Shown here: piece after piece, positions 1-64,000 of the stretch
Layout: the number at the start of each line of letters is the position of its first letter
Position numbering within the stretch: the first letter of the stretch is position 1
Source: Leptotrichia sp. oral taxon 212
GTDB taxonomy: Bacteria > Fusobacteriota > Fusobacteriia > Fusobacteriales > Leptotrichiaceae
Assembly (NCBI RefSeq): GCF_001274535.1
Contig: NZ_CP012410.1
Span: 1,957,126-2,021,125, forward strand
Length of the DNA stretch: 64,000 nucleotides
Direction of reading: 5' to 3'
The notes under the pieces: generated by a model
Database searches by the model: none
Told to the model about the DNA's origin: nothing
The model's input: the letters and a program-made list of their open reading frames with translations, nothing else
Made by a program: the position numbers and the translations under genes

Positions 1-805
1 TTTTTATCTCTCCGCTGTTAAAACATGCCTGACCGAACAATGCCGCCTGCTGATCTCCTGCAATTCCTGAAATAGGAATTTTCGTTCCTTCCTCTTCCCC
101 CATAGTTACTCCCATTTTTGTTTCACCATAAATTTCGCTCGAATTTTTTACAGCTGGCAGCATATTTTCAGGAATATCCAGCAAATCTAATATTTTTTTA
201 TCCCATTGTAAAGTTTTTATATTATACATCATTGTCCTGGATGCATTTGTATAATCAGTCACATGTACTTTTCCGGCAGTCAATTTCCATACAAGCCATG
301 TATCAACTGTTCCAAATAACAGCTCTCCTTTTTCGGCTCTTTCTCTTGCTCCTTCAATATTGTCAAGTATCCATTTTATCTTAGTGGCAGAAAAATATGC
401 ATCTACTATAAGCCCTGTATTTTCCTTTATATATTCTTCAAATCCTTCTGCTTTAAGGTTTTCACATATTTCTGCAGTTCTTCTGCACTGCCAGACAATC
501 GCATTATAGACAGGTTCTCCTGTGTTTTTATCCCAAACTATCGTTGTTTCCCTCTGATTTGTAATTCCTATAGCCGCAACATCTTTAAGTGAAATACCTG
601 ATCCTGCAATAACTTCTGTCAGTACCGATCTCTGACTGGACCATATTTCTAAGGGATTATGCTCTACCCATCCAGGTTTTGGATATATTTGGGAAAATTC
701 TTTCTGAGCAGTTAAGACAATGTTCATTTCCTTATCGAAAATAATAGCTCTTGAACTTGTTGTCCCCTGATCCAGTGCTATGACATATTTTTTATTTTCT
801 ACCAT
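1..805 (-). CDS. glpK: Glycerol kinase, 3' end cut by window edge
   Basis: ATP-dependent glycerol kinase of the FGGY family, which makes glycerol-3-phosphate in the cytoplasm. About 268 N-terminal codons are present of the roughly 500 usual for the family. The translation begins [20 protein letters not shown], giving the phosphate-binding DQGTTSSR loop at residues 11-18. The family signatures TNQRETT and WQCRRT follow. The ATG is preceded by AGGAGG at a normal distance, so the start is secure. It lies downstream of nagA on the same strand with a 183-base gap that holds a candidate promoter, so it may be a separate unit. No lesion is seen in the visible part. Confidence 0.93.
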
Positions 806-885
806 TCCTGCCTCCTGATACACTTATATATTGTTTAATGTGACTTTATATTCATATTTATCTCCTCTAGCATAGGAAACTGTAT

Positions 886-916
886 ATTCTATTATTTTAC
901 TTTTTTCATATGTCAA
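886..916 (-). promoter_or_regulatory. Candidate promoter for glpK
   Basis: Reading the minus strand, a consensus TTGACA (-35) is followed after 19 bases by TAGAAT (-10). The spacer is longer than ideal. It would give a leader of roughly 75 bases before the glpK ATG. Seen in sequence only. Confidence 0.35.
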
Positions 917-988
917 CCGTTTTATAAGCATACATACAGCTTTATATTTATATCTACTTTATCTACATCCTTTTCTTAGGATCTAAAA

Positions 989-2137
989 TTAATACTCGGT
1001 CAAATTACCTTTGGCAACAGTCCCTTTTACTTTATAATTCCCATCAAAGTATGTTAAATCAGCGATATATCCTTCTTTTATATATCCATATCTGTCATTT
1101 ACCGATATTGTCTTTGCAGGATACGAAGTGGCCATTCTAAGCGCTTCTTTCTGTGATATATTTACATGTTCCACAAGATTTTTCACACCTTCGCTCATTA
1201 CTAATGCTGAACCTCCTAATGTTCCTGAAGGTGAAATACATTTTCCATTTTCATAAAATACCTGATTACCTTCAAAAAGAAATTCTTTCATATCAGTTGT
1301 TCCTGCAGGACTCACCGCATCCGTTACAAGATAAAGTCTTTCCTTTAATATTTTCTTTGCTATTTCTACTGCAGCAAATTCCATATGAAATCCGTCAACT
1401 ATGATTCCACAGTTTGCAGTATCATTATTGAAAAGGAATCCTATTACACCAGGTTTTCTTGATTCCAGCTGGCTCATTGCGTTATACAGATGTGTTGCAC
1501 AGTTAAAGTAGTCTTTCTTTTCCATGCACTCTTCATAAGTAGCATTTGAGTGTCCTATTGCAATGTTAATTCCTGCATTTTTCAACGTTTTCAAATGTTC
1601 AACCTTAGCCTTTTCAGGAGCTATTGTTATTATCTTAGTTACTTCAGGTCCTGCATCTGCTATTTTCTGTATCATTTCATCAGAAAGAACTCTTATATAT
1701 TCAGGACGATGTATTCCTTTCTTTTCTACACTTATATAAGGTCCTTCAATATGAAGTCCTAGAACTCCTATTTCTTCCTTGTCCTTATTGTTTTTAATTA
1801 GCTCCAAAGCTTTTTCTATCTTTTCATCAGGCGATGTTATAAGTGTAGGCAGAAATGAAGTACATCCAAACTTTTTATTTGTTTCATTCATTATTTTAAG
1901 TGCTTCTATTGAGATATCATCGTTAAAAAGCACCCCTCCACAACCATTTATCTGAAGATCAATAAATCCTGGAGATAATATCATACCATTTATATCTATC
2001 AATTTATTTTCATTGATTTCATCTTGTATTAAATCACTATCTTTTAAGACTTTTTTTATAAATTTCCCTTCTATAATAACTGCATTTTCTTCTATAAAAT
2101 TTTCTCCATCGAAAATTTTTGCATTTTTTATAATCAT
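989..2137 (-). CDS. nagA: N-acetylglucosamine-6-phosphate deacetylase
   Basis: Removes acetate from GlcNAc-6-phosphate to give glucosamine-6-phosphate, the step after NanE in sialic acid breakdown. The 382-residue length matches the E. coli enzyme. Amidohydrolase features seen: GFIDLQINGCGG near residue 58, metal ligand Glu131 in LHIEGPY, His196 in GHSNAT, His216 in ATHLYN, and catalytic Asp273 in VTDAVSPAG. This pattern resembles the E. coli-type single-metal NagA. It lies 12 bases downstream of nagB, so the two are co-transcribed. Identification is firm. Confidence 0.96.
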   Translation of the reverse strand: MIIKNAKIFDGENFIEENAVIIEGKFIKKVLKDSDLIQDEINENKLIDINGMILSPGFIDLQINGCGGVLFNDDISIEALKIMNETNKKFGCTSFLPTLITSPDEKIEKALELIKNNKDKEEIGVLGLHIEGPYISVEKKGIHRPEYIRVLSDEMIQKIADAGPEVTKIITIAPEKAKVEHLKTLKNAGINIAIGHSNATYEECMEKKDYFNCATHLYNAMSQLESRKPGVIGFLFNNDTANCGIIVDGFHMEFAAVEIAKKILKERLYLVTDAVSPAGTTDMKEFLFEGNQVFYENGKCISPSGTLGGSALVMSEGVKNLVEHVNISQKEALRMATSYPAKTISVNDRYGYIKEGYIADLTYFDGNYKVKGTVAKGNLTEY

Positions 2138-2149
2138 TTTTCAACCTCT

Positions 2150-2989
2150 CTATTGTTTATTTTTTAATTCCATCAATTTTTGTTTATACTCATCCAGATC
2201 AAGATTTTCAGCTTCTATTTCCTTAAAATATCTGTAGGTTTTTACTTTTATATCTGAAACAGCTGATTCATCAATCACAAGAAGTGTTCTTCTATGAAGT
2301 TGCAACGCAGAAACTGTCCATAAATGATTTACTCCACCTTCTATTGCATGATATACTGCTCTTGCTTTCTTGTATCCTTCAGCAAGTATAATAATTTCTT
2401 TTGAATCCATCAATGTTCCTACTCCAATAGTCAATGCAAGTTTCGGAACCTTATTTATATCATTGTCAAAAAATCTTGAATTTGCCAGAATTGTATCATA
2501 AGTCAGCTCCTTATCCCTAGTTCTGGAAGCAAGAGATGATCCAGGTTCATTAAAGGCAATATGTCCATCTTCTCCTATTCCACCTAAAAATAAGTCTATT
2601 CCGCCAACAGATTTTATTTTATCCTCATATCTCTGACATTCTTCTTCAAGGTTTTCAGCAAGACCGTCCAGTATATTTACATTTTCTTCTTTAATATCTA
2701 TGTGCTTAAAAAAGTTCTCATGCATAAAATAATGATAGCTCTGTTCATGTTCAGGTGCCAGACCTACATATTCATCCATATTAAACGTTATTACATTTTC
2801 AAAGGAAAGAACTCCTTCTTTATAAAGATTTATAAGTTCCTTATATGTTTCAATAGGTGTAGATCCCGTCGGCAGTCCCAATACAAAAGGTTTTTCCGGA
2901 GTAGGATTAAATTTTAATATTTTTTTTGCTATCTGATATGCACTCCATTTTCCTATTTCCTTTTTATCTTTTAAAATTATTACTCTCAC
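2150..2989 (-). CDS. nagB: Glucosamine-6-phosphate deaminase
   Basis: Converts glucosamine-6-phosphate to fructose-6-phosphate and ammonia, feeding amino sugar carbon into glycolysis. The sugar-phosphate loop [14 protein letters not shown] is near residue 39. The catalytic set Asp72, Asp141, His143 and Glu148 (in [16 protein letters not shown]) falls at the same numbers as in E. coli NagB. Length is 279 residues against about 266. The start codon is GTG, nine bases after an AGGAGG. It precedes nagA closely. A 233-base AT-rich gap upstream suggests its own promoter in addition to any read-through from the nan genes. Confidence 0.96.
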
Positions 2990-3076
2990 TTTTTTCTACC
3001 TCCTAAATTTTAATTAATTTAATAATAGTTTCAAACTTTTCTTAATTATTGGATTTTTTTTTCATTCTTCACTTAA

Positions 3077-3105
3077 ATAATAACTTATTTTTTCAAAAAA
3101 AACAA
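3077..3105 (-). promoter_or_regulatory. Weak candidate promoter for nagBA
   Basis: TTGTTT and TATTAT on the minus strand are separated by 17 bases, inside the AT-rich region upstream of nagB. Such matches are common in AT-rich DNA, so confidence is low. Confidence 0.3.
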
Positions 3106-3222
3106 TAGATATAAATAAAAAATGTTCCAAAAGAAAAATGTAGATAAAGTCTATAAAAAATATATTTTCATTTTATATTTTTAATTTTCTTCTGAAACAA
3201 TTATATATAAATTTGTTTAATA

Positions 3223-4467
3223 TTAAAATGCCCAGTTTCCTTTTCTAAATACAGGTTCCCTTGTTCCATCTTCATTTATTCCATCTATATCCATTTCAGC
3301 ATCGCCTATCATAAAATCCACATGAGAAATTGAGCTGTTTACATGTGCCTTATCAAGTTCTTCTTCGCTCATATTTGAACCATTTACAACGTTTGTTGGA
3401 TATGCAGCTCCTAAAGCCAGATGGTTTGCAGCATTTTCATCAAATAAAGTCTGATAGTAAAGCAGTCCTGAATTTGATATAGGCGAATCATTTGGAACAA
3501 GTGCAACTTCTCCTATTCTTCCTGATCCTTCATCTGTTTCAATCAGCTGTTTTAAAATATCATAACCTTTTTCTGCTTCAAAATCCACAACTTTTCCATC
3601 TTTGAAGGTAAGCTTGAAACCATCAATTATATTTCCCTGATAAGATAAAGGTTTTTTATTTGAAACATATCCATCTACTCTATATTTATCTCCTGCAGTG
3701 AATATTTCCTCTGTTGGCATGTTAGGCATAAAATCTGCACCTTTTTCATTTTTACTTCCTGCAGCTATCCACACATGATTTTCAGGAAGTCCTACAACAA
3801 GGTCTGTTCCTTCTGATTTATAATGTAGCGCTTTGTAGGCTTTTTTATTAAGATATTCCGCCTTTTCAGTTAATTTTCTGCTATGTTCCTTCCATGCTTC
3901 TACCGGATTTTCCTTATCAACTCTTATTGTTTCCAGTATAGAATCAAGCAGTTTTGCCTGCGCCTTTTCAACATCACTTTCTTCAGGGAATACAAGTTTT
4001 GCCCATTCTGGCGAAGGATAGCTTACTATAGTCCATGAATTTACATCATTCATCACACGTGAACGGTAGTATTTTAAAGCAGCTCCTCTATTTTTAGCAT
4101 ATGTTCCAAGTTTTTCTGCATCAATCCCTGAAAATAGATCAGGAGAACTGCTTAAAATATGAATAAAAACTACATTATTATCTAAATAATCATTTATTTC
4201 ATCTACAGTCCATTCTGGAATATTTGAATATTCTTCGGTTGATTTATATTCAGCATGCATACGGCTCAGCTTATCATCAGTAAGTTTTATATTTACATCA
4301 CATGCTCCTGCTTTGTATGCCTTTTCAGTTACTTTATAAACCAGCGGCAATGAATCTGTTGTACAGTTTATCCAGACTTTCTGCCCCTTCTGAACATTCG
4401 CTCCTATTTTTATAATTACTTCCGCAAATTTTTCCAGTTTTTTATCAAAATTTTCTACATATTTCAT
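3223..4467 (-). CDS. M29-family (thermophilic) aminopeptidase
   Basis: A cytoplasmic metallo-aminopeptidase of the M29 family (AmpS/PepS type), which trims N-terminal residues from short peptides. Length is 414 residues, as usual for the family. Features seen: the N-terminal KIGANVQKGQKVWI segment, LVVGLPENHVWIAAGS near residue 225, MPTEEIFTAG (metal-binding Glu), and a His/Asp-rich C-terminus with HVDFMIG. The start has an AGGAAA ribosome site. It sits between the yhcH-like gene and nagB on the same strand. It may process peptides left after deglycosylation, but that link is inferred from position only. Confidence 0.9.
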   Translation of the reverse strand: MKYVENFDKKLEKFAEVIIKIGANVQKGQKVWINCTTDSLPLVYKVTEKAYKAGACDVNIKLTDDKLSRMHAEYKSTEEYSNIPEWTVDEINDYLDNNVVFIHILSSSPDLFSGIDAEKLGTYAKNRGAALKYYRSRVMNDVNSWTIVSYPSPEWAKLVFPEESDVEKAQAKLLDSILETIRVDKENPVEAWKEHSRKLTEKAEYLNKKAYKALHYKSEGTDLVVGLPENHVWIAAGSKNEKGADFMPNMPTEEIFTAGDKYRVDGYVSNKKPLSYQGNIIDGFKLTFKDGKVVDFEAEKGYDILKQLIETDEGSGRIGEVALVPNDSPISNSGLLYYQTLFDENAANHLALGAAYPTNVVNGSNMSEEELDKAHVNSSISHVDFMIGDAEMDIDGINEDGTREPVFRKGNWAF

Positions 4468-4515
4468 TTATTTTCCTGCCTTTCCTATTTTGTTATAAAA
4501 ATAGTATAGCACAAA

Positions 4516-4974
4516 TTATAAAAGATTTACATCTATTTTAAATACTACTTTTTTTACATTTTCAGATTTTTCCACCTGTAATCCCGGCATGTGAACATCT
4601 TCCGGATAAAATACAAGTACATCTCCCGCCTTCAGCAACACTCTGAATAATTCAGGTCCTTTATGTTTCAAAAAATCATTTTCAACATGTCTTTCTTCCT
4701 CTTCAAGGTTATGGATATTATTAACTGCAATATATTCCTGACCTTCAAGCATTATCTGAACATCAAGATACTTAAGATGACTTTCCCACATTCCCTTATC
4801 TTCAGATTTAGTGTTATAATTATCTATATTCATTTTTATTTCTGTTCCTGGAACTTCATATTTCCCAGGCTCATATTTTTTAAGGTCATTTTCTCCTGTA
4901 AATTTTATACATTCATATATTTTCTTTGAAAGACTTTTATTTTGCAGTTCATCTTTTAAATTGGTAAAAATCAT
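4516..4974 (-). CDS. YhcH/YjgK/YiaL-family protein (NanQ-like)
   Basis: A 152-residue cupin-like protein of the YhcH/YjgK/YiaL (EbgC) family. The E. coli member YhcH, now called NanQ, is reported to act as a sialic acid anomerase. Family features seen: YEVPGTEIKMNIDNY near residue 40, ESHLKYLDVQIMLEGQEYI near 85, and the C-terminal GDVLVFYPEDVHMPGLQV, with His ligands typical of a metal-binding cupin. It lies 54 bases downstream of nanE. Neighbours support a role in interconverting sialic acid forms; the exact substrate is not proven by sequence. Confidence 0.88.
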   Translation of the reverse strand: MIFTNLKDELQNKSLSKKIYECIKFTGENDLKKYEPGKYEVPGTEIKMNIDNYNTKSEDKGMWESHLKYLDVQIMLEGQEYIAVNNIHNLEEEERHVENDFLKHKGPELFRVLLKAGDVLVFYPEDVHMPGLQVEKSENVKKVVFKIDVNLL

Positions 4975-5028
4975 ATTTTCTCTCTCCCAGCGTGTATATA
5001 TTATTACATATATTGATATTAAATTTCA

Positions 5029-5721
5029 TTACTTCATTCCATTGACAAATCTCTGGGCAATTTCAAGAGGTCTTGTTATTGCACCACCTACTACCACTGC
5101 ATAAGCTCCTAGCTCAAGCATTTTCTTAGCCTGTTTAGGCTCGTGTATTTTTCCCTCAGCTATTACAGGGATAGATAAATTTTTTACTAATTTTTCTACA
5201 AGTCCGAAATCAGGTCCATCAGATTTTTCACTATATGGAGTATATCCGCTAAGTGTTGTTCCTACAAAATCTACTCCTGCCTTTTCAGCATTCATTCCTT
5301 CTTCAAATGTTGAAATGTCTGCCATAAGTAAAATTTCCGGATACTTTTCCTTTATCTGTTTTATAAATTCATTTATTGTCTGACCGTCCACTCTTTCCCT
5401 TAAAGTACAATCCAGAGCTATTATATCTGCTCCCGCTTCCATAAGCTCATCTATTTCCTTCATAGTGACTGTTATATGCTGAGGAAATCCTTCATATACT
5501 TTCTTTATAAGTCCTATTACAGGTAAACTAACCTTTTCTTTTATACCTTTTACATCAAACACTCCGTTTGTTCTTATTCCTGCCGCTCCCGCCTGTTCTG
5601 CAGCCAGAGCCATAAGCGGCATGAAACTTCCGTTTTCTATATACAGAGGCTCCCCAGGTAATGCCTGACAGGAAACTATGAGTTTTCCTTTTATTTTTTT
5701 CAGTATTTCATCTTTGTTCAT
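5029..5721 (-). CDS. nanE: N-acetylmannosamine-6-phosphate 2-epimerase
   Basis: Converts ManNAc-6-phosphate to GlcNAc-6-phosphate, linking NanK to NagA. It is a TIM-barrel protein of 230 residues, normal for NanE. Signatures seen: [11 protein letters not shown] near residue 18, the PVIGLIKK segment, [15 protein letters not shown] near 98, and the phosphate loop [10 protein letters not shown] plus [10 protein letters not shown] near the C-terminus. AAAGGAGA precedes the ATG. It is 31 bases downstream of the regulator gene, in the middle of the sialic acid cluster. Confidence 0.96.
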
Positions 5722-5752
5722 TTCTATCTCCTTTCTCTGTTATTTTTATTTC

Positions 5753-6574
5753 CTATTTAATTCCGCTATTTTTCCTTACTACAGCTTCTGCCGTGTTATG
5801 TTTCATTTTTAGTGATTCATCCTTATTCTGCAGGGCATAACCTGTACACAGCACATCTATTATGTATAGCTGGGACATTTTTGCAATCAGTGATCCCCCA
5901 TCGATAAGCGTTTCCCTTCCTGCTGTCAGCAGAACATGGTTTGCCATCTGTGCTGCAGGTGATAAAATATGATTTGTAATTACTATTATCTTACTTTTAT
6001 TCTTTTTAGCCACTGCCAGTGTTTCCAGAATATCAGGAGTATCTCCCGAAAGGCTCACTGCTATTATTACATCATTTTTACCTGTAACTGCGGCACTCAT
6101 TACCTGAAAATGAGTATCAGTGTATGCAAATGCTGTCTTTCCAAATCTTAAAAGCTTATTCTGAAGTTCCTGTACAGCCAATCCTGAAGAACCGACACCA
6201 TACAGAAATAATCTTTCCGCCTTTTCAATCAGATTTATCGACTTATCGAGCTGCTTTCTATCAATGAGTATTTTGGTATTTGCGATTGTATTGTTTATAT
6301 TTGCTTCAATATTGTCTATATAATCTTCATATGTTGTTTCAATTATAGGAAAATCTTCTTTGGCAATATTTATTTTTAAATCCTGAAACCCATTAAATCC
6401 TATTTTTTTTACAAATCTTACTATAGTAGCTTCACCTACATTGATTTTTCTGCCGATTTCCTGAAGTGACTGATAACTTATTTTACCCTTTTCTTCAAGT
6501 ATATAGTCCGCCACTTTTTTCTCCTGCTTGCTCAAAGAGGGATAAAATGACTCTATAATATTGATATATTTCAT
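5753..6574 (-). CDS. RpiR/MurR-family regulator of sialic acid genes
   Basis: A 273-residue transcription factor with an N-terminal winged helix-turn-helix (about residues 1-80, with LSKQEKKVADYIL and GEATIVRFVKKIGFNGFQD) and a C-terminal SIS sugar-phosphate domain (about 125-250, with FLYGVGSSGLAVQELQNKLL and DVIIAVSLSGDTPDILE). RpiR members in nan clusters usually repress in the absence of an amino sugar phosphate. Placement inside the operon suggests it senses ManNAc-6-P or GlcNAc-6-P, by inference. A GGAGG site precedes the ATG. A short hairpin and a TTCCAT-AA-ATGGAA palindrome lie in the gap upstream. Confidence 0.92.
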   Translation of the reverse strand: MKYINIIESFYPSLSKQEKKVADYILEEKGKISYQSLQEIGRKINVGEATIVRFVKKIGFNGFQDLKINIAKEDFPIIETTYEDYIDNIEANINNTIANTKILIDRKQLDKSINLIEKAERLFLYGVGSSGLAVQELQNKLLRFGKTAFAYTDTHFQVMSAAVTGKNDVIIAVSLSGDTPDILETLAVAKKNKSKIIVITNHILSPAAQMANHVLLTAGRETLIDGGSLIAKMSQLYIIDVLCTGYALQNKDESLKMKHNTAEAVVRKNSGIK

Positions 6575-6647
6575 ATAGCGTCCTCCTTCATAAATTTACT
6601 ATATCCCTGTTTTTCTCAAATTATTCATTTTTTCCATAAATGGAAGT

Positions 6648-6673
6648 ATGAGGGTGTAACAATAAACCCTCAT
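6648..6673. promoter_or_regulatory. Intercistronic hairpin between nanA and the rpiR-type gene
   Basis: ATGAGGGT and ACCCTCAT form an 8-bp stem with a 10-base loop. No good T-run follows on the minus strand, so it looks like an mRNA-stabilising or partially terminating structure. A TTCCAT-AA-ATGGAA palindrome lies at 6631-6644 and could be an operator. Confidence 0.5.
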
Positions 6674-6686
6674 TGACAATTTATTT

Positions 6687-7604
6687 TTATTTTACTTTTT
6701 CAATAAGATCTTCTATTTTCTTATTTAATTTCTGCAATTTTTCCTTTACTGCTTCATCAGTTATAGGAAGCATAGGTAATCTAGGGATTCCTGTTTCCAC
6801 TCCTCTTAAATGAAGGATATATTTACATGCTCCATACAGTGATCCTACAGAAAGCAGACCTTTTATTATTTCATTTACTTCATTTTGCAATTCTCTTGCC
6901 TTATTAATTTCCTGGTTATTCATATATTCATTAAGTTTCATGAACAGTTCAGGCATAACTCCATATGTTCCTCCAATTCCTGCATCTGCTCCTATAGCTC
7001 TTCCAGCTACAAACTGTTCATCCGGACCATTGAATACAAGAAAATCCTTTCCACCTACTGCTTTAAACTGCTGCAATTCAAAAGTACTTTCTGATGAACA
7101 TTTTATTCCTATCACCTTTTCCTGTTTAGCCATTTCTTCAAATAAACTTATTGGCAAGTTAAATCCTGTCGTCTGTGGGATATGATATATTATGAATGGC
7201 AAATCTGTACTGTCTATCATTGCCTGCCAGTGAGCTTTTACTGATTGCGGTGAAAGTCTGTAATACACTGCCGGTATTGATGATACTGCATCTGCTCCCA
7301 TTTTTGCAGCATGCTGTGCCAGTCTTACACTTTCAGGTGTAGAATTTGCTCCTACATGAACAATAATTGTAAGTTCCTTTCCTACTTCCTCCATTACTGC
7401 TTCTACTACAAGTTTTCTTTCTTCTTCACTCTGAAGGACACCTTCTCCTGAACTTCCTCCTACATACAGTCCTTTAACTTTTTTATCTGCATAGTATCTT
7501 GCAAGCTTTTTCACTCTTTCCCTGTCTACATTTCCATTGTCATCATAGGCTGAATACATCGCCATAAAAATACCTTTAAATTTTTCCAAGTCTACTCTCA
7601 TCAT
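6687..7604 (-). CDS. nanA: N-acetylneuraminate lyase
   Basis: Class I aldolase that splits N-acetylneuraminate into ManNAc and pyruvate. The length of 305 residues is normal for the DapA/NanA family. Signatures seen: GGSSGEGVLQSEEER near residue 49 (pyruvate-binding GxSxGE), catalytic Tyr140 in FIIYHIP, and Schiff-base Lys168 in IGIKCSS. E. coli uses Tyr137 and Lys165. Two ATG codons lie in tandem; AAAGGA fits the second slightly better (start at 7601). It lies 83 bases downstream of nanK. Confidence 0.96.
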   Translation of the reverse strand: MMRVDLEKFKGIFMAMYSAYDDNGNVDRERVKKLARYYADKKVKGLYVGGSSGEGVLQSEEERKLVVEAVMEEVGKELTIIVHVGANSTPESVRLAQHAAKMGADAVSSIPAVYYRLSPQSVKAHWQAMIDSTDLPFIIYHIPQTTGFNLPISLFEEMAKQEKVIGIKCSSESTFELQQFKAVGGKDFLVFNGPDEQFVAGRAIGADAGIGGTYGVMPELFMKLNEYMNNQEINKARELQNEVNEIIKGLLSVGSLYGACKYILHLRGVETGIPRLPMLPITDEAVKEKLQKLNKKIEDLIEKVK

Positions 7605-7687
7605 TCTGTCCTTTCGTTTTTTATTTTATATTTATTTTAATTTTTATAACTTTTTTCTTCTAAATTACCATATATTGTCATTTTATT

Positions 7688-8590
7688 TTATTTGTTTTTA
7701 TTTAAAAAATTATATAATGCACCGAGAAGTCCTGCCTGATTTCCCTGCTGTGCCAGCTCAATACGTGTTTTTCTGAACATATCACTTATCATTCCATCAT
7801 TTACTTCTTTTCTTATTTTTTCTTCAAGATACTCCTTTTGAGCCGTTATTCCTCCTCCAATAACAATAACTTCAGGATTCAGAAGATATATTATATTCCT
7901 TACTCCCACTGCAAGATTTGAGATTATTTCATTTATTCCTGCTATACAGATTTCATCACCTCTTTTTGCAAGTTCAAATATATCAACCCCTGTTATTGTA
8001 TCTGTTATTCCTTCCCTTTCCACTTTTTCCTTCTGAACCTTTTCCACAAGATACTTACTCGAAGCTATATTCTGAATATAGTTTCCATTTACATCCATGT
8101 ACCCTATTTCTCCTGCTGTATATCCGATTCCATTCAGAAGCTTTCCATCCAAGATTACAGATCCACCTATTCCTGTACCTATTGTCAGGCATACCATAGA
8201 CTTTGAGCCTTTTCCCGCTCCTCTCCAGTATTCTCCAAGTCCGGCACAGTTCACGTCATTTTCAACCTCACAGGAAATTGAAAATTCCTTTTCCAGTTCT
8301 TCCTTTATTTTTGTCCCTGTATATTTTGGAATCGTAGGACCTGCATAAGCTATTTCCCCTTTTTCAGGATTTACTACACCTGCTGTCGATACACATATTC
8401 CTTTTATCTCATAATTTCTATATTCGTCAAGAATATTTCTTACAAGCTTTTTTACATCTGAAAGTATAAAATTTTCCTTTTCTGTAACTTTTGTGGAAAC
8501 TGTCCCATCTATGAATATTTCTCCCTTTTCACTCAAAACTCCATATTTTATTGAAGTTCCTCCTATATCTATGCAGATATAATACATCAT
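7688..8590 (-). CDS. nanK: N-acetylmannosamine kinase, ROK family without zinc motif
   Basis: Phosphorylates ManNAc to ManNAc-6-phosphate using ATP. It has ROK-family ATP-binding DIGGTSIKYG at residues 8-17, the catalytic Asp in VENDVNCAGLG, and TIGTGIGGSVI. The conserved ExGH sugar-binding motif reads GEIGYM, and the usual zinc-binding CGxxGCxE cluster is missing. A published Fusobacterium nucleatum NanK structure also lacks the zinc site, as I recall, so this is probably a lineage trait and not damage. The start overlaps the preceding stop as ATGA, indicating translational coupling. Assignment to ManNAc rests on context with nanA and nanE. Confidence 0.92.
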   Translation of the reverse strand: MMYYICIDIGGTSIKYGVLSEKGEIFIDGTVSTKVTEKENFILSDVKKLVRNILDEYRNYEIKGICVSTAGVVNPEKGEIAYAGPTIPKYTGTKIKEELEKEFSISCEVENDVNCAGLGEYWRGAGKGSKSMVCLTIGTGIGGSVILDGKLLNGIGYTAGEIGYMDVNGNYIQNIASSKYLVEKVQKEKVEREGITDTITGVDIFELAKRGDEICIAGINEIISNLAVGVRNIIYLLNPEVIVIGGGITAQKEYLEEKIRKEVNDGMISDMFRKTRIELAQQGNQAGLLGALYNFLNKNK

Positions 8591-8883
8591 TTCACTTCCA
8601 ATCTCTTTTTCAGATTTCTTATAATAAAAATTATAAAATTATACATGGCACTTGCAAACACAACCGGCATATAGTTAAAATACATTGCATACCCCATATT
8701 AGTAAATCCTAGTCTAAATCCTGTTATAAGAAGAAGTACGCTCACTGCATTAACTATAAGCGGTGGAATATAAAGTTTTGTAAACACTCTGTTTAAAAGG
8801 GAAGTCACTACTACAGAACCTGCCATAAACAAAATTCCGTAGTAAAACCATCCTATCATCATCACCTTAATATTTTCCAGCAT
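8587..8883 (-). CDS. Small three-helix membrane protein in the sialic acid operon
   Basis: A 98-residue hydrophobic protein that I do not recognise. Three likely membrane segments are at about residues 10-28, 38-58 and 65-88, with a basic C-terminus (RNLKKRLEVK). It begins two bases after the permease stop and its own stop overlaps the nanK start, so it is tightly built into the operon. It might be an accessory part of the transporter or a second sugar permease component; no motif supports either idea. Confidence 0.8.
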   Translation of the reverse strand: MLENIKVMMIGWFYYGILFMAGSVVVTSLLNRVFTKLYIPPLIVNAVSVLLLITGFRLGFTNMGYAMYFNYMPVVFASAMYNFIIFIIRNLKKRLEVK

Positions 8884-8885
8884 GA

Positions 8886-9722
8886 CTATCCTTTCACTGC
8901 TCCCATTGTTACACCTTGAGTAAAGTAATTCTGGAACATTAAGAATACTATTATCATAGGCAGTGATGCCAGTAATGCTCCTGCCATAAGCAGTCCATAA
9001 TTCAATGAAAATTCAGCACTCTGAGCCATTGCTGCAACTCCAAGAGGCAAAGTTTTCATCATTTCACTGTTTGTAAATATTAACTGTGAAAAATAGTCAT
9101 TCCAGCTGGCAATAAATGTAAAGATTGCCAGAGCTCCTATACCAGGCTTTATAATAGGAAGCACTATACTGATAAATGTTTTCAGTTCATTACACCCATC
9201 TATTCTCGCTGATTCCAGAAGTTCATTCGGAACAGAATGGGAAAACTGCTTCATCAGAAATACTCCAAAAGGCCACCCTACAGCAGGTAATACAAGCGCT
9301 TTATAAGTATCTATCCATCCCAGTTCCGTAATAAATTTTAAAAGCGGTATAAGTATAACCTGTTTTGGAAGTGCCATTGCGGCAACAAATATTATAAATA
9401 TTATTCCTGAACCTGGAAATTTTTTCTTTGCCAGTGCATAACCTGCTAGAGATGCTGTAGTACATACTAATACAGTTGTTGAAAAAGCTATTGCCACTGA
9501 GTTAAAGAACCATCTTAATGTCAACGGAACTAACAACTTGTCAAAATTTTCCAAAGTAGGTTTCAAAGGAAACCATTCAGGAGGTATGCTTATTGCAACT
9601 TCCTGTATTTTAAATGCTCCAGTCGCAATCCAGTAAAAAGGAAATATAAAAAATATTGTCAACATTATTAATATTGTCATTGATATGACTGAAAACACCG
9701 ATATCTTTTTTCTATTTTTCAT
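8886..9722 (-). CDS. ABC sugar (sialic acid) permease, MalG type
   Basis: Inner-membrane permease of a CUT1-type carbohydrate ABC importer, 278 residues with six predicted helices. The cytoplasmic EAA loop reads LLESARIDGCNELKTFISIV near residue 175, with the conserved G of the family. It resembles the SatC-type permeases found in sialic acid clusters of streptococci. It lies 11 bases after the MalF-type permease. AGGAGGAGG precedes the ATG. Substrate assignment rests on the nan gene context. No ATPase gene is adjacent. Confidence 0.92.
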   Translation of the reverse strand: MKNRKKISVFSVISMTILIMLTIFFIFPFYWIATGAFKIQEVAISIPPEWFPLKPTLENFDKLLVPLTLRWFFNSVAIAFSTTVLVCTTASLAGYALAKKKFPGSGIIFIIFVAAMALPKQVILIPLLKFITELGWIDTYKALVLPAVGWPFGVFLMKQFSHSVPNELLESARIDGCNELKTFISIVLPIIKPGIGALAIFTFIASWNDYFSQLIFTNSEMMKTLPLGVAAMAQSAEFSLNYGLLMAGALLASLPMIIVFLMFQNYFTQGVTMGAVKG

Positions 9723-9733
9723 TTTTCCTCCTC

Positions 9734-10636
9734 CTAGTCTATATCTTTCGATAAAAATTTAAACTGTAATATTGAAATTATTCCTATTATTATTGCAAGA
9801 ATAATTCCCATTGCTGATGATACTCCGAATCTTCCTTCTGATATTGCCGTCTGATAGACAAGATACATTACAGTTGAAGTGGTATAATTCGGTCCACCAT
9901 GAGTAAGCAGCTGTATCAGAGCAAAAATCTGAAAACTATTTATTGTTGTAACAACTACTATATATAATGTTGTAGGCATTATCAGAGGCCATGTTACATT
10001 TCTAAACGCCTGCCATTTATTTGCACCATCTATTTCAGAAGCTTCCAGAAGATCCTTAGGTACATTTCCTAAAGCTGCCACATAAAGTATAATTGGCTGT
10101 CCCACGCTTGTAGTAATAAGGATTGCTATAATCGCAAATATTGCAGTCTTAGGATTTCCAAGCCAGTCTACAGGCTCTGATATAAAGTTCATCTTCTGAA
10201 AAACATAATTTAATATACCAAATTTCGGGTGATAAATCCAGTTCCATACAACTGTTATTGATACTACCGAAGATATCGCAGGGATATAGAAAACTCCCCT
10301 GAAAAATGATCTGACAGCTGCATTTTTTTCATATATGACATATGCTACGAATATTGAAAATACAACTACTATCGGCAATGCAACAAATGTTATGAACACC
10401 GTATTCCATGCAGATTTTATAAATATATCATTTTGAAACAAATTTATGTAATGTTTAAAACCTACAAAACTTATATTACGTCCCCTAAATCTGTATAGGG
10501 ACAGATGTATCCCCTTTAACATGGGATATAAAACAAAACTTAAAAAAAATACCATTACAGGCAATATAAACATGTATGCGCTGTAATCCACTTTTTTCCA
10601 GTTCCATTTATACTTGTCAATGGCTTTTTCCTTCAT
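9734..10636 (-). CDS. ABC sugar (sialic acid) permease, MalF type
   Basis: The second permease of the importer, with six predicted membrane helices and the EAA loop LLEASEIDGANKWQAFRNVT near residue 200. The open frame extends 14 codons further upstream, but that ATG has no ribosome site. The ATG chosen here (MKEKAIDKYK) is preceded by GGAGGAA at seven bases, giving 300 residues. It is 201 bases downstream of the binding-protein gene, with a stable hairpin in the gap. Confidence 0.92.
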   Translation of the reverse strand: MKEKAIDKYKWNWKKVDYSAYMFILPVMVFFLSFVLYPMLKGIHLSLYRFRGRNISFVGFKHYINLFQNDIFIKSAWNTVFITFVALPIVVVFSIFVAYVIYEKNAAVRSFFRGVFYIPAISSVVSITVVWNWIYHPKFGILNYVFQKMNFISEPVDWLGNPKTAIFAIIAILITTSVGQPIILYVAALGNVPKDLLEASEIDGANKWQAFRNVTWPLIMPTTLYIVVVTTINSFQIFALIQLLTHGGPNYTTSTVMYLVYQTAISEGRFGVSSAMGIILAIIIGIISILQFKFLSKDID

Positions 10637-10721
10637 AGCCGATTTCCTCCATCTCTTTTCCTGTCTTTCCAAATTCATTTAGATTCAGACTTTTCTCATA
10701 TTTTTTTAAATATTTCAATTA

Positions 10722-10749
10722 AAATGGGAGCTTTTGACAGCCCCCATTT
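10722..10749 (-). promoter_or_regulatory. Stem-loop between binding-protein and permease genes
   Basis: An 11-bp stem with one G-U pair (AAATGGGGGCT / AGCTCCCATTT) and a six-base loop lies in the gap after the binding-protein gene. A short T-rich stretch follows. In other ABC sugar operons such a hairpin lets the binding protein be made in excess of the permeases; that role is inferred here. Confidence 0.6.
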
Positions 10750-10837
10750 CTTCATTTTAATCTCCTTAATCTGCCATTATCACTTCAAAAAATAATCTTT
10801 TATCTGAAATGAAGTCTGAAAATAAATTTTTATTTAA

Positions 10838-12160
10838 TTATTTAGCATCCTGTATTGTTTTATTTGCATCAGTAACAAACTTATCCAGTCCATCTTTAGG
10901 CTGAACCTGTCCATTCAGTACAGATTGAACCATATTAAACCATAATGGTCTCATTTGAATAAATCCGTCTACTGTATTGTAGTATGGTCCATAGAATCCT
11001 ACTAATGATTCAAGATATTTCACTTCAGCGTCGTCACCATATATTCCTGTTTTTCCTGTAGGTGAGAAGTTATTTGTTGCTTTTAATGATCTTTCTCCCC
11101 ATACAGGGTCATTAACTATAAAATCTACAAATTTTTGTGCCGCTGCTACTTTTGCAGGATCTCCGTTATCGAATACTGCTGCTCCTGCCAGAAGGAATTC
11201 AAATTTAGCCTGTCCTGATGCATTAGGGAATGGTAGGAATACCGGTTCTACAACACCTTTTTCTATCGCTTCCTTATCCTGTCCTTTTAATCCTGGTGAA
11301 TAAAGTATTGTTACTAAAGCTTTTCCAGTTCTGAACGCTTCAAGTGCATCTTTTGCTTCAGCTGAAACACCTTTTCCTAATAATCCTTCATCATATGCTT
11401 TTTTAATCCAAGTTAAACTTTTTACTCCATTTTCATCATTAATTGTATATTTTGTTACTCCGTCGTCAGTTATCCATGAATTATAAAGGTTTGAAACAAA
11501 TGCTCTAGGTCCCTGATCTCCTGCCTGGCTTTTTGTATAGAACAGTACCGGATCGATAGAAGGATCCTTAGCTTTTGCAGCTTTAAGGAATTTTTCAAAT
11601 TCTTCTACAGTCCAGTTTCTTCCTGGTTTGTTTAAAGGTAATAAATCAGTTATTCCCATTTTATCAGTAAGTTTTTTATTAACTGCCATTACAAATGGGG
11701 CTGTTCCTAATGGATACATGTAAACTTTATTATCAAAGCTGCTTGCTGAAAGTATTTCTTTTGAATACTTTGAAGTATCTATATCATTAAATGGTGCCAG
11801 AACTCCATTTTTTGCCCAGGCAATAACTCTTCCTGGAGCATCTATTACCACATCAGGATTAGATTTTGCCTGAATAGCGGTTTCTATTTTAGCAGGTCCG
11901 TCAGTAAATTCAATTTTCTGATACTCAACCTTGATGTTTGGATTTTTTTCCTCAAATGCTTTAATCAATGCCTTATCATATTCTTCAGGTGTTTTATATT
12001 CACTATCGGAGGTAAAATTTGGGAAAGACCAGTATTTTATTGTCACCTTTTTATTAGGATCCAATTTTGGTGCTTCCTTCTTTTCTCCTCCTCCACATGC
12101 CATCAGACCAAAAGCCATTAATGTTCCAATTAAAACTTTTTTCATAATTTTTTTACTCAT
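10838..12160 (-). CDS. Sialic acid ABC transporter substrate-binding lipoprotein
   Basis: Family 1 extracellular solute-binding protein (MalE/UgpB-like), 440 residues. The N-terminus is a lipoprotein signal with lipobox LMAC, Cys22 being the lipidated residue, followed by GGGEKKEAPK. The mature part has the family's typical KVTIKYWSFPNF opening and FEEKNPNIKVEY. The frame extends 28 codons further upstream, but GGAGG sits seven bases before the ATG chosen here and the signal peptide begins there. It is the first gene of the nan operon, with a good promoter upstream. SatA-like function is inferred from the neighbouring genes. Confidence 0.93.
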   Translation of the reverse strand: MSKKIMKKVLIGTLMAFGLMACGGGEKKEAPKLDPNKKVTIKYWSFPNFTSDSEYKTPEEYDKALIKAFEEKNPNIKVEYQKIEFTDGPAKIETAIQAKSNPDVVIDAPGRVIAWAKNGVLAPFNDIDTSKYSKEILSASSFDNKVYMYPLGTAPFVMAVNKKLTDKMGITDLLPLNKPGRNWTVEEFEKFLKAAKAKDPSIDPVLFYTKSQAGDQGPRAFVSNLYNSWITDDGVTKYTINDENGVKSLTWIKKAYDEGLLGKGVSAEAKDALEAFRTGKALVTILYSPGLKGQDKEAIEKGVVEPVFLPFPNASGQAKFEFLLAGAAVFDNGDPAKVAAAQKFVDFIVNDPVWGERSLKATNNFSPTGKTGIYGDDAEVKYLESLVGFYGPYYNTVDGFIQMRPLWFNMVQSVLNGQVQPKDGLDKFVTDANKTIQDAK

Positions 12161-12211
12161 TGCAATACCTCCAAAAATTTTATAAATTACACTCCGTTTT
12201 ATATTTAATAT

Positions 12212-12239
12212 ATTATACCCTATTTTTTCGGTTTGTAAA
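12212..12239 (-). promoter_or_regulatory. Promoter of the sialic acid operon
   Basis: TTTACA and TATAAT are separated by 16 bases on the minus strand, about 50 bases before the binding-protein ATG. A homopolymer-rich A/T tract lies immediately upstream (12245-12290). No operator is obvious beyond these A/T tracts. Confidence 0.6.
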
Positions 12240-12297
12240 TACATTTTTGAAAAAAAAATTGTTTTTTTTTATATTTTTTAAAAAAAAATTTCATTAA

Positions 12298-12354
12298 CTA
12301 AAAAATAAAAAATAAGGTTACCTTTAAAATGTTGTTTCGCATGTAACCTTATTT
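12298..12354 (-). terminator. Rho-independent terminator after thioredoxin gene
   Basis: A perfect 11-12-bp stem (AATAAGGTTAC / GTAACCTTATT) with a 21-base loop, followed on the minus strand by a run of T with one A. It separates the thioredoxin unit from the nan operon. Confidence 0.75.
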
Positions 12355-12425
12355 GAAAAATTTATTTATTATTTTTCACTTTATTTTATAATTGAATTTT
12401 CATCCCCTTATTCAAAAAAATCATT

Positions 12426-12743
12426 TTATAGATACTTATTTACTTTTTTCATAATTTCATCCTTTGTCATGAATCCTGTCAGCCTTTCAGCCAGTTTTCC
12501 ATTTTTAAATACAATTATCGTAGGTACACTTCTTATTTCATATTCTACAGCAAGATCGCCTGCCTGATCTACATCCACTTTAATTACTTTATAATCTGTT
12601 ACTTTTGCCACTTCATTCAGAACAGGTTCAAGCATCTGACATGGCCCGCACCATATAGCTGAAAAGTCTACCAGTGTTATCCCTTCTTTTACCAGCATTT
12701 CTTTCAGAAAACCCTCACCATTATAATTGATAAGTTCGCTCAT
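12426..12743 (-). CDS. trxA: Thioredoxin
   Basis: Small cytoplasmic disulfide reductase with the classical WCGPC active site (residues 31-35 from this start), VDVDQAGDLAVEYEIRSVPT including the cis-proline, and a KNGK turn. Length is about 105 residues, as usual. A TTG two codons upstream could also be the start; GGAGG is 4 bases from the TTG and 10 from the ATG, so the choice is open. It is flanked by a terminator downstream and is 75 bases downstream of the glycosylase gene. Confidence 0.95.
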   Translation of the reverse strand: MSELINYNGEGFLKEMLVKEGITLVDFSAIWCGPCQMLEPVLNEVAKVTDYKVIKVDVDQAGDLAVEYEIRSVPTIIVFKNGKLAERLTGFMTKDEIMKKVNKYL

Positions 12744-12824
12744 TTCCAATCTTCCTCCTATAAATTTTTCAATAAATCATGTAAAACAGTAAAATCATAG
12801 AAATAATACGCCTGCAATTCAGAT

Positions 12825-13502
12825 TTACTTAAATACTTCCCCTGCTTCCTTGTACCACAGCACTAAATCCAGCGCATCCATTCCTATCCCTGAAAATTCT
12901 GAATATTCTTTCATCTTATCTTCTATTTCATAATATTTTTTTATTGTCATTGATTTTGGAACTTCATCTATTACATTCAATTCCGCCAGATTTCTTAAAA
13001 TATGTCTGTCAAGTATTGCTATTTCTTTTCCAAATCCTAAATTTCTTAATACATGATTTGCTTCCTTCATTCCCATACCTTTTATATTTTTAAGAATCCA
13101 TTCTCTTTTTTCAAATGTATTTCCCTGTCTTGAAAGAATTTCTCTTGGCTGAAGTTTCCCATCTTCAGTCATAAGCTTCCTCAATTCAACAAGATATTTT
13201 GACTTATTATTCTTAAATCTTACAATATTCAGATATTCCGCAATTTCTTCAGCTTTCCCACTGAAAAGCAGTCCATTCTCTACAAGTGTAGTAATCGCCT
13301 GCCATGCATTTTTTGCTTTTGACTGAGGTGTCAGTATGCAGAATGCTACTTCTGCAAAAACTTCCTTTTCACTTCCCTTCCATGCTTTTTTATACCCTTT
13401 TATTGCCTTCTCAACATCTTTTTCTATTTCTGTATGTATTTTTACTATCTTATCATGTAATTCTTTATTTATTCTTTTTTCTAATTTATTTACTTTCTTC
13501 AA
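12825..13502 (-). CDS. ogg: Ogg2-type N-glycosylase/DNA lyase
   Basis: HhH-GPD base-excision repair enzyme that removes 8-oxoguanine and cuts the DNA backbone. The helix-hairpin-helix with catalytic Lys is seen in NIKGMGMKEANHVLRNLGFG (near residue 145), followed by the catalytic Asp in AILDRHILRNL. This arrangement matches the archaeal/thermophile Ogg2 group. A longer frame from an ATG at 13529 lacks a ribosome site; GGGAGG lies six bases before the TTG used here, giving 225 residues. N-terminal helices are typical of the group. Confidence 0.87.
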   Translation of the reverse strand: MKKVNKLEKRINKELHDKIVKIHTEIEKDVEKAIKGYKKAWKGSEKEVFAEVAFCILTPQSKAKNAWQAITTLVENGLLFSGKAEEIAEYLNIVRFKNNKSKYLVELRKLMTEDGKLQPREILSRQGNTFEKREWILKNIKGMGMKEANHVLRNLGFGKEIAILDRHILRNLAELNVIDEVPKSMTIKKYYEIEDKMKEYSEFSGIGMDALDLVLWYKEAGEVFK

Positions 13503-13554
13503 AATATTCCTCCCGTTTTTCTCCAGCATTTAAAATTTTAAAATATCAAAAATT

Positions 13555-14430
13555 TTATTCCAGATAAAATTTTCCTATAGCATCCAATGCCTCGTCAGTT
13601 TCCTTCAGAGGAGCCAGAATCCAGTCATGGCATAAATTTTCACCTATATACAGCTCCATTCTTGTTCCTATTGCAATATCAAACATATCACTTAATTTCA
13701 TGCAGTCAGGATAAAGAACTTCATTTGTTCCAAAAAGGAGCATTATATCTCCCAGATTATCCATATTTCCATAGACAGGAGAAACAAGAGGTGATTTTAA
13801 ATCTAAATTTCCGGCATATTGCTTTCCAGCTTTTATAAGACTTTGTACAGGAAGTAACGGATCTTTTTCCTCAAAATCCTTTATTTCTTCATTTGTCATT
13901 GAAATATCAGGCCAGGGAGACATCAGTACAGTCTTTTTAGGAAATGGTGTTACATGATTATCCCTTGCTTCCTGAAGAAATGCCAATGCTAATCCTCCAC
14001 CTGCAGAATCTCCAAAAAAGTAAAATTCATCTCCTATGTTTTTTTCAGTAACAGATTTATATGCCTTCATTAATACCTCATGAGTTTTATCAGCAGTATA
14101 TTCAGGTGCCAGAGGATAATCTACAAAAGTTACTTTCAGGTTATACTTTTTTACCATTCTTTCAACTATATTCTTATGACTTCTTACAGCTCTTAAGACA
14201 TAACCTCCACCATGAAGAAAAATCACATGTCTGTTCAAAGATTTTTCAGTCTTTACAGTTATTACCTGAAAGCCATCTATAAATTCTTCTTCTGCAATGA
14301 ACTCCTTCCTGAAATTTTTTCTGTTAAAAAAATCCGTATCTCTTCTTGGATTTTCCATGGCTTTTTCATTTCCTCTTTTTGCATTTACCAGCTTTGCCAC
14401 AGGTACTGCTATATCTGATAATAAGCTCAT
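13555..14430 (-). CDS. Alpha/beta hydrolase, hormone-sensitive lipase family
   Basis: A 291-residue esterase-type hydrolase. It has the HSL-family oxyanion motif HGGGYVLRA near residue 74, the nucleophile elbow GDSAGGGLALA near 145, and a C-terminal His in LCHDWILAP. No signal peptide is seen, so it is probably cytoplasmic. The natural substrate cannot be inferred. An unusual feature is an 8-bp inverted repeat lying between the ribosome site and the start codon (see separate entry). Confidence 0.88.
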   Translation of the reverse strand: MSLLSDIAVPVAKLVNAKRGNEKAMENPRRDTDFFNRKNFRKEFIAEEEFIDGFQVITVKTEKSLNRHVIFLHGGGYVLRAVRSHKNIVERMVKKYNLKVTFVDYPLAPEYTADKTHEVLMKAYKSVTEKNIGDEFYFFGDSAGGGLALAFLQEARDNHVTPFPKKTVLMSPWPDISMTNEEIKDFEEKDPLLPVQSLIKAGKQYAGNLDLKSPLVSPVYGNMDNLGDIMLLFGTNEVLYPDCMKLSDMFDIAIGTRMELYIGENLCHDWILAPLKETDEALDAIGKFYLE

Positions 14431-14436
14431 CCCTAT

Positions 14437-14459
14437 ACAGTTACTGAATTTGTAACTGT
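14437..14459. promoter_or_regulatory. Perfect inverted repeat between ribosome site and start codon
   Basis: ACAGTTAC and GTAACTGT form a perfect 8-bp inverted repeat with a 7-base centre. On the minus strand the AAAGGAG lies just upstream and the hydrolase ATG seven bases downstream. Folded in mRNA, the hairpin would bring AAAGGAG to about seven bases from the ATG; as DNA it could also be an operator. Confidence 0.6.
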
Positions 14460-14514
14460 TCTCCTTTCACTGTTTATTTTTAATATTATATCATTTTTAC
14501 AGAGAACCTTCAAA

Positions 14515-16050
14515 TCAATATTTCTTTCTGTAATTCAATGCTTCCAGCAGATGTACCACTTCTATATTTTCTGAATTTTCAAGATCTGCTATTGTTCTTG
14601 ATACTTTTAAAATCTTATCATAGGCTCTTACAGATAATTTCAGCTCATCAATTGCCCGCTCAAGAATTTTTTTTGCTTCTTCGTCTATTTTACAGTATTC
14701 TGAAATCTGTTTTCTGTTCATTTTACCATTCAGAAAATCTTCATTAAATCTTTTTCTCTGAATTTCTCTTGCTTTTATAACTCTCTTTCTGATAATTTCT
14801 GATGATTCGGATTCAGTTTCACTGAAAATTTCTTCCTTTTTCAATCTTCTCATTTCCACATATAAATCTATCCTGTCCAGTAAAGGCCCTGAAAATTTTT
14901 TCTGATAATTTTTTATATCCCTCAGACTGTCCCTGCACTGGGGATCATCCTGGAAAAAACCTCCAGGTGTTGGATTCGATGCCGCAATCATTATATTATT
15001 CACTGGATAATTCACTATAAGATTTGCTCTTGAAATAGTCACATTTCCATCTTCCAAAGGCTGTCTCAAGGTTTCCAGCGTTCTTGTCCCAAATTCACCA
15101 AGCTCATCCATAAAAAATACACCGTTTAATGCCAATGTTATTTCCCCGGCCCTTATGGCTCCTCCCACAAGTGCAGTCTGTGTTGCCGAATGATGTGGAG
15201 CCCTGAAAGGTCTTTCAGTAATTACAGGCTTGTCAGGTGATAACATTCCTGAAATACTGTATATTTTAGTAGTTTCTATTATTTCCTTTTCACTCATCTC
15301 AGGCAGTATCGTTACAAATCTTTTTGCCAGCATTGATTTTCCGGAACCAGGGTCTCCCATCAGAAATATATTATGACCACCTGCCGCTGCTATTTCCATT
15401 GCCCTTTTTGCCAGAAGCTGTCCCTTCACATCAGAAAAATCAATCTCATTTTTTTCTTCTCTATTATTTTTACTTTTTTCCTTATTTTTTAAAGTCATTT
15501 TTTCTTTCATGTTCTTATACAGTTCATCAATTCCAATTTTTCCGTTTAAAAAGCTTACAGCTTCCTCTATTCTTGATACAGGAACTATCTCCACTCCTGA
15601 AATAAGACAGGCTTCATCATAATTTTCATACGGTATTATTATACCTCTTATTTCTTTTTCTTTTGCAAGAATCGTCGCATTTATGGCACCTTTTACAGAT
15701 TTTATTTCTCCATTTAGGGATATTTCTCCTAATATCAGATAATTCTTAAAATTGTCAACATTTCTTATTTTTCCAATATTTGCAAGTATTCCTAAAAAAA
15801 TTCCCAGATCAAAGCTGCTTCCTTTTTTCTTGACATCTGCCGGAGAAAGATTTACAAGAACTCTTTTTATTGGAAATTCAAGTCCAATATTTTTAAAACA
15901 GCTCCTTATTCTCTCTTTACTTTCAAGTATGGCGAGATCTCCCATTCCTACAATATTGAAAACCGGTAATCCATTTGAAATATCTGTTTCTATCTCCACA
16001 ATATACGATTCTATCCCCAAATAACCACAACTATATACACTTATAGCCAT
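14515..16050 (-). CDS. comM: ComM/YifB-family AAA+ ATPase (Mg-chelatase-like)
   Basis: ComM is a hexameric helicase that promotes branch migration during natural transformation. Domains seen: N-terminal Lon-like fold (residues about 1-180, with GLPVFNIVGMGD and LSPADVKKKGSSFDLGIFLG), AAA+ core with Walker A MGDPGSGKSMLAKRF near 212, Walker B FFMDELGEF, sensor region AASNPTPGGF, and the C-terminal Mg-chelatase domain. The frame extends 14 codons upstream, but GGGGGAA lies right before the ATG of MAISVYSCGYLG, giving 511 residues (E. coli YifB is 506). With comEC and a prepilin gene in this window it points to competence. Confidence 0.94.
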   Translation of the reverse strand: MAISVYSCGYLGIESYIVEIETDISNGLPVFNIVGMGDLAILESKERIRSCFKNIGLEFPIKRVLVNLSPADVKKKGSSFDLGIFLGILANIGKIRNVDNFKNYLILGEISLNGEIKSVKGAINATILAKEKEIRGIIIPYENYDEACLISGVEIVPVSRIEEAVSFLNGKIGIDELYKNMKEKMTLKNKEKSKNNREEKNEIDFSDVKGQLLAKRAMEIAAAGGHNIFLMGDPGSGKSMLAKRFVTILPEMSEKEIIETTKIYSISGMLSPDKPVITERPFRAPHHSATQTALVGGAIRAGEITLALNGVFFMDELGEFGTRTLETLRQPLEDGNVTISRANLIVNYPVNNIMIAASNPTPGGFFQDDPQCRDSLRDIKNYQKKFSGPLLDRIDLYVEMRRLKKEEIFSETESESSEIIRKRVIKAREIQRKRFNEDFLNGKMNRKQISEYCKIDEEAKKILERAIDELKLSVRAYDKILKVSRTIADLENSENIEVVHLLEALNYRKKY

Positions 16051-16219
16051 ATTTCCCCCATTCATTTTTAAAATTAATCTTTTCTTAATCAATATAATTT
16101 ACCATTTTTAACTATCTTTTTCAACTGTTTTTTTTTATTTAATTAAAAGTCATCGCTAAGTAGTTTTTAAGTTTCAAATGATATATTCATATCGAAGAAA
16201 AAAAATCTAAGGAAGAGAG

Positions 16220-16576
16220 TTGAGAAAAATGAAAACATTAAAAAAATCTATGTTAATTTTATCTGTAATGACAGTGATAGGAGGTTTAGGATTTAATGCA
16301 ATGGCTAAAAGTTCTAAAAAGAAAAGACCAGCTGTCAGAAAAGTTTCAGTACAAACTTATACTTGCGGTTCTGACACTATAAAAGTTTCTTATCCTACAA
16401 GCAATTCTGCAAGAATTGTTGATGCTTCAGGTAGAATCTACAACTTAAAATCAGCAGTATCTGCAAGTGGTGCAAGATACACATCAAAAGGAGGCGACAT
16501 AGAATTTTTCACAAGTGGAGATAATGTTCTTTTCACAGGACCTTCAGGAATTGAAACTTCATGTTCTAAAAAATAA
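16220..16576 (+). CDS. Secreted MliC/PliC-like lysozyme inhibitor
   Basis: A 118-residue exported protein. The signal peptide covers about residues 1-29 (hydrophobic MLILSVMTVIGGLGF, cleavage after AMA), followed by a very basic KSSKKKRPAVRK stretch. The mature domain fits MliC: YTCGSDTIKVSYP, then the invariant SASGARY loop (83-87 SGARY) that blocks the active site of c-type lysozyme, then GDIEFFTSGDNVLF. Cys49 and Cys115 probably pair. There is no lipobox, so it should be a soluble periplasmic form. Start is TTG or the ATG at 16229. It is a single-gene unit on the plus strand with a strong terminator. Confidence 0.8.
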   Translation: MRKMKTLKKSMLILSVMTVIGGLGFNAMAKSSKKKRPAVRKVSVQTYTCGSDTIKVSYPTSNSARIVDASGRIYNLKSAVSASGARYTSKGGDIEFFTSGDNVLFTGPSGIETSCSKK

Positions 16577-16642
16577 GTGGAATAATCTCAAAATAGCTTA
16601 ATAAAAAAATAATCTCTAATAATTTATCATATATACAAAATT

Positions 16643-16684
16643 TCTGTTTCCAAAGTGAAAATATTTTTGGAAACAGATTTTTTT
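16643..16684 (+). terminator. Rho-independent terminator after MliC-like gene
   Basis: A 12-bp perfect stem (TCTGTTTCCAAA / TTTGGAAACAGA), 11-base loop, then seven T on the plus strand. Confidence 0.9.
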
Positions 16685-16693
16685 ATACTGAAA

Positions 16694-16747
16694 GAAAAAA
16701 ACATGACCAAAAGACTTTCTTTATAGTCTTTAAAATCATGTTTTTTT
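16694..16747. terminator. Bidirectional terminator
   Basis: ACATGA...AAAGACT pairs with AGTCTTT...TCATGT, with A-rich and T-rich runs on both sides. On the minus strand it ends the nusB-side operon after the small membrane protein gene; on the plus strand it backs up the preceding terminator. Confidence 0.75.
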
Positions 16748-16770
16748 ATTTAGTTACTATCAAGCATTTT

Positions 16771-17031
16771 TTATTCTTCTTCATAAGAATCAGAATTTTT
16801 ATCCACTTTCACTGGTCTTATGCTTCCAATAATAAAGATAAGGCTGAGTATCCATTGGACTATAGTTCCTGCCATAAATCCAAACAGATCGTAAACCCAT
16901 GAAATAATTCTGGGAACTGTTATACTTCCTGATAATGTTCCACTCTGATAAGAAATAAAATAAAATGTTGTTACTGCAAACCACACTATTCCGATTAATA
17001 AGCTTTGCCAAGATATATGAAATTTCTTCAT
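16771..17031 (-). CDS. Small two-helix membrane protein
   Basis: An 86-residue protein that I do not recognise. Two membrane segments are at about residues 8-27 and 47-70, and the C-terminus is charged (VDKNSDSYEEE). It lies 38 bases downstream of nusB and just before a bidirectional terminator, so it is the last gene of the acc-asp23-amaP-nusB operon. The AGGAG ribosome site is ten bases from the ATG. It may belong with the envelope proteins Asp23/AmaP upstream, by position only. Confidence 0.7.
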   Translation of the reverse strand: MKKFHISWQSLLIGIVWFAVTTFYFISYQSGTLSGSITVPRIISWVYDLFGFMAGTIVQWILSLIFIIGSIRPVKVDKNSDSYEEE

Positions 17032-17069
17032 TTAAAATTTTCTCCTCTCAGATTTATTTTTAAATAATA

Positions 17070-17474
17070 CTAGGCATTATTCTGTTTTACAAGTTTTGCC
17101 AATATTCCGTTCAGAAATTCCTTCGTATCGTCATAAGAATATTTTTTAGCCAACTCAACTGCTTCATTTATAGCTATTTCATATCCTATTTTCTTTATTG
17201 TAATCTCATAAAAAGATATTTTCAGAAGAACTTTTTCAAGCGTTCCCAATCTTTCATATGTCCATCCGTCAAGTATTTCCTTTATTTTTTCTATAAGAAC
17301 TTCTTCATTTTCAATTATATCAATAATATAAGATTTTAAAAATTCAACATGTTCTTCCTTTCTTATATTATTTTCCTTAATTGTTTCCTCAATTCTCTTT
17401 TCTACATTATTATCAGTCAGTTCCTTTTCAAAAAGGAGTTTAAAAATTTCTTCCCGAATTTCTCTACGTGTCAT
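17070..17474 (-). CDS. nusB: Transcription antitermination factor NusB
   Basis: Binds boxA RNA with NusE (ribosomal protein S10) during rRNA transcription. The all-helical NusB fold is visible in the 134 residues: TRREIREEIFKLLFEKEL at the N-terminus and INEAVELAKKYSYDDTKEFLNGILAKL at the C-terminus, both family hallmarks. The start ATG overlaps the amaP stop by one base (TAATG), implying translational coupling. The order accB-accC-asp23-nusB is the same as in Bacillus. Confidence 0.95.
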   Translation of the reverse strand: MTRREIREEIFKLLFEKELTDNNVEKRIEETIKENNIRKEEHVEFLKSYIIDIIENEEVLIEKIKEILDGWTYERLGTLEKVLLKISFYEITIKKIGYEIAINEAVELAKKYSYDDTKEFLNGILAKLVKQNNA

Positions 17475-18100
17475 TAATTTTCTCCTTCTTTTTGATCAGA
17501 ATTTTTCTCCTCTGAAACTGTTTCTATAATATTTTCCTTAATATTTACAGGCTCATCAATTATTTTCTTTTCAACAATTGTTTCACCTAGAACTTTTTTC
17601 AGATTTACCTTACTTTTCTTAACAGTAATTCCTGTAGAATTAAATACATGCTCAGAAAGTTTTTCCTGTATTTTTGACAATTTGTCCTTTAAATTATCTA
17701 CATTATATGTGTCTACCACTGCTTCTATAACTACTGCTTTTCCGCTAGGATAAGATTTTATCTTGGAATTTTTTATAATTTCCTGCGAAGTAAGAAAATC
17801 TTTTGCAACTTCATTTATAGTTTTTATTGTAACTTCTATTTCACCGCTCTTATTCTTAACTTTTCTGTTATTAGAATATTTTGTCAGTCTATTTATATAG
17901 GATAGAAGAAATATTACCAGATAAATAATCGACAGAAGCCCAAGAACTATTTTTACTTTTGTACTTCCAAGATCAATCATACTATCCAGTATTGTCAAAT
18001 AATTTGTTCTCATTATCAAGTCTGATATACTGGCAAATGCCAATCCAACAAATCCAAGTATAACAGACAATCTAGCAAGAAGACCTAATAAAGCTATCAT
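17474..18100 (-). CDS. amaP: AmaP-like membrane anchor of Asp23
   Basis: A 208-residue membrane protein. Two N-terminal membrane helices (about residues 3-25 and 45-67) are followed by a soluble domain (VTIKTINEVAKDFLTSQEI ... VVIEAVVDTYNVDNLKDKL) resembling the Asp23-like DUF322 fold found in AmaP. In Staphylococcus AmaP tethers Asp23 to the membrane. A charged tail of about 45 residues is rich in E and K. It lies between the asp23-like gene and nusB in one operon. Confidence 0.85.
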   Translation of the reverse strand: MIALLGLLARLSVILGFVGLAFASISDLIMRTNYLTILDSMIDLGSTKVKIVLGLLSIIYLVIFLLSYINRLTKYSNNRKVKNKSGEIEVTIKTINEVAKDFLTSQEIIKNSKIKSYPSGKAVVIEAVVDTYNVDNLKDKLSKIQEKLSEHVFNSTGITVKKSKVNLKKVLGETIVEKKIIDEPVNIKENIIETVSEEKNSDQKEGEN

Positions 18101-18112
18101 AAATCACTCCTT

Positions 18113-18520
18113 CTATTTCTCTTCAATAACAGGACTATTTTCAGGTAATTTTTTAGGCTGTGTTTCCTCTTCAGGAACATCTTTTACAACTTTCTGAATA
18201 AATACATTTACCTCCTGAACTTTTAATCCTGTCATTTCAGTTATTGCTTTAACTACTTTTGTCTGAATTTCACCTGCCAGAGCCGGAAGCTGATATCCCA
18301 ATTTTGCAATAATGTATAAATCAAGAGTACATTCTGTTTCTCCAACTTCTACTTCTATTCCTTTACTGCCACCTGAAGATACATTTTGAAAAAATTTAGT
18401 TATTTCATTTTTTGAAGAACTTCCAACTAAACTATGTACCCCATCAATTTCAGTTATTACAGATTCTGCAATTGTTGCTACAACTTCCTGTGATATGCTT
18501 ACATTTCCTAATTCATTCAT
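18113..18520 (-). CDS. Asp23/Gls24-family envelope stress protein
   Basis: A 135-residue DUF322 (Asp23/Gls24) protein. The family pattern is clear: GNVSISQEVVATIAESVITEIDGVHSLVG at the N-terminus, VEVGETECTLDLYIIAKLGYQLPALAGEIQ in the middle and NVFIQKVV near the end (quoted in parts; see residues 5-100). It corresponds to Bacillus YqhY, which sits in the same acc operon and is linked to control of acetyl-CoA carboxylase. AGGAGG precedes the ATG. Confidence 0.92.
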   Translation of the reverse strand: MNELGNVSISQEVVATIAESVITEIDGVHSLVGSSSKNEITKFFQNVSSGGSKGIEVEVGETECTLDLYIIAKLGYQLPALAGEIQTKVVKAITEMTGLKVQEVNVFIQKVVKDVPEEETQPKKLPENSPVIEEK

Positions 18521-18550
18521 ATTATTACCTCCTAATTTACTTTCTGATTT

Positions 18551-19891
18551 TTATTTATTTAAAGTATCCTTAAAATGTGTTTCTATAAAATTAGTATATA
18601 TCGTTCCCTTTTTAAAGTCTTCATTGTCAAGAACTCTTAAATGGAAAGGAATTGTTGTATCCACCCCTTCAATTAAAAATTCCTGCAAAGCTCTTTTCAT
18701 TCTCTGAATAGCTTCTTCTCTATTTTTTCCCTTTACTATAAGCTTCGCTATCATTGAATCATAATATGGTGGAATATCATAGTTCTGATAAGAATGAGAA
18801 TCCACCCTTACACCTATCCCTCCTGATGGTATATATTTTTCAAGAGTTCCACTTGAAGGAAGGAATCCATTTTCTGAATCTTCAGCATTTATTCTACATT
18901 CAATTGCATGTCCATCTATATTTATATCCTTCTGGGAAAAACTCAGTTTTTCTCCGGCAGCTACTCTTATCTGCTCTTTTATGAGATCCACTCCTGTTAT
19001 TTCTTCACTTATTGTATGCTCAACCTGTATTCTTGTATTCATTTCCATAAAGTAAAAGTTCATACTCTTATCTACAAGGAATTCCAGAGTTCCTACACTG
19101 TCATATCCTATTCCCTTTGCAAGTTTCGCTGCAAATTTCCCCATTTTATCCCTAGTTTTTGCATCTATTCCTGCTGATGGAGCTTCTTCTATCAGTTTCT
19201 GATGTCTTCTCTGAATAGAGCAGTCTCTTTCTCCAAGATGAACTACATTTCCAAATTTATCTCCTATAACCTGTATTTCAACGTGTCTAGGTTCTTCAAC
19301 ATATTTTTCAATATACACATCAGGATTTCCAAAAGCCGCCTTTGCTTCATTCTGTGCCGCAATGTAGTTTTCTACAAGCTCCTTTTCATCGTGGGCAATT
19401 CTCATTCCTTTCCCACCACCACCTGCAGTAGCTTTTATCATAACAGGATAAGTTATCCATTTTGCAACTTTCTTGGCTTCTTCAACATTAGGAACTATTC
19501 CATCTGAACCTTTTGTTATAGGTACTTTATGTTTAATTGCGGTTTCCCTTGCTGTAGCCTTATCTCCCATCATGTTTATAAGTTCAGGACTAGGCCCTAT
19601 AAATACTATATTATTCTGTGAGCAGATTTTTGCAAATGATGCATTTTCTGCAAGAAATCCGTATCCCGGATGTATAGCCTCACTTTTTGTAATAAGTGCC
19701 GCTGAAATTATGTTAGGTATTTTCAAATATGAATCTGCACTGCTTGCAGCACCTATACAGATTGCTTCATCTGCCAGTTTCACATGTAAGGAATCCTTAT
19801 CAGCTTCTGAATAGACAGCAACTGTGGCTATTCCAAGTTCCCTTGCCGCCCTTATAATTCTTACTGCTATTTCTCCTCTATTTGCTATCAA
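18551..19891 (-). CDS. accC: Biotin carboxylase AccC, N-terminus out of frame
   Basis: ATP-grasp subunit of acetyl-CoA carboxylase that carboxylates biotin on AccB. 446 residues are in frame with all key motifs: GGGGKGMRIA, GERDCSIQRRHQKLIEEAP, EMNTRIQVEH and ECRINAED. The in-frame start would be a TTG (LIANRGEIAVRI) with no ribosome site. GGGAGG lies four bases before an ATG at 19905 that opens MFKK and then hits TGA, because a run of six A must be seven A to give the usual MFKKILIANRGE. This is a one-base deletion, sequencing error, or slippage site. The rest of the gene is undamaged. Confidence 0.93.
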   Translation of the reverse strand: MIANRGEIAVRIIRAARELGIATVAVYSEADKDSLHVKLADEAICIGAASSADSYLKIPNIISAALITKSEAIHPGYGFLAENASFAKICSQNNIVFIGPSPELINMMGDKATARETAIKHKVPITKGSDGIVPNVEEAKKVAKWITYPVMIKATAGGGGKGMRIAHDEKELVENYIAAQNEAKAAFGNPDVYIEKYVEEPRHVEIQVIGDKFGNVVHLGERDCSIQRRHQKLIEEAPSAGIDAKTRDKMGKFAAKLAKGIGYDSVGTLEFLVDKSMNFYFMEMNTRIQVEHTISEEITGVDLIKEQIRVAAGEKLSFSQKDINIDGHAIECRINAEDSENGFLPSSGTLEKYIPSGGIGVRVDSHSYQNYDIPPYYDSMIAKLIVKGKNREEAIQRMKRALQEFLIEGVDTTIPFHLRVLDNEDFKKGTIYTNFIETHFKDTLNK

Positions 19892-19970
19892 TATTTTTTA
19901 AACATGAATCCTCCCAAACTTTTCTTCATCTTTTAAAATAATTTATATTTTATATTTTGATTTACATTTT

Positions 19971-20372
19971 TTACAGCACTTCAATTATAAATAAAGGCTT
20001 TGCAAAGTCAACTGCTGCCTGATCTGATACTAAAATCTCCTTTAAAACACCATTTACAGGTGATTTCACATCTGTTTCCACACCTATTGTGCTTATTTTA
20101 CCTAATTTCATCCCTTTCTGCACTGGCATACCTTTTTCAAGATTTGCAAGTTTTATTTCCCCTACATTCTGTGATTTCACGATTTCTTCTTTTACAGTAT
20201 CAATCTTCTGTTCTTCTTTTTTCTCAGTCTTAATTTCCGTCCTTATATTATCTATATTAGGATCTTCAGAATTTTTTATAGTAAGTTTTACTTTTCCATA
20301 TCTTACTTTTATTTCATGCATTTCTTCCTTTTTTAACACTTTCATCAGTTCCTTAATATCCTTAAGTTCCAT
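19971..20372 (-). CDS. AccB-like carrier protein lacking the biotinyl lysine
   Basis: Looks like biotin carboxyl carrier protein of acetyl-CoA carboxylase: N-terminal MELKDIKELMKVLKKEEMHE, a short E/K-rich linker, and a C-terminal barrel-type domain (VQKGMKLG, SPVNGVLKEIL, VDFAKPLFIIEV). However, the EAMK biotinylation motif aligns with STIG, so the lysine that carries biotin is absent. The start used here has GGAGG four bases before it; the frame extends eight codons upstream without support. It lies 65 bases before accC. Whether it works with accC without biotin, or another AccB exists elsewhere, cannot be told. Confidence 0.85.
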   Translation of the reverse strand: MELKDIKELMKVLKKEEMHEIKVRYGKVKLTIKNSEDPNIDNIRTEIKTEKKEEQKIDTVKEEIVKSQNVGEIKLANLEKGMPVQKGMKLGKISTIGVETDVKSPVNGVLKEILVSDQAAVDFAKPLFIIEVL

Positions 20373-20441
20373 CCGTCCTCCTTCGAGTTTCATCAATCTT
20401 TTATTCTATTAATTTTACCACATAGAACACTTTTTTTCAAT

Positions 20442-23400
20442 CTAACGAATTTTTATTTTTTTTATACCTACCAATCCGACTAATTTCCTCATAAATTTTC
20501 TGGATAAATTAACATCATATTTTCTGCTCAACTTTATGATTTCTTTCTTGCCATCTGTATCCATTGCAAGCAGCACCCTATTTTCTCCCCTATTTTCTAA
20601 AAGGAGTTTTTTCAGTTCGACTGTATTTTCTCTACTTTCATTATCAATCAGAACATATAAATTCAGAAATTTATTTTCAGATAATTCATCAAGGGCATTT
20701 ATATGGCTTAAAACTACTGAATATTTGTTTCCCTCCTGATTCAGATGTCCTTCCACCATAACTATCCCTTCTTCAAATATTTTATAGCCAAATTTTATAA
20801 AATCCCGAGGAAAACATATAATTTCCACTGTCCCTGTAAAATCTTCCAGTCCAAATTTTGCCATAGGTTCTCCTGAATTTTTTGTTACAATCTTATTTAC
20901 ATTTTTCATAATTCCGATTAGCCGTATTTTCGTATATTTCCCTATTTTTCTTCTGTTTCTGGATCTTTCAAGTTCAGAAATTTTCATATGCTCTATCATT
21001 TCCAGAAGTACTTTTTTTGAAGACAGGGGATGTGCAGAAACATATATTCCCAAGTATTCCTTTTCATATTTCAGCATTAAGTTCTGTGAAAATTCTTCTG
21101 TTTTCTTTAGACTGAATTCACCTATTCTTTCACTTTTACCTCCAAAAAGAATCATTTGAAGATCTTCCTCAGATTCATACTTTTTTATGGACCATTCCAG
21201 AATCTTGTCAATTGAGAGAAATTTTTCCTGTCTGTTACCCGGAAATTTATCCAGACTTCCTGAAAGTACAAGAGATTCCAGATGTTTCCTGTTCAGCCCG
21301 TACTGTTTCATTCTGTAGACAAAATCATCATAGGATATAAACGGCTCCTTTCTTTCCTCCATTATATCCATGACAAAATTTCTTCCGATCCCTTTAATTG
21401 CTGTCAATCCAAATCTTATACCGTTTCCTTCCACTTTAAATTCGGCATTAGAAAGGCTTACATCCGGTACCAGAATCTCAATGTTCTTTTCCCTTGCCTC
21501 ATTTATAAAGAGGGAAAGTCTGTCAATATTATACATTTCCGTAGACATCACTGCCGCAAGAAATTCTACAGGATAGTTTGCCTTAAAATAGGCAGTCCAG
21601 TAAACTATGAGTGCATATGCCGCTGAATGCGATTTGTTAAATCCATATCCGCCAAACTTGTCAATCAGATTATAAATTTCATTGGCTTTTTTCTCATCTG
21701 TTCCTTTTTCTACCGATTTTCTCACAAACTTTTCCCTGTTCTGTTCTATTATTTTAGGAATCTTCTTCCCAATTGCCCTTCTCAGTTCATCCGCTTCTCC
21801 TAAGGAATAGTCTGCCATTTCGCTGACTATTTTCATTACCTGTTCCTGATAAAGTATAACACCGTATGTCTCTTCCAGTATTCCCTTCAGGGACTCATGA
21901 GGATACCGTATTTCCTTATCTTTATTTTTTGAAGCAATAAAGTCATCTACCATTCCACTTTGAAGAGGTCCTGGACGATAAAGGGAAAGCAGTGCCGTTA
22001 TATCATCAAATTTTTCTATTTTTACCCTCTTCATAAGCTGTCTTATTCCATGTGACTCGCACTGAAATATTCCCAGAGTATCCGCCCTTGAAAGAAGCCT
22101 GTAGGCCTTCTCATTATCAAGTTCTATGGAGCTGAGATTTATTCTTTCCTTTGCTGTTTTTTCTATATTTTCAACTGTTTTTCTCAAAATTGTAAGGTTT
22201 TTCAATCCAAGAAAATCTATCTTTAAAATTCCCAGGTCTTCCAGTTCCTTCATCTGGTACTGGGTAGAAGGGACAGCCGTCTTTCCGTCAGAATAAGTCG
22301 GAATTTCATCATCCAGTATTTCTTTTGAAATTACCATTCCGGCAGCATGAACTGAAGCGTGACGCACTCTTCCCTCTATTCTCATAGAATAATCGATCAT
22401 TGTTTTTACTTCATTATCTTCATTATAAAGGTTTCTCAAGTTTTCAATGCTTTTAAGCGCATCTTCCAGATCCATGTTAAATGGTATATTTTTTGCCACC
22501 ATGTCTACTTTTTTCAAATTTATATTAAGAACTCTTCCGACATCCCTTATTGCCGCCCTTGCTTTTAATGTTCCAAAAGTAATTATATGAGCCACATGCT
22601 GCGAACCATATTTCTTAAGCACATATTCTATAACAATTTCCCTCTGTTCCTGATCAAAATCTATATCTATGTCAGGCATTGAAATTCTTTCAGGATTTAA
22701 GAACCTTTCAAAAATCAGGTTGTACTTCAAAGGATCTATTTCTGTTATATCCAGAACATAGGAAACAAGACTTCCTGCAGCAGAACCTCTTCCAGGGCCT
22801 ACAAATACTCCAACACTCTTAGCAAATCTTATAAAATCCCATACAATTATAAAATAACCGTTGTAGCCCATATTATTTATTATCTGAAGTTCATATTCCA
22901 ACCTTTCGGTTACTTGCTCAAATCCATTATCTTCCAGTTCTTTTTTTATATCTTTTTTATTTCTCTCTTCTGCATCGACGGCATTTTTTTCAAAATCTTT
23001 TCCCAAATACTTTAAAGCCGCACCCTTGTACACTAGCTCCCTTATATACTGTTCCTCACTTATTCCACTCGGGAGTTCGTATTTCGGAAACTTAAAATTG
23101 TCAAACTCAAAATCAACATTACAATTTTCTACAATATAGTTAATATTCTCAATTCCTTTGTCAAATAATTCATCTTCAAAATTTACAAAGTTCTGCTTCA
23201 TCTGATCATAGGATTTTAAATACAGATCGTCATACAGTATTTCAGACCTGTCTGCTTCTATCCTGTTTCCTTCTTTTATGGAAGAAAGTATTTTCTGCAG
23301 TATTGCTTCTCCACTGTTAGGATAATAGACATCATTATTTATTATGTAGTTTATTCCCGTTTCCCTTATCATTTCAAATAGTGACTTTCTTACTGTTTCA

Positions 23401-23915
23401 AGTCTCATGGCCGCAGGTACTTCAATATAGAAGTTTTCTTTAAAATCCTTGTGAAGTTTCATTGTAACTTTTTTTGCTTCAGGGTACTTATATTGACTTA
23501 ATCCATCAACTATTTCCCCATGTATTCCTCCTGACAGTACAAACAGATCCGAACTGTATTCCAGCAGTTCTTCATATTTTATTTTATTTCTTCTCCTGTT
23601 GAATCTGCTATATGAAATTGATGAAAGTTTACATAAATTCCTATATCCGTTTCTGTTTTTTGCCAGCAGCGTCAGTGAATATTCACCTTCCGACACTATT
23701 CCGTCCAGAAACACTTCCAAACCGATAATAGGCTTTATTCCTGACTTCTTACATTTTTTATAAAACTCTATTACTCCAAACATTGCAGTATCTGTTATTG
23801 CAAGAGCATTTACACCTGACTGTTCTGCTTTTTCTATATACTCTTCTATTTTTCCTACTCCCTCAAGAAGGGAATATTCTGTATGCAGCTTTAAGTGTGC
23901 TATTCTCTTTTCCAT
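20442..23915 (-). CDS. dnaE: DNA polymerase III alpha subunit
   Basis: Main replicative polymerase, DnaE type, 1157 residues. Domains in order: PHP (residues 1-270, HLKLHTEYSLLEG and AITDTAMFGVIEF), polymerase palm and fingers with catalytic Asp pair in MPDIDIDFDQEQR near residue 415 and the third Asp in KIDFLGLKNL near 564, thumb and helix-hairpin-helix region (GLTAIKGIGRNFV) near 830, and OB fold plus C-terminal domain (VEIICFPRDF near 1035). A weak AGGTGG ribosome site precedes the ATG. The Cof-type HAD gene lies 15 bases upstream, so they may be co-transcribed. Confidence 0.97.
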   Translation of the reverse strand: MEKRIAHLKLHTEYSLLEGVGKIEEYIEKAEQSGVNALAITDTAMFGVIEFYKKCKKSGIKPIIGLEVFLDGIVSEGEYSLTLLAKNRNGYRNLCKLSSISYSRFNRRRNKIKYEELLEYSSDLFVLSGGIHGEIVDGLSQYKYPEAKKVTMKLHKDFKENFYIEVPAAMRLETVRKSLFEMIRETGINYIINNDVYYPNSGEAILQKILSSIKEGNRIEADRSEILYDDLYLKSYDQMKQNFVNFEDELFDKGIENINYIVENCNVDFEFDNFKFPKYELPSGISEEQYIRELVYKGAALKYLGKDFEKNAVDAEERNKKDIKKELEDNGFEQVTERLEYELQIINNMGYNGYFIIVWDFIRFAKSVGVFVGPGRGSAAGSLVSYVLDITEIDPLKYNLIFERFLNPERISMPDIDIDFDQEQREIVIEYVLKKYGSQHVAHIITFGTLKARAAIRDVGRVLNINLKKVDMVAKNIPFNMDLEDALKSIENLRNLYNEDNEVKTMIDYSMRIEGRVRHASVHAAGMVISKEILDDEIPTYSDGKTAVPSTQYQMKELEDLGILKIDFLGLKNLTILRKTVENIEKTAKERINLSSIELDNEKAYRLLSRADTLGIFQCESHGIRQLMKRVKIEKFDDITALLSLYRPGPLQSGMVDDFIASKNKDKEIRYPHESLKGILEETYGVILYQEQVMKIVSEMADYSLGEADELRRAIGKKIPKIIEQNREKFVRKSVEKGTDEKKANEIYNLIDKFGGYGFNKSHSAAYALIVYWTAYFKANYPVEFLAAVMSTEMYNIDRLSLFINEAREKNIEILVPDVSLSNAEFKVEGNGIRFGLTAIKGIGRNFVMDIMEERKEPFISYDDFVYRMKQYGLNRKHLESLVLSGSLDKFPGNRQEKFLSIDKILEWSIKKYESEEDLQMILFGGKSERIGEFSLKKTEEFSQNLMLKYEKEYLGIYVSAHPLSSKKVLLEMIEHMKISELERSRNRRKIGKYTKIRLIGIMKNVNKIVTKNSGEPMAKFGLEDFTGTVEIICFPRDFIKFGYKIFEEGIVMVEGHLNQEGNKYSVVLSHINALDELSENKFLNLYVLIDNESRENTVELKKLLLENRGENRVLLAMDTDGKKEIIKLSRKYDVNLSRKFMRKLVGLVGIKKIKIR

Positions 23916-23930
23916 TGCACCACCTGTATT

Positions 23931-24722
23931 TTATAAAATATCTTTTATTATATGGTATATTCCTTCGTCATCATTCGATAAAGTTATCCTGTTTTCAGGA
24001 AATTCTTTTTTAAGCTCTTCAGAAGCATTTCCCATAAGATAGCCATACTTTACAAATTTTAGCATATCCAGGTCATTCCACTGATCTCCGAAGGTCATCA
24101 CTTCATCTTCTGAAAAGCCGTATTTATCCATCAGTTCCTTTACAGCCTTTCCTTTACTGACATCCCTGTTCAGCACCTCCAGATACGTAGGCTGTGAAAA
24201 TACAAATATTGACTGCGGCAGTTCCTTTTCAAGCTCTTCCTTCAATTTTAAAAGTTTTTCATTTTCTCCCAGAAAAAGAGCCTTTGTGGAAGTTTTTCCA
24301 ATAAATTCATTAAAATTAACAGTAATATATTTAAGCCCTGTCTTCTCAGCATAAGCCTTTCCTTCTGAAGTTTCATTTTCCACATAAAGCTTGTCATCCG
24401 AATAAAGATTGAGATGTATCCCTGTTTCTCTGGAAACTTCAATTACTCTTTTAACAGTTTCTGCCGTAACCGGATTTTCATAAAGTGTTTCAGATGTGGA
24501 AGGATCCACTATTTTTCCACCATTATATGTTATCACAGGAGTTGTTATGCCTAACTGTTTCAGGTATGGAAGTGTTGCGGCATACATCCTTCCTGTAGAA
24601 ATAAATATTTTTATTCCATTTTTATCAAGTTCTATCAATTTTTCCTTTAATTTGTCCGATAGTGTATGGTCACTTCTCAAAAGAGTTCCATCCATATCCA
24701 TAAATATAGCTTTTATTTTCAT
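23931..24722 (-). CDS. Cof-type HAD hydrolase
   Basis: A 263-residue haloacid dehalogenase phosphatase of the Cof/YidA subfamily (type IIB cap). Motif I is FMDMDGTLL (residues 7-15), motif II STGR, motif III Lys in SKGKAVKELM, and motif IV TFGDQWNDLDML. Such enzymes dephosphorylate sugar phosphates or flavin phosphates; the substrate here is unknown. The frame starts three codons earlier, but AAGGA is eight bases from the ATG used here. It lies between the ParB-like gene and dnaE. Confidence 0.93.
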   Translation of the reverse strand: MKIKAIFMDMDGTLLRSDHTLSDKLKEKLIELDKNGIKIFISTGRMYAATLPYLKQLGITTPVITYNGGKIVDPSTSETLYENPVTAETVKRVIEVSRETGIHLNLYSDDKLYVENETSEGKAYAEKTGLKYITVNFNEFIGKTSTKALFLGENEKLLKLKEELEKELPQSIFVFSQPTYLEVLNRDVSKGKAVKELMDKYGFSEDEVMTFGDQWNDLDMLKFVKYGYLMGNASEELKKEFPENRITLSNDDEGIYHIIKDIL

Positions 24723-24739
24723 CCTGTCCATCCTTTAAT

Positions 24740-26509
24740 TTAAATTTCTCCTAAATTTTTCATTATGAAAAAATCAATAAATCCATATTCATAATTTTCC
24801 TGTAAATTATTTTCATAACCATTTTTTAAAATTGTATTGTTTTCCATATACAGCATTGCCTGTGTCTTATATTCATTTACAATCTCATCAAAACTGTAAA
24901 ATTCTTCCAGATCTTTTTCAAGACTGTCCATAAATCTTTTTTCTCCATAATTATCAAGCATTATAAAAAAATCAGTATATGTTTCATATCTTTTTATTTC
25001 CCCATATTTCTGAAGCAGACTGTAAAATTTTTCAGCATTCTCTAAATTTCTTATAAATTCTTTTTCCTTTTCCTTCACAAGAATATTTTTCACTCCACAA
25101 AGCATATCCCTGTTTTTAGTTTCAACAGCAATTTTTATATTTTCTGCCATTATATTTTCATATTTTGCACTTTTTCCTTCTGATAGAAGAATCTTTTTTA
25201 ACCTCAGCAAATAGAAAAATTCTCTCTGAAGGCTTTCATACTCTTCAGGAGAAAATATATTTTCTTCATTTATCCATATTAAAATTTCAGTAATTGGAAG
25301 GAATACTTCAAGAATATAGTTTAGTACCAATATTCTGTTTTCTGAATGAAAATCACAATTTTCAATTTTTTCTGAACTTTCCTGCTCTTCTCTTTGTATA
25401 TTCAGTATTTCCAGATTTTTTCCCTTATTTAAAATTTCAATATATTCAAGAATATATCCGGAAAAAATATCTTTTGAACTCTCTATTCCTGCTAAATATT
25501 CCGAATACCTTACAGGGAGTTTTTCCAGAGCTTCAGAAAAATATTCTGATATTTCCTTTTTCAAAAGCTCTTTCTTTTCTTTTTTCTCCCGAAAACTTAA
25601 ATCTATCAATTCTTCATCTAGCGCTGCCAGCTTTCTATATTTTTCAACAGCTTCCTGTGTTTCAATCTGGCACATATCATGTAAATTTCTATTTTCATTC
25701 GTCTTCACAAGATTTATAAAATCTATTGTGCTATAAAGATAACCTTTATTCTTTCCTTCATTTTTACTCAGATAATATTTATGATCCAGTAAAAACATAA
25801 AAATATCACTTATGTTCTTTTTCTGACTTTTTGCAATATTATTTTCTTCCAGAAGTCCCTTTATCGGTAAGAATACTTCTTTATACCACTTTTCTGCACC
25901 CTCTCTTAAGCTGAAATTTCTGTTTCTTCTTTTGTTTAAAAGGTCAGTATAGCTTTCTATCTCTTCACGCAAATACTTGTATTTTATCGGTTCTGAAAGT
26001 ATTATTTCTTCAATTCCTGTTTCCTTTTCAAAAAACATATGTTCTTGATAAATCACCTTATCCTTTGTGTCTTTAGTAGGTAAAAATTCCTCAACTTCAG
26101 CTTCAATTGAAGCAAAATTCAAAAATTTTGCTACAGAAACTCTGTGATTTCCATCATAAACATAATAGTCATCTTTTATTTTATAAAGAATAACAGGTGG
26201 AAGCATACTGTCCATCATATATCCTACATAAATATTTATCCATCTTTGCTTTACAATATCATTTTTAGGAACAAAATTTTTATCAAAATATGAATATTTT
26301 TCAACACTTCCCACAATTTTATCTAATGGAATTTCTTTTATTCCGAGATTTACACTGTTATAGGCATTTTCTTCCTTCTGTATTTCAGTAAAGGATTTAA
26401 GATTTTCCTTCTTCTTAAAATTCAATCCTAGCATTCCTCTGGAAGATTTTAAAAACTTTCTGTAAGCCGCCTGTGCCTCTGAAAAATATATTGTATTCCT
26501 GTTATCCAT
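24740..26509 (-). CDS. Large protein with ParB/sulfiredoxin-like domain
   Basis: A 589-residue protein with no assigned role. Residues about 55-150 look like a ParB/Srx domain: KEIPLDKIVGSVEKY, then LPPVILYKIKDDYYVYDGNH, where the GNHRVSVAKFL motif matches the nucleotide-binding GNHR box. After it comes REGAEKWYKEVFLPIKGLLE, similar to a segment found in DUF4032-type proteins. Residues 280-589 are charged and mostly helical, with no motif I know. GGAGGAA precedes the ATG. It follows the phosphoesterase gene at 15 bases, so they probably form one operon. Confidence 0.78.
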   Translation of the reverse strand: MDNRNTIYFSEAQAAYRKFLKSSRGMLGLNFKKKENLKSFTEIQKEENAYNSVNLGIKEIPLDKIVGSVEKYSYFDKNFVPKNDIVKQRWINIYVGYMMDSMLPPVILYKIKDDYYVYDGNHRVSVAKFLNFASIEAEVEEFLPTKDTKDKVIYQEHMFFEKETGIEEIILSEPIKYKYLREEIESYTDLLNKRRNRNFSLREGAEKWYKEVFLPIKGLLEENNIAKSQKKNISDIFMFLLDHKYYLSKNEGKNKGYLYSTIDFINLVKTNENRNLHDMCQIETQEAVEKYRKLAALDEELIDLSFREKKEKKELLKKEISEYFSEALEKLPVRYSEYLAGIESSKDIFSGYILEYIEILNKGKNLEILNIQREEQESSEKIENCDFHSENRILVLNYILEVFLPITEILIWINEENIFSPEEYESLQREFFYLLRLKKILLSEGKSAKYENIMAENIKIAVETKNRDMLCGVKNILVKEKEKEFIRNLENAEKFYSLLQKYGEIKRYETYTDFFIMLDNYGEKRFMDSLEKDLEEFYSFDEIVNEYKTQAMLYMENNTILKNGYENNLQENYEYGFIDFFIMKNLGEI

Positions 26510-26524
26510 CTTTCCTCCAATTAT

Positions 26525-27133
26525 TTATTTTTCAATTGTGAATATTCTATATCCAAAAGTATTAGACACAACGGTTTTTTCCACTTCCGTATCCTGATAA
26601 TTCATAAAATTTGACAGATGTATATGTCCATGTACCCATAGTTTAGGCTTAAAATATTTTATAACCTTATGAAATACTTTAAAACCATTATGAACTCCGT
26701 CATCAACATCGTGAATCCCTTCAAGCGGTGAATGGCTTAAAACTATGTCCACTCCTCCTAAAAGAAAAAATATGTTCCTTAATATTTTCATTTTCATCTG
26801 ATTTTCTGTATACTGATGCTCCTTAAATGAATAAACCTTACATCCATCAAGTCCAAGTATTCTTAAACCTTTATATTTTATACATTTTCCATCTATAACT
26901 TTCGCAAATTCTATAGGATAATCCTTATTATAAATATGATTCCCGTTTACACATATGAGATCCTTATTCAGTGCAGACACAAGGTAATCAAGATAATAGT
27001 TTGAAACATCTCCTGCAGACATTATAAAATCAACATCTCCAAACTTCTCTTTAAGAAATTTTTCTTCCATGTTCCTTAAAATTTCAATATCACTTACACA
27101 CAGAAATTTATATTTCTTTTTTTCATTATGCAT
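26525..27133 (-). CDS. Calcineurin-like metallophosphoesterase
   Basis: A 202-residue cytoplasmic phosphoesterase. Metal-binding motifs seen: AGDVSN near residue 40, NGNH near 64, a lone His in LSHSPLEG near 128, and GHIH near 170. The first motif, normally DxH, reads VSDIEI, so the His ligand is replaced by Glu; some subfamilies have such variants. GGGGA lies before the ATG. It is upstream of and close to the ParB-like gene. The substrate is unknown. Confidence 0.85.
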   Translation of the reverse strand: MHNEKKKYKFLCVSDIEILRNMEEKFLKEKFGDVDFIMSAGDVSNYYLDYLVSALNKDLICVNGNHIYNKDYPIEFAKVIDGKCIKYKGLRILGLDGCKVYSFKEHQYTENQMKMKILRNIFFLLGGVDIVLSHSPLEGIHDVDDGVHNGFKVFHKVIKYFKPKLWVHGHIHLSNFMNYQDTEVEKTVVSNTFGYRIFTIEK

Positions 27134-27197
27134 TGCTTTTCCCCTATTGTTGGATTAATTAAAGTTATTTATACAGTTAAATGTTATTTTCATTGTA

Positions 27198-28340
27198 TTA
27201 TTTTCCTCTTTCTATTTTGACAATTTCCTTCAGGTTATCCACAAAATAGTCAATTTCTTCAATTGTAGTATCCTTTCCGATACTTATTCTGAATGAACTT
27301 CCTAATTCTTCACTGCTAAGTCCCATTTCCTTTAAAACATGTGAATCTTCATGAGCTCCTGACATACATGCTGAACCTCCGCTTACACATATTCCTCTTA
27401 AATCAAGAGCAATAAGAAGTGTCTGTATATCACAGCCTTTTATATATAAATTTGTAATAGTTTTTAATCTAGGGGATTTTTCTCCATTGATTTTTATATT
27501 TTCTATTTCATTTTTAATACGTTTTTCCAGATACTCCTGTATCTTTTCTTCCCTTGTTTCTATTTCATGAATATTTTCATATGCTTCTTCTATTGCAGTT
27601 CCCATTCCTAAAATTCCCTGAACATTTTCTGTTCCTGCCCGTCGATTTCTTTCCTGAGAGCCACCCCATATTTCCTTTTCAATCAGAAAGTTTTTGTCAA
27701 GATAAACAAATCCGGCTCCCTTAGGTCCATAAAATTTATGTGCCGCAACAGTTACCGCGTCTATTTTCAAATCCTTTGGAAATATAATTTCCTTACACAT
27801 TGCCTGAACTGCATCTGTATGAAACATTATACTTGTATTTTCAAGCATTTTTCCAATTTCTTTTATTGGCTGTTTCACTCCCGTTTCATTATTTGCATAC
27901 ATTATTGACACAATTACTGTATCTTTTCTTATTGAATTTTTCAGCTGTTCAAGGTTAACAACCCCATTTTCATCAACATCAATATATGTCACTTCATATC
28001 CTTCCCTCTCAAGCTGCTGACATGTTTTCAAAACTGTTGAATGTTCTATTTTTGAGGTTATGATATGCTTTCCCTTATAATCATAGGCATTCAATGCTCC
28101 CCTTATTATAAGGTTATTTCCTTCAGCACCTCCTGATGTAAATATAATTTCCTTGCCTTCTACTCCAAGATATCCTGCAATCAGATTTCTAGTCTTTTCA
28201 ACTGTTGCTCTGGCTTTTTGTCCAAGTTTGTGAGTTGAAGAGGGATTACCGTAATTTTCACTATAGGATTCCATCATTTTTTCCACAACCCTGGCAGATA
28301 TTTTTGTTGAAGCGGCATTATCCAAATAAACTAATTTCAA
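27198..28340 (-). CDS. Cysteine desulfurase (NifS/IscS family)
   Basis: PLP enzyme that takes sulfur (or selenium) from cysteine (or selenocysteine) for Fe-S clusters and thiolated tRNAs. 381 residues. Features: VYLDNAAST at the N-terminus, TSGGAEGNNLI, the DAVQA motif, PLP lysine in VAAHKFYGPKGAGF near residue 200, and the catalytic loop with Cys in SGGSACMSGAHEDSHVL near 320. The ten-codon longer frame has no ribosome site; AAGGAG lies seven bases before the TTG used here. There is no iscU nearby. A gapN terminator lies directly upstream. Confidence 0.93.
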   Translation of the reverse strand: MKLVYLDNAASTKISARVVEKMMESYSENYGNPSSTHKLGQKARATVEKTRNLIAGYLGVEGKEIIFTSGGAEGNNLIIRGALNAYDYKGKHIITSKIEHSTVLKTCQQLEREGYEVTYIDVDENGVVNLEQLKNSIRKDTVIVSIMYANNETGVKQPIKEIGKMLENTSIMFHTDAVQAMCKEIIFPKDLKIDAVTVAAHKFYGPKGAGFVYLDKNFLIEKEIWGGSQERNRRAGTENVQGILGMGTAIEEAYENIHEIETREEKIQEYLEKRIKNEIENIKINGEKSPRLKTITNLYIKGCDIQTLLIALDLRGICVSGGSACMSGAHEDSHVLKEMGLSSEELGSSFRISIGKDTTIEEIDYFVDNLKEIVKIERGK

Positions 28341-28353
28341 TATTCTTCTCCTT

Positions 28354-28394
28354 AAAAAAAGTTGCCTCAAATGAGATTATCTCATTGAGACAAC
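28354..28394 (-). terminator. Terminator after gapN
   Basis: An imperfect 13-15-bp stem (GTTGTCTCAATGAG / CTCATTTGAGGCAAC) with a short loop, then seven T on the minus strand. The T-run is followed directly by the ribosome site of the desulfurase gene. Confidence 0.8.
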
Positions 28395-28457
28395 CTGCTA
28401 TAGATACTAAATCATTATTACAATAGATATTTCTGTCATTTTAAAAACGAAACACAA

Positions 28458-29876
28458 TTATAAATCAATAACTATAGATTTAATCTTAGTCATACTCTCA
28501 ATACTATATTTTATACCCTGTACTCCCACTCCAGAACCCTTTATTCCTAAAAATGGAAAATTATCAGGACCTCTTTGAGTCTTATTGTTTATCTGAACTG
28601 TTCCGACTTCCAGTTTTCCGGCTATATCAAAAGCCTGTACTATATTTTTAGTAAATACTGATGTCTGTAATCCGTATTCTGATCCGTTACATATTTCAAT
28701 AGCTTCATCCAGAGATTTTATTCTTATTAAAGGTAAAATTGGGCCAAAAGGCTCTTCCCATGCTATTCGCATATCAAGCGTCACATGGTCAAACAGCACA
28801 GGCCACAGAAGATTTTTTTCCCTCTTTATTTGAGTCAATGCTTTTGCACCTTTCTCCTGTGCATCTTCTATAAGTCCTTCTATAAAATCTGCCGCCCTGT
28901 TATCTATTAATGGAGTAATATCTGCATTATCAAACGGATTTCCTATAGTAAGCTTTTCAACTTCACTTTTTATCAGTTCAGCCAGTCTGTCCGCAACATT
29001 TTCCATTACAAGAACTCTTTTTATCGCAGTACATCTCTGTCCCGAATAACTGAATGCACCACTTACTATATCCTTTGCTGCCTTTTCAAGATCAGCATCA
29101 TCTGAAACTATTGCTCCGTCTTTTCCTCCCAGTTCAAGTAGAATAGGACGCATTCCTGCCAGTTCTCCTATTTTTTTCCCTACAGGAGTGCTTCCTGTAA
29201 AGTTTATAAAATCAACTAATGGATGGGCAATCAGATAATCTCCTATTTCAGAACCTTTTCCTGTTACTGTATTTATAACCCCTGCAGGTATACCTGCTTC
29301 ATGGAAAGCCTTCACAAGCAACAGTCCGCTAATAGCTCCCTGTGTAGGAGGTTTAAATAGGACCACATTTCCTCCAATCAGAGCCGGAGCTATTTTTGAT
29401 GCCGAAAGGTTTACAGGATAGTTAAAAGGTGCTATTGCCAGTACAAGTCCCATTGGTTCCTTTCTTACCATAGCCACTTTTCTTTTACTCGCAGCCTCAA
29501 AACTTCCACCTTCCACAATTTCTCCTACAGATCTCAAACCTTCTTCAGCTGAATATCTTATAAGATCAGCTGTTCTTACAACTTCACTGATCGCAGCCTT
29601 TATTCCTTTTGAAACTTCTTTTGCAAGCACAGTTCCTATTATTTCCTTGTCTCTTTCCAAAATTTCTGCAGCTTTATACAGGTATTTTGCTCTTTCAACT
29701 ACAGCCAGGTTTCTCCATCCACTAAGGGCTATTTTAGCTGTTTCCATTGCATAGTCAACTTCTTGCTGCGTCATTGACGGAATACTCCCAAGTTCTTCAT
29801 CATTTATTGGAGAATATATCTTTATCTCCTTATCTGATTCCTTCCATTCCCCATTTATCAGATTTCTGTATTTCAT
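28458..29876 (-). CDS. gapN: Non-phosphorylating NADP-dependent glyceraldehyde-3-phosphate dehydrogenase
   Basis: Aldehyde dehydrogenase family enzyme that oxidises glyceraldehyde-3-phosphate directly to 3-phosphoglycerate with NADP, giving NADPH. Length is 472 residues, typical of GapN. Catalytic Glu is in LELGGKDGA (near residue 247) and the nucleophile in SGQRCTAIKR (near 281). The C-terminal segment QINNKTQRGPDNFPFLGIKG is characteristic of GapN rather than other aldehyde dehydrogenases. AGGAGGA precedes the ATG. It is followed by a terminator. It offers an NADPH source alongside glycolysis. Confidence 0.92.
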   Translation of the reverse strand: MKYRNLINGEWKESDKEIKIYSPINDEELGSIPSMTQQEVDYAMETAKIALSGWRNLAVVERAKYLYKAAEILERDKEIIGTVLAKEVSKGIKAAISEVVRTADLIRYSAEEGLRSVGEIVEGGSFEAASKRKVAMVRKEPMGLVLAIAPFNYPVNLSASKIAPALIGGNVVLFKPPTQGAISGLLLVKAFHEAGIPAGVINTVTGKGSEIGDYLIAHPLVDFINFTGSTPVGKKIGELAGMRPILLELGGKDGAIVSDDADLEKAAKDIVSGAFSYSGQRCTAIKRVLVMENVADRLAELIKSEVEKLTIGNPFDNADITPLIDNRAADFIEGLIEDAQEKGAKALTQIKREKNLLWPVLFDHVTLDMRIAWEEPFGPILPLIRIKSLDEAIEICNGSEYGLQTSVFTKNIVQAFDIAGKLEVGTVQINNKTQRGPDNFPFLGIKGSGVGVQGIKYSIESMTKIKSIVIDL

Positions 29877-29915
29877 TTAATTTTCCTCCTATTAAGTCTC
29901 CTATAGCGTTAACAT

Positions 29916-30812
29916 TTACTTTTCTCTTTCATTTAACCATTTCAATATTTCATCATAAATTTCGTACTTATTTATTTCATTTAATGATTCGTGTCTTCCC
30001 TTTTTATTTTCCAGTACATTTATCCGTCTTTTCTTTTTTTTCAGAGTTTCAAGCATTTTATTCACATATTCTATATCCATTGCTTTATCTTCTGTTCCAT
30101 AAATTACAAGCATATTGGCATCATTTCGTACTTTTTTATAATTTCTGTTAATAAATCCCATCATTCCCACAATTCCATTAAATACACCCGGTGATATTGG
30201 ATATCCGCAAAACTCACTTTCTTCATATTTCTTCACTTCATTCTCATCTCTTGTAAGCCAGTCAAATTTTGTCAGATTAGGTTTAAAATTATCATTATAT
30301 TTTTTAAATTCCTTATTCAGAAAAGACTTCTTCTTAAAAAATAAAAGTTTTTCGATTCCAGTTGCCATTTTTCCAAAAAAAACTGAAAGTTTCTTATGAA
30401 CAGAAAATCCTGATAAAATAAAATACTTATAATTATTCTCAATAACCCATTTCATTCCCATCAGTGCACCCATGCTATGTCCAAATATTGTTGTGTTTTC
30501 CGCTTTTATTCCTTTAGGCATAAGTTCCTTTTTAAAAAAGAAATTTATATCCTCAAAAACTGCCTTTATTCCCTTTTTACCAAATTCACATATTTCTGAA
30601 TTTTTCAATTCTCCGTGTCCTCTAATTTCAGGTACAAAAACATTATATCCATTTGCAGACAAAAATTTTCCAAATTCTTCATATCTGTCTATCGGTTCAG
30701 TCACTCCATGAAATATTACAATATTATTTTTAAATTTTTCTCCACGTTCTGATTCAAAGAACAGATAAGGTACTTTCAATCCTTCAAATCCCTCAAAATA
30801 TTTTTTTTCCAT
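29916..30812 (-). CDS. Alpha/beta hydrolase, monoacylglycerol-lipase-like
   Basis: A 298-residue serine hydrolase of the Hydrolase_4 type. Features: oxyanion HGVTEPIDRYEEFGKFL near residue 35, GHGE near 61, nucleophile elbow IFGHSMGALMG near 111, acid in YGTEDKAMD near 233 and His in KGRHESLNE near 266. No signal peptide is seen. Substrates of this family include monoacylglycerols and lysophospholipids; which applies is unknown. AAGGAA lies before the ATG. The gene stands alone between gapN and the ECF genes. Confidence 0.88.
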   Translation of the reverse strand: MEKKYFEGFEGLKVPYLFFESERGEKFKNNIVIFHGVTEPIDRYEEFGKFLSANGYNVFVPEIRGHGELKNSEICEFGKKGIKAVFEDINFFFKKELMPKGIKAENTTIFGHSMGALMGMKWVIENNYKYFILSGFSVHKKLSVFFGKMATGIEKLLFFKKKSFLNKEFKKYNDNFKPNLTKFDWLTRDENEVKKYEESEFCGYPISPGVFNGIVGMMGFINRNYKKVRNDANMLVIYGTEDKAMDIEYVNKMLETLKKKKRRINVLENKKGRHESLNEINKYEIYDEILKWLNEREK

Positions 30813-30928
30813 CCCATTTCCTTAATACATTGATTTACGTTTTATATTTCCCGGGATAACGCATTCTCCCTTTTTATTTTTAGATTCTATATACTTTTTT
30901 TACATCTATCAATTAAGTTCATTTATTT

Positions 30929-31729
30929 CTATTTTTTAAATTCATTTATAAACTCATCTATTGAAAGGACATTTCCTTTCATTGACAGTTCTTTAGCCAG
31001 CTCACTTATATACGGCTGTTTTATCTTGCTCTGTTTAAGCACTTCTTCATTCCAGAATATTTTTCTCTTATCTCCGTCTTCTATTATTTTTTTATTTGCC
31101 ATAACTACAACCCTGTCAAAATTATTAATGACAAATTCCATGTCATGTGTAATTGTAATTATTGTTTTTCCTTTTTCTGAAAGTTTTTTTATAAGATTAT
31201 TTAAAATTTTTATCCCTTTCAGATCCTGGCCTGCTGTAGGCTCATCCATTATAATGACATCCGTATCCATAGCTATAATTGAAGCAATAGTGACAAATTT
31301 TCTTATTGAATAAGGAAGATTGTAAGGATTTTCCTTTGAAAATGCATTTAATTCTGTCAATTCCAGAGCTGTCTCAATCAATTTTTTTCTTTCATTTTCA
31401 GAATATCCTATTTTTTTTGGTCCAAATTCAATTTCATCGTATACATTATTATGAAAAATCTGATCCATAGGATTCTGAAATACGTAGCCTACCTTCCTGC
31501 TCATTTTAGCAACAGTATAGTCTTTTGTATTCCAGCCATCAATAACAATATCTCCTGAAGTAGGTTTTAAAAGACCGTTCATCATTTTTACAGCTGTAGT
31601 TTTTCCTGCACCGTTCTGACCTACTATTGCAACTTTCTCACCTTTTTCTATGCTAAGAGAAATATTATCAATGGCAGCAGTTCCATCAGGATAAGTAAAA
31701 CTTACACTGTTTATATTTACAAAACTCAT
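30929..31729 (-). CDS. ECF transporter ATPase with degenerate signature motif
   Basis: One of two ATPases of an energy-coupling-factor vitamin/metal importer, 266 residues. Walker A is GQNGAGKTTAV near residue 37, Q-loop FQNPMDQIF, and Walker B VIIMDEPTAGQD. The ABC signature LSGGQ is replaced by LPYSIRK, so only the partner ATPase supplies a standard signature. Similar degeneracy is known in some heterodimeric ECF ATPases. The start overlaps the stop of the partner gene (ATGA). It is the last gene of the four-gene unit. Confidence 0.92.
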   Translation of the reverse strand: MSFVNINSVSFTYPDGTAAIDNISLSIEKGEKVAIVGQNGAGKTTAVKMMNGLLKPTSGDIVIDGWNTKDYTVAKMSRKVGYVFQNPMDQIFHNNVYDEIEFGPKKIGYSENERKKLIETALELTELNAFSKENPYNLPYSIRKFVTIASIIAMDTDVIIMDEPTAGQDLKGIKILNNLIKKLSEKGKTIITITHDMEFVINNFDRVVVMANKKIIEDGDKRKIFWNEEVLKQSKIKQPYISELAKELSMKGNVLSIDEFINEFKK

Positions 31730-32625
31730 TTTTCCTCCTCCTGAAAGACAGTTTTCTCTCTTTTAGAATCTTCTGCAGAAAATTTTTCTGATGAAAAAAC
31801 TTCTACTGCCATCTTTTTTGTTATTGGAATTTCCTTAAGTTGAACTCCATTTTCTTTCATCAGTTCATAGGCAAGAGCTGTATACTGTGGAATTCCAATT
31901 TCTTTTTCCATTAATATCTTATTTTTTAATATATCTTCTGTATTTCCGGATAAAATTACTTCTCCTTCATCCAGTACCAAAACTTTTTCAGCATACTCAG
32001 CTATCAGTTCAATCTTATGTTCCACAAGTATGATAGTTTTTCCTTCTTTTTTAAGTATATCAATTATTTCAAATATTTCCTCAGTTCCTTTCGGATCTAA
32101 CTGTGAAGTAGGTTCATCAATTACCATAATTTCAGGATCCATGGCAATTATCGAAGCTAGTGCAACCTTCTGTCCCTGACCTCCTGAAAGTTCATATGGA
32201 TTCTTGTCTCTTAGTCCCTCAATATGAAGCAGTTTAAGTGTTTCACCAACTCTTTCTCGTATATATTCTGCATCTAGAGCAAGGTTTTCAAGTCCAAAAG
32301 CAATTTCTTCAAAAACAGTTTCCTTAACACCGCTTATCTGTGTAAAAGGATTCTGAAAAACAAAACCTACCTTCTGGACAATTTCCTTTGCAGAATAATC
32401 TTTCAGCTCCTTATTTTCTAAAATTATTTTTCCTGTAAGCTCTCCCTTATAAAAATCAGGAACAAATCTTCTTAGTATATTACAAAGTGTTGTCTTACCG
32501 CTACCATTTTTACCAACAACAGCCCAAAATTCACCTTTTTTTATATCCAAATTTATATTTTTCAGTATTTCCCTATCTTCCAACGGATATTTATAACTTA
32601 CATTTTCCAATTTAAAATAGCACAT
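31726..32625 (-). CDS. ECF transporter ATPase, canonical
   Basis: The second ECF ATPase, 299 residues. Walker A GKNGSGKTTLCN, Q-loop FQNPFTQI, intact signature ELSGGQGQKVALA, Walker B IMVIDEPTSQLDPKG and a His switch in VEHKIEL are all present. The C-terminal 60 residues form the usual ECF dimerisation tail. GGAGGG precedes the ATG, which overlaps the T-component gene by 14 bases. Together with the other ATPase it would power uptake through EcfT and the S component. Confidence 0.94.
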   Translation of the reverse strand: MCYFKLENVSYKYPLEDREILKNINLDIKKGEFWAVVGKNGSGKTTLCNILRRFVPDFYKGELTGKIILENKELKDYSAKEIVQKVGFVFQNPFTQISGVKETVFEEIAFGLENLALDAEYIRERVGETLKLLHIEGLRDKNPYELSGGQGQKVALASIIAMDPEIMVIDEPTSQLDPKGTEEIFEIIDILKKEGKTIILVEHKIELIAEYAEKVLVLDEGEVILSGNTEDILKNKILMEKEIGIPQYTALAYELMKENGVQLKEIPITKKMAVEVFSSEKFSAEDSKREKTVFQEEEK

Positions 32626-33364
32626 AAACCCTCCAGATAATACATAGAATTAAGAAAACCACAAGAAAAATCTTTACTTTTTTATCATATTCCGTTTCTT
32701 TTATATCATCCAGTATTGTTCTCTTTTCTCCAATTGAAAATCCCCTGGCTTCCAGCGTAATTGCCTTTTCTTCGGTATTAACTATAGATGAGAGTACTAA
32801 TGGTATAAAAACTGGAATCAATGCTTTTGCCCTGACCAGAATATTTCCTTCCGTTTCAACTCCTCTGGATTTCTGAGAATTCATTATTATGTTAGCCTGT
32901 TTCTTCATTTCCGGTATCATCTGTAGTGACAGCAGTAAAATAAATGCCGCTTTTGGATTAAGACCCTTTTTTTCCAGTGCAATTGTAAAATCTTTAGCCG
33001 GAGTTATCAATATAAGTAAAGTTAATATTGACACAAAAGCCGTTATTCTTGACGTCAAAATTATTGCTTTAAAAAGTCCTTCCTTATAAACTGAAATAAT
33101 TCCAACTTTTAATAAAACTTCTCCAGAAGGCAGAAATACGCTCTGAATAATAAAAATGGCAATTAAAAGCCAAAACAGACTAAAAAATATCCTCTTTGCA
33201 TAAGTTTTCAAACTGACTCCAAAACCAACTGCAATCACTCCGCAAATTATAGCCATACAATAATTATAAATATAGCTTGAAATTATAAATAAAGAAAAAA
33301 GTAAAGCCAGACATATAAATAATTTTGTTATTGGATAAAGTTTTTTCATATCATCTTTTGTCAT
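32612..33364 (-). CDS. ecfT: ECF transporter T component
   Basis: The transmembrane coupling protein, 250 residues with about five to six helices. The cytoplasmic coupling helices carry the two Ala-Arg-Gly type motifs of EcfT: NSQKSRGVETEG near residue 160 and LEARGFSIGEKRT near 210. The frame extends 12 codons upstream, but GGGAGAA lies seven bases before the ATG used here. It sits between the S component gene and the ATPase genes in a single operon. Confidence 0.92.
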   Translation of the reverse strand: MTKDDMKKLYPITKLFICLALLFSLFIISSYIYNYCMAIICGVIAVGFGVSLKTYAKRIFFSLFWLLIAIFIIQSVFLPSGEVLLKVGIISVYKEGLFKAIILTSRITAFVSILTLLILITPAKDFTIALEKKGLNPKAAFILLLSLQMIPEMKKQANIIMNSQKSRGVETEGNILVRAKALIPVFIPLVLSSIVNTEEKAITLEARGFSIGEKRTILDDIKETEYDKKVKIFLVVFLILCIIWRVYVLF

Positions 33365-33502
33365 ATAACAATTCTCCCGTTTTGCTGCAAAAATATTCAT
33401 TTAAAACTGCAATAGTAAATAATAAATAAAATATCATCTATTAATACACTTCTTCTGATTTAAAGTCATATTTCAGAATATAATGATATATCTATCAATA
33501 TA

Positions 33503-34102
33503 TTAGATATTTTTGTCAGATTTTATATAATTTTTACCATATTTAAATTTAATTAAATATCTAGCTGACATAGCTTTTATTATAGACATAGCGACTATAG
33601 CAGTTATAATCTTATCTGTTGTCTCAGTAATAAGATTTGTACTGAAAACTGCATTCCATATATTACTTCCTGTTGCAAGGAAAAAAGCAGTTATTCCAGC
33701 TGTAGCGTTTCCTGTATTTCCACCATAGACATATACTATTATAGGAGCAGATACCAATATTGCAATCGCTACAAGAGAAAATGCACAAACAATAGTTTTA
33801 ACAATCATATTTTTAAATTTAAATTTTGCTAGAATACCCATACAAAAAGCCATAGTTATGGAAACTGGCATAAAAGCAAAATATTCTGGCGAAAAACTAC
33901 CGGTAATCAAACTAGTTATAACTGCTGTTGTTATCCCAATCCATGGACCTGCAATTAAACTTATAAAGACAGTACCAATAGAATCCAAAAATATTGGAAG
34001 CTGTAAAAGTTTCACAATACCAAATCCTGTAAAATTAATAGCAACTGCCACTGGTATCAGCAAAATTGCCATCAAAGAAAAATCTTCCTTAATACTTTTC
34101 AT
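33503..34102 (-). CDS. ECF transporter S component, substrate unknown
   Basis: The substrate-binding membrane subunit, 199 residues, six predicted helices. Family features: LLIPVAVAINFTG near residue 14 and LLQLPIFLDSIGTVFISL near 32, followed by AGPWIGITTAVITSLITGS. I could not assign the substrate (vitamin, nucleobase or other) from the sequence. AGGAGG precedes the ATG. It is first in the operon, 138 bases before ecfT. I saw no recognised riboswitch in its leader. Confidence 0.9.
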   Translation of the reverse strand: MKSIKEDFSLMAILLIPVAVAINFTGFGIVKLLQLPIFLDSIGTVFISLIAGPWIGITTAVITSLITGSFSPEYFAFMPVSITMAFCMGILAKFKFKNMIVKTIVCAFSLVAIAILVSAPIIVYVYGGNTGNATAGITAFFLATGSNIWNAVFSTNLITETTDKIITAIVAMSIIKAMSARYLIKFKYGKNYIKSDKNI

Positions 34103-34488
34103 TAATGAACCTCCTAAAAAAATGTTATATATTAATAAATAAAAACAAATTATAGCCGAGCAGATACATAATTATATTATAAAGCTAAAATACTTATAAA
34201 TTTTAAACTATGTAATATAATTCTATGTTATTATCATTATTATTGTTTTTATATACAGCTTTTAAGAAAACACTTAAAAAAATACTTTTCTACATTAAAG
34301 TGTCAATTGAAAAATCGAAAATCAATTTAAATAGAAAAGAAACTATTGTCTTATTAATTATACCAAATAAGGGGAAAAAAATGAAGAGGCAAATTTGAAA
34401 TGAGATGAAGGTACATTTTAATGCTCCTGAGGTCCCTGCTCTGCGGATATCTGTCCCTGCCTAAATCCGTCATCCGGATAAAAAAAAA
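34103..34488. other. Intergenic region with a GC-rich patch
   Basis: AT-rich up to about 34420, with no gene recognised. A GC-rich patch at 34421-34479 stands out; it contains GTCCCTGC twice (21 bases apart) and ATCCGGAT. It lies directly downstream of the tRNA-Asn gene in the direction of rRNA transcription, after a run of eight T. It may be part of rRNA operon termination or a remnant; undetermined. Confidence 0.5.
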
Positions 34489-34565
34489 TGGCGTCCCCGG
34501 TTGGACTCGAACCAACGACCCTCTGGTTAACAGCCAGATGCTCTAACCGGCTGAGCTACGGAGAC
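34489..34565 (-). tRNA. tRNA-Asn (GTT)
   Basis: 77 bases with a complete cloverleaf: acceptor GTCTCCG/CGGGGAC, anticodon loop CTGTTAA with anticodon GTT, T-loop GGTTCGAGTCC, and an encoded CCA end. It lies 13 bases downstream of 5S rRNA and is probably co-transcribed with the rRNA genes. Confidence 0.96.
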
Positions 34566-34578
34566 GCAATTTTAAAAG

Positions 34579-34691
34579 TTTGGCGACGACCTATTTTCCC
34601 TGAACTAAGTCCAAGTATCTTGGGCGCTGGCAGACTTAACTTCCGGGTTCGGAATGTAACCGGGTGTATCCCTGCCGCCATAATCACCAAA
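34579..34691 (-). rRNA. rrf: 5S ribosomal RNA
   Basis: About 113 bases. The terminal stem TTTGGTGA / TCGCCAAA, the CCGAACCCGGAAGTTAAG core and the loop E region are visible. Ends are estimated from the terminal stem. Confidence 0.93.
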
Positions 34692-34753
34692 CATATATAT
34701 TGCCATTCAATATAAGAGGGCAATGAGAAATAAATAGTATAAGTAAAAGAGCA

Positions 34754-38336
<3,583 letters not shown>

Positions 38337-38461
38337 ATTTCTCTTCACCTTAGTTTATTATCTTTATATCCTATCCGATGCTTCTTCCCGTCTTATTTTT
38401 TTTCTTCCTCTTATTTGTCTCCCATTGTCCTCTCCAACCACTCCCGCAGTTGACAAAAATT

Positions 38462-38491
38462 ATTCTATCAAATATTATACTCCTTTGTCAA
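38462..38491 (-). promoter_or_regulatory. rRNA operon promoter
   Basis: TTGACA and TAGAAT are separated by 18 bases on the minus strand, about 125 bases before the 16S start. The leader is C/T rich on the plus strand (A/G rich in RNA). Confidence 0.6.
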
Positions 38492-38501
38492 TACCTTTTT
38501 T

Positions 38502-38530
38502 TCTTTATTTTTTTGAAATAACAATGTCAA
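38502..38530 (-). promoter_or_regulatory. Possible second upstream rRNA promoter
   Basis: A second TTGACA lies 39 bases upstream of the first, with TAAAGA 17 bases on. The -10 is poor, but tandem promoters are common for rRNA operons. Confidence 0.3.
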
Positions 38531-38619
38531 TCCTTTGAATACCCTTATTATATTGATAAAGGTCGTTGTTAAATAATTTATTATTTTATTAGTTTATAAT
38601 TTTTTAAAATGTCAGGTCA

Positions 38620-39645
38620 CTACTCTCTTTTTGTTGAAATTGCATCTACTTTATAATTTTTTTCTATATTTTTTGAATACATTTCTTCATTTTTTAATTC
38701 ATAATAAGCCGCGCATCCTATCATTGCGGCATTATCTGTACAGTATTCCAACTTAGGAAAAATAACTTTTATATTTTCTTTTTCTGAAATCTGTTTAAAT
38801 TTCTCTCTTAATCTTTCATTTGCCGAAACTCCTCCAGAAACCAATATTGTATTAACTTTCATGTTTTTTATTACTTTTAAAACTTTTTCACCTAAGATTT
38901 CTGAAACTATTTCCTGAAGCGACTTCGCTATATTTTCTTTTGATATTTCATTCCCTTTCATTTTCTCATTATTTACATAATTTGTTATATATGTTTTTAT
39001 TCCGCTAAAACTGAAATTATATTCTTCAACTTTAGGTTTTTTTATTTTCAGTATATCCTCTCCACTCTTGGAAAGTCTGTCTATTTCAGGACCACCCGGA
39101 TATGACAATCCCAGCACACGCGCTATTTTATCATATGTTTCACCTACTGCATCATCTAGAGTTTCTCCCAGCAGTGTTATTTTTATTTTATTATCAATTT
39201 TATTTATATAGTATAAGTTTGTATGTCCTCCTGAAACCACAAGGGAAACCGCTGGCAAATCTATGTCATTTTCAATAAAATTTGAAAATATATGTCCATT
39301 TATATGATTCATTGGCAACAACGGAATTTTATTTGCGTAGCTAAGCGATTTTGCAAACATCAAACCTACAAGCAGAGATCCTATCAGCCCAGGGGTATTA
39401 GTAACTGCGATATAATCAATATCCTTTAAGCTGCATTCTGCTTTTTTCATCGCTTCAGTAAAAACAGGAATTATATTTTCTATATGATGCCTGGATGCTA
39501 TTTCAGGAACTACCCCTCCATATTCTTTATGTATATCAATCTGTGTAGATATGACATTACTCAGTACATTTTTTCCATTTTCAACGACTGCCACTGAAGT
39601 TTCATCACACGAAGTTTCAAATGCCAGTATCTTTATACTTTCCAT
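38620..39645 (-). CDS. tsaD: tRNA N6-adenosine threonylcarbamoyltransferase TsaD
   Basis: Transfers the threonylcarbamoyl group to A37 of tRNAs reading ANN codons. 341 residues, normal for the family. The actin-like ATPase fold is clear: ILAFETSCDETSVAVVENG at the N-terminus, metal-binding His in SRHHIENIIP near residue 57, the HxxxH motif in MNHINGH near 110, VSGGHTNLY near 135 and the C-terminal VSGGVSANERLR and EYCTDNAAMIG. The longer frame has no ribosome site, while AAGGAG is six bases before the ATG used here. It follows the glycosyltransferase gene by 10 bases. Confidence 0.95.
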   Translation of the reverse strand: MESIKILAFETSCDETSVAVVENGKNVLSNVISTQIDIHKEYGGVVPEIASRHHIENIIPVFTEAMKKAECSLKDIDYIAVTNTPGLIGSLLVGLMFAKSLSYANKIPLLPMNHINGHIFSNFIENDIDLPAVSLVVSGGHTNLYYINKIDNKIKITLLGETLDDAVGETYDKIARVLGLSYPGGPEIDRLSKSGEDILKIKKPKVEEYNFSFSGIKTYITNYVNNEKMKGNEISKENIAKSLQEIVSEILGEKVLKVIKNMKVNTILVSGGVSANERLREKFKQISEKENIKVIFPKLEYCTDNAAMIGCAAYYELKNEEMYSKNIEKNYKVDAISTKRE

Positions 39646-39655
39646 ATTTTTCTCC

Positions 39656-40681
39656 TTATTTCTTTTTTCCGTATTTTTCCATAATTTTGTCAAATACATA
39701 ATCCACACTTATATTTTTCATACAATCTTCATATTTTTCAGGAAATTTATCATCTCCATATAATGAGTGCGGGGGGCAATCAGGATTATTCAGTAAATGT
39801 GTCCTGTTTTCAAAAGAGAATAATTTAGGGTCAGTAGGCCCAAAAAATACAAATGTCTCACTTCCTACAGCTCTTGCTATATGAAATGGTCCCGAATCAT
39901 TGACTACAGCTATTCTAGAATATTTTAAAATTACACCGCTTTCCTTGAAGGATATTTTCCCACATAAATCTGTTATTTTTCCATCTTTGTCAATTTTCAC
40001 ATTTCCAAAATCTTCTTTTCCTCCTATTACAAATATTTTGCTATCTGTATTCTGAAGTATTTTTTTAGAGAGCTCGTCATAGAAAGGCCATTTTTTAGTA
40101 AATTTTGATGCTCCGGGAGCCAACACAAAATAATCCGTATTTTTCAAATCGTATTTTTTTACAATCTCTTCTTCTTTTACCTTGTCTATATAAAATTCCA
40201 GAGCATCACCTTTTCCTGAATCTATGTTACTTCTATCAAAATTCAGGTTAATTTTTTTCAATGCCGTAAAATAACTTTCAACAATAGTACAATCCGCATT
40301 GTATGTTATCAATTTAGCTTTCACCAGTAATGTTTTCCACCATTTTCTTTTTTTATATCTTAAATATTCTGTCCTGCTATCTGATAAACTTTTTCCTATT
40401 ACTCTTGATAGTAGCTTGGAATGAAGATCTACAACAAAATCGTATTTTTCTTTTTTCAGATTTCCTATCACTTCATTTATATATTTTCTGTCCCTGCTTT
40501 TTTTTCTGTCAAATAATATTAGCTTTCTTATATACGGATTCAGAGAAACAGCTTCTGAAAAACTTTCATACACTATAAAATCTATTTCTGAATCCGGATA
40601 CTTCTCTTTTATTTTTCTTATTACAGGAGTTGTTAAAAGAACATCTCCAAAAGAACTAAATCTGATTATTAATATTTTCAT
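39656..40681 (-). CDS. Glycosyltransferase family 9 (heptosyltransferase-like)
   Basis: A 341-residue GT-B enzyme related to WaaC/WaaF, which add heptose or similar sugars to the lipopolysaccharide core. Features: MKILIIRFSSFGDVLLTTPV at the N-terminus, FVVDLHSKLLSRV near residue 95, APGASKFTKKWP near 195, and VVNDSGPFHIARAVG near 255 with FFGPTDPKLFS, the donor-binding signature. The family supports a diderm envelope. It is in one operon with the Sel1-type gene upstream and tsaD downstream. Confidence 0.9.
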   Translation of the reverse strand: MKILIIRFSSFGDVLLTTPVIRKIKEKYPDSEIDFIVYESFSEAVSLNPYIRKLILFDRKKSRDRKYINEVIGNLKKEKYDFVVDLHSKLLSRVIGKSLSDSRTEYLRYKKRKWWKTLLVKAKLITYNADCTIVESYFTALKKINLNFDRSNIDSGKGDALEFYIDKVKEEEIVKKYDLKNTDYFVLAPGASKFTKKWPFYDELSKKILQNTDSKIFVIGGKEDFGNVKIDKDGKITDLCGKISFKESGVILKYSRIAVVNDSGPFHIARAVGSETFVFFGPTDPKLFSFENRTHLLNNPDCPPHSLYGDDKFPEKYEDCMKNISVDYVFDKIMEKYGKKK

Positions 40682-40725
40682 TTATTTTCCTCATTATCTA
40701 ATTTTTTAAACTGATTTATAAAAAT

Positions 40726-42447
40726 TTATCCTTTATCTTTTATTTCCTTAAGTTTTATTTTTGAATCCATTCTACCATTTTTAAGTGCCTTCAAATACCA
40801 TTTCTGAGCCAGTCCCATATCATTAAAATCCTGCTGATACAGTTGAGCCAGAAAATACATTGCCCTGCTTTCATTTAAATTAGCGGCTTTTTCATACCAC
40901 TCTATTGCTTTTTCCTTATCTTTTCCACCTTTTATTTTATCATAAAAAATTCCTAAATTTAGCATGGATTCTATATTTCCCTGTTTTGCTCCTATCAAAT
41001 ACCACTTTTCGGCTTCTTCATAATTCTTTTTATACTCTTCTGCTTTTCCAATAAGATTTACTCTGTCTACAACTCCTAATTCATAAAGTTTTTTATCAAT
41101 TTTTTCTGCTTCTCCATAGCTCTTTTCATTATAATATTTTTCTGATAAGTTCAGCATTCCAAAAAAATCATTTTTTTCAGTAAGCTTAAGCAGTAATTTT
41201 TCACCTTCCTTTAGGTTCCCTTCTCTCAGATATAACAGGGCTAAACCATTTATCGCTCCCCTATTATCATTCTGAACACCTTTTTTATACCATTTTTCCG
41301 CTTCTTTATAATCACCTTTTTTTTCATAAATATTTCCAAGTCTTGACAGAGGAATCATATAATTTTTCCCCAATGCTCTCTTATACCATTTTTCTGCTTC
41401 TTCATAATTTTCCTCTTCTTCATAAAGTACCCCTAAATCATACATTGAAGAAACTTCTCCTCTTTCTGCGGCATTTAATAACCATTTTTTTGTATTTTCA
41501 TTATCAAATTTGTCTATATAGTATTCAGCAAGATATGAAGCCGCCTGTCTTTTGTATTTTTCTATTTTTTCAAGATATATTTTTGATTTTTCAGGGTTAG
41601 AAAATAACATTTTCTGAGTTTCCTTAAAAATCATTTCAATATCTGATTTTCCAGGATTTCCACTCAATTCTAACACTTTTTTATTTACAGTTTCTTCATT
41701 ATTTTCATTTTTTAAGATTTCCTTAATATCCGATAATCTGTCTGCCGCTTTTACTATTCCATAATCCTTAAGTTTTGTAAACAGTTCTCCAGCCTTTACA
41801 TATTCTCCTTTTTTCATGTACAGTTTTCCCAGTTCATACATATATGCTGTCCTTTTCTGGTTTGAAAGCACAAGTAATTTTTCTTCTCTTTTTACATCAT
41901 TTTTTTCAATGTTGTAAATTTCAGTCAATCTTTCCGTTGCCTGTAATTCTCCCTGTTTTTCCGACTGTAAAAACCACTTTTCTGCTTCACTGTAATTCTT
42001 TTTTAACATATATATTCTACCTAGTTCATACATCGCTTTTGTACATCCCAGTTTTACAGCTTTCTGCATTTTTTCAAGCGCCTTGTCAGCTTTTCCTTCA
42101 GCATAATCTCCCAGACCTAGATAATAAACTGCTTCTCCTCTATAGTCCTGAATTCTTTCAAACAAAGGCTTTGCTTTTGCATATGAATCTTTCAGTTTTT
42201 CTTTTGCTTCCGATAAAATCTTGTCAATTTCTGTATCATCCAGCTTTTCTTCCTCTATTTTTTTTATTTCATCTTCAAAAGTTGATTTTTTTACTGTTTT
42301 TTGGGATTTCTTCAGCTGCTTGTTTTCTATTTCCTTATACACTATTGTCCCCACAAGAAAGATAAAACTGACTACAACTAGGGAAGTTGCTATGAATGTG
42401 TCTCTTTTCCTATTCTGTTCCCTCTGATTTTTTTCCGCTTCAGACAT
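40726..42447 (-). CDS. Membrane-anchored Sel1/TPR repeat protein
   Basis: A 573-residue protein. A single N-terminal membrane helix (about residues 18-38, TFIATSLVVVSFIFLVGTIV) follows a charged cytoplasmic start. The rest is a chain of at least ten Sel1-like repeats of the form AMYELGRIYMLKKNYSEAEKW, interspersed with degenerate ones. Such solenoids act as interaction scaffolds. The chosen ATG has AGAGGA nine bases upstream; its first bases overlap the stop of a small upstream frame (ATGTCTGA), suggesting coupling. It lies 44 bases before the glycosyltransferase gene. Confidence 0.88.
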   Translation of the reverse strand: MSEAEKNQREQNRKRDTFIATSLVVVSFIFLVGTIVYKEIENKQLKKSQKTVKKSTFEDEIKKIEEEKLDDTEIDKILSEAKEKLKDSYAKAKPLFERIQDYRGEAVYYLGLGDYAEGKADKALEKMQKAVKLGCTKAMYELGRIYMLKKNYSEAEKWFLQSEKQGELQATERLTEIYNIEKNDVKREEKLLVLSNQKRTAYMYELGKLYMKKGEYVKAGELFTKLKDYGIVKAADRLSDIKEILKNENNEETVNKKVLELSGNPGKSDIEMIFKETQKMLFSNPEKSKIYLEKIEKYKRQAASYLAEYYIDKFDNENTKKWLLNAAERGEVSSMYDLGVLYEEEENYEEAEKWYKRALGKNYMIPLSRLGNIYEKKGDYKEAEKWYKKGVQNDNRGAINGLALLYLREGNLKEGEKLLLKLTEKNDFFGMLNLSEKYYNEKSYGEAEKIDKKLYELGVVDRVNLIGKAEEYKKNYEEAEKWYLIGAKQGNIESMLNLGIFYDKIKGGKDKEKAIEWYEKAANLNESRAMYFLAQLYQQDFNDMGLAQKWYLKALKNGRMDSKIKLKEIKDKG

Positions 42448-42620
42448 TTGCCTCAATCCTCTTTCTTTTTATTATTTCTATCTGGTCTTTGATTATTTTT
42501 ACCATAAAAGCTTTATAATTCTTTATTTTGCATTCAAGTTTTTCCAATTTTTCCTCTTTTGCCCTTCAATAATTTCAGCCATCATTTCATAATCTTTTAA
42601 AACCTGTATTATTGAAATTT
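42440..42620 (-). pseudogene. Possible small coiled-coil gene with a frameshift
   Basis: Upstream of the Sel1-type gene the minus strand codes for VLKDYEMMAEIIEGQK in one frame and, after GGGCAAAAGAGGAAAAATT, for EEKLEKLECKIKNYKAFMVK and IIKDQIEIIKRKRIEANV in another. Joined, they would be a charged helical protein of about 55-60 residues. Its stop overlaps the next gene's ATG (ATGTCTGA). The two parts look like a broken gene, but the codon pattern is AT-rich and the evidence is thin. The start of the first frame is not clear. Confidence 0.3.
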
Positions 42621-42718
42621 ATTTTTCCCCATAAATTTAGATTTTTAAACTTATATATTAATTTATATCCTAAAGCACACTCTAAGTCAAGTATTTTTAC
42701 TTAAAAATTATGACAAAT
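42621..42718. other. AT-rich intergenic stretch
   Basis: Together with the small broken frame and the terminator it fills the 367-base gap between the Sel1-type gene and the monooxygenase-like gene. Nothing else recognised. Confidence 0.4.
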
Positions 42719-42802
42719 AAAAAACTGTCTTAGGAGAAATATAATCGGAAAAAATCTACTTTCAACATTTTCACGATTATATACTTCTAAAGACAGTTTT
42801 TA
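42719..42802 (-). terminator. Long-stem terminator
   Basis: AAAAACTGTCTTTAGAAG plus TATATAATCG pairs imperfectly with CGATTATATTTCTCCTAAGACAGTTTTTT on the minus strand, ending in six T. It closes the monooxygenase-like gene. Confidence 0.7.
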
Positions 42803-42814
42803 TTACATTTATTA

Positions 42815-43102
42815 TTAAACTAAACTATTGAATGTTTCGATAGTTGGATCTTTTTCACATAACTCAATTAACATTGGAACAATTTTAGTAAAATGTTTAC
42901 TTGCATTATGTATTTCAATATCTTTTTCCGATTTCCACTGCTCAACAAAAACTAAATGATTATCCTTTTCCCTGTTCTGCTGTAAATTATAAGCGACACA
43001 TCCTTCTTCCTGACGGCTTTCCTTTATAAGTTCTTTACATAATTCAATAAATTCAGATACTTTATCTTCCTTAACTGAAAACTGTGCTAATATGTGAATC
43101 AT
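42815..43102 (-). CDS. Antibiotic biosynthesis monooxygenase (ABM) domain protein
   Basis: A 95-residue dimeric alpha/beta-barrel domain protein (YgiN/LsrG-like). The family pattern is seen in EFIELCKELIKESRQEEGCV, YNLQQNREKDNHLVFVEQW and HNASKHFTKIVPML. Members include quinol oxygenases, heme-degrading enzymes and signal-processing isomerases; this one cannot be assigned further. AAAGGAA precedes the ATG. It lies about 95 bases downstream of the tRNA genes and may receive some read-through. Confidence 0.88.
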   Translation of the reverse strand: MIHILAQFSVKEDKVSEFIELCKELIKESRQEEGCVAYNLQQNREKDNHLVFVEQWKSEKDIEIHNASKHFTKIVPMLIELCEKDPTIETFNSLV

Positions 43103-43148
43103 AACTCAACTTCCTTTCATAAAAAAATTAATTTCTAAAACAAAATAT

Positions 43149-43174
43149 ATTCACTATTGATACAACCGTGAATA
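43149..43174 (-). terminator. Weak terminator after tRNA cluster
   Basis: A 7-bp stem TATTCAC / GTGAATA with a 12-base loop, followed on the minus strand by a T-rich stretch (TATTTTGTTTT). Confidence 0.45.
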
Positions 43175-43197
43175 CATCTTTTAATAATTTATTTAGA

Positions 43198-43274
43198 TGG
43201 TGCCTAGAAAAGGATTCGAACCTTCGACCCTGCGGGTATGAACCGCATGCTCTAGCCAACTGAGCTATCTAGGC
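43198..43274 (-). tRNA. tRNA-Met (CAT), elongator or Ile-lysidine type
   Basis: 77 bases with acceptor GCCTAGA/TCTAGGC, anticodon loop TTCATAC (anticodon CAT), standard T-loop GGTTCGAATCC and encoded CCA. A CAT anticodon could be elongator methionine or lysidine-modified isoleucine; I cannot separate these reliably here. Confidence 0.92.
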
Positions 43275-43277
43275 ATT

Positions 43278-43354
<77 letters not shown>

Positions 43355-43383
43355 ACAATATTTTTTAGATAATATTTTTAAAG

Positions 43384-43471
43384 TGGTGCCTCGGGCCGGA
43401 CTTGAACCGGCACGGAAAAAAATTCCACAGGATTTTAAGTCCTGTGCGTCTACCGATTTCGCCACCAAGGC
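43384..43471 (-). tRNA. tRNA-Leu (TAA)
   Basis: 88 bases with acceptor GCCTTGG/CCGAGGC, anticodon loop CTTAAAA (anticodon TAA), a long variable arm (GGAATTTTTTTCC) as expected for leucine tRNA, and encoded CCA. It is the first gene of the three-tRNA unit. Confidence 0.96.
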
Positions 43472-43502
43472 ACAAAAATTTATTATCTTTAACACGGATT
43501 AG

Positions 43503-43531
43503 ATTATATAACAATCAGTATTATTTGTCAA
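43503..43531 (-). promoter_or_regulatory. Consensus promoter of the tRNA cluster
   Basis: TTGACA and TATAAT with a 17-base spacer on the minus strand, about 25 bases before tRNA-Leu. A perfect match to the sigma-70 consensus. Confidence 0.85.
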
Positions 43532-43553
43532 GTTTTTTTTCAATTTTTTTTAA

Positions 43554-44207
43554 CTAACTGTCATTACTGCCCGATACATTTCTTTTTTCCGCTTCTTCTA
43601 ATGACTTATATCCCTTATGTCTTACTATATTTCCAAGGTTCATTTCTGCTAAATTTTTATTTTCATTTTTACAATTTTTCACATAGTCATAATAAAGCTG
43701 TAAAGTTTTCTCCGAGTATGAAAACAGTTCCCCTCTCAGATATGTTTCTATGGAAGTATATTCAGAAGTATCAGATTCAGAGTGCAATTTTCTTCCTTTG
43801 TCTGTAATTGCAGGATATTTCATTATTGTTTCAGCTTCCCATTTCAAATAGATTTTTATGATTTTTTCAGTTATTTCCCTTTTCCGTTCAGATATTACAG
43901 GTAAAAGATTTTCTATTTCTTCATATTCTTTAGGTACACTGTATTTCATCATATACGCATATTTTTCCATAACAGGATTTCTATTCCTGTGTTTTGCTAA
44001 AACTAAATCATCAAGGTAGCTTCGCAGTATTGGCAAGGAAAATATTTCCCACTGACTGCTTCTCATAATATTAAATTCTTCATAATTATCCTGACACGAT
44101 GCTCTCCCACCTGTATTATGAACATTCTGAAAAAATTCCCATTCCCTTATTATAATTTGTTGAATCGTATTCTGTTTAATTTCTTCCTCTTCTGTATTTC
44201 CCTTCAT
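43554..44207 (-). CDS. DUF4125 family protein
   Basis: A 217-residue protein whose N-terminal half matches DUF4125 as I remember it: IIIREWEFFQNVHNTGGRAS (REWEFFQ at residues 21-27, GGRASCQ at 33-39) and MRSSQW at 48-53, followed by a helical region with conserved Y, R and W residues. No enzyme activity is known to me. AGGAGG precedes the ATG. It starts 12 bases after the DUF4037 gene, and the pair with the TPR gene forms one operon. The invariant Arg, Glu and Cys residues suggest an active site rather than a pure scaffold, but that is inference. Confidence 0.85.
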   Translation of the reverse strand: MKGNTEEEEIKQNTIQQIIIREWEFFQNVHNTGGRASCQDNYEEFNIMRSSQWEIFSLPILRSYLDDLVLAKHRNRNPVMEKYAYMMKYSVPKEYEEIENLLPVISERKREITEKIIKIYLKWEAETIMKYPAITDKGRKLHSESDTSEYTSIETYLRGELFSYSEKTLQLYYDYVKNCKNENKNLAEMNLGNIVRHKGYKSLEEAEKRNVSGSNDS

Positions 44208-44219
44208 TCAGATTACCTC

Positions 44220-45167
44220 CTAATCAAGCCACGGGCTCCAGTTTCTAAGTTTTTCATCTACTATACTTCTTTGAATTTCCGGACCGTAATCAAGCAGAAA
44301 ATCATTTTTTACATTTTTTATTATCTTCTGTCTTTTCAGCTCTGTGATTATATCTCTACATATTTCTTCTATTATTTCTATTTTTTTATCCACATCATCA
44401 AAAGAAAATTTCACAAGATTTTCTATCATCATATATGTTTTCTCTCCTAAAATCGGCAGTTCTTTCAGCCTTCTGTGGAACCATTTATAAAACGGCTTAT
44501 ACCTTCTGTTAAGCAAGTAAATCATATGTACTGCTTCATCTAAAAATTCCGTTTCTGCCATTCTTGCCGCAACAATTTCATTTCTTTTCATACATCTCGA
44601 AAAGTTATATTGTCCTGACTGCGCAATTTTCATACATCTTGTTGCTATTTTATTCAATCTTATGTCTTCAGGAAAATACTCAGACAGTTTATCCCTTATT
44701 TTAGTAAATTCCCCTAGTTTATCAACAAACACCTTTCCGTTAGTTGCCGCAGCAAGGGCTGTTTCAGGTATAAGACGCCAGTCATATAGATTTGAAGGAT
44801 ATGTTTCCATTCCTAAAAATTTATAATACCAGTCATTCATGTTTAAAACTCCGCGCCTGTTATTTCCCCACTCACTTATATTTAAAGCTCTAAAACCCAT
44901 AAATTCCTTTGGAAGGGATTCCAGTGCATCAGATAGCCTTCTTCCATATTTTTCATAATCTTCCTGCGTAAGCCATATACAGCAGGATGGGCCAAAGTCA
45001 TGATCCTGTGACATTTCATCATCATACCCGAAACATTCTGAACCCTCACCTGCAAGACCTGCTGCCATTTTTTCATATAAATCCAGAAAATCCTTTTCCA
45101 GAACTGGTAAATATATATTTTTAAAATACAGTTCAGATAGTTCCATACCTTTTATTTTATTATTCAT
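44220..45167 (-). CDS. DUF4037 nucleotidyltransferase-fold protein
   Basis: A 315-residue protein. Residues 42-59 read GSECFGYDDEMSQDHDFG, which fits a nucleotidyltransferase active site: Gly42-Ser43 followed by acidic residues Asp49, Asp50, Asp55 and Asp57. The DUF4037 family has this pattern. A helical C-terminal half with RRYKPFYKWFHRRLKELP (residues about 215-232) resembles a nucleotide-binding bundle. The target (tRNA, protein, or antibiotic) is unknown. The start overlaps the TPR gene by eight bases and the DUF4125 gene follows 12 bases later. Confidence 0.85.
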   Translation of the reverse strand: MNNKIKGMELSELYFKNIYLPVLEKDFLDLYEKMAAGLAGEGSECFGYDDEMSQDHDFGPSCCIWLTQEDYEKYGRRLSDALESLPKEFMGFRALNISEWGNNRRGVLNMNDWYYKFLGMETYPSNLYDWRLIPETALAAATNGKVFVDKLGEFTKIRDKLSEYFPEDIRLNKIATRCMKIAQSGQYNFSRCMKRNEIVAARMAETEFLDEAVHMIYLLNRRYKPFYKWFHRRLKELPILGEKTYMMIENLVKFSFDDVDKKIEIIEEICRDIITELKRQKIIKNVKNDFLLDYGPEIQRSIVDEKLRNWSPWLD

Positions 45168-45996
45168 TTTTTTCTAATCGTTCCTTTACAATTTCTATAT
45201 TCTGTAATAAACTCTTATAATTAACGCTATTCTCACCAAATGACTTTCTACAGATTTCAGCACTTTCTTCGAAATATTTAAGTGCTTTTTCAAATTCTTC
45301 CTCATTATAATATTGTACCGCCATGTTATTAAGTGATGCAGAATAAAGACTATGTTCTTTTCCGACAATATTTTCTATCAGTTTTAATGATTTATCCAGA
45401 ACCTCTTCTGATTTTTCCTTCTCTCCTGTTTTTAAATACGGAAGTACCATATTACTAAGAGTAATAGCATATTGAAGTTTGTATTCAGGTAATTTTTCCA
45501 GTATTTCCAGGCTTTTTTCGTGTAAATCCATAGCATCCTGAAATCTTCCGGTATCCTGATAAAATAGACCAAGATTATTACATACACTTGCATAAAGATA
45601 GTCATTCTGCAGATTGTTCTTCTGATATATCTCCATCGTCTCCAGATAAAGCTCCTCAATTTTATCAAATTTTTTCATAAATCTATAGACTTCAGCGAGA
45701 TTTAAGTTACATGTGGCATAAGAAACTATATCCTTACCATACTTTTTTTCTATTATATTTTTTGCCTTTATTATTGCATTAACAGCTGTTTCAAATTCAC
45801 CTGTATATTTCAAAGTTCCACCAAGTTCATTTAAAATTTGTATGTTTTCATTACTTTCTTCTCCATAAACTTCTTCAGTAAGTTCTGCAAGTTCCTTTAA
45901 AACTTTCACTTCTTCAAGTGTTTTTCCCTGCTGCATATAATCATTTCTCTGTTTTGTCAGTTCATAAATTCTATCTTTATTCTTATCATCAGCCAT
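45160..45996 (-). CDS. TPR repeat protein of the DUF4037/DUF4125 operon
   Basis: A 278-residue soluble protein with five to six TPR units of the 40-residue kinesin-light-chain type (for example LYASVCNNLGLFYQDTGRFQ and YSASLNNMAVQYYNEEEFEK). It would be an adaptor for protein binding. The frame extends four codons upstream; GGGGA sits just before the ATG used here. It is the first gene of the operon and lies downstream of a near-consensus promoter. No signal peptide or membrane helix. Confidence 0.88.
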   Translation of the reverse strand: MADDKNKDRIYELTKQRNDYMQQGKTLEEVKVLKELAELTEEVYGEESNENIQILNELGGTLKYTGEFETAVNAIIKAKNIIEKKYGKDIVSYATCNLNLAEVYRFMKKFDKIEELYLETMEIYQKNNLQNDYLYASVCNNLGLFYQDTGRFQDAMDLHEKSLEILEKLPEYKLQYAITLSNMVLPYLKTGEKEKSEEVLDKSLKLIENIVGKEHSLYSASLNNMAVQYYNEEEFEKALKYFEESAEICRKSFGENSVNYKSLLQNIEIVKERLEKNE

Positions 45997-46030
45997 ATTT
46001 TTCCCCAATCATTAGTAATTTGTATAGAAA

Positions 46031-46059
46031 ATCATAACATTTTTAGTATTTCTTGTCAA
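46031..46059 (-). promoter_or_regulatory. Promoter of the TPR-DUF4037-DUF4125 operon
   Basis: TTGACA and TATGAT with a 17-base spacer on the minus strand; the start point would fall about 28 bases before the TPR ATG. It separates this unit from the MetE-like gene upstream. Confidence 0.75.
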
Positions 46060-46129
46060 AAAAAGAATATCCCAGCGTTCTATTTCTTCTGAGACATTCC
46101 CACTCCTGATATAATATCCTGTAAAACTT

Positions 46130-47323
46130 CTATTTACAGTATCTTTCCCTTAAAATATGTGAAGCTTCCACCATCGAAGACATTTTTTGCTTTATTATTT
46201 CATATGAATTTAGAGGTCTTTTAGAAAATGTTGCAAAACCGCAGTCAGGATTTAGCCATATTTTTTCAGGCGGAAGAAAATCCAGAACCTTTTCAGTTGC
46301 TTTTACTATCTGTTCAGGAGTTTCCACAATTGTATTTCTAGGATTTAGACATCCAAATCCAAGCATTATCTTTTTATCCAGAAAATTATTTGAAAAAAGC
46401 TGTTTTACTTCACCTGCACGGGATGTTGAAAATTCAAGCGCCAGCATATCCACATCCAGCGAATCAAAAAACTTCCCAAGTCTATCATAGGCTCCTTCCA
46501 GCAACACAGTTTCATCGCAAGTCCAGTTTCCACGGCATACATGCATTGCCCCCAGTACATTTTCATGTTTACGGAGCTCTGCAAATACAGGAGCAAGCAA
46601 CTCATTTACAAATTTAAGTTCTCGATCAACCTTGATCTTCTCTGACAGGGCACCTCAGTAAAACGAATTATCCCCTTTTTTCCTTGTAAAAACAACTTCC
46701 GATAAAATCGGCTCATCAATCTGAATAATACCTGCTCCCATCTCAACTAGCCGTCTTATTTCATTAATTAAAAGCTTTACTACATCATTTCCAAGCTCTT
46801 TACGGTCACTATATACTTTCCCTGTAATTTCCTTCATCCACATGGAACGTGTTAACAGATACGGACTTGGCAACGTCATTTTAAAAGGTTTTTTTGAAAA
46901 TTTTTTTATCATATCAACTTCTTCTGTATTGAGCTCTATATCTGTAGAAATTCTGTCTACACACACAGGACTGTTCATCGTATTGTCTGCCGCATCCATT
47001 TCCTCAAGACTTTTATTGAATTCTTCCATATTTCCTGTAATTTCCTTTATATCTTCCATTGTCATGAGCTTTACTCCAGGAACATGTTCTGCAACATAAC
47101 TCATGTAGTTATCTCTCGCCAATTCCCCACTTACAACCACATCAATTCCTACTTCTTCAGACATTTGAATAATCTTTTCTGTTTCTGAATATACTTTTTC
47201 CTTATATTCCTCAGCATATTTATCATCTTTTATGCTTTTTTCTTTTAAATCAAGCAATTCTTTACTTCTTGGCATACTTCCCATTAAAGTCGTTGAAAAT
47301 GGCTTAAATCTGTTATTATCCAT
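46130..47323 (-). CDS. MetE-like methyltransferase with in-frame TGA, candidate selenoprotein
   Basis: A 397-residue protein of the cobalamin-independent methionine synthase (COG0620) group if codon 223, a TGA at 46655-46657, is read through. The frame is unbroken on both sides. Upstream: TTLMGSMPRS and IIQIDEPILSEVVF. Downstream: GALSEKIKVDRELKF and all four zinc ligands, His261 and Cys263 (MHVCRGNW), Glu297 (ALEFSTSRAG) and Cys361 (NPDCGFATF). From memory, relatives have FMCGAL or FMCAAL where this one has FY-TGA-GAL, so the stop sits at a conserved Cys. Start has AAAGGAGG five bases upstream. Alternatives are a nonsense mutation or a sequencing error. Confidence 0.75.
46624..46657 (-). promoter_or_regulatory. 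TGA codon and SECIS-like hairpin
   Basis: Seventeen bases after the TGA (46655-46657) a hairpin GATCA-AGGT-TGATC begins, so its loop opens 22 bases past the TGA. The loop carries the G and U typical of bacterial SECIS elements. The E. coli fdhF element has a loop AGGTCT about 17 bases after TGA. No extended lower stem was found. Confidence 0.55.
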
Positions 47324-47431
47324 GTCAGCCTCCTTTACTGATTTCATTTTGTATAAATCTATCTTAATTTTACTACATCTTATATTTAAATTCAAAATTA
47401 TATTTAATTTTTTCAATTCCTTTATATTTTT

Positions 47432-47471
47432 AAATAACAATAAGCAGACATCAGCTATCCATGCCTGCTTA
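47432..47471 (-). terminator. Hairpin between yedF-like and MetE-like genes
   Basis: An 11-bp stem with one G-U pair (TAAGCAGGCAT / ATGTCTGCTTA) and a nine-base loop, followed by a poor T-run (TTGTTATTT) on the minus strand. It may allow partial read-through into the MetE-like gene. Confidence 0.5.
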
Positions 47472-47491
47472 CATTTTTCAGTTATATTATT

Positions 47492-47833
47492 TTAAGGTTC
47501 AACAATTAAATTACTGTTAGTCAATATTTCAACAACTTCTGCCATTGTAGTTGTTCCACCTACTTCAAGGTGATCAGTAAGTTCATAATAATCAACACAG
47601 ATACCACATGAAAGTATTTTTACACCTTTTTTCTCAAGTTCCTTTAAGTCTTCAAGACAAGGTGACCCTTTAGTAGTAAGTTTAGCTCCTTCTCCATAAA
47701 AAATAACATGAGCAGGTAAATTTTCCCTTTGAGCAAGAGTATGAATAAATCCATTCATAAGATTATCAATCAGAGCCTGCTCTCCAATTCCCATTCCAGT
47801 TCCTTTAATTACAACATCATAAGTTTGTGCCAT
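47492..47833 (-). CDS. yedF: YedF-like DsrE-fold protein (selenium-associated family)
   Basis: A 113-residue DsrE-like protein matching the C-terminal domain of the YedF group: GMGIGEQALIDNLMNGFIHT near residue 14, GEGAKLTTKGSPCLEDLKEL near 47, then KKGVKILSCGICVDYYEL with a CGIC motif, then GGTTTMAEVVEIL. The full YedF family carries an N-terminal TusA/SirA domain and is described as confined to genomes with selenium metabolism; here that domain is absent. AGGAGG precedes the ATG. It is followed after 168 bases by the MetE-like gene with in-frame TGA. Confidence 0.85.
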   Translation of the reverse strand: MAQTYDVVIKGTGMGIGEQALIDNLMNGFIHTLAQRENLPAHVIFYGEGAKLTTKGSPCLEDLKELEKKGVKILSCGICVDYYELTDHLEVGGTTTMAEVVEILTNSNLIVEP

Positions 47834-47945
47834 AATATATTCCTCCTATTTAAAATATATGTTATCAACTATTTTATAATTAAAGTTTATTATATTAATT
47901 TTATTTCAAAGATAATTATTGACTGGTATAATTCATTTCATTTTA

Positions 47946-47974
47946 GGTATAACACATAAAACTTTGATTGTCAA
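47946..47974 (-). promoter_or_regulatory. Candidate promoter of yedF-like gene
   Basis: TTGACA and TATACC with a 17-base spacer on the minus strand, giving a leader of about 105 bases. Confidence 0.5.
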
Positions 47975-48053
47975 ATTAGTATTGAAAATTCAAATATTGA
48001 ATAAGTTTTTTATATGGCAGAAAGCATTTCAATTATTGCATCTCCTAATTTTT

Positions 48054-48125
48054 TCAGTTATTCCAGCTATTTTCTATTTTTTTGTATTCTTTTCCGTAGC
48101 AAGACCTCAAATAAATTTCCTTCAT
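48054..48125 (-). CDS. Possible 23-residue small ORF
   Basis: ATG with a strong AGGAGG nine bases upstream codes for MKEIYLRSCYGKEYKKIENS plus three residues, then TGA. A second frame continues with LKKLGDAIIEMLSAI, so this could instead be the remains of a longer small gene. It lies upstream of the yedF promoter. No similarity recognised. Confidence 0.25.
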   Translation of the reverse strand: MKEIYLRSCYGKEYKKIENSWNN

Positions 48126-48418
48126 TACTTTTTTCCTCCTATTTTTTATGTAAATATGATTACTCATATTCCAGAGATGTAGCATGCTCCTTCATTATAA
48201 AATCACTCTATTTTGAAGTTTTATTTTCCTATTTTTGAGAGAAAGTGATTTTTTTACATGGTTATTTTTTAATATGGAGTTTTTCTCCAACAAATAAATA
48301 GTACATCTAATTTTAACTTTTATCAAATTATTTTTTCTCTATTCTGTTTTTTTATATATATTGAGGTATTTTTTTTAATCTTAAAATTTTAAAAAATACC
48401 ATTCCCCAAAATTACCAA
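48126..48418. other. AT-rich non-coding region
   Basis: The divergent gap between the yedF-like gene and the folate gene. It contains an inverted repeat (AAAATCACT at 48199-48207, AGTGATTTT at 48244-48252) followed by T on the plus strand. No plus-strand gene is seen for it to terminate. Confidence 0.4.
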
Positions 48419-48447
48419 TTGCAACATCGCTATTATTCTGATACAAT
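48419..48447 (+). promoter_or_regulatory. Promoter of the 5-formyltetrahydrofolate cyclo-ligase gene
   Basis: TTGCAA and TACAAT with a 17-base spacer; the leader would be about 28 bases. Confidence 0.7.
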
Positions 48448-48481
48448 AAAAATCAATAAATTTAAAAGGAGCTGTACATCC

Positions 48482-49051
48482 ATGACAAAAAATGAAATCC
48501 GTAAAAATCTGATTTTAAAAAGAAAACAGCTTTCTAAAGAAACTGTCCAGAAAAATAGCAATTATATTATGGAAAAGCTTCATCCCTATGTTAAAAAAAC
48601 TAAAAATATAATGATTTTTATGAATATGGGAAATGAAGTTGAAATCACAAGGCTGATTACTCTTTATCCTGATAAAAAGTTTTATATTCCAAAAACTTTG
48701 TCAGACAGAAATATGAAAATTAATCTTTATAATGAAAATGAACTGATTTTACATAAATTTGGATATTATGAGTCGTCATGTGATATTTTTTATGATGAAA
48801 AAATTCTTGATTTAATTATAGTTCCTGCAGTTGCTTTTGATTACTCAAAAAATCGTATCGGATTTGGCGGAGGGTATTATGATACTTTTTTAAGCAGAAT
48901 TCTTTTAAATGACCAAAATAATGGAAAAAATCGCAACAAGCCCCTAGTTATAGGAGTGTGTTACGATTTCCAACTAATTGATTATATTCCTTCAGAAGTC
49001 CACGATATAAAAATGGACTGTATTATTACTGAAAAGAATATCATTTTTTAA
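48482..49051 (+). CDS. 5-formyltetrahydrofolate cyclo-ligase
   Basis: Converts 5-formyl-THF to 5,10-methenyl-THF with ATP. 189 residues, normal size. Features: MTKNEIRKNLILKRKQLS at the N-terminus, FMNMGNEVEITRLI near residue 44, and the family signature RIGFGGGYYDTFL near 129 with VPAVAFDYSKN before it. The frame extends 21 codons upstream through the promoter, so the ATG used here, with AAGGAG ten bases before it, is right. Converges with the LD-carboxypeptidase gene; no clear terminator between them. Confidence 0.94.
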   Translation: MTKNEIRKNLILKRKQLSKETVQKNSNYIMEKLHPYVKKTKNIMIFMNMGNEVEITRLITLYPDKKFYIPKTLSDRNMKINLYNENELILHKFGYYESSCDIFYDEKILDLIIVPAVAFDYSKNRIGFGGGYYDTFLSRILLNDQNNGKNRNKPLVIGVCYDFQLIDYIPSEVHDIKMDCIITEKNIIF

Positions 49052-49057
49052 ACTGCT

Positions 49058-50077
49058 TTATTTTACTGATTTTTCTATGATTATTTCATTTTTATAAGTA
49101 TCTATTTTAGCGTTGGCACCAATCGGCACTGTAATGAAAGGTCTTACATGTCCTGACTTGAAACCTTTTATTATTGGAATTTTCATGTCTCCAAAGTTAT
49201 CTATAAAAACATCTTCTAAGGACATATCGTCAAGTTCTGATCTCTTGGCACCCTTAAAATCTCCCAAAATAATACCTTTTATATTTTTCAGCTTTCCGGC
49301 AAGTTTTAACTGCTTAAGCATTCTGTCCACTCTATAGGTTGCTTCATTCACTTCCTCTATAAACAGTATTTTACCATCTGTATTTATTTCATATTCTGTT
49401 CCTAATGAAGCTACTACGAGCGAAAGATTTCCACCTGTTATCTTTCCTTCTCCTCTTCCACTTTTCATTATTGAATAACTGTCATCAAACTCAAGCAGAT
49501 TATATGATTTTTTTTCTATAAGCGCTTTATTAAAAGCATTTTCAGTAGTTTCAGGAATTTTATCAAAATTCGAGCTCATAGGTCCATGGAAAGTAACAAG
49601 ACCTGTTTTTTCATTTATGGCAAGCAATAATGTCGTCAAATCACTGAATCCTGAAAATATTTTAGGATTTTTTCTTATTGTGTCATAATCAAGCTTGTCT
49701 ACAATTCTTATGGTTCCATATCCTCCCCTTATGGCAAAAATTGCCTTTATGTTTTTATTTGCAAACATGTCATTTATATCTTTAGCTCTTATATAGTCAG
49801 TTCCACCAAATCCATACCATCTTGAATCATAGGAACGGCCATATACAACGTTAAATCCTCTACTAAGAAGATATTCCACTTCTGCATCTGCTGAAGTTCC
49901 TTTATAGTTTGCGGGAGCAATGAGTCCTATTGTATCTCCAGGCTTTAATGCCTCGGGAATAACAGTTTCACGCTTTTCAGCCTGTAGTATAAAAGCTGAC
50001 ATCAACATAAATACAAACAATAGGAATATTTTTTTTATATTTGAAACTTTTCCAATAATATCAATTAAACTTTTCAT
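49058..50077 (-). CDS. LD-carboxypeptidase (S66), exported
   Basis: Serine peptidase that removes terminal D-alanine from murein tetrapeptides. 339 residues. An N-terminal hydrophobic segment (about 16-32, IFLLFVFMLMSAFILQ) is a probable signal peptide, so it acts outside the cytoplasm, unlike E. coli LdcA. Core: LKPGDTIGLIAP near 44, AIRGGYGTIR near 115, nucleophile Ser145 in SGFSDLT, Glu near 241 in LFIEEVNE, and His310 in SGHVRPF. The ATG overlaps the HAD gene's stop as ATGA. Confidence 0.92.
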   Translation of the reverse strand: MKSLIDIIGKVSNIKKIFLLFVFMLMSAFILQAEKRETVIPEALKPGDTIGLIAPANYKGTSADAEVEYLLSRGFNVVYGRSYDSRWYGFGGTDYIRAKDINDMFANKNIKAIFAIRGGYGTIRIVDKLDYDTIRKNPKIFSGFSDLTTLLLAINEKTGLVTFHGPMSSNFDKIPETTENAFNKALIEKKSYNLLEFDDSYSIMKSGRGEGKITGGNLSLVVASLGTEYEINTDGKILFIEEVNEATYRVDRMLKQLKLAGKLKNIKGIILGDFKGAKRSELDDMSLEDVFIDNFGDMKIPIIKGFKSGHVRPFITVPIGANAKIDTYKNEIIIEKSVK

Positions 50078-50673
50078 TTTAAAAATTCCTCCAGTTTCTG
50101 TTTAAGTTCAGTATAATCAGGAAGATGTATCCCTCTTATTCCTTTTTTTTCGCAGGCATCAATATTCACTTTTGTATCATCAATAAAAACTGTTTCCTCA
50201 GGAATAAGATTAAATTTATCTATAAGAGTATCATAAATTTCCTTTTCAGGTTTCAGAAGGTAGTAGTAGCATGAAACTGTATGTCCATCAAATAACCTGA
50301 AAAAATCATATTTCTTAAAAATATGCTCAAAGGCAGGCTGATGAAAATTAGACAAAATATATAGATTATATTTTTTCTTCAGTTCCGGCAACAATTTAAC
50401 ATTTTCTTCTATTGGCTGTAATATTTCAAAAAGATCCGCATCAAAAAGCCTGTCAATCTGTTTATCTGCTCCAGGAACTCTTTCCTTGAATATTTTTTTT
50501 GCATCTTCATAGGAAAGAGTCCCTCTGTCAAGCATTAGCCACTCAGTACTTCCAAATATCCCATTATAGAAGTCTTCCCTTTTTTCCTCAGGAACATTTT
50601 CTTCAATATATTCCTTAGGTTCGAACTTTATGAGAACTCTTCCAAGATCAAATACTATATTTTTTATTGACAT
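50074..50673 (-). CDS. HAD-superfamily hydrolase (YihX-like)
   Basis: A 199-residue HAD phosphatase with a small helical cap. Motif I is VFDLGRVLI, motif II LSNFH, motif III Lys in LLKPEKEIYD, and motif IV FIDDTKVNIDACEK. The pattern resembles YihX-type glucose-1-phosphatases, but the substrate is not certain. The frame begins four codons earlier; GGAG is six bases before the ATG used here. It is 60 bases downstream of proS and coupled to the LD-carboxypeptidase gene. Confidence 0.9.
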   Translation of the reverse strand: MSIKNIVFDLGRVLIKFEPKEYIEENVPEEKREDFYNGIFGSTEWLMLDRGTLSYEDAKKIFKERVPGADKQIDRLFDADLFEILQPIEENVKLLPELKKKYNLYILSNFHQPAFEHIFKKYDFFRLFDGHTVSCYYYLLKPEKEIYDTLIDKFNLIPEETVFIDDTKVNIDACEKKGIRGIHLPDYTELKQKLEEFLK

Positions 50674-50732
50674 TGTTTTCTCCATTCTTTATAGCTAAGA
50701 TTTTCTTTAACATCTGTAATGACAGCATACTA

Positions 50733-52445
50733 CTAATCTTTCATAAAATCTTTTACAAACTGTAATACATCTTCTGCTTTAACTTCTGTACTTTCTCCTG
50801 TTCTTCTGTCCTTAATCTCAACTTTACCTTCGACCGCACTTTTTCCAGCAACTATTTTTAAAGGGAATCCAATAAGGTCAGCATCTTTAAACTTAAATCC
50901 TGCTCTTTCATTTCTGTCATCTAAAACTACTTCTATTCCATTAGAAAGCAGTTCTTCATATATTTTTTCTCCTAATAATGATTGTACTTCATCTTTAACA
51001 TTGGCAATTATTACATCAACTAGATAAGGAGCTATATTTTTTGGCCAGATAATACCATATTCGTCGTTATTCTGCTCTATTGCCGCTGCCATAACCCTTG
51101 AAATTCCAATACCATAGCATCCCATTTTCATTATCTGCTGTTTTCCGTTTTCATCAAGAACTGTAGCATTCAATGCCTTTGAATACTTATCTCCTAATTT
51201 AAATATATGTCCTACTTCTATTCCTTTTGCAAGTTTCAAAGTTCCCTTTCCATCAGGTGCAGTGTCTCCCTCTCTTGCATTTCTTATATCTGAAACCATG
51301 TCATAAACTATATCTTCAAGATTTACATTTATATAATGGTATTCTTCCTTATTTGCACCTAATGCAAAGTTTCTTACATATTTAACTGTTTCATCTATTA
51401 CTACTTTCAGCCCTTCTTTTTTCTCATAAGAACCTGCATATCCAGGAACTATTCCAAATTTTTCACAATCTTCAGCTGTCATCATTTCAAGCTCAGTTTT
51501 TGCACCAACTGCATTTTTAAGTTTTATAGAGTTTACATCCAGATCCCCTCTTATTAATGCCAGTACAAAATTTTCTCCATCTTCTGTAATTTCTTTCAGC
51601 ATTACCGCTTTTACTGTTTTTTCCTTAGGAATATTTAAGAATTTTGCCAAATCTTCTATTGTTTTTGCATGTGGAGTCTTTACTAATTCTTTAGGTAATT
51701 TTTCTTCATCACTTTCCTTCAGCTCAATAATACTTTTCGCCTTTTCAATATTTGCAGCATAATTTGAAGAATCATCATACAGAATGTCATCTTCCCCGCT
51801 TTCTGCAAGTACCATGAATTCATTTGAAGAATCTCCTCCTATTGAACCTGAATCTGCCTCTACCGCCCTGAAATTAAGTCCGCATCTTGTAAATATTCTT
51901 TCATATGCAGATTTCATATTCTGATATTCTTCATCAAGGGATTCCTGGTCAAGATGAAAACTGTAGGCATCCTTCATTACAAATTCTCTTCCTCTCATAA
52001 GACCAAATCTAGGTCTTATTTCATCCCTGAATTTCGTCTGAATCTGATAAAGATTAAACGGCAGTTCTTTATACGAAGATATCATATTTCTTACTATATC
52101 TGTCACAACTTCTTCATGAGTAGGCCCTAGAGCAAACTCCCTTTCATTTCTGTCCTTCAGCCTCATAAGTTCAGGACCGTAGGCAAACCATCTTCCTGAT
52201 TCTTCCCAAAGCGAAGCAGGCTGCAATACAGGCATATGTATTTCCTGAGCTCCTGCTCTGTTCATTTCTTCTCTTGTAATATTTTCTATTTTCCTTAAAA
52301 CTCTGTATCCTAAAGGCAGATAACTGTAAACTCCCCTTGTAAGCTGTTTTATCATGGAAGTTCTGAGCATCAGCTGATGACTTGCGAGTTCAACCTCCTT
52401 AGGAGATTCCTTATACGTTTTTAAAAATGCTTTTGATAATCTCAT
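50733..52445 (-). CDS. proS: Prolyl-tRNA synthetase
   Basis: Class II synthetase, bacterial type with inserted editing domain, 570 residues. Class II motif 1 is near residue 63 (AGAQEIHMPVLQPASLWEES), motif 2 near 137 (YQIQTKFRDEIRPRFGLMRG) and motif 3 near 445 (GIGISRVMAAAIEQ). The INS editing domain occupies about 225-390 (TPHAKTIEDLAKFLNIPKEK). The C-terminal anticodon domain ends at 570. AAAGGA precedes the ATG. No T-box leader was seen. Confidence 0.97.
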   Translation of the reverse strand: MRLSKAFLKTYKESPKEVELASHQLMLRTSMIKQLTRGVYSYLPLGYRVLRKIENITREEMNRAGAQEIHMPVLQPASLWEESGRWFAYGPELMRLKDRNEREFALGPTHEEVVTDIVRNMISSYKELPFNLYQIQTKFRDEIRPRFGLMRGREFVMKDAYSFHLDQESLDEEYQNMKSAYERIFTRCGLNFRAVEADSGSIGGDSSNEFMVLAESGEDDILYDDSSNYAANIEKAKSIIELKESDEEKLPKELVKTPHAKTIEDLAKFLNIPKEKTVKAVMLKEITEDGENFVLALIRGDLDVNSIKLKNAVGAKTELEMMTAEDCEKFGIVPGYAGSYEKKEGLKVVIDETVKYVRNFALGANKEEYHYINVNLEDIVYDMVSDIRNAREGDTAPDGKGTLKLAKGIEVGHIFKLGDKYSKALNATVLDENGKQQIMKMGCYGIGISRVMAAAIEQNNDEYGIIWPKNIAPYLVDVIIANVKDEVQSLLGEKIYEELLSNGIEVVLDDRNERAGFKFKDADLIGFPLKIVAGKSAVEGKVEIKDRRTGESTEVKAEDVLQFVKDFMKD

Positions 52446-52502
52446 ATTTATTTCCTTTCATTTTTGATTTTAATTTATCTAAATTATCTATCCTGTTCCC
52501 AT
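52446..52502. other. AT-rich gap upstream of proS
   Basis: Part of the 344-base divergent region between proS and the nucleotidyltransferase gene. Nothing recognised except the adjacent palindrome. Confidence 0.4.
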
Positions 52503-52624
52503 AAAGAGCCTATCTCAAAATAGCAAAAATATAAATGCAATATATGAAAACTATATTTATTCATTTGCTAAAATATAGTTTTTTACATTAATTTTTGAGT
52601 TTTCTTTTTGAGACAGCCTCTTTT
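52503..52624. repeat. Nested palindrome, possible MITE or insertion-sequence remnant
   Basis: An outer imperfect inverted repeat (AAAGAGCCTATCTCAAAA at 52503-52520, TTTTGAGACAGCCTCTTT at 52606-52623, 16 of 18 paired if one G-U counts) encloses an inner perfect 12-bp one (AAAACTATATTT / AAATATAGTTTT at 52547-52582). Ends of the form GAGGCTGTCTCAAAA are common at insertion-sequence termini. It lies between two divergent genes, so neither gene needs a terminator there. Confidence 0.5.
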
Positions 52625-52715
52625 ATTTTATAGATAATTCAATTTATATTATACAAAAAAGACTGAAAGTAGTCCAGTCTTTTAAAAAAATTATTAAGTC
52701 AGATACGATTTTCAT

Positions 52716-52744
52716 TTGATAATTTTATTTTTTTATATTATAAT
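52716..52744 (+). promoter_or_regulatory. Promoter of the nucleotidyltransferase gene
   Basis: TTGATA and TATAAT with a 17-base spacer on the plus strand, about 45 bases before the ATG. Confidence 0.7.
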
Positions 52745-52789
52745 TTGTATAATGATAAATTGTAAAATAAAAATAGGAGATAATAAACA

Positions 52790-53569
52790 ATGGTAGAATT
52801 ATTATTCAAAGAGTTATCCGAACTAAAAGAAGTCGAAGCAATTGCCCTTGGCGGGTCAAGAGCAGGAGAAAACTATGATGAAAAATCAGATTATGATGTG
52901 TATGTATATGTAAATTCGCCTATCAGTGAAAAAGATAGAAAAAATATCTTAAATAAATTCTGTAAATATATGGAAATAGGAAACCATTTCTGGGAATATG
53001 AAGATAACTGTATATTAAATAATCGAATAGAAATTGATATCCTTTACAGAAATATGGAAGACTTTATGCAGGATATAGAAAATGTAGCCGTAAAATGTCA
53101 AGCTAGAAATTCATATACTACATGTATGTGGCATAATTTACGTACATGTAAAATTTTATACGATGAAAACGGAAATTTAGCAAAGTATAAGGAAAAGTAT
53201 TCATTTGATTATCCTGAACAGTTGAAGAAAAACATTATAAATCATCAGCTGAAGCTTATTGATTCATCATTACCTGCATACCCTAATCAGATAAAAAAAG
53301 CTATAGCAAGAGGCGATTTAGTGAGTATTAATCATAGAATTTCAGAATTTCTTGCTTCATATTTTGATATGATTTTTGCCATAAACAATCTTACTCATCC
53401 AGGAGAAAAGAGACTGATTCAGCTTTGTAAGAAACAATGTAAAATTTTACCTGAAAATTTTGAAGAAAATCTTGAACTTCTATTTTCACACATGTTTTCA
53501 AGAAAGAACCAGGAACAATGTATTGAAGCTATTGAGAACATTGTAAAAAATTTAAAGAAGATTATCTAA
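52790..53569 (+). CDS. Nucleotidyltransferase-domain protein
   Basis: A 259-residue protein of the DNA polymerase beta-like nucleotidyltransferase superfamily. The active-site pattern GGSRAGENYDEKSDYDVYVY is at residues 21-40 (Gly-Ser, then Asp36 and Asp38), and a further acidic residue is in RIEIDILYR near 82-90. The C-terminal half is helical, as in aminoglycoside and other small-molecule nucleotidyltransferases. The substrate is unknown. AGGAG lies ten bases before the ATG. It is transcribed alone from a good promoter. Confidence 0.9.
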   Translation: MVELLFKELSELKEVEAIALGGSRAGENYDEKSDYDVYVYVNSPISEKDRKNILNKFCKYMEIGNHFWEYEDNCILNNRIEIDILYRNMEDFMQDIENVAVKCQARNSYTTCMWHNLRTCKILYDENGNLAKYKEKYSFDYPEQLKKNIINHQLKLIDSSLPAYPNQIKKAIARGDLVSINHRISEFLASYFDMIFAINNLTHPGEKRLIQLCKKQCKILPENFEENLELLFSHMFSRKNQEQCIEAIENIVKNLKKII

Positions 53570-53592
53570 AAAAATATATATAATTTAAAAAG

Positions 53593-53678
53593 ACTGTTTT
53601 ATATAAGTGAAATTTTAATAAATGAATAAATATATTTTTTATATAATCTATGTTTCTATTTACAAAACAGTTTTTTTC
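53593..53678 (+). terminator. Possible long-loop terminator
   Basis: ACTGTTTT at 53593-53600 pairs with AAAACAGT at 53664-53671, followed by seven T on the plus strand. The loop is over 60 bases with possible inner pairs. It lies between converging genes. Confidence 0.4.
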
Positions 53679-53704
53679 TCAATATAATTTTTCTTAAAAT
53701 TTTT

Positions 53705-54520
53705 TTACATTTCCTTAAATCCAAAATGCATATAATCTTTTCTTCTAAAATTCTCACCCCATACCCATCCTCTTTTTCTGAATGCTTTTACAACATCTCC
53801 ATTAGGCTTTATGGAATAAGGATTTGTATGCGGTTCCCATTCTTTTCCTACTAACACCCTTCCATCAGTATCTATCTGAGGATTTTCTTCGGGATTTATA
53901 TCTATGGCACGTCCTGTATTATGAAAACTTTTCGAATTTCCACCTCTCCATGCATAACCGATAAGACGTTTTATTGGAAATTTTTCACGCCCATTATAAA
54001 TTTCCCTGAATATTTCCTTTACATCAGGTGCCAGTACATTTAATACCTGTATTCTTTCTGTATCAGAAACCTTTTTTCCATCCTTTAATCTCCATACAGG
54101 CACTTCTATCCAGACTATATGTCTTTCAGCCTCTTCTTTTGAAGGATTTTCAAAATAATCTGCAAGTTCTTCCTTGACTTTACTTTGAAGCCTATCCTGA
54201 TGACTTGTATCTATGTGTTTGTCATTATTTTTATTTTTATTGCCTGAAGAAGCATCAGGCTGGGGTTCTTTAGATTTCGGCTTAAAAACTGATCTGAGAA
54301 GATTATACGAGTACAAATCTCCATCTGCCTGATTATTTTTTGAATATGTTTCAACATTTCCAGTATACACTGCAGATTCTGACATACTTTCAGACATTGA
54401 AACATTTCCTGACAATACAATTCCGAGCATAATAAATACGAAATTTTTTTCGCATTTCCATAATTTTTTTATATTTTTTCTTCCTGTTTCTTCAAATAAT
54501 TTTTTCAAATTAATCAGCAT
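53705..54520 (-). CDS. M15-family peptidoglycan peptidase
   Basis: A 271-residue exported protein with an N-terminal hydrophobic signal (about 27-42, FVFIMLGIVLSGNVSM), a low-complexity Ser/Asn-rich linker (about 45-100), and a C-terminal D-Ala-D-Ala carboxypeptidase-like domain. The latter has the M15 zinc motif SFHNTGRAIDIN near residue 210 and the second His in DYMHFGF near 263, with a conserved WVWGENF. It should cut cell-wall peptides. AGAGGTGAT, a long match to anti-Shine-Dalgarno, precedes the ATG used here; the frame extends three codons upstream via GTG. Confidence 0.85.
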   Translation of the reverse strand: MLINLKKLFEETGRKNIKKLWKCEKNFVFIMLGIVLSGNVSMSESMSESAVYTGNVETYSKNNQADGDLYSYNLLRSVFKPKSKEPQPDASSGNKNKNNDKHIDTSHQDRLQSKVKEELADYFENPSKEEAERHIVWIEVPVWRLKDGKKVSDTERIQVLNVLAPDVKEIFREIYNGREKFPIKRLIGYAWRGGNSKSFHNTGRAIDINPEENPQIDTDGRVLVGKEWEPHTNPYSIKPNGDVVKAFRKRGWVWGENFRRKDYMHFGFKEM

Positions 54521-54612
54521 TCCTATCACCTCTCATATAATTCTGACAGTATAGTGTAACTTTTATCATTTTTAATTACATTTTATTTTTATGTGAAATC
54601 CGTATCAAAAGT

Positions 54613-55956
54613 TTATCCTGTTTCTCTTTGAAGCTTTATCTTCTTCTTTTCCTGCATTTTCTTTTTTTCAGCTATTATATTGTAACTTTTATTCATATAT
54701 AGAATAATCACATACAAAATAACATAATAAATTATGACAGACCATATATCCACTTTTCCATTTATGTCAACCTGCAGAAACGGAACCTTATTTCCAAGAA
54801 AAATAAATCCTTCAAAACCGTTATAAATAATTTTTGCTAAAGGGATAAACAGAATATTTAATATTTTCAAATAAAGTATATTACATAATGTAATAAAAAA
54901 CAATACTTCTATCAAAATTGTCCCTAAAGGTACACCAACAATATTAAGTAAAAAGGAAAATAACGGAAGTTTATCAAAATAATAAAGAAAAAGTGGAATA
55001 CTTGTAATCTGTATGGTTAAACTCAGTAACATAAGTTTTACGGTATCCTTTACAAGTCCTGTTTTCATGTTTCCTAAAAACTTTATTTCACACAGTTTTT
55101 CTACCAGTGGATAGACAAATATTATCGCAGCTACTGCCATATAGGACAGCTGCATTGATATATCAAATATTGCATAAGGATTTAGCACAAGTATGACCGC
55201 TAATGAAATAAACAGTGATTTTTTACTGTCTTCCTGCTCAAAAAAAATTCTTGCACATATCATCATCGCTCCCATTATATAAGCTCTAAGTATTCCCGGC
55301 GACATTCCTACAAGGGTACAGTAAAGTGAAAGGGCAGCAAGGGCAGCTATATATTTTATTCTATATTTAATATTCAGAGTGTCGAGTATTTTCACAATTC
55401 CCATTATAACAAGACCAATATGTGATCCTGAAATAACAATGAGATGTGCCAACCCTGTATATTTGAATCTATCCTTCATATCCTTTCCAACTTCAGACTT
55501 TTCACCTAAAATTGCCGCACGTGAAAAAGCATAAAGATTATCTTCTGTAATAAAAAGCTCATCAAATATGTTTAAAATATATCTTCTCATTACATTCAGT
55601 TTAGAACCCTTATATCCCACGATTTTTCCTTCAATTGTAAGAAATCCATTTTTGTCAGTCACTTTTCTTATTCTATATTTTATCAGATAAAATCCATAAT
55701 CAAAATTCCTGCTGTTTTTTATGGAAGCCTGCTGTTTCAGATATTTATTATTTACTTTCAGTACAGAACCTGTCTTTCCATCCATTTTTACATAAAGCAG
55801 CTGTTCTCCTGAAAGTTCCTCTCTGTAAGTTACAAAGTTAATGTAAAATATAAAAATGACTACACCTGCCACTATTATCGCCACGGTTTTTAGAATATTA
55901 TTCATTGCAGTTTTATCCGATAATAGGCTATTTATTATTCTGTAATCTGTTTTCAT
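54613..55956 (-). CDS. comEC: ComEC-type competence channel without beta-lactamase domain
   Basis: Inner-membrane DNA uptake channel protein, 447 residues. It has the short N-terminal OB-like extracellular part (LYVKMDGKTGSVLKVNNKYL) and the Competence domain with LIVISGSHIGLVIMGIVKIL and TLVGMSPGILRAYIMGAM, with eight or more membrane helices. The C-terminal metallo-beta-lactamase domain of full-length ComEC is missing; the protein ends soon after the last helix. Such short forms occur in other bacteria. Its ATG is directly after the prepilin gene's stop, with GGAGGA inside that gene. Confidence 0.9.
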   Translation of the reverse strand: MKTDYRIINSLLSDKTAMNNILKTVAIIVAGVVIFIFYINFVTYREELSGEQLLYVKMDGKTGSVLKVNNKYLKQQASIKNSRNFDYGFYLIKYRIRKVTDKNGFLTIEGKIVGYKGSKLNVMRRYILNIFDELFITEDNLYAFSRAAILGEKSEVGKDMKDRFKYTGLAHLIVISGSHIGLVIMGIVKILDTLNIKYRIKYIAALAALSLYCTLVGMSPGILRAYIMGAMMICARIFFEQEDSKKSLFISLAVILVLNPYAIFDISMQLSYMAVAAIIFVYPLVEKLCEIKFLGNMKTGLVKDTVKLMLLSLTIQITSIPLFLYYFDKLPLFSFLLNIVGVPLGTILIEVLFFITLCNILYLKILNILFIPLAKIIYNGFEGFIFLGNKVPFLQVDINGKVDIWSVIIYYVILYVIILYMNKSYNIIAEKKKMQEKKKIKLQRETG

Positions 55957-56502
55957 TTACAGTTCCTCCTCCCATAACTGTGATTTTGTATAATCATCCT
56001 TTATATTTATAGGATTTTTTGCCCTGTAAATACTTATTATTGGATATTTTGCCGCATTTATCGTATTTGTTGAAATACGGTAATAAATCTTGTCTCCCTT
56101 TTTATTTAACAGATAAATAGAAAATCCTCTCTCAAAATTCCCTTCCTTCGTTGTTCTTCTTATAAAATCAGCATTCCTGTCAGTATTATTTGTCATGTAC
56201 GAAATATTTCCTGAAATAGTCATTTTATCAATTATATCCTTTTTTCCATTTACTTCTTCCATAAAAAAGACAGTTTTTTTAGATATCTGAAAATCCAGTA
56301 TATATTCTTTCCTGTTCTGCTGCGCATACTGCTGTATTTTCCTTACAAACATGCTTATATTTCTTTTTTCGACTGCAAAGTCCTGTTTCATTTTCTGATT
56401 CTGCATATTGACTGAAACAATTGTAAATAAAATTGCTACAGCTGACATATAAACTAAAACTTCAATAAGTGTAAATCCTCTATTTCCTTCTCTTTTTTTC
56501 AC
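55957..56502 (-). CDS. Type IV pilin-like protein with prepilin signal
   Basis: A 181-residue minor pseudopilin-like protein. The N-terminal KKREGNRGFTLIEVLVYMSA is a classic prepilin peptidase site (cleavage between G and F, Glu at +5), followed by a hydrophobic helix to about residue 30. The remainder is a small globular domain. The start codon is GTG nine bases after AGGAGG; a two-codon ATG-GGG-TGA minicistron overlaps it. Its position in front of comEC points to the DNA uptake pilus. Confidence 0.88.
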   Translation of the reverse strand: MKKREGNRGFTLIEVLVYMSAVAILFTIVSVNMQNQKMKQDFAVEKRNISMFVRKIQQYAQQNRKEYILDFQISKKTVFFMEEVNGKKDIIDKMTISGNISYMTNNTDRNADFIRRTTKEGNFERGFSIYLLNKKGDKIYYRISTNTINAAKYPIISIYRAKNPINIKDDYTKSQLWEEEL

Positions 56503-56727
56503 CCCATTAACCCTCCTATTTTTTAATATATTTTAATCTTTTATTTATTTATTATATTATATTTTTATATTTTTAACAAGACTTTATTAAAAATTTATTT
56601 TTTAATAAATCTGATTATTCCTTGTTTTTTGATGTTAAAAAAGAATTTTTTTGAATTTTCCTATTTCATTTATATTAATAATATGTTAAAATAAATGTAG
56701 AATGATATTTTAAATCTAGGAGTTAGT

Positions 56728-59604
56728 ATGAGAAATACAAAATGGAATATAAAAAATATTCCGAAAGATAAAGATATAAAAATAAATAATATTCCTGTAG
56801 ATAAAGATATATTGAAAATACTATTTTCCAGAGGAATAAAATCTCCCAGGGAAATAAGGGATTTTTTAAATCCTAAACTGGAAAATCTTCAGAATCCTGA
56901 TAAACTTTATGATATGGAAAAAGCTGTCAAAATTATTAGAAACGCTATCCAGAAAAATGAAAATATATGGATATATGGCGACTATGATGTTGACGGAATT
57001 ACATCAACCGCTGTACTGTATCTTTCACTGAAGGAACTGGGTGCTAAAAATGTCAGTTACTATATACCTGTCAGGGATGAAGGATATGGACTTAATAATG
57101 ATGCACTGAAAAAAATCAGAGATTCAGATGGAGAACTTGTCATTACCGTAGATTGTGGAATTACAGCTTTTGAAGAAATAAAATTTGCAAATTCAATAGA
57201 TCTTCCGGTTATAATAACCGACCATCACAATTTACAAGGAAAAAAAGTTCCTGATGCACTGGCAGCCATTAATCCTAAAAGAGTGGAAAATGAGTATACA
57301 TTTGAATCTCTTGCAGGTGTAGGAACAGTATTCATGCTTATTCTGTCACTCTTTGAAAGCTACGGAAGAAAAAATGATGCCTTTGAATATCTGGATCTTG
57401 TATCTATAGGAACTATTGCCGATATTGTTCCACTTTTATCAGAAAACCGTATTCTCACAAAATTTGGGCTGGAAAAACTTCCCTTTACTAAAAACAGAGG
57501 ACTTGCTTTTTTACTTTATAAATTATTTAATAATAGTGAAAATGGCGGAAAGAGCCCAAAGACAGAATATTCAACTTATGATGTCGGTTTCATAATTGCT
57601 CCTGTATTTAATGCCGCCGGACGTCTTAAAGATGCAAAAATGGTAGTGAAGCTTCTGACTTCTGACAATAACAGGGAAATAGAAATCATAGTAAAAGAAC
57701 TTATTAATAAAAATTTTGAGAGAAAAGAACTTCAGAACAGAATTGTGGAAATGATTGAAAAAAATATCGAGAAAAATAAAATCAATGAAGATTTTATAAT
57801 TATTGACTACTCTCCTGAATATCATCATGGAATCATAGGAATTGCAGCTTCTAAAATAGTCGACACATATTATAAGCCTGTCATTATTATGGAAGTCAAG
57901 GAAGATGAGGGAATCGCAGTCGGCTCATGTAGAAGTATAGAAGGTTTCAATATTTTAAATGCCTTACAGAGCATGCCTGAATTATTTATCAAATTTGGTG
58001 GGCATGCAGGAGCGGCAGGATTTACAATTCCGATAAAAAATATTGAGCTATTTAAAAGAAAAATTAATGAATATGCAAAAAAAATTCTGAAGGATGATGA
58101 TTTTATTAAAATTATAAATATTGACAAACAGATTCCGATGCAAAAAATGTCCTATGAATTCTTTAAGACAATAGAACTGCTTAAACCATTTGGTTTTGGA
58201 AATCCAATGCCTACCTTTCAGACTAAGAACATTCTTCTGGAAAATATAAAATTTATAGGGGAAAATAAGAATCATATTATGTTTGACCTGAAACAGAAGG
58301 GGTTTATTATTAAAAATGCTGTCTGGTTTGGATCAGGGGAATACTTTAAGGAGCTCAATGAAAATCTGTTTTATGATATTGTATATAAACTAAAGATAGA
58401 AGAATTTCAGGACAGATACTATACCAAAGCCTATATAGAGGACATGAAAGTTTCTGAACTGAGGGACGATACCTTATTATATTATCATTCCCTCTACAAT
58501 ACTTCTTTTCCTATTAAATCAATATTCTACACGCATCTTGATCTTGATGGGGAAATGCCTCTCAGTCTGAAAAATGAATTTGATCAGATTTCACTTTTTC
58601 AGGGGAGAAAATTTGTAGGAAGGCTTGACTATAATATTTCAAATTTGCTTATTCAGCTGAAAAGATATTTTAACTGGAATTTCACTGTCAAAGTTGAAAA
58701 TATAATAAAATCTTCAACACATAATATCGTAGACATACTTATTAAGAGGGATTTTTCGTTTGAATGTTATGATTACACTGATATTGGAATTTTTAACAGA
58801 ATAAAAAATTTTCTCATAGGAAATATGGAATATGATAGTTTTACAAAAAATCTGCTTTCACTGTTTTTCAGACAAAACAAAGATTTAATAGTTTCCTTTG
58901 AGAATAAATCTTCAGAAAATTTTAAAAATAACCCGGAAAAATATATAAAACCTGAAAATCTGATAAATTTTCTTTTGACTGTAGGAATATATTTTATGAA
59001 AAAAACAGGTAAAAAAAGTCTTATTGTTGTAAAAAATAGCAAAAACTCTGTATATAATATTCCTTTTATAAAAGCATACTTTGACATCATTTCAAAATAT
59101 GAAATTGAACAGGATAAAAAATATCCTTTTATACTGTTCTATAAAACAAAATTTAAACAGAGTATAAAAAAAATATCTCCTGAAAATTTTATTCTCCCCA
59201 AAATAAAAGAAATTGAAATAGGAGAGGAGAATAATAAATTTACAGAAACAGAAAAAAACACTTTAAACAAGGACAATAAGATTAATGCACGATTCTGTTT
59301 TTTCACTGATGCTGAAACAAAAGATGAATTTATTTCAGATTTTTTTGAAAGCAGTAATATAAATAATGGTGAAAAAAAATCTGAAATTAGTAATGATTTT
59401 AATGTTCAGACAGAATTTATTAAAAATAATATTTCAATACCTGAGAATATTGTATTTTTAAATACCCTGAAAAAGAAAGATTTAAAAGAACTGAAAAATA
59501 TATATGTTGAATATCTGCCACTGGAAGATAAGATAAGGCTTAAAGAAAAGTTGGATAAAGGGGAATTACTGTATTCTGATTATTCCGTTTCAGAAATAAT
59601 ATAA
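56728..59604 (+). CDS. recJ: RecJ single-strand exonuclease with long C-terminal extension
   Basis: A 5'-3' single-stranded DNA exonuclease of the DHH family. 958 residues, much longer than E. coli RecJ (577). DHH domain motifs: YGDYDVDGITSTAV near residue 86, VDCGITA near 141, TDHH near 164, and GTIADIVPL near 230. DHHA1: HHGIIGIAASKIV near 368 and FGGHAGAAGFTI near 425. An OB-type domain follows at about 470-570. Residues 575-958 are charged and have no motif I recognise. AGGAG is five bases before the ATG. Ends at a strong bidirectional terminator. Confidence 0.93.
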   Translation: MRNTKWNIKNIPKDKDIKINNIPVDKDILKILFSRGIKSPREIRDFLNPKLENLQNPDKLYDMEKAVKIIRNAIQKNENIWIYGDYDVDGITSTAVLYLSLKELGAKNVSYYIPVRDEGYGLNNDALKKIRDSDGELVITVDCGITAFEEIKFANSIDLPVIITDHHNLQGKKVPDALAAINPKRVENEYTFESLAGVGTVFMLILSLFESYGRKNDAFEYLDLVSIGTIADIVPLLSENRILTKFGLEKLPFTKNRGLAFLLYKLFNNSENGGKSPKTEYSTYDVGFIIAPVFNAAGRLKDAKMVVKLLTSDNNREIEIIVKELINKNFERKELQNRIVEMIEKNIEKNKINEDFIIIDYSPEYHHGIIGIAASKIVDTYYKPVIIMEVKEDEGIAVGSCRSIEGFNILNALQSMPELFIKFGGHAGAAGFTIPIKNIELFKRKINEYAKKILKDDDFIKIINIDKQIPMQKMSYEFFKTIELLKPFGFGNPMPTFQTKNILLENIKFIGENKNHIMFDLKQKGFIIKNAVWFGSGEYFKELNENLFYDIVYKLKIEEFQDRYYTKAYIEDMKVSELRDDTLLYYHSLYNTSFPIKSIFYTHLDLDGEMPLSLKNEFDQISLFQGRKFVGRLDYNISNLLIQLKRYFNWNFTVKVENIIKSSTHNIVDILIKRDFSFECYDYTDIGIFNRIKNFLIGNMEYDSFTKNLLSLFFRQNKDLIVSFENKSSENFKNNPEKYIKPENLINFLLTVGIYFMKKTGKKSLIVVKNSKNSVYNIPFIKAYFDIISKYEIEQDKKYPFILFYKTKFKQSIKKISPENFILPKIKEIEIGEENNKFTETEKNTLNKDNKINARFCFFTDAETKDEFISDFFESSNINNGEKKSEISNDFNVQTEFIKNNISIPENIVFLNTLKKKDLKELKNIYVEYLPLEDKIRLKEKLDKGELLYSDYSVSEII

Positions 59605-59605
59605 G

Positions 59606-59657
59606 AAAAAAGTTTCATCTCTAAATGTTAGAAACATTAGAAATGAAACTTTTTTTA
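59606..59657. terminator. Bidirectional terminator between recJ and flavodoxin gene
   Basis: An almost perfect stem (AAAAAGTTTCAT..CTAAATGTT / AACATTAG..ATGAAACTTTTT) with a tiny loop and T-runs on both strands. Confidence 0.9.
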
Positions 59658-59667
59658 TATACGGTTA

Positions 59668-60090
59668 TTAGCTAACTATTGCTTTTCCATATTCTTTACA
59701 TTTTTCGATTTTTTCATCATCATCCGGAGCAAGATTTACAATACATCCCTCTCCAACAACTGAAATGTCTTCTTTATCCAAATCCTGTATCCACATACTC
59801 ATGAAATCTCCTTCACCCCAGTCATTTGAACCAAAAAGTCCTACTCTTTTTCCAGCTAGTTTTTCTTTTACGCTTTCAATGTAGTCAACCATTTCAGGTG
59901 CCACTTCTTCAGATCCTGTTGCAGGTGATCCAAATGCAACAAAATCAGCATCTACTGAACTTTCATTTGCCGCATCTACTGCTATCATTTCTACTTCTGC
60001 TCCAGCAGCTTTTGCTCCTTCTTCTATAAATGTAGCTATTTGTTCTGTATTTCCTGTGCTACTAAAATAAATTATATTCAATTTAGCCAT
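59668..60090 (-). CDS. Flavodoxin
   Basis: Short-chain flavodoxin, 140 residues, a one-electron carrier with FMN. FMN phosphate loop SSTGNTEQIA is at residues 10-19. The isoalloxazine contacts are GSPATGSEE near 57 and GSNDWGEGDFMSMW near 89. AGGAGGA precedes the ATG. It is transcribed alone from a consensus promoter and closed by the bidirectional terminator. Possible partners (hydrogenase, pyruvate oxidoreductase) are not in the window. Confidence 0.96.
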   Translation of the reverse strand: MAKLNIIYFSSTGNTEQIATFIEEGAKAAGAEVEMIAVDAANESSVDADFVAFGSPATGSEEVAPEMVDYIESVKEKLAGKRVGLFGSNDWGEGDFMSMWIQDLDKEDISVVGEGCIVNLAPDDDEKIEKCKEYGKAIVS

Positions 60091-60139
60091 ATTTTCCTCC
60101 TAAAAAATTATTTTATACTTTTTATAATTTACTTTTTCA

Positions 60140-60168
60140 ATTATACAATCTATTTATTTGTATGTCAA
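60140..60168 (-). promoter_or_regulatory. Consensus promoter of the flavodoxin gene
   Basis: TTGACA and TATAAT with a 17-base spacer on the minus strand, giving a leader of about 43 bases. It begins only seven bases after the autotransporter stop. Confidence 0.85.
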
Positions 60169-60174
60169 TATATT

Positions 60175-63100
60175 TTAGTAAATTACTCTAAATCCAATTC
60201 CACCTCTTATGTTTTGTCCTTTTGTATCATATCCTGCATTGAAAGTTATTCCAGCTTTCTGATTTTCTATTCCAATATTGAAATCTATCTTGAAATTACC
60301 ATGTCTGTCTTCCTTTTCACTTCTCATTTTAAACCAGTCTGCTTCAGTAAAAGCCACTCTGGCTTTATTATTTACATCTGCCACTTTCCCAAGTTCATTT
60401 TCATATCCGATAGAAACAGTAGCTGTAACTGTTGTCTTTTTAGCTACATGACGTTTATATTTAAATTCAGCTCCCACTTCAGGTTTTACAGAATAATAAT
60501 CATTTCCTTTTACATTAAGTCTTACTTCTCCTGTTTTTTCTTCAATGTTATTGAATTTTCCATATTCAGCCTTCAAGCTTCCGTACGCTCTTATACTCGT
60601 TCTTTCTCCCGTTCTAAATTCTTTGGAAACTTCTCCTTTTACTGAAGCTCCATAAGAATTATATGTTGATTTTGCTCCAAAAACTTCATCCACTATAAGG
60701 AATCTTCTATCCATTTCACTTCTTGCAACATAACCTTCAGCTGAAACAGTTACATTCAGACTATTATTATAATCAAAAGGAATAGATTTAAAGGCTCCTG
60801 CTCTAAGCATTGTAACATTTTCCTTTGAACCTCCGAGATCTTTGAACTTAAATCTGTTCTGAATTACACCTGCATACCATCCAACAGTGTCTCCTAGCCT
60901 TACATCTTCTTTTTCGTGAACATATGCCACCCCATAGGAATTACTCTTGTAATCTATTATTCCTGCAGTGTCTGTCTTATATTCGTCCTTCATTCCAAAT
61001 GCCTTTATCTTATTGGAACTTTTTGACTTGTTGTCCCATTCCCTTCTTAAATAATTAAATTCCTTATCCAGCATATTTCCTGTAGAATACAGTCTCATCT
61101 GAGTATTTGCATACTGCTGTCCTTTCATCTGATCTACAGCCTGAGTAAATATATGTCCTTCGCCTTTTCTAAGATCATTCAGCTTATTAAATAAAAGTTT
61201 TTCCCTTGACCCGTTTCCTTCAACTCCATATCTTTGCTCCAGTCCATCCATAAAATTATATGTGTCTGTATCCTTTGCAAATGCAGTATAAGGTATTTTA
61301 GAAAGATAAACTTTAGAAAGACTGTCATCCTTATTCTGAGTTGCTGTAGCAATCCATGTCAGACTTGATGAATTTAGAAGCCATCTTGTTTTTCCACCAC
61401 TTGTACTGCTCACTTCTGTTATAGCTTTATTATAAGGATTTATTATATTTTCACCTATTTCAATGTCCTTACTGTTTGTATATCTCGCGGCTTCCACTCC
61501 AAATACAAGGTTTACTTTTCTTAGATTTTTCAAATACTGAAGCCCTTCTATCGGATTTGTATAATTAACTCCTGAAGTATCTACATACATTCCAAGTTCA
61601 GACGAACCTCCACCCATATTTAAACTCGGATTATTTCCCATGGCATTGTATTCAGGTAAGTTTATTACTGTATCACCTACCTGTATTTGTGTTGCAGCCG
61701 GTGAAACTATTGTTGTATCAACATATGTAGGAGTTACTGTCTTCCCGTTTCTTTCAACAGTTGCAACAGTAATTCCTCCTCCAGGTGCATTTATCTTAAC
61801 TCCTTTAACTCCTTTTCCTGTAGGATCCTGTGTAGAAGTATCCGTTTTCTTTGCATTTGCTGATACTTCTATTGTTCCTGTTCCTGGATTATACTGACCA
61901 TTCTTGGCATAATAAACTCCTATTCCTTCATCAGAATTTATTATAATCTTTCCATAGTTTTTGAAAATTGCATTATTAAGGGCAACTACACCAATAATAC
62001 CGTCTTTTGTATTATTTGGAGCTGTTCTTATTTCAGCACTGGCATGGTTTACTCCTACCGCTCCCTGATCAAGATACATTCCAATACTGTTTTCTCCACT
62101 TAATTCTATTACTCCATAGTTATCAGCCTTTGATCCTGTTCCTGCGGCATACATTCCGATACCATTGCTCTGAGGAACTTTTATCGTTCCATAATTTGCT
62201 ATTCTTCCTGTTGTTTCAGCATTTCCTGTCTGTTCATTTATATATCCTGCAGCCATTCCTATGGCATACATTTTATTTACAGGATCACTATATCCTGCAG
62301 TTATTACTGGCTGAGCCGCCAATCCTGGCGCACCATTTTCTGCTAATCCATCATAAACACTGAATATTCCTACATTTCCTAATCCTATTCCAAAATTAAT
62401 ATCTGCAAGATTTCTTGTGTATCCTGATGAATACAGTCCGTAATTTCCATTTCCTGTGGACTTCAATGCAGTTCTATTTGTTACATTTGAAGTTTTATCT
62501 GCAGAATATATGAACACTGAATTATTCTTTAATTCAGTTCCGTCTGTATCATGCACATCAAGAACCGTTCCACTCCCTTTTATTACAAATCCGTACGATT
62601 TATTGTTAGATAAATTTATATTGGCAGTACTTATAATATTCTGATTATTTCCTGTTGTAAGAATTCCCACTGCTTCAGTATTTCCAACATTAAGATTTCC
62701 TCCGTTCAGATTTACATTTCCTCCCTGAGAATAAACTCCTATTCCATTATCTCCAACCGAAACATCTGAAGAATCATTAGAAATCTCATATCCATAAATT
62801 CCTATTGAATTATTTCCGACTGTCACATTTTTTCTGTTTGTTACCTTCTTTGCAGAATTTTTTACATATATTCCAACATTTGCCTTTTTCATATCATTAG
62901 CATTTCCAAGTGTTATATTTCCTTCGTTCAGAACATTTCCATTTTCAGCAACAATTCCTATCTCCCCACCTGTTGAAGTACCGTTGATATTTCCTTTATT
63001 TCTAAGGATTCCATTGCCTTTTGCAAGAATTCCGGTTATACCTCCTGTTGTAGAAGTGCTATTCACAAGATCTATATTTACATTATTCTCAAAATTAGAA

Positions 63101-64000
63101 CCTTCTGACAGCATTGCCGTTCCACTGCCTGCAGAGCTTCCTGAATATTTATATTCTAATGTAGGAACTCCTCCTGAAGTAGAAATTAATTTTGAAGACC
63201 CTTTAGTATATATTCCCACTCCATTGTCCTGCGTTTCAATTCCATAGTTTGAAGCAAGGTCTACAGTAACATCTTCTCCATAAATTCCTGTTCCCCCAGT
63301 TCCTGTCACTATATCAGCAGTTCCTGTTCCAGATACCTTTATTTCTCCACCTTTTCCACGACTGTTTTTCAGTACAATTCCTGTTCCTCCTGTACCTGCT
63401 GTAAGCTGATGACTATTTTCAACAGTTACTTCAGATGCCGGCGTATTAGCTTTATTATTATCAGCAAATATCGCAATTGCATTATCTCCTGCCACATTTA
63501 CTGCTCCAGTATTTATAATCTCTACTTTTTTACCTGTTTTCCCGCTATCTGTTCCATAGGACTGTGCCACTGTTCCCGTTGCCAATCCTGCAATTCCTAC
63601 CCCTGAACCGGTTACAGTTATTGTTCCGTCATTTTTAAGCAGACTTCCGTTAGTTCCGTAAATTCCTGCTCCATTGTCAACTGTTACATTTCCTGTAGAT
63701 GTATTATGTACCTGTCCATAACTTACATTTATTCCTGCAACTCCTGTTGCCACAGTTCCACCAGCTACACTTACATTTCCATTATTAATATATCCAGAAT
63801 CTGCATTTGAAGCTGCTGTTGCATTTGAACCCATTGACAGACCTTTTCCGTTTCCTGTTACATTTTTCCCTGCATTTATTGTTACAAGTTCTCTTTCCAT
63901 CGTTATGAAGTTATATCCATCTGTAGCACTGTTTAAATCTACATTAGTATCTACTGTCAATGTTCCATTCATAAGCACTGAATTAAATGTATAGTTATTA
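60175..64000 (-). CDS. Fusobacterial autotransporter, N-terminus beyond window
   Basis: Type V secreted outer-membrane protein; 1,275 codons are visible and the frame stays open past the window edge, so the first in-frame ATG here is not the true start. The passenger is a beta-helix-like array of Gly/Asn-rich units such as NDGTITVTGSGVGIAG and GIYGTNGSLLKNDGTI, each about 20-30 residues. From about 300 residues before the end comes the beta-barrel with NSYGVAYVHEKEDVRLGD, ending in GIGFRVIY with a terminal aromatic residue. Such proteins act as adhesins or surface factors. No terminator is seen before the flavodoxin promoter. Confidence 0.94.
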   Translation of the reverse strand, partial: NNYTFNSVLMNGTLTVDTNVDLNSATDGYNFITMERELVTINAGKNVTGNGKGLSMGSNATAASNADSGYINNGNVSVAGGTVATGVAGINVSYGQVHNTSTGNVTVDNGAGIYGTNGSLLKNDGTITVTGSGVGIAGLATGTVAQSYGTDSGKTGKKVEIINTGAVNVAGDNAIAIFADNNKANTPASEVTVENSHQLTAGTGGTGIVLKNSRGKGGEIKVSGTGTADIVTGTGGTGIYGEDVTVDLASNYGIETQDNGVGIYTKGSSKLISTSGGVPTLEYKYSGSSAGSGTAMLSEGSNFENNVNIDLVNSTSTTGGITGILAKGNGILRNKGNINGTSTGGEIGIVAENGNVLNEGNITLGNANDMKKANVGIYVKNSAKKVTNRKNVTVGNNSIGIYGYEISNDSSDVSVGDNGIGVYSQGGNVNLNGGNLNVGNTEAVGILTTGNNQNIISTANINLSNNKSYGFVIKGSGTVLDVHDTDGTELKNNSVFIYSADKTSNVTNRTALKSTGNGNYGLYSSGYTRNLADINFGIGLGNVGIFSVYDGLAENGAPGLAAQPVITAGYSDPVNKMYAIGMAAGYINEQTGNAETTGRIANYGTIKVPQSNGIGMYAAGTGSKADNYGVIELSGENSIGMYLDQGAVGVNHASAEIRTAPNNTKDGIIGVVALNNAIFKNYGKIIINSDEGIGVYYAKNGQYNPGTGTIEVSANAKKTDTSTQDPTGKGVKGVKINAPGGGITVATVERNGKTVTPTYVDTTIVSPAATQIQVGDTVINLPEYNAMGNNPSLNMGGGSSELGMYVDTSGVNYTNPIEGLQYLKNLRKVNLVFGVEAARYTNSKDIEIGENIINPYNKAITEVSSTSGGKTRWLLNSSSLTWIATATQNKDDSLSKVYLSKIPYTAFAKDTDTYNFMDGLEQRYGVEGNGSREKLLFNKLNDLRKGEGHIFTQAVDQMKGQQYANTQMRLYSTGNMLDKEFNYLRREWDNKSKSSNKIKAFGMKDEYKTDTAGIIDYKSNSYGVAYVHEKEDVRLGDTVGWYAGVIQNRFKFKDLGGSKENVTMLRAGAFKSIPFDYNNSLNVTVSAEGYVARSEMDRRFLIVDEVFGAKSTYNSYGASVKGEVSKEFRTGERTSIRAYGSLKAEYGKFNNIEEKTGEVRLNVKGNDYYSVKPEVGAEFKYKRHVAKKTTVTATVSIGYENELGKVADVNNKARVAFTEADWFKMRSEKEDRHGNFKIDFNIGIENQKAGITFNAGYDTKGQNIRGGIGFRVIY

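Follow-up and report, generated by a model that had tools for sequence, protein, structure and literature searches.

The closest described counterparts of the protein reported here are methionine synthases. Canonical MetE (TIGR01371; structures 1xpg and 4l5z) has the same C-terminal catalytic fold and zinc site, and the MesA-MesD, or core-MetE, enzymes (PMC7857596, PMC7005905) are likewise single barrels of the MetE C-terminal type with HCEC zinc ligands and S/E/D homocysteine-binding residues; in E. coli MetE these binding roles belong to S433, E484 and D599 (PMC7857596). With the known bacterial selenoproteins (119 families; PMC13188914) our locus shares a TGA at a Cys column, a hairpin after the TGA and the sel genes, and with YedF (TIGR03527; PMC5322559), a selenium-linked family, it shares an upstream gene that matches the C-terminal DsrE half with its CGxC motif. 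None of the prokaryotic selenoprotein families in the main text of that May 2026 inventory (PMC13188914) belongs to PF01717 or MetE, which agrees with the view in the original prediction that no selenoprotein is known to have been described in this methionine-synthase-like family. The main text of the deep-Sep study lists no PF01717 selenoprotein either, NCBIfam (June 2026) holds no dedicated model for the MetE-like Cys/Sec family, and in the main text of openly licensed papers we found nothing relevant on a MetE selenoprotein. The gene described here apparently adds an unlisted selenoprotein family, in a zinc methyl-transfer barrel fold that has no Sec in the inventory.

The interrupted frame and its homologues

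The gene lies in a window of 64,000 nucleotides from Leptotrichia sp. oral taxon 212, the whole stretch of DNA that was analysed, and the locus has the following features:

46130..47323, minus strand: predicted MetE-like selenoprotein gene (397 codons; ATG at 47323..47321, stop TAG at 46132..46130; PF01717 at 6e-31, full-length homologues)
46655..46657, minus strand: in-frame TGA, codon 223, predicted selenocysteine (Cys or TGA in homologues)
46624..46637, minus strand: predicted SECIS hairpin GATCA-AGGT-TGATC (5-bp stem, 4-nt loop; p=0.003 vs. synonymous shuffles)
47330..47336, minus strand: Shine-Dalgarno AAGGAGG 5' of the ATG, read from the sequence
47492..47833, minus strand: upstream partner gene, 113 aa, C-terminal DsrE-like half of YedF only, CGIC motif (TIGR03527 at 6.5e-35, profile positions 84-193)

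Read-through translation leaves codon 223 (46657..46655) as the one interruption of the frame, which bears out the proposal of a single TGA in an otherwise intact 397-codon frame; the coordinates first proposed, 46130-47323, are also correct, but the strand had been missed, the gene being on the minus strand. Conservation runs across the TGA, the downstream half matching or exceeding the upstream half (84% vs. 76% identity to the nearest orthologue, and similarly in 10 other homologues), in keeping with the earlier view that both halves look complete. That orthologue (L006), from the same family and another genus, is 81% identical overall and has TGA at the same codon; these two are the only genomes with the gene among 98 from Fusobacteriota.

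Among 84 aligned homologues we found TGA at the codon-223 position in 13 and Cys in the remaining 71 (46 TGC and 25 TGT codons), and no third residue; these 84 proteins are the closest relatives, with the 80 best relatives listed from an alignment-based scan of 84,980 species genomes. The motifs FMCGAL and FMCAAL, named in the original prediction, exist and align exactly on FY-TGA-GAL, and the suggestion that the stop replaces a Cys holds with Cys or TGA in 84/84 homologues. More distant PF01717 proteins (e.g. L036) are without the Cys/Sec loop. The 13 TGA genes come from Leptotrichiaceae, Tissierellia/Parvimonas, Gemella, Facklamia, Companilactobacillus, Atopobacter and a Desulfoprunum, and a scan of 399 Companilactobacillus-family genomes gave three more with the same hairpin and the same upstream gene. 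TGA therefore stands at the same place in other genera and phyla, in at least 16 genomes of Fusobacteriota, Bacillota and Thermodesulfobacteriota, and this recurrence rules out a sequencing error as its source.

Elsewhere in the window (34755-38333, minus strand), the 16S rRNA match covers the model from end to end but amounts to just 852 bp, and the point at which the 16S is interrupted is overlapped by the 23S match, with the customary spacer missing; an assembly collapse or a deletion in this rRNA operon is possible.

Hairpin, selenocysteine machinery and the reading of codon 223

A custom hairpin test found a SECIS-type hairpin just downstream of the TGA, at bases 18-31 after it (starting 17 nt, with the loop 22 nt, after the TGA). 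The same hairpin is present in 11 relatives of the clade and in the three later finds, mostly as GGTCA-AGGT-TGACC or a G-U form, and the Desulfoprunum gene has CCCGC-CGTGAC-GCGGG, unrelated in sequence and similar in placement. When folded automatically from the TGA onward, some sequences yielded other pairings, and these were settled by the custom test, which is constrained and uses synonymous-codon shuffles that follow the codon usage of the gene in question. The hairpin was stronger than the shuffles in 13/13 TGA genes (p 0.003-0.02) vs. 1/71 Cys genes. The stem is short (5 bp, and 4 bp in two species), and its covariation is modest (G-C, G-U and A-U at one pair) because most stem positions never vary; simple covariation counts being weak, we relied on synonymous-codon tests instead. 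Codons +7 to +9, inside the hairpin, have zero synonymous variation in the 12 sequences compared, and codon +7 also opens the six-codon window in which synonymous conservation is highest for the whole gene. Rfam has no matching SECIS model for the hairpin; its AGGU loop is the same as that of the SECIS in E. coli fdhF.

All four genes named in the original prediction (selA, selB, selC and selD) are in this genome, within 6 kb, with selC scoring 72.8 bits against a cut-off of 47. Both tRNA-Sec and SelB were above cut-off in 13/13 TGA genomes, and neither was found in two Cys-form genomes (L048 and L054) or in two relatives without the gene (G069 and G074). SelD is predicted to be a selenoprotein too, its gene having an in-frame TGA in CGG-U-NSKIGPGAL (C1:2070139-2071038, outside the window).

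We reason that SelB, directed by the hairpin just 3' of the TGA, would insert selenocysteine at codon 223, and from these sequence comparisons we regard it as nearly certain that the TGA is so read and that the gene encodes a selenoprotein. The standard code ends the frame at codon 222, and other genes of this genome do end at TGA, as expected if the TGA were a true stop and the gene either a pseudogene or the source of the first 222 residues only, with or without a separate C-terminal piece; but the part after the TGA is no less conserved than the part before it and carries all the zinc ligands, and 16 genomes keep the same TGA, without exception at the Cys position and followed by the hairpin, which makes a true stop highly improbable. 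A full-length protein would result as well if the TGA were read as another amino acid, via a code change or leaky readthrough. In the window, however, five ORFs of 150 aa or more terminate with TGA, and since only one of them is the N-terminal half of the MetE-like gene itself, four others use TGA as their stop; TGA is thus a normal stop for other genes of the window and the genome is not recoded. The aligned residue in homologues without the TGA is, moreover, always Cys, and both a SECIS-type hairpin and the full Sec machinery exist, so that we give insertion of another amino acid next to no weight.

Protein, gene neighbourhood and descent

PF01717, the MetE catalytic-domain family, was the only Pfam family above cut-off, and several methionine synthase models of NCBIfam match far below theirs (TIGR01371 at 101 bits vs. 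a cut-off of 930). The residues of interest are these:

46535..46543, minus strand: zinc ligands H261 and C263 (HVCRGNW motif), invariant in 53 aligned homologues
46433..46435, minus strand: zinc ligand E297, invariant
46241..46243, minus strand: zinc ligand C361 (NPDCGFATF motif), invariant
46715..46717, minus strand: D203 of IQIDEP, equivalent to D599 of E. coli MetE (homocysteine-binding), invariant, from alignment to solved MetE
47278..47276, minus strand: S16, equivalent to S433 of E. coli MetE, invariant
47125..47123, minus strand: E67, equivalent to E484 of E. coli MetE, invariant

All four zinc ligands lie after the TGA, as originally noted. An AlphaFold2 model (mean pLDDT 87, pTM 0.89) matches the catalytic barrels of MetE and the MesD structure 3rpd, and the protein is a single MetE-type C-terminal barrel in which the zinc and homocysteine residues are kept and the folate domain is absent. 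Canonical MetE is ruled out as its identity by the length of 397 aa, the missing N-terminal folate domain and a TIGR01371 score far under the cut-off. Sec223 falls in loop 215-228, just after the IQIDEP strand, and as the pLDDT of this loop in the model is below 50, the loop is probably mobile.

Absent from the original prediction was the YedF-like partner gene, which lacks the TusA-like half and matches only positions 84-193 of the 194 in the YedF profile. In the Sec clade the MetE-like gene directly follows such a half-YedF gene (111-113 aa, CGIC-type motif) at 12/12 loci, and the half-YedF gene stands beside the Sec gene at the 3 further loci too. Cys homologues occur in one setting with an acyl-CoA-dehydrogenase-like gene, an SBP-like gene and an OsmC gene, and in another with TusA, DsrE and a TusA-OsmC fusion. 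From the half-YedF, TusA, DsrE and OsmC neighbours it follows that genes of sulfur-carrier type accompany the family in most settings, whether Sec or Cys.

Some of these loci merit description in their own right. At L048 (5885-9645) and about 38 similar loci, a conserved operon holds an Rv1679-like acyl-CoA dehydrogenase, an Rv1680-like SBP protein, the MetE-like Cys protein and OsmC; openly licensed papers on Rv1679-1681 and on the TusA/DsrE/OsmC/MetE cluster gave no described pathway. On a Paracoccus ferrooxidans megaplasmid (L035, 881-7571), TusA, DsrE and two unknown genes stand with a MetE-like protein fused to a TusA-like domain, adjoined by SelA and TrxB, in what looks like a sulfur/selenium cassette. 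In the Desulfoprunum (L113, 4037-6390), a separate Sec version sits in a DsrE / TusA-OsmC setting.

A maximum-likelihood tree made by a quick method unites the 12 main Sec sequences in a single clade that has full SH-aLRT support, and the Desulfoprunum Sec sequence, on a long branch, falls among Cys proteins, so that at least two changes between Cys and Sec are needed. In the tree the window gene lies inside a group of Bacillota genes, a position suggestive of horizontal transfer. Some genomes have both a Sec and a Cys copy. One genome (G084, which shares its genus with G085) lacks the MetE-like selenoprotein gene despite having tRNA-Sec and SelB, so that the gene is patchy even in close relatives.

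Possible chemistry and comparison with known systems

A change from Cys to Sec near the zinc site had been taken to suggest redox or methyl-transfer chemistry, and judged from the sequence this is plausible. The carrier genes around the family (half-YedF, TusA, DsrE and OsmC) make a zinc-dependent transfer of sulfur, selenium or methyl groups likelier than ordinary methionine synthesis, and neighbours and kept residues together point to trafficking or detoxification of sulfur/selenium, in preference to everyday methionine production, as the probable role of the enzyme; that its zinc chemistry would be linked to S or Se in particular we put at about an even chance. In the mechanism that we propose, Sec223 on its mobile loop over the active site would act as a nucleophilic relay, taking sulfane sulfur or selenium from a DsrE-type partner, or a methyl group, and handing it to, or drawing it from, a homocysteine-like thiol on the zinc. 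It is doubtful, from the same residues and neighbours, that the relay runs exactly so. As a working view that we hold tentatively, a swinging-loop Sec would move S, Se or methyl from a YedF-type carrier to a zinc-bound amino-acid thiol, in an undescribed selenium-linked branch of sulfur amino-acid metabolism that has a Cys version in many phyla.

The protein could instead be a plain core methionine synthase like MesA-MesD, in which a corrinoid protein or some other donor would supply the methyl group for homocysteine and Sec would only tune the activity. It has the expected single MetE C-terminal domain with zinc and homocysteine residues kept (PMC7857596, PMC7005905), and in two Facklamia genomes and the Desulfoprunum no other such protein was found; yet full-length MetE is already present in 7/13 TGA genomes, this one included, and a B12-binding domain is above cut-off in only 4/13 (absent or below it in 9/13), which speaks against corrinoid donors as the general case and, together with the MetE genes, makes a plain methionine synthase less likely. 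MesA-C work with a corrinoid donor partner, and MesD with MesX; at the compared loci no B12-binding neighbour of the Sec gene was found, the conserved neighbours being sulfur/selenium carriers rather than corrinoid proteins, and the functional residues described for MesA-D exclude the Cys/Sec223 position (PMC7857596); we consider such a synthase unlikely. The MetE-type zinc methyl-transfer fold beside YedF, TusA, DsrE and OsmC would also suit an enzyme that makes or breaks methylated S or Se compounds with Sec/Cys as the methyl carrier, for example by persulfide or selenide methylation for detoxification or by demethylation of S-/Se-methyl amino acids, but in the neighbourhoods compared no transporter or regulator is consistently linked to the Sec gene, and we regard this role with some scepticism.

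The Cys homologues with TusA, DsrE and OsmC would mark an uncharacterised sulfur pathway in many phyla. The half-YedF gene gains a constant partner, so that the role of selenium-linked YedF becomes testable, and standard annotation would split or truncate the MetE-like genes in Gemella, Parvimonas, Facklamia, Companilactobacillus and Leptotrichiaceae.

The upstream gene differs from YedF in lacking the N-terminal TusA half, and the YedF work consulted (PMC5322559) makes no link to a MetE-like gene. Compared with MesA-MesD, the MetE-like Sec family has an invariant Cys/Sec loop, sulfur/selenium-carrier neighbours and apparently no general corrinoid partner; compared with canonical MetE, the Sec protein is without the N-terminal folate domain, is about 20% identical and has the extra Cys/Sec loop. 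Finally, most known bacterial selenoproteins are thiol-redox proteins (PMC13188914), whereas the MetE-like protein has the fold of a zinc methyl-transfer barrel.

Follow-up and report, generated by a model that had tools for sequence, protein, structure and literature searches.

A DsrE-only YedF-type gene paired with the gene of a predicted MetE-fold selenoprotein in Leptotrichia

Introduction

Two neighbouring genes of Leptotrichia sp. oral taxon 212 raise the question of whether a small protein of the YedF type can be tied to one particular selenium enzyme. The upstream gene resembles part of yedF, and the downstream gene is interrupted by an in-frame TGA. Both lie on the reverse strand of a 64,000-nt stretch of the genome, hereafter the window. 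Here we ask what the two genes encode, whether the TGA is read as selenocysteine (Sec), whether the pair recurs in other genomes, and what the two products might do together. Feature positions are collected in Table 1.

Table 1. Positions of the features of the gene pair, numbered from the first nucleotide of the window
Feature	Position	Strand	Basis
DsrE-only YedF paralog, putative chalcogen carrier	47492..47833	-	113 aa, CGIC motif, profile matches
12-bp hairpin, possible partial terminator or attenuator	47440..47472	-	Folding of the spacer; T-tail poor
MetE-fold (PF01717) methyltransferase-like predicted selenoprotein, read through TGA	46130..47323	-	397 aa, one frame; profile and model
In-frame TGA, predicted selenocysteine 223	46655..46657	-	Cys/TGA column in homologs
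SECIS-type hairpin: 5 bp, loop AGGU, UGA-to-loop distance 22 nt	46624..46637	-	Clade motif, pairing, published rules
H261, C263, E297 and C361 of the MetE-like protein	46241..46543	-	Invariant in 50 of 50 aligned sequences

Results

The upstream gene encodes a YedF-type DsrE protein

The translated product carries its CGIC motif within ILSCGICVDYY and scored 120.7 bits against the NCBIfam model TIGR03527 (selenium_YedF), for which the curated cut-off is 110, in an alignment that spans only positions 84-193 of the 194 in the profile. The only Pfam domain detected in this product was DsrE (27.3 bits, against a cut-off of 22.7); TusA was absent. The gene therefore is, as had been proposed, a DsrE-only form of YedF with CGIC, directly upstream of the TGA-containing gene on the same strand. 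Because it consists of DsrE only and covers that part of the profile, we call it a putative YedF-type DsrE paralog, not YedF proper. It shares with YedF a DsrE domain above the curated cut-off, the CGxC motif, which is taken as a redox motif in an excerpt on YedF (PMC5322559), and a Sec-using genome. It differs in lacking the N-terminal TusA domain, in having a MetE-like gene rather than selD/selB as its neighbour, and in that the MetE-linked genomes hold another YedF copy besides. The TusA-like domain, for which a search as a separate gene had been proposed, is indeed missing from the MetE-linked copy and is found elsewhere in the genome, both in a full-length yedF within the sel locus and as a stand-alone 71-aa TusA. 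The nearest folds to the model of the DsrE protein (pLDDT 87.4) were E. coli YchN, DsrEFH and TusBCD; a sequence search of the PDB with this protein gave no match.

The downstream gene encodes a MetE-fold protein with a single in-frame TGA

The downstream frame contains only one TGA, at codon 223. When it is read through, the 397-aa protein matches the PF01717 catalytic domain at 108.4 bits (cut-off 21). Its fold model (pLDDT 87.3) aligned with 3rpd (Z 37.0, rmsd 2.7, 330 aligned) and 1xdj (Z 36.8). The H-x-C, E and C positions formed by H261, C263, E297 and C361 are presumably the zinc-ligand positions of MetE, and C/U223 is invariant in the same 50 aligned sequences. Sec223 falls within the longest low-confidence loop of the model (residues 215-229, pLDDT <50), after the strand that bears QIDEP. 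Judging from the model, this segment may be a mobile loop near the active-site face.

The family thus shares with core MetE (B12-independent methionine synthase; PF01717, 3rpd, 1xdj) the fold, with Z about 37, and the invariant H-x-C, E and C positions. It is, however, longer (397 aa), has a conserved Sec/Cys on a flexible loop and chalcogen-carrier genes as neighbours, and the protein remained under every methionine-synthase equivalog cut-off (best 152.5 bits against 406). The gene is probably annotated everywhere as two broken methionine-synthase fragments.

The TGA aligns with a conserved cysteine

We scanned 84,980 species genomes for the family and obtained 80 loci, the best 80 of at least 518 confirmed. 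With two Paracoccus sequences, the window and a relative from another genus of the same taxonomic family (G085), these made 84 aligned rows, many of which are close relatives (e.g. Neobacillus), so that the counts are not independent and are inflated by kinship. In this set (the best 80 of at least 518 loci plus four), the column of the TGA has Cys in 69 rows and TGA in 15, and no other residue or stop in any of the 84. Besides the window and G085, TGA occurs in ten Bacillota (Gemella, Parvimonas, a Tissierellia bacterium, Facklamia, Companilactobacillus and Atopobacter) and in three deltaproteobacterial MAGs. G085, the one close relative among 98 genomes of the phylum, is 80% identical and has TGA at the same place. 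The nearest relatives on Paracoccus plasmids are 34% identical and have Cys at the site, reading SFMCGALSE where the window reads SFYUGALSE. At least two U/C changes are needed on the MetE tree, a quick tree without bootstrap, which suggests that the deltaproteobacterial TGA arose separately.

In those three deltaproteobacterial MAGs (L092, L101, L103), the independent TGA form stands inside a TusA-DsrE-TusA/OsmC operon, and the UGA is followed by a strong GC-rich hairpin, CCCGC-CGTGAC-GCGGG.

A SECIS-type hairpin follows the UGA

The closest clade of relatives (g1) has 12 members, two Fusobacteriales and ten Bacillota. All 12 carry the motif [AG][AG]TCAAG[GA]TTGA[CT] on the 3' side of the UGA, folding into a hairpin with a 5-bp stem and the loop AGGU (AGAU in one member), at 22 nt from the UGA. 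Published rules for bacterial SECIS elements give a loop of 3-9 nt, a stem of 4-16 bp, G in the first two loop positions and a spacing of 16-37 nt (PMC13188914); the hairpin of the window agrees with them in stem, loop, G position and spacing. Within the clade, 96.7% of the helix cells are paired, against 92.2% in shuffles, and only one helix pair varies on both sides (GC/GU/AU), with covariation not above that of the shuffles. The identity of synonymous codons is 0.50 overall and rises to 0.85 and 0.84 in the six-codon intervals that start 8 and 7 alignment columns after the UGA, the two highest values of 355; the hairpin lies within this part of the gene, where synonymous constraint is strongest. 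The stability of the hairpin in the window is marginal (-7.5 kcal/mol over 61 nt, where the SECIS criterion is -7.5 kcal/mol or lower) and not better than that of shuffles (z 0.67), and 45-nt folds across the clade range from -3.1 to -9.3 kcal/mol around the same criterion.

The genome encodes the Sec machinery, and the family is linked to selenium

The Leptotrichia genome (2.44 Mb, single contig) has a complete Sec locus about 47 kb beyond the window, in which tRNA-Sec (72.8 bits), selD, yedF, the gene of a PF11823 protein (an Se/S carrier), selB (over cut-off) and an ORF that we read as selA lie on one strand. The selD gene (C1, about 2069.3-2070.9 kb; L002) has an in-frame TGA of its own, at the motif CGGUNSKIGPG, and the genome thus very probably encodes at least two selenoproteins.

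Taken together, the TGA/Cys column in the 84 homolog rows, the conserved SECIS-type hairpin and the full Sec machinery uphold the earlier selenium reading, and we predict with near certainty that the TGA is read as Sec. The competing reading takes the TGA for a true stop or a sequencing error, and the two pieces for a decaying gene. Although TGA does break an otherwise intact frame, we rejected a true stop, a pseudogene or an error as extremely improbable, because the same TGA occurs in 15 of the 84 separate records (the best 80 of at least 518 loci plus four), solely at the Cys position, synonymous constraint is seen downstream of it, and Sec genes are present.

The family as a whole is found largely in Sec-using genomes. 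SelB was over cut-off in 64 of the 77 distinct genomes with the family (from the best 80 of at least 518 loci). These comprise every TGA genome searched (12 of 12) and 52 of the 65 genomes with Cys only; SelB is missing from the other 13, which indicates that the Cys form does not need Sec. A figure of 21.5% is quoted for bacteria with Sec genes in PMC10418091. In Fusobacteriota, SelB was found in 50 of 98 genomes, and the enzyme-DsrE module is rare (2 of 98). Of seven LysR genes scanned near family loci, six scored above the cut-off of the model for the selenium-associated LysR, NF040786.

Apart from the gene pair, the window contains an abnormal copy of the rRNA operon (34755-38333, reverse strand), in which about 0.85 kb matched to 16S leads straight into 23S. 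Of five 16S places in the genome, four are full-length and the window copy is shortened, by a real deletion or an assembly artefact.

The gene pair is conserved in the closest clade

We clustered the ORFs within 6 kb of the family loci (from the best 80 of at least 518 plus extras) to define conserved neighbours. Every one of the 12 g1 members has a DsrE gene of 111-113 aa immediately upstream of the enzyme gene and on its strand, with CGIC invariant in all 12; besides it, only ABC-transporter ORFs (3 loci) recur in three or more loci. Outside this clade, one locus in 72 (L088) has a DsrE protein like that of the window, which scored 62 bits and is encoded about 2.5 kb upstream. The pairing, for which a neighbourhood survey had been proposed as a check, therefore recurs in other genomes, more than by chance, and the suggestion of a two-gene module gains from its presence throughout the clade. 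Gene order makes it very likely that the DsrE gene and the MetE-fold gene form such a module.

The remaining loci have other operon types. In g2 (29 loci from the best 80 of at least 518 plus extras; mostly Bacillaceae, with anammox bacteria, Chloroflexota, deltaproteobacteria and Paracoccus), a different DsrE protein (28/29), a TusA-OsmC protein (26/29) and TusA (22/29) are encoded upstream. A DsrE-type carrier is hence a partner in two of the three operon types. In g3, where all 43 loci have Cys, the neighbours, named after one locus, are an acyl-CoA dehydrogenase gene (38/43), a binding-protein-like gene (36/43) and an OsmC-like gene (36/43). No relatives were found in viral contigs in two scans.

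Several arrangements within these types can be described individually. The enzyme carries an N-terminal TusA-like fusion domain in Paracoccus (L022 5641-7122) and Kuenenia (L105, around 7701-9164); the enzyme gene of Paracoccus ferrooxidans is followed by selA and trxB. At L040 (2441-6208) and at least 35 other loci, an operon comprises genes for an acyl-CoA dehydrogenase, a binding-protein-like protein, the Cys-form MetE-like enzyme and an OsmC-like protein; its first two genes resemble the M. tuberculosis Rv1679 and Rv1680 families, on which we found nothing on point among the literature matches listed.

Neighbours that might indicate a substrate vary by species. In G085, a five-gene ABC transporter of the Opp/Nik type (L019 212-5048, reverse strand) starts 3 nt after the selenoprotein gene, which suggests a shared operon and an imported substrate. 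In Parvimonas, methionine transporter genes of the metNIQ type (L034 9515-11985) lie just downstream of the pair. In one Companilactobacillus, C. furfuricola, the stretch upstream of the pair encodes a LysR protein with NF040786 as its best match, at 134 bits and so short of the cut-off of 250. A YedE-like Sulf_transp protein and a CoA-disulfide reductase-rhodanese are encoded there too. The transporters in Parvimonas and G085 hint at imported substrates.

The MetE-linked DsrE copy is distinct from other YedF proteins

All ten g1 genomes from Bacillota encode a further YedF (eight with TusA; two DsrE-only, in Facklamia, beside selB), and the window's genome and G085 each have a full-length one. 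Since every genome of the clade has another YedF elsewhere, the MetE-linked copy is a dedicated one. Both the MetE-like gene and a DsrE-only YedF are absent from the other two genomes of the G085 genus. The Gemella copies near selB (L145, L146) have two TusA domains ahead of DsrE and are about 275 aa long.

A tree of 52 DsrE domains, built with 6 of the 28 g2 DsrE proteins and without 10 duplicate loci, separated 34 other YedF or orphan rows from the 12 MetE-linked rows by a 100/100 branch. The class "sel_linked" in this tree takes in all other YedF copies that are full-length or near selB, and two of them are not near selB on their contig. The 113-aa protein grouped with YedF and not with the g2 DsrE proteins, in keeping with its original naming. 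When the tree was rooted on these distant g2 proteins, the 12 MetE-linked copies were not one clade, and a clade was not rejected (AU p 0.512). The MetE tree unites g1 in a single clade (SH-aLRT 100), within which the window and G085 fall among Bacillota sequences. We take this placement as a sign of transfer between phyla, and the same species come together in the DsrE tree.

Four Fusobacteriota genomes, all from a single genus, have an orphan DsrE-only YedF and neither SelB nor the MetE-like gene. In two of these genomes (loci at L132 5115-5462 and L133 4816-5163), no selenium-related neighbours were apparent by eye. The DsrE-only form is therefore not diagnostic of selenium, and we rejected it as proof of selenium use by itself. 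The earlier view of YedF as a sign of selenium metabolism holds here, beside a predicted Sec enzyme and in a genome with Sec machinery, but not for the DsrE-only form alone.

The spacer contains a hairpin

The two genes are 168 nt apart. A weak terminator had been placed in this spacer; the hairpin is there, but its T-tail is poor and a terminator scan of the 168 nt called none. Strong hairpins are present in 8 of the 10 Bacillota spacers of g1 and absent from the two of Facklamia (30 and 10 nt). A plausible role is partial termination, by which DsrE would be made in excess of the enzyme.

Discussion

The pairing, the TGA/Cys exchange, the SECIS-like element, the Sec machinery, the MetE fold with its intact presumed zinc-ligand positions and the co-occurrence with Sec genes were all read from sequence. 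We consider it rather probable that the two genes are a selenium module made up of a zinc methyltransferase with a Sec loop and a chalcogen carrier of the CGIC DsrE type. The enzyme would be a cobalamin-free zinc methyltransferase of the MetE fold, with Sec on a mobile loop beside the barrel. Acting at the zinc site, it may demethylate a small compound of selenium or sulfur (or, less likely, methylate it), and Sec, or Cys in the relatives, would take part in the methyl transfer. The freed chalcogen would pass to the DsrE partner, probably to be carried on CGIC as a persulfide or selenosulfide, and from there to the selenium pathway of the cell. The substrate, the direction of transfer, the contact between the two proteins and the role of the spacer hairpin are what we infer from this arrangement.

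MTHFR is the source of methyl-tetrahydrofolate. It was present in 7 of the 12 g1 genomes, including that of the window, and not found in the other five, one of which is a 1.1-Mb MAG; its absence there argues against ordinary methionine synthesis as the general role. A variant of true methionine synthase, acting on homocysteine and methyl-tetrahydrofolate, with Sec only raising reactivity and DsrE as a bystander or a repairer of oxidised Sec, would account for the MetE fold with its invariant H-x-C, E and C positions, for MTHFR in those seven genomes and for the Parvimonas copy that adjoins metNIQ. Because MTHFR is missing in five clade genomes, we did not adopt plain methionine synthase as the leading reading, and the shortfall from the equivalog cut-off, the constant partnership with a chalcogen carrier in two branches and SelB in 52 of 65 Cys-only genomes (from the best 80 of at least 518 loci) also make it quite unlikely. 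The genomes without MTHFR lack an evident methyl donor for an enzyme working in the opposite sense, that is, for detoxification in which the sulfide, selenide or persulfide delivered by DsrE would be methylated by the enzyme and then exported. Such a system would have the same anatomy as the demethylating module, and methylation is given as a known route of selenium detoxification in a section of PMC11097638; we nevertheless regard it as unlikely, since the linkage to Sec-using genomes and to the selenium LysR fits supply better than disposal.

It is also conceivable that DsrE stands outside the reaction and serves as a reductant or sulfur donor to make or repair the Sec enzyme, given that its CGxC is treated as a redox motif in YedF (PMC5322559, in the excerpt noted above) and that the Sec loop is exposed and flexible in the model. 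However, the Cys-containing g2 branch keeps its own DsrE and TusA; the partnership does not depend on Sec, and a repair role seems doubtful at best. We favour the module of a putative zinc methyltransferase and a DsrE carrier.

By analogy, the closest functional parallel to this module would be the corrinoid methyl-selenide system. Selenium-starved Methanococcus induces TusAD together with UroD-type methyl-selenide methyltransferases, as described in part of PMC11097638. Type I Mlp and SdmABC of the UroD superfamily are, according to extracts of PMC10418091 and PMC11097638, likewise methyltransferases of the same wider superfamily in Sec-using organisms. They act together with a corrinoid protein, whereas DsrE is the partner here, and none of the conserved neighbours of the MetE-like family is a corrinoid protein. 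Tentatively, the pair may be one branch of an undescribed pathway, independent of cobalamin, by which bacteria release selenium, and perhaps sulfur, from methylated organic compounds. In it, a zinc demethylase of the MetE fold with Sec or Cys in its active site would hand the chalcogen to DsrE, TusA and OsmC carriers. If so, it would be a B12-free counterpart of the corrinoid Mlp/Sdm system, spread through many phyla and moving from one to another as a unit.

A 2022 review presents its Table 1 as a complete list of reported families, and no MetE or PF01717 entry is in it (PMC9312934). Of the 119 prokaryotic selenoprotein families in Table 1 of a 2026 review, which takes in the families of Haft and Gwadz 2023 and of Haft and Tolstoy 2025, DsrE-like (UxxC) and OsmC-like (UxxT) members are listed and MetE/PF01717 is not (PMC13188914). 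Our literature search for a MetE-type selenoprotein found nothing on point. Going by the 2022 and 2026 catalogues, a MetE-fold enzyme would thus newly join the selenoproteins, and an orphan YedF-type carrier is now tied to one enzyme. This opens a direct test of what DsrE proteins of the YedF type carry, and of how host-associated bacteria may obtain selenium from organic forms.
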